DNA of 24,986 bases from a virus, in the IMG/VR virus record IMGVR_UViG_3300025681_000007, positions 1 through 24,986 of that record. One strand, 5' to 3'. The position numbers and the translations under genes were made by a program. The notes under the pieces were generated by a model. It saw only the letters and a list, made by a program, of their open reading frames with translations, was not told the origin of the DNA and searched no databases. This document shows, piece by piece, positions 1 through 24,986 of the stretch (position 1 is the first letter of the stretch; each line of letters begins with the position of its first letter).

Positions 1-114
1 AGACAAATAGGTATGCCCGTATGGAAATTATCTCAGCGCTTACACAGGGATGGCTTACAATTTAGCGAAGCTATCATTAATGATGACCGCAGATACAACA
101 AGGAGACAGCATAA
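1..114 (+). CDS. C-terminal end of an unknown protein (5' partial)
   Basis: The frame is open from the first base and ends at TAA 112-114, giving a 37-residue basic tail that ends in DDRRYNKETA. The stop overlaps the ATG of the next gene as TAATG, the junction style used throughout this window, which supports it as the real end of a gene starting to the left. AAGGAG at 100-105 lies inside this tail and serves as ribosome binding site for the next gene. I do not recognise the family from this fragment. Its place before a fibre gene cluster suggests a structural or late gene, but that is inference. Confidence 0.7.
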   Translation, partial: RQIGMPVWKLSQRLHRDGLQFSEAIINDDRRYNKETA

Positions 115-776
115 TGAATATTACTATTGATAATATGGAAGTTAATCAATTCCACGAAGGAATGAGTCAGTTAGTTACTTTTGTTCATTGGACTGCCTCT
201 GAGGATGGTGTTAGCATTTCAGGTACAACTAAACTTGATGCACCCAAAGGAGCATTTAGAGAGTACACTTCACTAACAGAAGAAAGGGTAAAGGAGTGGG
301 TACTACACAAGGACTTGGCTAAGATTACAACTAACTTAGCTAATACTAAAAAGAGTACCTTAAATGCTGCAACCCTAACACCTTGGGATGAAGGATACAC
401 TTATGTTGAACCTGATGATGTTAGAGTTATCAGACAAACTTACCAATACAAAGAAGCTGTTGCTAGATTAACTAAGCACATCTTAGCTGACGGTAGAGTT
501 GAACTAACTGAGATGCAAGACACTACAGAATACGTAGTTGATGCTGAAGGTATGCTTGTGCTGACTGATGGCGAGCCTACATTCATTCAGGAAGAGGTTA
601 TTGTTCAGACTGCTATTGAGCCTTTAGAAGCTACAGTAGAAGTTACAACATACTCTGAAGATATTGATGCAGAGCCTGTAACTACTATTATCGAGAACCC
701 TGAGATTACTCAGGATAACTTAGAAAGAGTAGAGGCACAGGCTGTAATTGATGCTACACCACAGGAGATTAAATAA
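114..776 (+). CDS. DUF7936-like phage protein with acidic C-terminal extension
   Basis: A 220-residue protein of unknown function. Residues 1 to about 98 form a compact domain that I recall as DUF7936, common beside fibre genes in marine T7-like phages: an MNITIDNMEVN start, VHWTAS near residue 25, a LTEERVKEW segment and a TLTPWDEG end. The same pattern recurs in the gene at 2672-2980, so the two are paralogues. Residues 100-220 are an extra acidic region, rich in Glu, Thr and Val, that the paralogue lacks. The start has AAGGAG ten bases upstream and overlaps the previous stop. The gene sits directly before the tail fibre gene, which it overlaps by one base, so a virion or fibre-accessory role is plausible. 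No enzymatic motif or membrane segment is visible. Confidence 0.75.
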   Translation: MNITIDNMEVNQFHEGMSQLVTFVHWTASEDGVSISGTTKLDAPKGAFREYTSLTEERVKEWVLHKDLAKITTNLANTKKSTLNAATLTPWDEGYTYVEPDDVRVIRQTYQYKEAVARLTKHILADGRVELTEMQDTTEYVVDAEGMLVLTDGEPTFIQEEVIVQTAIEPLEATVEVTTYSEDIDAEPVTTIIENPEITQDNLERVEAQAVIDATPQEIK

Positions 777-2305
777 TGGCTATTAACGTAACCAAACCCG
801 CTATTAATTTACGCGAGAAGCTAAATGAAGTCACACTAGAGACAGGTATTAAGGGTGAAGAGCTATTAAACTCAGATACTTCCACTGAAGCAAGGAACGT
901 ATTAGAGTTAGATACCCATTTATTCACTGACTTTGAATCAACAGGTATTGATGATAACGCTACGAGTACAAAGCTAACAGTATCAGACACTGGTATTGAT
1001 GTTACTGGTAGTGTTACTGCTGATGGGCTTACTGTTGATGGCGAGCTTATCTCAATGGCTCACACAGGGAACACTTCCACCATTTCTTTAACGCAAAAGG
1101 TTGGGACACAAAACTCAGTAGCCACAATTTCAGCTAACAGAGAGGACACTACCACATCCGCATCACGGTTGATGTTTAATACCAATGATGGCACTTCTAC
1201 TTTACAAAGAATGCGAATAACCAACAACGGAGACATTAGCTTCTACGAAGACACAGGCACTACGCCAAAGTTCTTCTGGGATGCGAGTGCTGAGAGGTTG
1301 GGTATTGGTACTAGCTCTCCTAATGCAATGCTGCACCTATCCGCTCCGAACTCAGCAGGTGTAATTCGTTTAGAAAATACGTTTAATACCCCTGATAATG
1401 TTTGGGAAATAGTACCTGCGATTGCAGGTGTGGCTAACACAGGCTTTACTATTAGAGATGTCACGGATAATGTAAATCGTTTAGTTATAAATGGCTCTGG
1501 CAACGTAGGTATAGGTACTAACTCCCCTAATGCTATATTATCCGTTCATACTGACCAAGGTGGTACGGATATAGGTGCTAACCACGGCACAGGTGGAACA
1601 TATCCGAAAGCATCAGGTATTAGCTTTGGTGCAACATCAACAAGTTTGACAGTTGATAATAATGGGGGAACAGTGAACTTTTCTGGAGGTGCAGGTATTT
1701 ATGCCAACAACACTGCTGCTTCTGGAAACCCAACAGACCTGATATTATGGACTAATAGTTCTGGCACACCATCAGAGAAACTACGCGTCACAGGTAATGG
1801 TAGCGTAGGTATTGGTACTGATACTCCTGCTGAGAAACTAGATGTAGCAGGCAGTATTAAAGCATCGGGTACTTTCAAAGGTTCTGTTGCAGCCCCTGCT
1901 TTATTTACTTATAGACACGTAGGTTCATTAAGCCCTACACCCACAGTTTTTACAACTAGGACTGCTCTACAGAGTGCTGGGTTAGTTAGTGGTGGTATTT
2001 ATGTGTTTACTGCTGTTATGGATTCTTATCATACTGGTATAACAGCTTATTCTTTGCTAGGTGTTACAAAACCTTGGATTTTTTCAACTGATGGTAGTAA
2101 TCATACTACTACACACACTATCGGGGATTTTGTTTGGCAAGGTCACGCGTATCATCCTACGGTAACTATTCATTATCGGTTTGAACCAAGTACTTCGGGG
2201 GCTAACCAAGACTTTTTAGTTAGTAGTACAGGAACTTCAACTACTGATTTTGCTGCAGGTGTTGCTGGTAAAAAACTCGATATTTATATTAAGAGGATAG
2301 CGTAA
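776..2305 (+). CDS. Tail fibre protein with GIGT/P repeats
   Basis: A 509-residue fibre-like protein. It opens with AINVTKPAINLREKLNE followed by TGIKGEELL, an N-terminal signature shared by many marine phage tail fibres and probably the virion-attachment end. The shaft is Gly/Ser/Thr/Asn-rich and contains three evenly built repeats with GIGT at residues 176, 245 and 345, each followed by SP or TP and a short beta stretch. This repeat is typical of trimeric phage fibres and S74-type adhesins. No S74 intramolecular chaperone domain follows the last repeat. Residues about 370-509 form a different, aromatic- and His-containing beta-rich tail, probably the receptor-binding tip. The gene overlaps its neighbours by one base on each side (TAATG), so it is translationally coupled with them. 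The role as an adsorption fibre is well supported; the receptor is unknown. Confidence 0.85.
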   Translation: MAINVTKPAINLREKLNEVTLETGIKGEELLNSDTSTEARNVLELDTHLFTDFESTGIDDNATSTKLTVSDTGIDVTGSVTADGLTVDGELISMAHTGNTSTISLTQKVGTQNSVATISANREDTTTSASRLMFNTNDGTSTLQRMRITNNGDISFYEDTGTTPKFFWDASAERLGIGTSSPNAMLHLSAPNSAGVIRLENTFNTPDNVWEIVPAIAGVANTGFTIRDVTDNVNRLVINGSGNVGIGTNSPNAILSVHTDQGGTDIGANHGTGGTYPKASGISFGATSTSLTVDNNGGTVNFSGGAGIYANNTAASGNPTDLILWTNSSGTPSEKLRVTGNGSVGIGTDTPAEKLDVAGSIKASGTFKGSVAAPALFTYRHVGSLSPTPTVFTTRTALQSAGLVSGGIYVFTAVMDSYHTGITAYSLLGVTKPWIFSTDGSNHTTTHTIGDFVWQGHAYHPTVTIHYRFEPSTSGANQDFLVSSTGTSTTDFAAGVAGKKLDIYIKRIA

Positions 2306-2670
2306 TGGATAAAGTTTATATAATCATAGATGATACTGGTATGGTGTCAGGGTTTTCAATCGATATTCCTACGGGGTTTAATTACGCAAGTAATCAACTC
2401 GATATGGACACTGAAGCTCCTATGCTTCCTACTGATGTTGTTGTAGAAGATAACATCGCCCGTCTTCGTACAAACTCAGAGCTTACAGCAGAAGTAACAC
2501 GCCTACAAGCAGAATACGACGCTAATCAATATCAACGTGATAGAAAGGTTAAATACGATGCCTTGAATCAATTTGAGTTAATCTCTAATGATGCTATCAA
2601 TGGCACTACAACACATAAAGACGCTATCTTAGCTATTAAAGCTGAGATACCTAAACCAACAGGAGAATAA
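2305..2670 (+). CDS. Small protein after the tail fibre, possible fibre assembly factor
   Basis: A 121-residue acidic protein. The N-terminal 60 residues look beta-rich (VYIIIDDTG at the start). Residues about 60-90 are heptad-like and probably helical (LTAEVTRLQAEYDANQYQRD). The end, from KYDALNQFELISNDAI to AEIPKP, recalls the closing segment of small tail-fibre-associated proteins in many phages. It starts on the stop codon of the fibre gene (TAATG), where fibre chaperones are usually encoded. I see no diagnostic motif of the classical lambda Tfa or T4 gp38 families, so the assembly role is inference from position and from the coiled-coil look. Confidence 0.65.
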   Translation: MDKVYIIIDDTGMVSGFSIDIPTGFNYASNQLDMDTEAPMLPTDVVVEDNIARLRTNSELTAEVTRLQAEYDANQYQRDRKVKYDALNQFELISNDAINGTTTHKDAILAIKAEIPKPTGE

Positions 2671-2671
2671 T

Positions 2672-2980
2672 ATGATTATTACAATAAACCAACTAGAAAG
2701 AAACACAGCAGACGATTCAGTAGTTACAGCACACTGGAACGCATCATTAACAGACGGTGATTACTCAGCTAGTAGCTACGGTTCGCAGTCATTCACTAGA
2801 GATGAGGATTCACCTACGTTCATTAAGTTCGCTGATTTAACTGAAGCTGATGTAGTTGGGTGGCTAACCCTAGATGAAGGTCTAGAAGCTAACCTACAAG
2901 CTCAGATTGATGAACAGAAAGCACCTACCACGGTAACAGGCACGCCTTGGTCGGAAGCAGTATTAGAAGAAGTTGCCTAA
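2672..2980 (+). CDS. DUF7936-like phage protein, short paralogue
   Basis: A 102-residue protein with the same plan as residues 1-98 of the protein at 114-776: an MIITINQLERN start, VTAHWNAS near residue 20, DLTEADVVGWLTL in the middle and TGTPWSEA near the end. The shared Trp, His-Trp, Leu-Thr-Glu and Thr-Pro-Trp positions make the paralogy clear by eye. It lacks the acidic C-terminal extension of the first copy. AGGAG at 2660-2664 gives a good ribosome binding site, and the gene follows the fibre-associated gene after a single base. Function is unknown; in related phages this family sits among virion genes and is small enough to be a decoration or fibre-accessory protein. Confidence 0.75.
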   Translation: MIITINQLERNTADDSVVTAHWNASLTDGDYSASSYGSQSFTRDEDSPTFIKFADLTEADVVGWLTLDEGLEANLQAQIDEQKAPTTVTGTPWSEAVLEEVA

Positions 2981-2997
2981 ATAACAGGAGTAATACT

Positions 2998-3225
2998 ATG
3001 GGAAAAGATAAAAAGACCCCACAGACAGTAACAATTGATGATAAGGAATATTCAGTAGATGATTTAACCCAAGAGCAAATTGCTATGGTAAATCACGTAT
3101 CTGATTTAGACCGTAAGCTATCATCAGCACAGTTCAACCTAGACCAGCTTAACGTAGGTCGTGGTGCTTTTATGAATATGCTAACTGAGTCTTTAAAGGC
3201 TGAAGAAGTAGAAGTAGTAGAATAA
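2998..3225 (+). CDS. DUF6447-like small phage protein
   Basis: A 75-residue protein of a family I recall as DUF6447. The N-terminus has the diagnostic pattern VTIDDKEYSVDDLTQEQ (residues about 11-27), followed by a helical segment with LDRKLSSAQFNLDQLNVGR that looks like a short coiled coil, and an acidic end. The frame stays open upstream to an ATG at 2947 inside the previous gene, but the ATG at 2998 has CAGGAG 11 bases before it and begins the conserved part, so I chose it. Function is unknown; the family is common in late regions of marine podoviruses. Confidence 0.75.
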   Translation: MGKDKKTPQTVTIDDKEYSVDDLTQEQIAMVNHVSDLDRKLSSAQFNLDQLNVGRGAFMNMLTESLKAEEVEVVE

Positions 3226-3276
3226 AACAAGTAGGGGTGAAATGCCCCGCACTCATTAAATAAACTTGAAGGAACT

Positions 3277-3534
3277 ATGGAATATTCAGACATAATCTTG
3301 ACACTGGTAGGAATGGTAACAACAGGGACTATCTTTGTTATCAAGAATATCATGACTGATATTAAAGAGTTAGAGCATACGATGAATACTTGTCAATCTA
3401 ACATGCCTAGAGACTATGTACTTAAATCAGACTACAAGACTGAAGCAAGTGAGATTAAGGCTATGATTATTGAACAGTCTAAGAAGATTGACCAGATATG
3501 GAAACACATGAGGATAGGTAATGGCAAGGACTAA
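3277..3534 (+). CDS. Small membrane-anchored coiled-coil protein, possible lysis function
   Basis: An 85-residue protein. Residues about 5-26 (DIILTLVGMVTTGTIFVIKN) form one transmembrane helix. The rest is charged and helical with spaced hydrophobic residues, in the style of haemolysin XhlA-like or Rz-type membrane-anchored phage proteins. The start has GAAGGA just upstream. It overlaps the next small gene and lies two genes before a larger hydrophobic protein, so a lysis cassette is a reasonable reading. There is no clear spanin lipoprotein partner and no endolysin in the window. The gene call is sound; the lysis role is inference. Confidence 0.7.
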   Translation: MEYSDIILTLVGMVTTGTIFVIKNIMTDIKELEHTMNTCQSNMPRDYVLKSDYKTEASEIKAMIIEQSKKIDQIWKHMRIGNGKD

Positions 3535-3655
3535 TCAAAAAGTAAGAGACAGCAAGGGGCGCTACATTAAGTTGACAGTGCTTAACAAAGCTAAGAGCTT
3601 CTGTGGAGTAGTAGCAGGTAAGCTAGATAAGTGGCTTAAGAGTATAGACAAATGA
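3521..3655 (+). CDS. Short basic protein, unknown
   Basis: A 44-residue, lysine-rich protein beginning MARTNQKVRDSKGRY. It overlaps the previous gene by 14 bases, has AGGATAGG just before its ATG, and its TGA overlaps the next start as ATGA. This tight coupling on both sides is the main evidence that it is translated. The DSKGRYIK stretch recalls short basic peptides found in many phage late regions. I cannot assign a function; a DNA- or membrane-associated peptide would fit its charge. Confidence 0.6.
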   Translation: MARTNQKVRDSKGRYIKLTVLNKAKSFCGVVAGKLDKWLKSIDK

Positions 3656-4083
3656 TGGGACTGCTAACAAGTATAGCACCTATCCTCGGAGGCTTCTTAA
3701 TGAAGCTGTTTGCGCTCAATCAACAGGCTAAGCAAGAGCAACACTCACAGATGCTAGATGCGTTTGCTGCAAGGTCTCAGAATATGCAAGATGCTAGAGA
3801 TACTGCGAGTAAAGAGTCACCTATGGCAGCACTGAATCGTAGAGTTATTATCTTTGTTATCTTAGCATTAGTTGTATTCACTCAGATAGCACCTGTAATA
3901 TGGAATGTAGAAACAGTCGTACCAACGGTAAGAGAAGGCTTTTCACTACTAGGTATTCAAGTCACAGCAGATGAAGTTGAGTATGTAACAGTTAAAGGTA
4001 TGCTCAAATTGAATGAGGTGTTTGAATGGGCTACACTTATCATTGAGTTTTACTTTGGCGCTCAGTTGGCAAAAGGTAAATGA
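3652..4083 (+). CDS. Membrane protein, putative holin
   Basis: A 143-residue protein. It starts with a hydrophobic amphipathic stretch (residues 3-22, LLTSIAPILGGFLMKLFAL), then a Gln/Ala/Asp-rich helix, a strong transmembrane helix at about residues 64-86 (RRVIIFVILALVVFTQIAP), and a third moderately hydrophobic segment near the end (EWATLIIEFYFGAQLAKGK). The plan resembles the holin family with three membrane segments described for gene transfer agents, and it occurs where such genes usually lie, between fibre and tail genes. ATG codons at 3652 and 3655 are both possible; the first overlaps the previous stop. Holin is the likeliest role, but it is inferred from topology and position only. 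Confidence 0.7.
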   Translation: MMGLLTSIAPILGGFLMKLFALNQQAKQEQHSQMLDAFAARSQNMQDARDTASKESPMAALNRRVIIFVILALVVFTQIAPVIWNVETVVPTVREGFSLLGIQVTADEVEYVTVKGMLKLNEVFEWATLIIEFYFGAQLAKGK

Positions 4084-4178
4084 TGATTAACTTTGGTACT
4101 GAACAAGTACCTGTATGGCGTTATGTTCATCATCTAATGAAATCGAACAGGTCAAGTAAGCAATGTTCAGAAAAGTAA
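4083..4178 (+). CDS. Mini-ORF (31 aa), unknown
   Basis: It starts on the last base of the preceding stop (TGATG) and ends in a TAA that overlaps the next ATG (TAATG). The product begins MINFGTEQVPVWRYVHHLM and has one Cys. It has no strong ribosome binding site of its own and would depend on translational coupling with the upstream membrane protein. I do not recognise it. The only evidence is its exact fit in a chain of coupled mini-ORFs. Confidence 0.4.
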   Translation: MINFGTEQVPVWRYVHHLMKSNRSSKQCSEK

Positions 4179-4246
4179 TGAATGTATATACATCAAGGGT
4201 TGTAGAGAATATGATGTTAAGTAATAAAAACAAGGAAGGGAAGTAA
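4178..4246 (+). CDS. Mini-ORF (22 aa), unknown or leader
   Basis: A 22-residue frame joined by TAATG overlaps at both ends. It may be a real micro-protein, or simply a translated link that carries ribosomes to the next gene, whose ribosome binding site (GGAAGGGA at about 4234-4241) lies within its end. No family resemblance is visible. Confidence 0.3.
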   Translation: MNVYTSRVVENMMLSNKNKEGK

Positions 4247-4395
4247 TGAATAATTCTGAAAGAACTAAATGTGAAATATGGACTAGAGTTATGGGCTACC
4301 ACAGACCCGTAAGTAGCTTTAATATCGGCAAGAAGGCTGAACACGCTGAGAGAGTATTCTTTAGGGAGACTACCAAGAATGATAGACAAGATTAG
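4246..4395 (+). CDS. Stand-alone NrdD C-terminal (glycyl-radical loop)-like protein
   Basis: A 49-residue protein that matches the extreme C-terminus of anaerobic (class III) ribonucleoside-triphosphate reductase. Residues 9-40 read C-E-I-W-T-R-V-M-G-Y, then HRPVSSFNIGK, then EHAERVFF. In NrdD the RVxGY loop carries the glycine that becomes the radical (here Gly17), and the following xPVSxWNxGKxxE...R..F stretch closes the protein. The whole catalytic barrel and most zinc-binding cysteines are absent; Cys9 is the only Cys. A strong GGAAGGGA precedes the ATG, which overlaps the previous stop. Small phage proteins of this kind are often annotated as anaerobic reductase (NRDD family, PF13597). 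Whether it works on host NrdD, like the spare glycyl-radical protein GrcA does for pyruvate formate-lyase, is speculation. Confidence 0.7.
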   Translation: MNNSERTKCEIWTRVMGYHRPVSSFNIGKKAEHAERVFFRETTKNDRQD

Positions 4396-4558
4396 TAAAT
4401 GTACAATGATATTTTTAGCAGGAATGGTAACCAGTTTAACTGCTGCTGCATTCTTTAACCAGTTCATGCAAATGCCACAACAAGCAATGATGATGGGTAG
4501 TACAATGATGCAAGGACAAGATAAGCCTTGTAACTGTCAGTGCCCACAACGTAACTAA
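4379..4558 (+). CDS. Small Met-rich membrane or exported peptide with CxCxC tail
   Basis: A 59-residue protein overlapping the previous gene by 17 bases, with AGGGAG at 4363-4368 ten bases before its ATG. Residues 10-26 are a hydrophobic helix, either a signal peptide or a membrane anchor. The rest has ten Met in total, is rich in Gln, and ends with Cys51-x-Cys53-x-Cys55. There is no lipobox in a standard position, so an outer-membrane spanin is not supported. The Met-rich stretch and the Cys cluster would suit metal or disulphide chemistry outside the cytoplasm, but this is inference. It may belong to the lysis or membrane cassette upstream. Confidence 0.6.
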   Translation: MIDKISKCTMIFLAGMVTSLTAAAFFNQFMQMPQQAMMMGSTMMQGQDKPCNCQCPQRN

Positions 4559-4577
4559 CCCCACCGGAGATAATATA

Positions 4578-5033
4578 ATGGCTAACCCTACACTGCAACA
4601 ATACATAGAACAACAGAACAACCCTTGGAGGAAAGATAATCCAACTAATTCTGACTACTTTCAGATGATTACTCAACAAAACATGAGAGACGGTATGCCT
4701 CAAGATGTAGCAGAAGCTAATGCTGTACAAGAAATGCAAGTCTACATGCGAGAGGGTATCAACCCTATGGGCCCTATCAACGGCAGAGAAGCTGGGTATA
4801 ATGAATCTCAAGGTGCTAGTCAGGCTAATCAGATGCAACAAGGCGCACAAGCTCAAGATATTGCAGATAAACAGTCACAAAATAACATAATGGAAAGTTT
4901 CAACCGGTGGCGTATGCAACAAAACTTAGCTCCTGTAGGGTTACCAGCTAATACTTCAAGTAGAGGTTGGGAAGGTGCTGCTGATGCAATGCGGAATATA
5001 CGTAACTTAGAATTACCAAAGATTAAGCGATAG
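4578..5033 (+). CDS. Gln/Asn-rich phage protein, unknown
   Basis: A 151-residue hydrophilic protein with an unusual excess of Gln, Asn and Met, starting MANPTLQQYIEQQNNPWRKD. The middle (residues about 70-110) is a low-complexity Gln/Ala/Ser stretch likely to be disordered or coiled. The end is basic (LPKIKR). CGGAGA about ten bases before the ATG is a good ribosome binding site. It ends nine bases before the next gene, so the two are probably co-translated. I do not recognise the family; such Gln-rich proteins in late regions are often minor virion or internal proteins. Confidence 0.65.
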   Translation: MANPTLQQYIEQQNNPWRKDNPTNSDYFQMITQQNMRDGMPQDVAEANAVQEMQVYMREGINPMGPINGREAGYNESQGASQANQMQQGAQAQDIADKQSQNNIMESFNRWRMQQNLAPVGLPANTSSRGWEGAADAMRNIRNLELPKIKR

Positions 5034-5042
5034 GAGATTATT

Positions 5043-5906
5043 ATGGGTTCTACAAATAAAATCAAATTAATGAACGCAGCTGGTGAGGTTACTTACGCAG
5101 ATGCTACAAATAAAACCTTAATGGCTGTACTGCGTAATGCTGGGTACATAGACGCCACAGCAATGGCCAGAAGTATAGAAGGTAAAACTGCTCCTAAAAA
5201 GAAGGAAGCTTTTTCAACAGAGGTATCTTCAGATGTATATAAGCCTGGTTATGATGTAAGAGATTTTAAAAAGATTAGCTTTAAAGATTACCAGAACATG
5301 AAAAATAATGCTAATAAACCTTCTCAAGGTTTTATAGGTAATATTTTCGGTCTAGGGCAAAGGCTTAGAGACGATGTGGATTATATTGAAAAAAATCAAA
5401 TGGTTAGATTCAACCCTGAGACAGACCCAGCATTTATAAATAATATGATAGAAGCCCAGGGTAACACACACCCAGATACCGCCAAGAAATATCAATTTGA
5501 TGCAAACGGTGTAGCTTTAGGCGATAAAGGCACCGAAGGTAATCGTGGGGTTCAAGTAATTGATGATGGTTTTGGTGGTACTATGGCAGTAAACATGGAT
5601 GGTATTGATAGAGTAGCTGTAAATCCTTCATTTAGTGGTGGCCAGACTGCTTCCCCAGTAGTACGTAAACAAGTGTTTCCACAGGAAGTTCCTCCAGTGT
5701 TCTTACCTAAAGGTTTAACACCTAAGGCTAAGAGTACATTTGGTTTTCACAAAAGAGATGGGCAAAACTTCCTAACACAGAATGAAAATGACCCTTATTG
5801 GGACGACCATATTAAGGGTACAGGTGATGGTTTCTCTCATGCAGAATTAAAGAAAAAGCCTCAACAAGAAATAGATTTTGAAGCATTCAAAGCTTTTTTT
5901 AAGTAA
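5043..5906 (+). CDS. Phage protein of unknown function (287 aa)
   Basis: A soluble 287-residue protein with TAGGAG just before its ATG. Residues 1-40 look like a small folded unit (IKLMNAAGEVTYADATN, then MAVLRNAGYID). A Lys-rich linker follows, then a Gly-rich region (FIGNIFGLGQRLRDD near residue 100), a segment with DDGFGGTMAVNMDGID, and a Phe/Lys-rich end. There is no transmembrane segment and no catalytic pattern I can name. Its place between the small membrane genes and the tail-tip module suggests a virion or accessory role, but nothing in the sequence decides this. Confidence 0.65.
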   Translation: MGSTNKIKLMNAAGEVTYADATNKTLMAVLRNAGYIDATAMARSIEGKTAPKKKEAFSTEVSSDVYKPGYDVRDFKKISFKDYQNMKNNANKPSQGFIGNIFGLGQRLRDDVDYIEKNQMVRFNPETDPAFINNMIEAQGNTHPDTAKKYQFDANGVALGDKGTEGNRGVQVIDDGFGGTMAVNMDGIDRVAVNPSFSGGQTASPVVRKQVFPQEVPPVFLPKGLTPKAKSTFGFHKRDGQNFLTQNENDPYWDDHIKGTGDGFSHAELKKKPQQEIDFEAFKAFFK

Positions 5907-5929
5907 ATAAATTTAAGTAGGAGTAGCTT

Positions 5930-6214
5930 ATGAAACCTTTAGCAGGAACATTAGTAACACCAGATAACACCCCTATTGCTAATGCATCTGTTAGGCTTAT
6001 AGCTACTAATAACACAACAGATGGTGCTTTAAAAGGCACTATGTTTGTATTTAGTACAACGTCAACTGGCACTTATGCAGTAAACGTATTACCGGGTAGT
6101 TACAAAATAGAGTTTAAGAACCCAGGTAAGGCTAAATATATTACATTAGGTCATGTCACGATTGCTGGCACAGACACCACTAGTCAACCTCTAGAGGATA
6201 TTGGGATTAGCTAA
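5930..6214 (+). CDS. Small transthyretin-like (prealbumin-fold) domain protein
   Basis: A 94-residue beta-rich protein with GTLVTPDNTPIANASVRLIA at residues 6-25, then a TSTGTYAVNVLPGSYKIEF stretch. This is the pattern of carboxypeptidase-regulatory-like or phage tail-fibre N-terminal domains, which dock fibres to tails in other phages. The first 85 residues of the following 1664-residue protein have the same pattern, so this gene is a detached paralogue of that domain. GTAGGAG precedes the start, and the stop overlaps the next ATG (TAATG). A tail-tip connector is likely; the exact role is inferred. Confidence 0.75.
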   Translation: MKPLAGTLVTPDNTPIANASVRLIATNNTTDGALKGTMFVFSTTSTGTYAVNVLPGSYKIEFKNPGKAKYITLGHVTIAGTDTTSQPLEDIGIS

Positions 6215-9200
6215 TGGCTATAATAGTTCAAGGTACATTAAGATTTCCGGATAACACACCTATTGTAGGAGCTTCGATTAAATTCGTAGCCAGTAAATTC
6301 ATACAAAGTGGTGTTCCTATTGGTGCTTCCCTAATAATTACTACTAATAGTAGTGGAGGGTACAACCAAAGTATTCTAGAGGGTAGTTATCATATATTCA
6401 TTAAGCAGTCAGGCCAAGAGCTATACACACATTTAATAGATGCGCATTTAGCAGATGGTATTGGTAATGTTGCTATTGGTGACCCTATTACACTTGAAGA
6501 GATTATAGGTACTGGCCCAGGGGATACCCCTGTCTACGCAGGTTGTAGTGTTATACCTGCTCCAACTAACTTTACTGTTTCTGGAGGCTTTACCACTATA
6601 ATTTTAAGTTGGTCAATACCTACCTACATATGTCATGCCGTTACTGAAATATGGGTGAGCACAACAGATGAATTCAGTAATAAAGCCTTACTAACTACTA
6701 CAGAAGCTTCTATCTATAGTCATGCTATCGGACATGATGCTACAGAGTATTACTGGATTAGATTTAGAAATCTAAATGGGGACTATGGTAATTGGTATAG
6801 TGCGACTAGTGTTACTGGGCAGACTTCACAAAACCCCGGTGAGGTATTAGCTGATCTACAACAAGACGTATATAACTCTACGTTATTTAACGCTCTACGT
6901 ACAAATATTAACTCTAGTTTTTATCAAGCATTAGCTCCTACAACTAAACTCAATGGTGATAGCTTAGCAAGTGGTGATACCTGGATTGACTCAGATGATA
7001 ACCAAAGACATGTATGGGATACTTCACAGGTACCTCCTGCATGGTTAGCTGTTACTGATCAAGCTACGGTATCCGCTATTGCTTCATTAGTAGGTAAACA
7101 AGAAACTTCCGATGGTGTAGTTAAAGGTTTTTTCCAGACAACAGAGCCTCTATACGCAGAATCAGCATTCGGTGATATTTGGATAGACACCTCACAACCA
7201 AAGCCACTAACCTTTACAGCTATACACAGATTCCAGGATGCGGATTCAACAAATTCAGGAAGCCTATCTTGGATGACTACAGACTCCCAGAATAATGCAC
7301 TAGGTTTAACCTATATTACAGCGTATAACGCTGATGCAGAAATCACAAACATCTTAACTGGTGAGACAGATTTAGATAATGCTGTGATTGGTGGCACTAA
7401 TTTAGTTAGTTACATCTCTGGTGTTGTGGGTACTGGTACTGACAACATGGTGCGCATTTACTCAGGGTCAGATAGAACAACACAAACTGGGATGGATACA
7501 GGTGACCTGTATAACGAAACAGATTCAAACGGTATTCTAACTACATACCAATACTCAGGCACAGGTTGGGTAGAAGTACAAGGTGCCTCTAACATGGCAC
7601 AGTTGGGTGACCTCACAGATGGTAAACGTTCCATATACACTACAGATGGTGTACCCGTAGACTCAGATGCACAAGGTGATTTAGTCATTTCTATCAATGA
7701 CTTATGGATACCTCCTTCAGATTTAACTACTACTGACGGGACTTACGCAGAAGGTCAGATTTATAGATGTACAAGTGTGTCTCCTATAACCTTCGTCAAG
7801 GCAACTAAGTATCATGACATAATTGATAATCTCAATGCCTCACTAACTAATGCAATAGATGCTAAATTGCAAACATACGCTGCAGATACAGCACCATATA
7901 TTGATGTTGTGAATATCGCAACAGATGCTACTGTGTATGCCACCCATCAAGCACGTGTTAATGATTTATGGTTATGCACAAGTACTGCAGGTATTTATGT
8001 ATCAGGTAACTACTACGAGTACACACGCACAGCGAATGGCACTAACACAAGTAACTATGACTATACTTGGGAAGTTAAAGCAGACATCACAGCTAGTATG
8101 TCTTTGTTGGTAGATAACAAACGTACAATTTATGGAGATACCACACCACCAGCAGGCACAACACATTCGTTACTAGATAATGACTTATGGATTCCCCCAG
8201 TAGATATTGTAGGACCTCCTGAGTACTTTCAAGGCGAGATGTATGTGCATGACTCCACAGCAACCCCAGTTTGGAGAGTAGCTTCAAGATACTCTGGAGA
8301 CATTGCATCAGCTAATTCCCAATTTGCTAATTATGTAACTACAAGTGCATATGGCACTGACCAAGTAGCAATACAAAACCAGTTAGATGGTAATATCACT
8401 ACATGGTTTAAAGATGAAGCACCTACATTAAGTAACGTACCAGCTTCAGATTGGCAGACGATAGACACAGCTAATAATGATGATAATGAGAAGATAAAGC
8501 ATATAGGTGATTTATACTATGACAAAGTCACTGGGTATGCTTACAGATTTGCACATGAAGACAACACAGTAGATGGCGTAGATAACCCTATCTATAGTTG
8601 GATTATAATTACAGACACAGATGTTACACTAGCTCTATATAACGCAAGTGTGGCGCAAGATACTGCAGATGAAAAACGTAGGATATTTGTAGCAAAACCT
8701 AACACGGTCACCTCAGCCTATGAACCGGGTGATATGTGGGTAATGGATAATGATGCTGACCATGCTACTTTCAGTGCAGGTGATTTACTCCGTTGTGAAA
8801 CTGGCCGCGCTAAGAACTTAGCTTCTAATACTGTTGATGCGTATGATGACGATGATTGGATAGCAGCAAGTAGGTATACAGATGACACTGCCGTAGATGG
8901 TGTTGTAGATGGAACTACCTCGTTAATAAACGCTAAGTTGGGTGATATACTCATTACAGAGTATGTTAATACCACTGTAGACACAGCTACTGATAATATG
9001 GTCAATGTGTACAGTGGTAGTGACAGAAGTACTCAAACAGGTATGTCAGGTGGTGACTTATTCATTGAGACAGACAGTGCTGATGTAACGACTACTTATA
9101 GATACTCAGAAGTAACACCAGCTACAACACCTATAACATACGTCTGGGTAGAGATAGAAGGTACTACTAACGTAGCTAAACTAGCTGACTTAACTGATAG

Positions 9201-11208
9201 TAAACGCGCTATATTCAGTACTCCTGGGATTCCTACAGATACTGATGCAGGAACTTATGACACGGTCCATATAAATGACCTGTGGATACCTCCAACAACG
9301 TTTACAGATACAACGGTTACCCCAAATATTACCTATGCAGGTGGTGAAATATACAGATGTACTATTGTAACCCCAGCAATTGTATTTACTAAAGCCACGA
9401 AATACCATGACTTGATTGAAACGTTAAATGAAAACTTAACAGCTACAATCGATGCCAAGATACAGACTTATGCACAAGCTACAGTGCCATACGTTAATGT
9501 ATTGAATGTAGTAACTAATAGTGCCTCATATCTCACACAAGAGAAGCTAGTAGGTGACTTATGGTTATGCTCTACTACAGCATCCCCGTATACTGCTGGA
9601 AAGTATTATGAATACACCAAGACAGCTAATGGAACAACAGCTGCTAACTCAGACTACACATGGACAGTAACTGTGGACATAACAGCAGACTTAGCTGTAT
9701 TAGTTGAGAATAAACGTACTATTTATGGTGGAAGTAGCACCCCTTCAGGAACTACATCACACCCTCTAGAAGTTAATGACTTATGGATACCTAGTACAAC
9801 GGTTGACACCTACCTACAGGGTGAAATGTACACTTGGACTGGTGCTATTTGGGATACAGCATCAAGATACTCTGCAGATATCTTAGAGCTAAGCAACCGC
9901 ACTATTAACGTATTCTATCAACCTGGTAATAAGGATAGTAACGGTGTATATACTACGCCTCCTGGGTCAGCTATATGGGACATTACAGGTACACCTGCCA
10001 CGTGTACTGTGTTAGGAGTAATAGATACAACTATAACTACAGAAGATTTATGTGAAGCGCCTATACAACCTGAAATAAATGATATGTGGGCTGTGTTAGA
10101 TGATGGAGATACTCTATATAAGTACGATGGTACAAGCTGGGTATTATTATCAATAGCCACCTTGGCTAATGTGGATACACAGATTGTTGAACAAGTAGGT
10201 TACTGTGAACGAACTGTGACCATCACAGGTGCTACAAACAGAACAGGGGCGTATACCACTAAGACTTTGTGTGAGGCAGCGGCTGTTACAGGTGAAACAT
10301 TTGCTTGGAGAGACACAGGAGCATTCGCAGCGTTAACAGATGTAATCAGTTCAACAGTAGATAGTAACACTAGTACCATACAGATACAAGCCACCTCTAT
10401 TAACGGTCTAGAGTCAGAGTACTCTGTCAAACTAGATAATAATGGCAATGTAAGTGGTTTTGGGTTATCAAGTGGAGCGCCAGGTTGTCTAGTTAATGGG
10501 GTGTTAGATGCTAGTATTACACAAGCAGCTTGTACAGGCACAGGTAAGGAGTGGGTAACAGACTCCAGTACTTTCCTAGTAGCAGCAGATACCTTTGCAG
10601 TAACAGGTACTGATGAGACCCCTGTCATACCTTTTGTAATTAGAACTGGAGATGTTAACGGTACTTGTTATGTAGATGGTGTGGTAAACGCAGCAGCAAC
10701 TCAAGCAGCTTGTGAAGCTATCGCTGGGGGTTCTTGGGCAGCACCAGATACTAGTGTTGTGGGAATACAAGGTAGTCTAGTATTAGACGGTACGATGAGC
10801 GCCACTACAATAAAATCAGGAACTATTACAGGTGACCTCATAGCAGGTACTACTATTACAGGCACTAATATTGATGGTGGTACTATCACAGGAAATAAAA
10901 TAAGCGCTACAACTAAAATTGTTGCAGGTACAGGTAATAATGTTGGTGTCCTGTCAGGTGTTCCTGCTTCTTGTTCTGATGGCGTTTCAACAACTGAAGC
11001 CGCTTGTATTGCAGCGGGTGCTGTTTGGGATGATTATCGCATTTATGCTGGTCATGCTACTCCTGCTTCAGCTCCTTTTAGAGTTAAGCAAGATGGTACG
11101 GTGATTATTGAATCAGCTGCTTCTGGTAGCCGTTTGGTGTTGGAAGACGATACCATCAAGGTATATAATGGGACAGTGCTCAGGGTTGTCTTAGGGAGGA
11201 TAAGCTAA
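6214..11208 (+). CDS. Giant tail-tip / host-specificity protein (lambda J and DUF1983-like)
   Basis: A 1664-residue receptor-recognition protein. Domain order: prealbumin-like domain (1-85); fibronectin-III-like domain (about 113-200, PAPTNFTVSGGFTTIILSW); a helical linker; a long array of about 13 short units containing [GN]D-[LMI]-W or close variants, such as NDLWIPP and GDLWLC (about 250-1300); a DUF1983-like region (from about 1380, YSVKLDNNGNVSGFGLSS); a Gly/Thr collagen-like ladder (TSGTITGDLIAGTTITG-type, about 1530-1570); and a C-terminal tip (from about 1600). This is the plan of the distal half of siphovirus J proteins, without their N-terminal tail-tube-binding domains. Residues 409-697 and 926-1223 are a diverged internal duplication. 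Five Cys-pair cassettes lie between 1264 and 1598. The gene is linked by TAATG overlaps on both sides. Confidence 0.85.
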   Translation: MAIIVQGTLRFPDNTPIVGASIKFVASKFIQSGVPIGASLIITTNSSGGYNQSILEGSYHIFIKQSGQELYTHLIDAHLADGIGNVAIGDPITLEEIIGTGPGDTPVYAGCSVIPAPTNFTVSGGFTTIILSWSIPTYICHAVTEIWVSTTDEFSNKALLTTTEASIYSHAIGHDATEYYWIRFRNLNGDYGNWYSATSVTGQTSQNPGEVLADLQQDVYNSTLFNALRTNINSSFYQALAPTTKLNGDSLASGDTWIDSDDNQRHVWDTSQVPPAWLAVTDQATVSAIASLVGKQETSDGVVKGFFQTTEPLYAESAFGDIWIDTSQPKPLTFTAIHRFQDADSTNSGSLSWMTTDSQNNALGLTYITAYNADAEITNILTGETDLDNAVIGGTNLVSYISGVVGTGTDNMVRIYSGSDRTTQTGMDTGDLYNETDSNGILTTYQYSGTGWVEVQGASNMAQLGDLTDGKRSIYTTDGVPVDSDAQGDLVISINDLWIPPSDLTTTDGTYAEGQIYRCTSVSPITFVKATKYHDIIDNLNASLTNAIDAKLQTYAADTAPYIDVVNIATDATVYATHQARVNDLWLCTSTAGIYVSGNYYEYTRTANGTNTSNYDYTWEVKADITASMSLLVDNKRTIYGDTTPPAGTTHSLLDNDLWIPPVDIVGPPEYFQGEMYVHDSTATPVWRVASRYSGDIASANSQFANYVTTSAYGTDQVAIQNQLDGNITTWFKDEAPTLSNVPASDWQTIDTANNDDNEKIKHIGDLYYDKVTGYAYRFAHEDNTVDGVDNPIYSWIIITDTDVTLALYNASVAQDTADEKRRIFVAKPNTVTSAYEPGDMWVMDNDADHATFSAGDLLRCETGRAKNLASNTVDAYDDDDWIAASRYTDDTAVDGVVDGTTSLINAKLGDILITEYVNTTVDTATDNMVNVYSGSDRSTQTGMSGGDLFIETDSADVTTTYRYSEVTPATTPITYVWVEIEGTTNVAKLADLTDSKRAIFSTPGIPTDTDAGTYDTVHINDLWIPPTTFTDTTVTPNITYAGGEIYRCTIVTPAIVFTKATKYHDLIETLNENLTATIDAKIQTYAQATVPYVNVLNVVTNSASYLTQEKLVGDLWLCSTTASPYTAGKYYEYTKTANGTTAANSDYTWTVTVDITADLAVLVENKRTIYGGSSTPSGTTSHPLEVNDLWIPSTTVDTYLQGEMYTWTGAIWDTASRYSADILELSNRTINVFYQPGNKDSNGVYTTPPGSAIWDITGTPATCTVLGVIDTTITTEDLCEAPIQPEINDMWAVLDDGDTLYKYDGTSWVLLSIATLANVDTQIVEQVGYCERTVTITGATNRTGAYTTKTLCEAAAVTGETFAWRDTGAFAALTDVISSTVDSNTSTIQIQATSINGLESEYSVKLDNNGNVSGFGLSSGAPGCLVNGVLDASITQAACTGTGKEWVTDSSTFLVAADTFAVTGTDETPVIPFVIRTGDVNGTCYVDGVVNAAATQAACEAIAGGSWAAPDTSVVGIQGSLVLDGTMSATTIKSGTITGDLIAGTTITGTNIDGGTITGNKISATTKIVAGTGNNVGVLSGVPASCSDGVSTTEAACIAAGAVWDDYRIYAGHATPASAPFRVKQDGTVIIESAASGSRLVLEDDTIKVYNGTVLRVVLGRIS
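7438..8304 (+). repeat. Internal duplication in the J-like gene, copy 1
   Basis: Codes for residues 409-697 of the tail-tip protein. It runs from TDNMVRIYSGSDRTTQTGM through NDLWIPP, KATKYHDI, NDLWLC, YYEYTRTANGT, DNKRTIYG and NDLWIPP to ASRYSGDI. The same order of motifs recurs 517 residues later. The copies match at protein level but have clearly diverged in DNA, so the duplication is old rather than an assembly artefact. Confidence 0.8.
8989..9882 (+). repeat. Internal duplication in the J-like gene, copy 2
   Basis: Codes for residues 926-1223. The motif order is the same as in copy 1: TDNMVNVYSGSDRSTQTGM, NDLWIPP, KATKYHDL, GDLWLC, YYEYTKTANGT, ENKRTIYG, NDLWIPS and ASRYSADI. About 230 residues of related but non-identical bead units lie between the copies. 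Confidence 0.8.
10003..11007 (+). repeat. Five Cys-pair cassettes in the C-terminal part of the J-like gene
   Basis: Cys pairs are encoded at residues 1264/1280, 1331/1353, 1425/1440, 1485/1500 and 1587/1598. The three clearest units read C-x-x-(D/N)G-V, then T-x-A-A-C, then a Gly-rich end with a Trp. Two of them, at 1425 and 1485, interrupt the DUF1983-like domain between SGFGLSS and STFLVAADTFAV, and between VIRTGDVNG and VVGIQGSLVLDG. Outside these cassettes the long protein has few Cys. Confidence 0.7.
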
Positions 11209-11513
11209 TGGCTTTTGGGTTTAAACTTAATAATGCAGCAGGGACCCCTTTTTATGACACCTCTGTAATTGGGGGTATGTATTTAGGAGCATTCACGGCG
11301 TCAGCTGGTAGTAATGCCTCATTTACTATCCCACACATAGACTTAATAAATACAATATATATACAGAAATTCATGGTCAATGATATTCCAACAAATCAAG
11401 AAGCATACTCACACACAGTCAGTTCTAATTCAACTACTGGGGTAGTGACTGCGACTTCTGTAGGCACGTCTAATCAGAGTCAAACCACACACATTTTAAT
11501 TTTAGGTAAATAA
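11208..11513 (+). CDS. Small tail-tip accessory protein (MAFG type)
   Basis: A 101-residue beta-rich protein starting MAFGFKLNNAAGTPFYDTS. GGGAGGA lies about ten bases before the ATG, which overlaps the stop of the J-like gene (TAATG). The N-terminal 30 residues share their plan with the next protein (MAFG, then a polar turn with a Gly, then a hydrophobic strand and YLG or YIG). Small proteins with this kind of start are common directly downstream of J-like genes in siphoviruses and probably attach to the tip. No catalytic motif is seen. Confidence 0.65.
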   Translation: MAFGFKLNNAAGTPFYDTSVIGGMYLGAFTASAGSNASFTIPHIDLINTIYIQKFMVNDIPTNQEAYSHTVSSNSTTGVVTATSVGTSNQSQTTHILILGK

Positions 11514-11518
11514 CAGGT

Positions 11519-12457
11519 ATGGCTTTTGGGATACACACAAGTAGTGACAATGGAGATCTGCTAATATCTAGTGATATCAAATCACTCCATTATATTGGGT
11601 CACCAACATATACCGGCGTACAGCTGAGATATGATAAATATTCAGGTAGTCGAGTGTATAGGTACACAATAACCAGTGATGCCACACCATTAATTTTCAT
11701 CAGACCCGCTAATGTAAATAAATTCTACGCTGTATTGACCCATTTTCATTCAGGGTCCAGTTGGACGTATGATGTTATAGGGAGTGGTACTGTGGATGAG
11801 CCGCCAACTCTCCACGCTTTTGCTGCCTTAAGTGGTAATGGCTCCTCAGCGGAAACCTTTGGGTTACTCGTAAGGAATGAGCTCGGTGAACGCACATTTG
11901 ACAGCAGAGAAAAGCCATTAGCTATGCTTGATGTGATAAGTGCAATCCCTCCTAGTGTACCTATGGATGGTGGAGCTACCTCACTAGGGAATATAGAGCT
12001 AGGATGGCACGGGTGTAGTGAGTCTAGTTATAGGACGGTTATGGAATGGGATTTCACTTCTGATGACACACACACAGATTACACATACGCCAGTACTAAC
12101 CATAATTCAAATTATATGTTTGCTGCCCCTTCAATAGCACAATCAGCTTGGAGACGTAATGGTAACCACTATCACTGTGATGGTTGTAGTAACTGGGCTA
12201 AAGCAGATGAACACCACAATGCTACTGCAAACCTAGGTGTGTTTTATCGACAAGCGTATAAACTAACATCCACTAACTTACAAGCTGGTTGGTGTAGCGT
12301 GAAAGAATTCTGGTACTTGTATGCTGACAAATCTTCCTGGGCTCCTTGGAATAGTGAATGTAATACCGAAGGCTCTTTTGGTATACCTTTTTCACAGAAA
12401 ACTATCAACAGAGTGAGTAATTCTGTGATCATAGCGGATGCAACTAATTATGTATAG
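11519..12457 (+). CDS. Tail-tip accessory protein with MAFG-type N-terminus and Cys/His cluster
   Basis: A 312-residue protein. Residues 1-150 are beta-rich and begin MAFGIHTSSDNGDLLISSD, like small J-associated proteins of siphoviruses. Residues about 150-312 are a distinct, aromatic and polar domain with His217, His219, Cys220, Cys223 (HYHCDGC), Trp226 and His232-His233, and further Cys near residues 164, 261 and 280. The cluster could bind metal or form disulphides. It follows the smaller MAFG gene after five bases and has only a weak ribosome binding site (ACAGG), so it probably relies on coupling. A role at the adsorption tip is likely; the C-terminal domain is not one I recognise. Confidence 0.65.
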   Translation: MAFGIHTSSDNGDLLISSDIKSLHYIGSPTYTGVQLRYDKYSGSRVYRYTITSDATPLIFIRPANVNKFYAVLTHFHSGSSWTYDVIGSGTVDEPPTLHAFAALSGNGSSAETFGLLVRNELGERTFDSREKPLAMLDVISAIPPSVPMDGGATSLGNIELGWHGCSESSYRTVMEWDFTSDDTHTDYTYASTNHNSNYMFAAPSIAQSAWRRNGNHYHCDGCSNWAKADEHHNATANLGVFYRQAYKLTSTNLQAGWCSVKEFWYLYADKSSWAPWNSECNTEGSFGIPFSQKTINRVSNSVIIADATNYV

Positions 12458-13154
12458 TAGAATATTTACTAATGAAGGTTCGGTGCTATACAAGGAGACC
12501 TTATTAATAACAGATATTGGTTACACTGTTTATAAGCATGAGGGGCATAAGTATCTTGGTAAGCCTGGGAAAGTGTATTTAGAGGCTTACTTGAACCACC
12601 CAGGTTTTAATTGGTACCTCCAGAATTATGATACTTCCATATTAGGTCATATAAATACCGTTGGCATTGAATCCAACGGTGATGTGGAGTTCTATTTTGA
12701 AAACCCTGAGAACATGGAGGTGATAGCCACGCACTATAACCTACCTAAACCTTTCAGTACATCGAAAGTACCAATATACCAGGGGTCTACATTATTATCT
12801 ATTAGATTTAATTCCAACAAAGAGGCGTACATTTACAAGGGGTACACTACAGTAAATGATGATGGGTTACGTCCAGTTGCTGAAATGTATATACCTGAAT
12901 TAGATGACACTTTATTAATACATCACGAAGCAACAGACAGTCCTGTAGGTAAAGTTAACAAACTTATGACGATGAAAAATAACCCATCCGCTGTACTTGA
13001 GGTTAAACCAAAGGAAGCAGATAGGATATATATTGATGGTGTCGTTTACTATATCGCCGATTACAATTATATTACTCATAATGGGTATTTTGTAGACACA
13101 GTACAAGGTTCCCCTTGGGAACACTGTAATGTACAAGAATTACATAGACTATAA
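12438..13154 (+). CDS. Unknown protein at the end of the tail-tip module
   Basis: A 238-residue protein overlapping the previous gene by 20 bases. ATG codons at 12438 and 12450 are both possible; neither has a strong ribosome binding site, and the second gives an 8-base overlap and a product starting MYSRIFTNEGSVLYKE. The protein is rich in Tyr, beta-type strands and turns (for example VYLEAYLNHPGFNWYLQNYD). The end, IDGVVYYIADYNYITHNGYF, looks like a small beta unit. No domain is recognised. Given its place after J-like and tip accessory genes, it is probably another tip or adhesin component. It is the last gene before a 69-base gap and the head genes. Confidence 0.6.
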   Translation: MQLIMYSRIFTNEGSVLYKETLLITDIGYTVYKHEGHKYLGKPGKVYLEAYLNHPGFNWYLQNYDTSILGHINTVGIESNGDVEFYFENPENMEVIATHYNLPKPFSTSKVPIYQGSTLLSIRFNSNKEAYIYKGYTTVNDDGLRPVAEMYIPELDDTLLIHHEATDSPVGKVNKLMTMKNNPSAVLEVKPKEADRIYIDGVVYYIADYNYITHNGYFVDTVQGSPWEHCNVQELHRL

Positions 13155-13223
13155 GCAGGTTAAAAATTATGATAAAATCACGAAAAAGCCTTTGTACCCC
13201 CAGAATATGATAGGATACGCACT
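13155..13223 (+). promoter_or_regulatory. Intergenic gap before the portal gene, possible promoter region
   Basis: This is one of only two gaps over 60 bases and separates the tail-tip module from the head module. It has an AT-rich first half (TTAAAAATTATGATAAAATC), a C-run and TATGATAGGAT before the portal ATG. TATGAT at 13206-13211 could be a -10 box, but I find no convincing -35 at the right distance. AGGA at 13212-13215 is the portal ribosome binding site. A promoter is inferred from position only. Confidence 0.25.
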
Positions 13224-15395
13224 ATGAAGAATAATATATCAGATTTAGATATTGATGCGACTGAACTAGACACTTTAGTTGATTGGGAAAACCCACCTAA
13301 AATTGAAGACCTGAAGCAAGACTTAACAGAAGCACAGTCTGCTCATTCAGATCATATCATCGATGTCGAGAACTGGTTAGACGCTCTAAACGGCAAACAG
13401 AAGCTTAGCACTAAACCTGGTCGTTCTAAGATTGTTCCTAAACTTATTCGTAAGCAAGCTGAGTGGCGTTACGCTGCATTAAGTGAACCTTTCCTATCTA
13501 CCGATGACTTGTTCAATACAGCACCGGCTACCTTCGAAGATAAGAAGGCTGCTGAGCAGAATGGTCAAGTACTTAACTACCAAATTAACTGCAAGATTGA
13601 TAAGACTAAGTTTATCGATGAATACGTACGTACATGTGTGGATGAAGGTACATCTATTATTAAGTTAGGTTGGGACTACAAAGAGGAGACTGTTGAAGTT
13701 GAAGTACCTGACTTTGATTTCCAACCTACACAAGAAGCAAACCAAGTACACCAACAGTTACATGCAATGATGCAAGAAGACCCTGAGAGATTTCAACAAG
13801 AAATCCCACCAGAGATGCAACAAGCACATGAAATGTCTATGCAAGGTGGTACAGCAGTTATGCCTGTACAGGTCGGGTCTCATACTGAGGAACAAGTTAA
13901 GGTTATTAAGAACCAGCCTACTATTGAAGTGTGTAACTACGCAAACGTAATAGTTGACCCTACATGTGAAGGTGACATAGATACCGCTGAGTTTATAATC
14001 TATAGCTTTGAGACATCAATGTCTCAGCTAAAGAAAGATGGTAGATATAAGAACCTAGACGCAGTCAGCTTAGATAGTGGTAGTGTGCTGTCAACTCCAG
14101 ATCACTCTGTTGATGATGACTCTAGCTTTACTTTCAAGGACAAACCACGTAAGAAGATTGTAGGATATGAATACTGGGGATTCTGGGATATCAACGGTAC
14201 AGGTGAAGTAGAACCTTTCGTAGCTACCTGGGTAGGTGACACTCTGATTAGATTAGAAGAGAATCCGTTCCCTGACAAGAAGTTACCATTTGTAATCGTA
14301 CAGTACTTACCTAAGCGTAAGGCTGTGTATGGTGAACCTGATGGGTTACTGATTGAAGACAACCAGAAGATTATCGGTGCTGTAACTAGAGGTATGATTG
14401 ATGTTATCGGTCGTAGTGCTAACGGACAGATGGGTACACGTAAGGATGCATTAGACGTTTCTAACTACCGTAAGTTTGAACGTGGTGAAGACTTTAAGTT
14501 CAACTCTAACGTAGACCCTAGACAAGCTTTCCATATGGAGACTTACCCAGAGATTCCTGGTAGTGCACTAAATATGCTTACGTTACAAAATAACGAAGCT
14601 GAGTCGCTTACAGGAGTTAAAGCATTTAGTTCAGGTATCACAGGACAAGCATTAGGTACAACTGCTACAGGTATTAGGTCAGCACTAGATGCTACATCTA
14701 AACGTGAGTTAGGTATCCTTAGACGTCTAGCTAATGGTATTAACCAGATGGGGCGTAAGATTATATCTATGAACGCTGAGTTCTTAGGTGATGAAGAAAT
14801 CATCAGAGTAACTAATGAAGAGTTTGTAGCTATCAACCGTGAAGACTTAGGTGGTATGTATGACATTAAACTAAACATATCTACAGCAGAAGCTGACACT
14901 GAGAAAGCTCAGGAGTTATCATTCATGCTTCAGACTATGGGTAACAACATGCCTCCAGAGATGTCACAGATGGTACTAGCAGATATTGCTAAGTTACGTA
15001 AAATGCCTGAGTTGTCTAAGCGTATTCAAGAATACAAGCCACAACCTGACCCTATGGCTCAACAGATGAAGGAACTTGAAATGCAGCTGTTACAAGCACA
15101 GATTGCTAATGAGCAAGCTAAGGCACAAGAGAACCAGGTTGATGTAGGTCTGAAGCAAGCTAAGACACAGACAGAACAAGCTAAAGCTAGAGGACTACAT
15201 AGCACCTCTGACTTGAATGACCTAGACTTTGTTAATAAAGAATCAGGTGTGCCTGATGCAAACAAAGAAGAGCAGATGAAGTTAGCTCATGGTCAAGAGA
15301 TGCAAAAGAAAGAGTTTGATAGATTATCAAATTTAGACAGTAAGGCGATAGATAGTATGATGCAGGGAGCTAATACTAACTATCCGGGACTTTAA
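13224..15395 (+). CDS. Portal protein (N4/marine podovirus type)
   Basis: A 723-residue portal, the dodecameric DNA gate of the capsid vertex. Portal features are an N-terminal helical region with VENWLDALNGKQK and KPGRSKIVPKLIRKQAEWRY (residues about 47-80), a beta-rich wing with a conserved IVDPTCEGDIDTAEF segment near residue 240, a crown/stem region with EDNQKIIGAVTRGMIDVIGRSA near residue 382, and a TGITATGIRSALDATSKRE-like helix near residue 480 (here ATGIRSALDATSKRELG). Residues about 165-225 are a Gln/Met-rich insertion in the wing, and residues about 610-660 are a Gln/Lys/Ala coiled coil. The length fits this group. It is followed by the head genes in the usual order, which confirms the call. 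Confidence 0.9.
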   Translation: MKNNISDLDIDATELDTLVDWENPPKIEDLKQDLTEAQSAHSDHIIDVENWLDALNGKQKLSTKPGRSKIVPKLIRKQAEWRYAALSEPFLSTDDLFNTAPATFEDKKAAEQNGQVLNYQINCKIDKTKFIDEYVRTCVDEGTSIIKLGWDYKEETVEVEVPDFDFQPTQEANQVHQQLHAMMQEDPERFQQEIPPEMQQAHEMSMQGGTAVMPVQVGSHTEEQVKVIKNQPTIEVCNYANVIVDPTCEGDIDTAEFIIYSFETSMSQLKKDGRYKNLDAVSLDSGSVLSTPDHSVDDDSSFTFKDKPRKKIVGYEYWGFWDINGTGEVEPFVATWVGDTLIRLEENPFPDKKLPFVIVQYLPKRKAVYGEPDGLLIEDNQKIIGAVTRGMIDVIGRSANGQMGTRKDALDVSNYRKFERGEDFKFNSNVDPRQAFHMETYPEIPGSALNMLTLQNNEAESLTGVKAFSSGITGQALGTTATGIRSALDATSKRELGILRRLANGINQMGRKIISMNAEFLGDEEIIRVTNEEFVAINREDLGGMYDIKLNISTAEADTEKAQELSFMLQTMGNNMPPEMSQMVLADIAKLRKMPELSKRIQEYKPQPDPMAQQMKELEMQLLQAQIANEQAKAQENQVDVGLKQAKTQTEQAKARGLHSTSDLNDLDFVNKESGVPDANKEEQMKLAHGQEMQKKEFDRLSNLDSKAIDSMMQGANTNYPGL

Positions 15396-15413
15396 CAATA
15401 TGAGGGTAATAAC

Positions 15414-15752
15414 ATGACACAAGAGGAACAGTTAGACAGCTTAGAATTTAGTATGGATGAGGCTAAACACTTTATCAGTGTGAAAAACAGTATGCTGAAA
15501 CTACAAAATAATCGCGATTTTAAAAAGGTGATTACAGAGTACTACTTCAAAGAAGAGGCTGCTAGGTTAGTTATGGCTAAAAGCTCTAACCTTAATGTAG
15601 AACAGCAGCTACTGGTTGATAAAATGATTTATGGTGTGGGGTCACTTGCTAAGTTCTTAGATAGCGTAATCTCTAGAGGCACTCAAGCAGAGCAAGCTCT
15701 AGCAGAAGACGAAGATACAAAAGCTAGTATCCTTCAGGAGGGTTTAGTATAA
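15414..15752 (+). CDS. Small head-module protein between portal and scaffold
   Basis: A 112-residue, helical, acidic protein with LDSLEFSMDEAKHFISVKN near the start and LQNNRDFKKVITEYYFKEEAARL in the middle. This DFKKVI...Y.KEEAARL pattern is typical of a small protein that lies between the portal and scaffold genes in podoviruses with N4-type capsids. GAGGG precedes its ATG, and its stop overlaps the scaffold start. It is probably a minor head or assembly component; its function is not known to me. Confidence 0.75.
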   Translation: MTQEEQLDSLEFSMDEAKHFISVKNSMLKLQNNRDFKKVITEYYFKEEAARLVMAKSSNLNVEQQLLVDKMIYGVGSLAKFLDSVISRGTQAEQALAEDEDTKASILQEGLV

Positions 15753-16906
15753 TGACTACAAACAATGACGCATTAGGAATGTCAGACGAAGATTTCTTGA
15801 AAAAAGACTTCGGAGACTTCGAAGAAACACCAGCAGTAGAAACTGCTGAACTAGACACTGAAGTGACAGAAGAGCAAACTTCTGAAGCTGATGTAGAGAC
15901 TCAAGTGATTGAGACTCAAGATAACGCCCAGGAGCAACCTGAGCCGGAACCGTTAGATGATGCAGATAGCCAACCATTTGAGGATACTCAAACGGAGCAG
16001 GAACCTTCAGCTAAAAGTACTGAGCCAGCGTCTCTTGATACAGAAGTCAAAGTAGATGACACAGATGGGGATACCCAAGAAACATCAACTGTAGACTTCC
16101 AAGGAGCATATGAGAGGATTTTCGCACCCTTTAAGGCCAATGGCAGTGAGATGCAGGTGGACACGGTTGACGATGTAATGTCATTAATGAAGATGGGAGC
16201 TAACTACCAGAAGAAAATGGCAACGTTAGCACCTAATCTGAAGTTAGTGAAAATGCTTGAGAAGAATAACTTACTAGATGCTAGTAAGCTAAACAACTTA
16301 ATCGACATCTCTAAGAAGAACCCTGCTGCAATTTCTAAGCTTATAAAAGATAGTGGGATAGACCCTCTCGATATTGATACTGATGAAGAGGTGAAGTACA
16401 CCCCTAATGACTACAATGTATCAGACAAAGAGTACAAGTTAGATGAAGCGCTAGAAGGCATCAAAGATAGTAGGTCTTTCAACGACACCATTGACGTTTT
16501 AACTAATCAATGGGACGCTGCAAGTAGAACTATAATCACTGAGAACCCTAAGATTATAGGTATTATCGATGAACATATGCAGAATGGTGTGTATGCTGAA
16601 GTGAATAAGTTAGTCTCAAAGGAGCGCGCCTTAGGTAGATTAGAAGGTGTCTCTGATGTAGCAGCTTATCAACAGGCAGCAAACTACTTAGCTAGTATTG
16701 GCGTGCTGAACAACGGAGACACTAAGAAGGTGGCTACACCACCTACGTCAGATGTATCAAGTAAGACAAAAGCAAAGGATGATGCTCAGTTAACGAATAA
16801 ACGTAAAGCTGCAGCATCTACAAAGACAAGTAGCAAACCTACGACTTCTCAACCAGACTTCTTAAAGATGACGGATGATGAGTTTATGAAGATGGCTGCT
16901 GTCTAA
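15752..16906 (+). CDS. Scaffolding-like head assembly protein
   Basis: A 384-residue protein. Residues 1-125 are strongly acidic and low-complexity (Glu, Asp, Thr, Gln), so probably disordered. Residues about 128-160 hold FKANGSEMQVDTVDDVMSLM and MGANYQKKMA, then LDASKLNNLIDISKKNP, and DSGIDPLDIDTDEEVKYTPN, a recurrent pattern of the protein upstream of N4-gp56-type capsid genes. The end is Lys/Ser/Thr-rich with a short helix (PDFLKMTDDEFMKMA), which may be the capsid-binding tail of a scaffold. It overlaps the upstream gene by one base with AGGAGGG just before the start. An assembly scaffold is the best reading, from charge, position and family pattern; proteolytic removal cannot be judged. 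Confidence 0.8.
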   Translation: MTTNNDALGMSDEDFLKKDFGDFEETPAVETAELDTEVTEEQTSEADVETQVIETQDNAQEQPEPEPLDDADSQPFEDTQTEQEPSAKSTEPASLDTEVKVDDTDGDTQETSTVDFQGAYERIFAPFKANGSEMQVDTVDDVMSLMKMGANYQKKMATLAPNLKLVKMLEKNNLLDASKLNNLIDISKKNPAAISKLIKDSGIDPLDIDTDEEVKYTPNDYNVSDKEYKLDEALEGIKDSRSFNDTIDVLTNQWDAASRTIITENPKIIGIIDEHMQNGVYAEVNKLVSKERALGRLEGVSDVAAYQQAANYLASIGVLNNGDTKKVATPPTSDVSSKTKAKDDAQLTNKRKAAASTKTSSKPTTSQPDFLKMTDDEFMKMAAV

Positions 16907-16933
16907 TTTTATGAAGCTTTATAGGAGAATATA

Positions 16934-18163
16934 ATGGCTCAAGTATACGGTGACGGTACTAATTCAACAGTAGGTGCACAGGCACGTACTGATTTTTATA
17001 ACAAAAAGGCGCTAATTGCAGTACGTGATAAGCAGTACTTCATGCCTTTGGCTAACGTTCAGGCTATGCCTAAACATCACGGTAAGACAATTAAACAAGA
17101 CGTTTACTTACCTTTACTAGATGATTTGAACATCAACGACCAAGGTATTGACGCTTCTGGCGCAACTATCGACAGTACTAAGTTTTCAGCTTGGACTAAA
17201 GCTGGTGCTTTAATTGGTGCTGCATACACAACAGCAGCTTTAGCTGCTGCTGCAACTGGTGCTGCTGTAGTTCAACAGAACTCTGGTAACTTATACGGTT
17301 CAGGTAAGGACATCGGTTTAATCGCTGCTAAACTTCCTGCATTGACTGAGAACGGTGGACGTGTTAACCGTGTAGGCTTTAAGCGTACACAGATTACTGG
17401 TTCAATCGTTAAGCAAGGTTTCTTTACTGAGTACACTCAGGAGTCTTTGGACTTTGATTCTGATTCTGAACTACTTTCTCATATTACTGAGGAAATGGTA
17501 CAGGGCGCTACTGAATTAACTGAAGCGGCTTTACAGTCTGACTTGATTAATTCTGCGACTACTACAGGTACAGCTTACTTTAAAGGCGGTACTACTAAAG
17601 CTACAGTATCAGGTGTTGTTACTTACACTGACTTAATGAACTTGTCTATCGCTCTAGATAACAACAAGACACCTAAGCAGACTAAAGTAATCTCTGGTTC
17701 TCGTTTAGTTGATACTAAAACTATCAATGGTGGCCGTATCATGTATGTAGGTTCAGAGATGATTCCTGCTTTACGTGCTATGACTGACTTACACAGTGCT
17801 CCAGCATTTGTGTCAGTAGAGAAGTATGCTGATGCAGGCAACACAGTAAACGGTGAGATTGGTTCTATTGACCAGTTCCGCATCGTTGTTGTTCCTGAGA
17901 TGCAGTACTCTGCTAAAGGCGGCGCGGCTGGTGTAGACATCTACCCGATGTTAGTTGTTGGTGATGGTTCATTTACTACTATCGGTTTCCAAACTGATGG
18001 TAAGACTGTGAAGTTCACTACTACGCACAAGAAGCCTGGTAAAGATGTAGCAGACCTTAACGACCCTTACGGCGAGAAAGGTTTCTACTCAATCAAGTGG
18101 TACTACGGATTCATGGCACTACGTGCTGAGCGTCTAGGTATCATCTGGACTAAAGCTGCTTAA
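16934..18163 (+). CDS. Major capsid protein, N4-gp56 family
   Basis: A 409-residue HK97-fold capsid protein of the N4 gp56 type. The N-terminus has the family pattern: [20 protein letters not shown], then [20 protein letters not shown], then [13 protein letters not shown]. Further signatures are [20 protein letters not shown] near residue 165, and an end with [21 protein letters not shown]. Residues about 88-112 are an Ala-rich stretch ([20 protein letters not shown]). TAGGAG stands before the ATG. Codons look more uniform than in neighbouring genes, as expected for the most abundant virion protein. A hairpin follows the stop codon after 16 bases. Confidence 0.95.
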
Positions 18164-18179
18164 GTAGAGCTTTAACCTT

Positions 18180-18216
18180 GGTAGGCTGTTAGCACGCAAG
18201 TGCGGTGCAGCCTACC
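18180..18216 (+). terminator. Strong hairpin after the capsid gene (terminator-like or RNA-processing element)
   Basis: GGTAGGCTG (18180-18188) pairs perfectly with CAGCCTACC (18208-18216), and an inner GCAC-GCAA-GTGC stem-loop (18192-18203) is capped by a GNRA tetraloop. No U-run follows (TCATTAATTCC), so classical intrinsic termination is doubtful. Partial termination, or protection of the capsid mRNA 3' end, would both fit its position. The next gene has its own strong GGGAGGA ribosome binding site. Confidence 0.65.
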
Positions 18217-18237
18217 TCATTAATTCCGGGAGGAACC

Positions 18238-18807
18238 ATGAACATAGAAAATTTGACATCTAAACAGATAAGCGATAAGCTAGCCGAACACGGTATTAAG
18301 ATGCATTTTAATTCAAACAGAAAAAAGCTTGAGGAAGCTTTACTTACTATTACTACTCATGAGGATGATATTATGGAAACAGCAACAGCAGATGTAATTG
18401 AACTAGCACCAGGTACTACACACACAGCAGAAGGTATTGAACTTGAGGGAAAAGTATCTTCAGAAGCTATGAAGCTAATTAGAATTATTGTTAGACCTAA
18501 CGACCCACTAAAGCGTGAGTCTGAAGGTGACATCTTTACAGCAGGTAGCGACTTAGTTGATCGTGGCAGAGCTGTTAAGAAGTATGTACCTTACAATAAT
18601 GAAGAAGGCTGGCACGTTCCTAATATTATTTATCAGAACATGAAAGAAGCTGAGTGTCAAATCTTTAAAAAGGTTAGACGTAATGGTGAAGACATGATGG
18701 AAACACAGATGATTAAAGCGTACAATATTGAGGTATTACCACAACTTACTCAAGCTGAGTTAGATACCTTAGCTAGCACGCAGAAGGCGCATAACACACT
18801 AGGATAA
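18238..18807 (+). CDS. Virion/head-completion candidate with SAP-like N-terminus
   Basis: A 189-residue protein. Residues 4-32 (LTSKQISDKLAEHGIKMHFN, then KKLEEAL) look like a SAP/HeH-type helix-extended-loop-helix, a small nucleic-acid-binding fold often seen near capsid genes. Residues about 80-165 are beta-rich with IIVRPNDPLKRESEGDIFTA and KKYVPYNNEEGWHVPNIIYQ, a recurring pattern of the gene after N4-gp56 capsid genes in podoviruses. An in-frame ATG lies at 18205, within the hairpin region, but the ATG at 18238 is directly preceded by GGGAGGA and is preferred. It is probably a head decoration or head-tail joining protein; the exact role is unproven. Confidence 0.75.
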   Translation: MNIENLTSKQISDKLAEHGIKMHFNSNRKKLEEALLTITTHEDDIMETATADVIELAPGTTHTAEGIELEGKVSSEAMKLIRIIVRPNDPLKRESEGDIFTAGSDLVDRGRAVKKYVPYNNEEGWHVPNIIYQNMKEAECQIFKKVRRNGEDMMETQMIKAYNIEVLPQLTQAELDTLASTQKAHNTLG

Positions 18808-18811
18808 AACT

Positions 18812-19921
18812 ATGGCATCAATAAGTACTTCAGATTTAACACAGGCAAGTGGTGTAACCACCAGTACTGACGGAAAATACACTGTTACAGGTACTGGAGT
18901 ATTTGATGACCTTATGGAGGCGGTGAATGCTCATCTAGATGCTCAGTTTAATTTAGGTAGACTAACAGGTGCAGATTATGCAACTGTCTACCTAGGGGCA
19001 GTACAGAGCTCTATGCAGCAATCAGTTGCTTTTATCTTAGGTAAACAGCAAGCTGATAAACAAGCTGACCTGATAGATAAACAAATCCTGACAGAGGTGA
19101 AGAAGACTTTAGATGTTACGTCTACAACCACTGTCAGAGATGCCCAATCTGCTAAAGATTTACTCGTTAAAACGGCACAGGTTACCTCGATGACTAAGGA
19201 AGACGTAGTCAAGACAAACCAAGCCCTAGATGTACTATCACAGACATCAGTTAGGAACGCCCAATCTGCTAAAGATGCAGTGCTGAAGGATGCTCAGACG
19301 CTTGATATTCATGACCAAGCTGTACTACGTACACAAGCTAGTGATGCAGATTTATCTATCAAACGTCAACAGATTATCAATGAAGCGTTTACTAATGGTA
19401 TGGAAGTGAATGAGTACATCTGGGAGATTGAGTATAAGCTTAATCTAGGTGAGACTTACACCTTCGTAACTATTGAGAACTTAACGGATAATGATGTAGT
19501 GGCACTTATGACTGCTGACCCACATGACCCTAGATACCCTGAAGTTAATGCCGTAACACTAAGTATGTCTAAAGTTATACAACATGCTGGTAAGTCTACT
19601 GCTGCAACTATCATTGCTAAAACGCAAGAAGAGGTTGACTTACTTAAACAGAAGCGTATTACTGAACATGCGCAGACGTTGACAGAGACTATCGGTTCTA
19701 CTATTGTTACAAGCAGTGTTATGGGTAAGCAGGCTGAATTATTTACTCAGCAAGCTGTTGGTTTTGAGAATGATGCTAAGAACGCCTTCAATAAGAACAT
19801 GGCTGATATTCTCAAGATGCAAATCAACACACAAGGTGACTTTAGCTCAAGTAAGTTCATCACTGTAGAGCATTTACTAGATCTCTATCCGGATGATGAT
19901 AATGTAGTTGCAGCTACATAA
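18812..19921 (+). CDS. Coiled-coil virion protein of the neck/ejection module
   Basis: A 369-residue helical protein. Residues about 20-60 hold FDDLMEAVNAHLDAQFNLGR and GADYATVYLGAVQSSMQQS. The centre carries near-repeats built around VRDAQSAKD and VRNAQSAKD, and the end has SSVMGKQAELFTQQAVGFEN followed by DAKNAFNKNMADI. The (V/S)-x-GKQ...Q..GF..DAK pattern closes a family that regularly follows capsid genes in podoviruses with giant ejection proteins. Residues about 200-260 form an inserted, less helical region (EYIWEIEYKLNLGETYTFVT). AGGA precedes the ATG, four bases after the previous stop. It is probably a tail or ejection-complex component; this is inference from family and context. Confidence 0.7.
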   Translation: MASISTSDLTQASGVTTSTDGKYTVTGTGVFDDLMEAVNAHLDAQFNLGRLTGADYATVYLGAVQSSMQQSVAFILGKQQADKQADLIDKQILTEVKKTLDVTSTTTVRDAQSAKDLLVKTAQVTSMTKEDVVKTNQALDVLSQTSVRNAQSAKDAVLKDAQTLDIHDQAVLRTQASDADLSIKRQQIINEAFTNGMEVNEYIWEIEYKLNLGETYTFVTIENLTDNDVVALMTADPHDPRYPEVNAVTLSMSKVIQHAGKSTAATIIAKTQEEVDLLKQKRITEHAQTLTETIGSTIVTSSVMGKQAELFTQQAVGFENDAKNAFNKNMADILKMQINTQGDFSSSKFITVEHLLDLYPDDDNVVAAT

Positions 19922-19930
19922 AGTGACAGT

Positions 19931-22183
19931 ATGGGCTGGAATCCATTCAAGAAGACCCGGACCTACCAATACTGGAATGTAGCTACAACACCTTTATTAG
20001 ATGATGCTCTACCTGATGGGTTCCATGAGTTCGCTATCATTAATGATGTTGTTAATGGTATTGACTACTTTAAGAGCTTAGACTATTTAAATTACAGTGC
20101 AGGTGCACGTACTAGGTTTAGACAGCTAAACACTAAGTTTAAAACTAAAGACTACTTTGGTGGGTATGGTGACGTAGACATAGGTAACAACTATGTCCCT
20201 GCTAGTTTAGTTAAAGCTAGGATAAACCCTAGCAACCCTACTTATGTAACTATTACCAATAGTTCAGTTGTTGCACTAAACTATGCTAACTGGGTATCTG
20301 GCTACTTAGTTGATACCTTTAATCTTAATACTGTTACAAACATATTTGTAAGGGATGGAGTCTCGTATACCGTAGACTTTAATACTGCAGACAGTGTAGA
20401 TAACAGTGTTGACTACATGAATAACACTACACTATTATCCTACACACTAGACCTACCTCCAGAACCTGTGGGCAAGTCATATAATGTTAGTTACACAATA
20501 ACTACCCCTGGTGTGTCAGGACAACCCTCTACTACTTCTCCTGTACGAACATGGACGTATGAAATAGGAACAGGACTGTATCCTGAGCTAGATGTAAATA
20601 CTAGATTACCTGAGAATGACCCAACGGTCTTCCAGCTAATGCCTCCGATAGATATACGCAGAAACGGTGGGTACATCCACTCCAGTGCTTCTAGACATGC
20701 TGACTATGATGACTACGCTAAGAATTTAGGTATCAATCCTAAAGATATAGCAGATGCTTTTGCTGGGCAGTCTGATATGGATAAGTTAGACCATATAGCT
20801 GTAAGTCAAGGTGTAGATTTACAAGCTAAAGACAAGCACAGTTTAAAGTACTGTATAGATTTCGTTACTAAACTGAAGGCGCTAGCCGATACTCATACTA
20901 TGGGCTATAACGTTAACGGAGCTAATGATAATGTTAACCTAGGTTTTAATACACAAGCACCTTTGGGGCTTAACCAAGATGGCACTGTCTTTGGTACTGA
21001 ACATAGGTACACCCCTCAAGAGCTTGTAGACGTTCCTGGCGTAGATTTGATTGTATCCTTTGATAGTTCTTCATATGGCCTTAAGTACTCTCATATCGAG
21101 ATACAGCAACATACCGCTGCTGAGGTAGAGGCTAATTCTGTTCTTAAGTCTTTGAGGGATACTGCTATCGATGTTGGGGAACATGGGCGTGTACAAGGTA
21201 CTCATAGGTATAAGTCTGTGGTAAATCATGACTTCAGCTTAACAGCGACTATGACAGGTGTCACCCTAGATGGAGGAATTTGGGGGTATTTGTCAGGAAT
21301 AATGGCAAATCTCAACACAGCCAATTTAGGCACGATTACATATTACAAAATAAGTAATATAGATGGGAGTATGAGCAGTCACATGATTGTAGCTCCCGTA
21401 ATATCCCATTATGTTCGTGATGCACAATCAGGCCAACATAGGCTAGTGCACTTAAACTTAAGCTCAACAGACGCTGATTTATACTTCCCTTTAGATTGGA
21501 GGATAGTTAACAGTTATAGCAATCAGGAGCTGACTTCATTAACTGCAAGCAGTATGCATCTAAGTATGTACTATGCTTACTGGGAGCAGAAAGAAGTATG
21601 GAACTGGTCGCTCATAATAATCGTAGTAGCTATTGTTGTGTTTGTCTATACTGGGTATGACATTAGCGCTGCTCTAGCAGAGACAGCCACTTCACTATCA
21701 GTAGCTTTAGGTGTGTCTGTGTCAACAGCATATCTAATTATGGCTGTTTCCTACTTAGCCTCTATGGGAGTGTTTGGTGAAGACTACATCGTATTAGGTC
21801 AGATAATGACACTAGCTATAAGCATGGGCACTAGCACAGTAGCTATAGGCGCTAACACGACTACTGCTAACTATGCGTTACAGGTTATGAATATGATGAA
21901 CTCATACAAGATGAGACACATCGTAGATGAAATGGAAGAGATACAGAATTTAGGTGATGCACAGCTTGTTTTACAAGATGAAATACGTGAAGAAATAGAC
22001 CAAGCCTTTGAAGACATGGGGTACTATTACAACCTTAGAAAGAGACAATATATAGCACAAGCGTTAGTCAACATTAAAAAGGTAGACCACTTTGAAGCGA
22101 TGCCTTCAGCAGTGTACTTTCAGAAGATAAAGAAAACAGTATCACCAGAGTATACTTATAAGTTACAATACAAATACATATAA
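19931..22183 (+). CDS. Large membrane-spanning virion protein, probable ejection component
   Basis: A 750-residue protein that opens MGWNPFKKTRTYQYWN. Residues 20-550 are soluble, beta-rich and Asn/Tyr/Asp-rich. From Trp557 there is a strong transmembrane helix (WSLIIIVVAIVVFVYTGYD), then one or two more hydrophobic stretches (SVALGVSVSTAYLIMAVSYL, and a Gly/Ala/Thr-rich one to about residue 655), and a charged helical end. A WNPFKK start and a late block of membrane helices recur in the large protein between the coiled-coil gene and the giant ejection protein of other podoviruses. It may help form the trans-envelope channel for DNA entry; this is inference. The ribosome binding site is weak (GTGACAG). 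Confidence 0.7.
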   Translation: MGWNPFKKTRTYQYWNVATTPLLDDALPDGFHEFAIINDVVNGIDYFKSLDYLNYSAGARTRFRQLNTKFKTKDYFGGYGDVDIGNNYVPASLVKARINPSNPTYVTITNSSVVALNYANWVSGYLVDTFNLNTVTNIFVRDGVSYTVDFNTADSVDNSVDYMNNTTLLSYTLDLPPEPVGKSYNVSYTITTPGVSGQPSTTSPVRTWTYEIGTGLYPELDVNTRLPENDPTVFQLMPPIDIRRNGGYIHSSASRHADYDDYAKNLGINPKDIADAFAGQSDMDKLDHIAVSQGVDLQAKDKHSLKYCIDFVTKLKALADTHTMGYNVNGANDNVNLGFNTQAPLGLNQDGTVFGTEHRYTPQELVDVPGVDLIVSFDSSSYGLKYSHIEIQQHTAAEVEANSVLKSLRDTAIDVGEHGRVQGTHRYKSVVNHDFSLTATMTGVTLDGGIWGYLSGIMANLNTANLGTITYYKISNIDGSMSSHMIVAPVISHYVRDAQSGQHRLVHLNLSSTDADLYFPLDWRIVNSYSNQELTSLTASSMHLSMYYAYWEQKEVWNWSLIIIVVAIVVFVYTGYDISAALAETATSLSVALGVSVSTAYLIMAVSYLASMGVFGEDYIVLGQIMTLAISMGTSTVAIGANTTTANYALQVMNMMNSYKMRHIVDEMEEIQNLGDAQLVLQDEIREEIDQAFEDMGYYYNLRKRQYIAQALVNIKKVDHFEAMPSAVYFQKIKKTVSPEYTYKLQYKYI

Positions 22184-22203
22184 AAGAATTACGGAGAAAT
22201 AAT

Positions 22204-22641
22204 ATGCGTTATCCAAAATTTAATAACTACTGGGGTGGACAGAACCCTAACCCACTGCAAACAGCTAATAGGTCACACCTTATGGGCTTACAGCCAACAG
22301 ACCAAAACAAATTCATAGAAGATACGTTTGGTGATAATAATAATTTAGACCAAGAGTTTGACCTAGGTTTGAATATGGGTACGCTACAGCTAGGTACTGC
22401 TGCTCTTGGTGCATGGAATGGGTTTACGGCGAATAAGCGAGCTGAAGAGGCTAATCAGATAGCTAGAAATCAACTTAACCAGAATGCTGAAGCATTTAAC
22501 ATTAATACAGGTATGCAAGTAGCTACACTGAATGATGAGATTGGTAGATACAATGCACATGTTGGTGGTTTCTTAGATGAGAGCCAACGTAGAGACACGT
22601 TTGATGCAGATCAGTTTGGTAAGTTATCCACATACAGTTAA
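22204..22641 (+). CDS. Internal virion-type protein, small
   Basis: A 145-residue protein with ACGGAG before its ATG. The N-terminal third is Asn/Pro-rich. Residues about 55-75 are moderately hydrophobic (LGLNMGTLQLGTAALGAWNG), and residues 78-112 are a polar Gln/Asn/Ala helix (ANKRAEEANQIARNQLNQNA). This mix of one apolar helix and a Gln-rich helix matches small internal virion proteins such as the T7 gp14 type, which enter the host envelope during ejection, and the gene has the same position before larger ejection genes. Sequence identity to T7 gp14 is not claimed. Confidence 0.65.
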   Translation: MRYPKFNNYWGGQNPNPLQTANRSHLMGLQPTDQNKFIEDTFGDNNNLDQEFDLGLNMGTLQLGTAALGAWNGFTANKRAEEANQIARNQLNQNAEAFNINTGMQVATLNDEIGRYNAHVGGFLDESQRRDTFDADQFGKLSTYS

Positions 22642-22650
22642 GGAGTTAAC

Positions 22651-23412
22651 ATGTTAAATTGGAAGAATGTACAGTATGCAAATGGTTCAGGTCTTGTAAA
22701 TGCTATTAGAGATAATAATAATCAGATTACTAAAGGTAACCAACAGATTATTGATTCTATTACTGGGTATGCTGATAATAGGTCAACACAGGAAACTGAT
22801 CAGTTAGTTGCTGCAATGACACTGGTACAGGATGATGGTACTGATGCAGGCATTAAGAGAGCTAAAGCTGATAGAAATGCTATTTTACAAAGTATAAACC
22901 CGGACACCTCGTTTGCAGATTTAAGTACTGTTATCGAAGCTTATAAGACTGCTAATACTCCTGCAGAACAGACTTGGCAACAGCAGAATGCTCATGAAAT
23001 ATATATTCAAAAACTTAAAAATAAAGACTCTTTCAAAGAAGGTAAACATAACTATAGCCCTTCTGGTATTGCAAATGAAGTTACTAAATTATACCCAGAT
23101 GCACAAAATACTTCATTATGGGGTCTTGGTAATTTATGGGGTGAATCTACGCCTGCAGCTGATACACAGAATCGTATTAGTAAATTTATCAGTGATATGG
23201 GAATGAATGATAAAGAAGCTAAACGGGCTGTTAAAACTTTATTAAGTAATACCACTTATGACACAACTGGGCGTAATGAAGTATTTATCAATAATGGTCA
23301 GATGGACACAACAATTGATGATGCTACCAATGAGCAGTTAACAAATATACTCATTAGAGGTGGGTACTTATCAGACGCTGATAAAGACAAGAAAAAAACA
23401 GACACTAAATAA
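22651..23412 (+). CDS. Ejection-module protein, unknown
   Basis: A 253-residue hydrophilic protein with AAGGAG just before its ATG, nine bases after the previous stop. It begins MLNWKNVQYANGSGLVNAIR and has a helical Gln/Asn-rich N-terminal half (NNNQITKGNQQIIDSITGYA). The C-terminal half is more compact (SRISKFISDMG-type helix, here NRISKFISDMGMNDKEAKRA) and ends Lys-rich. No motif reveals an enzyme. Its place between a small internal-virion-type protein and the giant ejection protein suggests it travels inside the capsid. Confidence 0.65.
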   Translation: MLNWKNVQYANGSGLVNAIRDNNNQITKGNQQIIDSITGYADNRSTQETDQLVAAMTLVQDDGTDAGIKRAKADRNAILQSINPDTSFADLSTVIEAYKTANTPAEQTWQQQNAHEIYIQKLKNKDSFKEGKHNYSPSGIANEVTKLYPDAQNTSLWGLGNLWGESTPAADTQNRISKFISDMGMNDKEAKRAVKTLLSNTTYDTTGRNEVFINNGQMDTTIDDATNEQLTNILIRGGYLSDADKDKKKTDTK

Positions 23413-23424
23413 GGAATTCCCACT

Positions 23425-24986
23425 ATGGCCTCATCTTCTGAGATTTTTAGCAGTGTTGTAGCAGGTAAAATACAGAGTTTAGCTTCAACAAGTACACGTA
23501 AACGTGAAAAATTATCTGACATTTCAGGTAACTCAACAACCTTTTTAGAAGAAGCTATACGTAATAGTTACTTAGATAATGTATCTACACGAATTGAACA
23601 AGGTAATTCTAACTTTTTAGAGCAAGGTACTAACAGGGTAACTTTCAAAAACTTACAAGGTAAAGGTACTGATGCAGATTCAGGTTATTTTACTTTAGGT
23701 GATAAGGAAGCTGGATTACGTGCTCTAGGAATTGATGCACCAGAGACATCATTTTATAAAGCTGAAAGTAAAGGTAGGGATAGCCAACGTGCTCACTATG
23801 CTAAGTTATGGAATGTACCTGAAGATAGGATAACTAATGATGTTATCTTTGCTATGGGTAAACGTTCAGAAGAGTTATTTGACAAGGTTGCCTCTGAAGG
23901 TCAAGACATTAATAATGGCATTGTTGCAGATGCCACATATGACCCCACATCATTAAAGTGGTCAACAGATAAACGTACTAAAGCTACAGTAACAAATCCA
24001 TTCACCGGTGTTGATGTATACAACGCCATGAACACACCTGAATTTAATACTAGGTGGTTTGATAACACTCCAGAACAAAACGAAATACGTTCTAAATACG
24101 AAGCTGAGAATGGTAGTAATTACTCTAACTTCAAAATGCCTAATGAAGGTCAAGTTGTTGGTAATACACAGTTTGGAAGACCTGCATTTTATTTAAATGG
24201 TGAAATTGTTTCTGAGAAATCTACAACACTTGAGGTAGATGGTAAGTGGGTTAATGTTCCTACCATCTGGGATGGTAAGAAATACTCAGATGATGAAGTT
24301 GCTGTAATGCTTGCTAGAGGTGACATAGAACCTACTAGTGTACACAAATCAGAAAAAGAAGCAGGAATAGCAGCTAAATCTAGGTCTAAAAGTATAGACT
24401 ATGGGCAGAATGCTTCTGAACAAAAGGCTAAAGTAAGATTAGGTCAATACTCATCTGACTTTGTAGATAAATCAGACAGTCTTCAAGCAATTTTTGAAAG
24501 AAGTTTTAGTTCAGGTGTAGATAATTTACAAGCTACTGGTTATGGTTTTGCTGCATTAATTGCAGATGCTACTGGTAATGAAGAATTTGCAACTAAGATG
24601 TTAGAGCATTATTTAGCTAACATTGATGAAGCTCAGCGTAACGGTGCACACTTACCACCTATTGAGGAAATAGATTGGTTTAGCCCACAAGCATTACAAA
24701 AGGTAACAGCCTTACTTGGTGAAGCTATGCCATCTATCATTGAGATAGGCGGTGTTGCACTAGCTGCATACTTTACTGCTGGTACCGCAGCTGTTGGTTA
24801 TGGTAGTTTAAGATATGGTGCCCAGTACATGGGTAAGAAATATGTCAACAAACAAATAAGTAAGAAACAATTACAAAAAATTAAGAATAGGTCAGCATCA
24901 GTTGGTGGTTACTTAGCTGCTAATGTAATGGAAACTGGTGGTATTTATGGTGATGTAGCAGTAGCTGGCCATAGAGATGCTAAAGC
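23425..24986 (+). CDS. Giant ejection / internal virion protein, N-terminal part (3' partial)
   Basis: The frame runs open from ATG 23425 (AAGGAATT upstream) to the window edge: 520 complete codons and no stop. Residues 85-155 resemble staphylococcal nuclease: Arg99, Asp104 and Glu107 in LRALGIDAPETS keep the spacing of the catalytic Arg35, Asp40 and Glu43, and MGKRSEELFDKV follows. Residues about 250-322 match a domain that recurs in phage ejection proteins (GRPAFYLNGEIVSEKSTT, then VNVPTIWDGKKYSDDEV, then IEPTSVHKSE). A hydrophobic helix lies at 434-460, followed by GGYLAANVMETGGIYGD, typical of the long membrane-active region of such proteins, whose full length often exceeds 1500 residues. 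It is likely packaged in the capsid and injected. The nuclease reading rests on a motif only. Confidence 0.75.
   Translation, partial: MASSSEIFSSVVAGKIQSLASTSTRKREKLSDISGNSTTFLEEAIRNSYLDNVSTRIEQGNSNFLEQGTNRVTFKNLQGKGTDADSGYFTLGDKEAGLRALGIDAPETSFYKAESKGRDSQRAHYAKLWNVPEDRITNDVIFAMGKRSEELFDKVASEGQDINNGIVADATYDPTSLKWSTDKRTKATVTNPFTGVDVYNAMNTPEFNTRWFDNTPEQNEIRSKYEAENGSNYSNFKMPNEGQVVGNTQFGRPAFYLNGEIVSEKSTTLEVDGKWVNVPTIWDGKKYSDDEVAVMLARGDIEPTSVHKSEKEAGIAAKSRSKSIDYGQNASEQKAKVRLGQYSSDFVDKSDSLQAIFERSFSSGVDNLQATGYGFAALIADATGNEEFATKMLEHYLANIDEAQRNGAHLPPIEEIDWFSPQALQKVTALLGEAMPSIIEIGGVALAAYFTAGTAAVGYGSLRYGAQYMGKKYVNKQISKKQLQKIKNRSASVGGYLAANVMETGGIYGDVAVAGHRDAK

Follow-up and report, generated by a model that had tools for sequence, protein, structure and literature searches.

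N4-like virion RNA polymerases (vRNAPs) are among the largest phage proteins that are pushed into cells, and what their non-polymerase parts do has yet to be settled (PMC4496689). In phage N4, the vRNAP sits above the portal, exits first through a 25 Å tube and goes to the cytoplasmic membrane, and is followed by the first 500 bp of DNA; early transcription needs gyrase supercoiling of the topologically constrained incoming DNA (PMC4496689). N4-like RNAPs with attached MPTase, lysozyme, PBECR RNase, or ART domains have additionally been described and classed among the polyvalent proteins (PMC5512222); the main text of that paper mentions staphylococcal nuclease (SNase) zero times. In the stretch of marine N4-like phage DNA analyzed here (24,986 nucleotides, IMG/VR record IMGVR_UViG_3300025681_000007; hereafter the window), the vRNAP N-terminus is probably a divergent SNase domain with intact metal and catalytic residues (D85, D104; R99, E107, R184), which would be ejected and act as an early effector.

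By sequence comparison, the open reading frame (ORF) at 23425 encodes the N-terminal part of a virion RNA polymerase of the N4 type. This identity follows from its match to phrog_2206 "virion RNA polymerase" (E 4.9e-22 for the part within the window) together with its gp50 gene position: with the capsid gene as anchor, the gene order is that of N4 genes 57-56-55-54-53-52-51-50, with PHROG matches for portal (13224-15392) and major capsid protein (16934-18160) upstream and a match of 15752-16903 to a PHROG named tail length tape measure. The best cultured-phage matches of the capsid gene include N4 itself and N4-like phages, and the opened records of these phages carry Schitoviridae annotation. 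An earlier note on this DNA, made from the sequence alone, had spoken of a giant ejection protein; by phrog_2206 and gene order this is not a generic ejection protein but a vRNAP, and delivery of the polymerase into the host with the genome is expected by analogy with N4.

The window stops before the RNAP, HELIH, and helicase parts, which are known from relatives alone. The vRNAP ORF of contig L002, which shares 90.8% DNA identity with the window over the common vRNAP stretch, runs on for more than 4,600 aa and matches phrog_2206 with an E-value of 0. Its RNAP module, beyond the window end, carries a VETDGITNG motif and N4_RNAP_helical (PF21894), and two HELIH metallopeptidase motifs (residues 2744 and 3571) flank an SF1/Dda-like helicase (residues ~2900-3460; PF13604 (AAA_30), UvrD_C_2, phrog_325). 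A helicase of this type is also found in the G017/L120 vRNAP, which lacks SNase. Gene position and order, together with the RNAP module, HELIH, and a conserved C-terminal region read in relatives, are features shared with N4 gp50 and other Schitoviridae vRNAPs (phrog_2206); the L002 protein carries the SF1 helicase in addition and exceeds the EcP1 vRNAP by more than 1,100 aa. The combination of several enzyme domains with a metallopeptidase in one polypeptide, characteristic of polyvalent proteins (Iyer et al. 2017, PMC5512222), is present in L002, outside the window fragment; its direct analogues are the N4-like RNAPs to which PBECR RNase, lysozyme, and ART are joined (PMC5512222).

Table 1. 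Features of the gp51-vRNAP region, in window coordinates; residues are numbered from the vRNAP start codon
Feature	Position	Strand	Basis
gp51-position virion protein, exchanged with vRNAP	22651..23412	+	phrog_37241; N4 gene order
Recombination boundary inside gp51	22761..22762		Same end point in four contigs
vRNAP N-terminal 520 aa (gp50 homologue)	23425..24984	+	ATG start; open at window end
Predicted SNase-like nuclease domain, residues ~66-216	23620..24072	+	AlphaFold2, Foldseek, VIA, hhalign
D83-A-D85 (= SNase D19/D21; D21 ligates metal)	23671..23679	+	Both Asp invariant in 15 relatives
R99, D104, E107 (= SNase R35, D40, E43)	23719..23745	+	D and E invariant; R by inspection
Helix 138-157 with MGKRSEELFDKV (SNase alpha-1)	23836..23895	+	DSSP of model, model residues 78-97
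R184 (= SNase R87), directly before strand beta-5	23974..23976	+	Invariant in 15 relatives

The earlier note had proposed that LRALGIDAPETS retains the Arg-x4-Asp-x2-Glu spacing of SNase catalytic residues; the motif is found exactly where it had been placed, at residues 98-109 of the 520-aa translation, and MGKRSEELFDKV (residues 144-155), which had been read as the helix that follows in the fold, falls inside the modelled counterpart of that helix. The catalytic codons occupy 23671-23673 (D83), 23677-23679 (D85), 23719-23721 (R99), 23734-23736 (D104), and 23743-23745 (E107). On its own, the bare R-x4-D-x2-E is weak evidence, as it is present in 9% of shuffled copies of the 520-aa sequence. 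However, a D-x-D-[ST] element stands 14 residues ahead of the Arg, and the extended pattern D-x-D-[ST]-x(9,16)-R-x4-D-x-[PA]-E occurs in only 0.005% of shuffled copies. Both the D-R spacing of 14 and the R-x4-D-x2-E spacing are those of S. aureus SNase, and the same R, +5 D, +8 E arrangement is found in MAG_5040 (PMC3585158).

Structure prediction places this motif in the expected context. A template-free AlphaFold2 model built from 11 alignment rows (pLDDT 80.5, pTM 0.75) has strands at residues 69-74, 86-91, 94-99, 166-172, and 185-190 and a long helix at 138-157, in the order b-b-b-(a)-a-b-b-a; the predicted fold is an OB barrel. The best 50 Foldseek rows against the PDB were all staphylococcal nuclease (E 1.8e-4 to 6.3e-4, prob 1.00), with TM-scores by query length of 0.44-0.54, so that the structural match is clear yet not close. 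VIA-align 2 likewise returned SNase for all of its best 50 PDB matches (Z 9.9-10.3; best 2.8 Å over 112 residues), and the top named matches in a viral structure library were TNase/thermonuclease proteins. In an hhalign comparison with SNases taken from Pseudomonadota genomes, the domain profile reached a probability of 87.4% (P 3.7e-6, score 41.4), as compared with scores of 19.0 for the best of 200 column shuffles, 12.4 for the reversed profile, and 11.7 for a downstream vRNAP region; the alignment pairs D83/D85, R99, D104, E107, and R184 with SNase active-site residues.

Family libraries do not name the region, which, together with the frequency of the bare motif, would favor LRALGIDAPETS being a coincidence within an unrelated fold. 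No PF00565 match was obtained from Pfam at E<=10 for the window, L002, or divergent relatives (gathering score 21 bits), and single-sequence searches with NCBIfam, PHROGs, PDB sequences, and tblastn did not reveal SNase for the window or any relative. A profile of the 15-member alignment described below (A6) gave, as its best matches to PDB sequences, proteins with no relation to SNase and without significance (E 0.14 or higher), and one relative, L080, matched phrog_452 "endonuclease" weakly over 58 residues only (E 0.0076). Against coincidence, SNase is the answer of template-free prediction, of structural search, and of profile-profile comparison alike, and all five catalytic positions are kept in distant relatives, some with canonical DGDT and DKYGR; the chance-motif explanation is accordingly rejected as extremely improbable. 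As the PF00565 model fails to reach the domain, it is filed under the SNase superfamily and not as a PF00565 member. Membership of the superfamily, established by homology, predicted fold, and active-site conservation, is almost certain.

As in described SNases (PF00565, TNase-like; S. aureus 1snc, plasmid ParB, phage GBSV1 NSN), the domain has a b1-b2-b3-a-b4-b5-a barrel and a DxD...R...DxxE...R active-site series. Unlike these proteins, to which it is about 17% identical and thus below Pfam detection, it has a ~30-residue extra helix/loop between E107 and the long helix, and some members have a further insertion before R184. It also differs from secreted SNase in forming the N-terminus of a predicted ejected polymerase of 3,800-5,000 aa. 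The interval originally noted, 23671-23890, lies within the domain, but the fold is larger and extends to about residue 216; the second Arg, which had been left in doubt, exists as R184 and falls outside that interval.

Relatives of the domain were collected in several scans. The first identified three close relatives (78-99%). A capsid-anchored scan yielded 80 N4-like contigs, and a profile search of their ORFs recovered divergent SNase copies where the vRNAP gene begins; a second scan added further relatives, including L108. The resulting alignment (A6) comprises 15 rows that are 21-91% identical to the window, with invariant columns at D83, D85, D104, E107, Q160, R184, N191, P192, G195, N203, P205, and N208, five of which correspond to SNase D19, D21, D40, E43, and R87. 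The earlier uncertainty as to whether Asp83 or Asp85 is the acidic residue before the motif can be settled to the extent that both are invariant, as are the Asp and Glu of the triad, down to 21% identity. The closer rows align at R99; in L018, L020, L080, L106, L108, and L081, the Arg precedes a loop of variable length, and because the aligner places it inconsistently in these six divergent rows, its presence in all relatives is established by inspection only. Neither outcome that the earlier note had named as refuting, a predicted fold lacking an OB-type barrel or a triad lost from close homologues, was observed. Relatives read DGDS, DGDT, or DADT at D83-D85, and DKYGR (L108), YYGR (L080), or DKYNR (L018) at R184. 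L108, the best-looking relative, reads IDGDT...VRFGAPNISLDTAET...DKYGR, an almost canonical SNase series; its own AlphaFold2 model is of low confidence (pLDDT 65.7) and contributes little: it gave no Foldseek match at E below 0.001, although the top 50 VIA rows for this model were all SNase (Z 6.8). Across the SNase domain, dN/dS is 0.12-0.17, showing purifying selection.

Conservation of the active site bears directly on whether the domain is catalytic. SNase folds can persist without catalysis, as in Tudor-SN, whose SNase repeats are inactive. The domain could similarly serve for binding or as a structural element at the front of the vRNAP, such as one contacting DNA or RNA at genome entry. 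The N-terminal vRNAP domain of N4, which has no nuclease, is reported to be required for injecting the genome (PMC4496689), the loop from Arg to D104 changes length in the six divergent rows, and one relative, L049, is without half of the domain, all of which would be compatible with such a module. However, the five active-site residues form the invariant core of the alignment of 15 members, whose scaffold diverges down to 21% identity, and in SNase copies without activity these residues should be the first to go; we therefore regard a noncatalytic module as unlikely. The SNase domain is probably an active nuclease.

The shortened domain of L049 (12330-13031) has its C-terminal half, including the second Arg, replaced by a GRPAFY...DGKWVNVPTIWDGK domain. 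In the window, residues ~243-322 (24151-24390; VVGNTQFGRPAFYLNGEIVSEKS...DGKWVNVPTIWDGK) form a separate module common to L045, L055, L112, L116, and L049, and missing from some SNase carriers.

In L111, L112, L114, L116, and L118, the vRNAP ORF is complete, with lengths between 3,806 and 4,993 aa, and carries SNase, RNAP, metallopeptidase, and C-terminal parts. In L110, L113/L117, and L115, the vRNAP gene is split into two overlapping ORFs, the first (1,081-1,301 aa) with SNase and the second (2,418-2,717 aa) with RNAP; a ribosome-binding-like GGAG/AGGAG stands directly ahead of the second ATG. The junctions lie at ~3888-3907 in L110 and ~3709-3728 in L115. A further split, in L119, shows no ATG over 73 residues and might have arisen from an error in sequencing.

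Carriers of the SNase domain cluster mainly in one marine clade: in a capsid tree they fall into one clade of 12 plus L081, requiring two changes, as compared with a shuffled mean of 9. In contrast to the window, the domain is absent from the vRNAPs of the cultured N4-like phages examined (EcP1, vB_AemP_PT15-A5, and vB_VhaP_PG11) and from those of marine contigs L056, L064, L069, L072, and L075. The L064 vRNAP (8543-11605) has, by eye, an apparent lytic transglycosylase (ESSFDPKAKSDKGAMGLGQFMP) near its N-terminus in place of SNase. Querying 50,697 phage records with four domain members by tblastn returned nothing convincing, though distant copies could escape a sequence search of this kind. 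A scan of genome contigs for the SNase domain found no relative, and N4-like major capsid proteins in bacterial assemblies led to vRNAPs that are without the domain. Both the fold and the class of ejected protein were already known; the combination of SNase with vRNAP was found neither in the cultured phages searched nor in the main text of PMC5512222, within a literature search of open-access papers.

By comparison with N4, the vRNAP polypeptide would be packaged above the portal and would enter the cell ahead of the DNA via a tail tube of ~25 Å, so that the SNase domain would have to unfold and then refold. Once refolded and loaded with metal, it would be a sugar-nonspecific, metal-dependent endonuclease. 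As has been proposed for polyvalent proteins, cleavage by the fused HELIH metallopeptidase may free it from the polymerase; one subclade already has SNase on a separate N-terminal polypeptide. Its most likely use would be in host takeover, as one among several effectors in the same ejected protein, attacking the RNA and/or DNA of the host within the first minutes of infection; the known fusion partners (metallopeptidase, lysozyme, PBECR RNase, ART) make an early anti-host effector the most economical reading. That the nuclease acts on host nucleic acid, as opposed to the phage's own DNA end, we consider an even call.

The substrate could instead be nucleic acid of the phage itself, with the nuclease trimming or nicking the leading end of the genome, or processing the early transcripts that the fused polymerase makes. 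The domain is fused to a polymerase that acts on this leading end, and the N4 vRNAP exits first with 500 bp behind it, as such a role would suggest; however, a nick would relax the gyrase-made supercoils that N4-type early promoters need, other N4-like phages manage without the domain, and SNases are without sequence specificity. We judge this alternative to be rather improbable, if less so than a noncatalytic module.

The supercoil requirement of early transcription in N4 also means that incoming DNA must be uncut, and packing an active nuclease together with the genome would be dangerous, which counts against the domain being active. According to PMC7697877, SNase artificially packaged in T4 heads cuts the packaged DNA. 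The T4 heads cited there resemble the arrangement predicted here in having SNase inside a phage head with DNA, but are engineered, whereas the window nuclease would be a natural, conserved part of a predicted virion protein. If this phage ejects like N4, SNase must spare the leading DNA and be harmless in the head; restraint might come from metal supply, the unfolded state during ejection, gp51, or the fusion context. How a nuclease can travel beside and ahead of a genome whose transcription depends on its being intact is a puzzle. The combination of SNase with a polymerase expected to be ejected suggests that attack on nucleic acid, or its processing, begins as soon as infection starts. A recognizable nuclease at the front end of the vRNAP represents a testable activity, and adds SNase to the known effector domains on N4-like polymerases.

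Comparison of closely related contigs shows that gp51 and vRNAP are swapped as one cassette between 99%-identical phages. From 13152 up to 22761, the window shares 99.1-99.3% DNA identity with L018, L019, and L020, and about 92% with L023; past 22761, nucleotide similarity ends in all four, the sole exception being a stretch of 217 bases further down that matches L020 at 74%. The contigs have the first ~37 codons of gp51 in common, after which the proteins diverge (lengths 256, 736, 286, and 709 aa), and the vRNAPs differ as well. L002 is the converse case, with a backbone at 70-80% and a vRNAP at 90.8%. L043 and L045 repeat the pattern, with 99.7% identity over 10.6 kb followed by just a 361-base match (71%) in the vRNAP. 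In nature, as this boundary at 22,761 suggests, close relatives swap ejected proteins as they do receptor-binding proteins.

Every readable swapped-in vRNAP version retains SNase. The SNase domains of the window, L018, and L020 are 22-28% identical and keep the active site in each, indicating that function is retained as the cassette turns over. A selective reason for this turnover is something we infer. We tentatively suggest, at somewhat less than even confidence, that a marine N4-like clade delivers SNase fused to or just ahead of its vRNAP, that the gp51-vRNAP cassette is swapped wholesale under an arms race with SNase as its sole constantly kept effector, and that gp51 may be a partner that keeps SNase harmless in the virion. 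A second block of the window, 11111-13152, is likewise without a match in L018-L020; it adjoins the tail fibre gene (6214-11208) and contains ORFs at 11519-12457 and 12438-13154.
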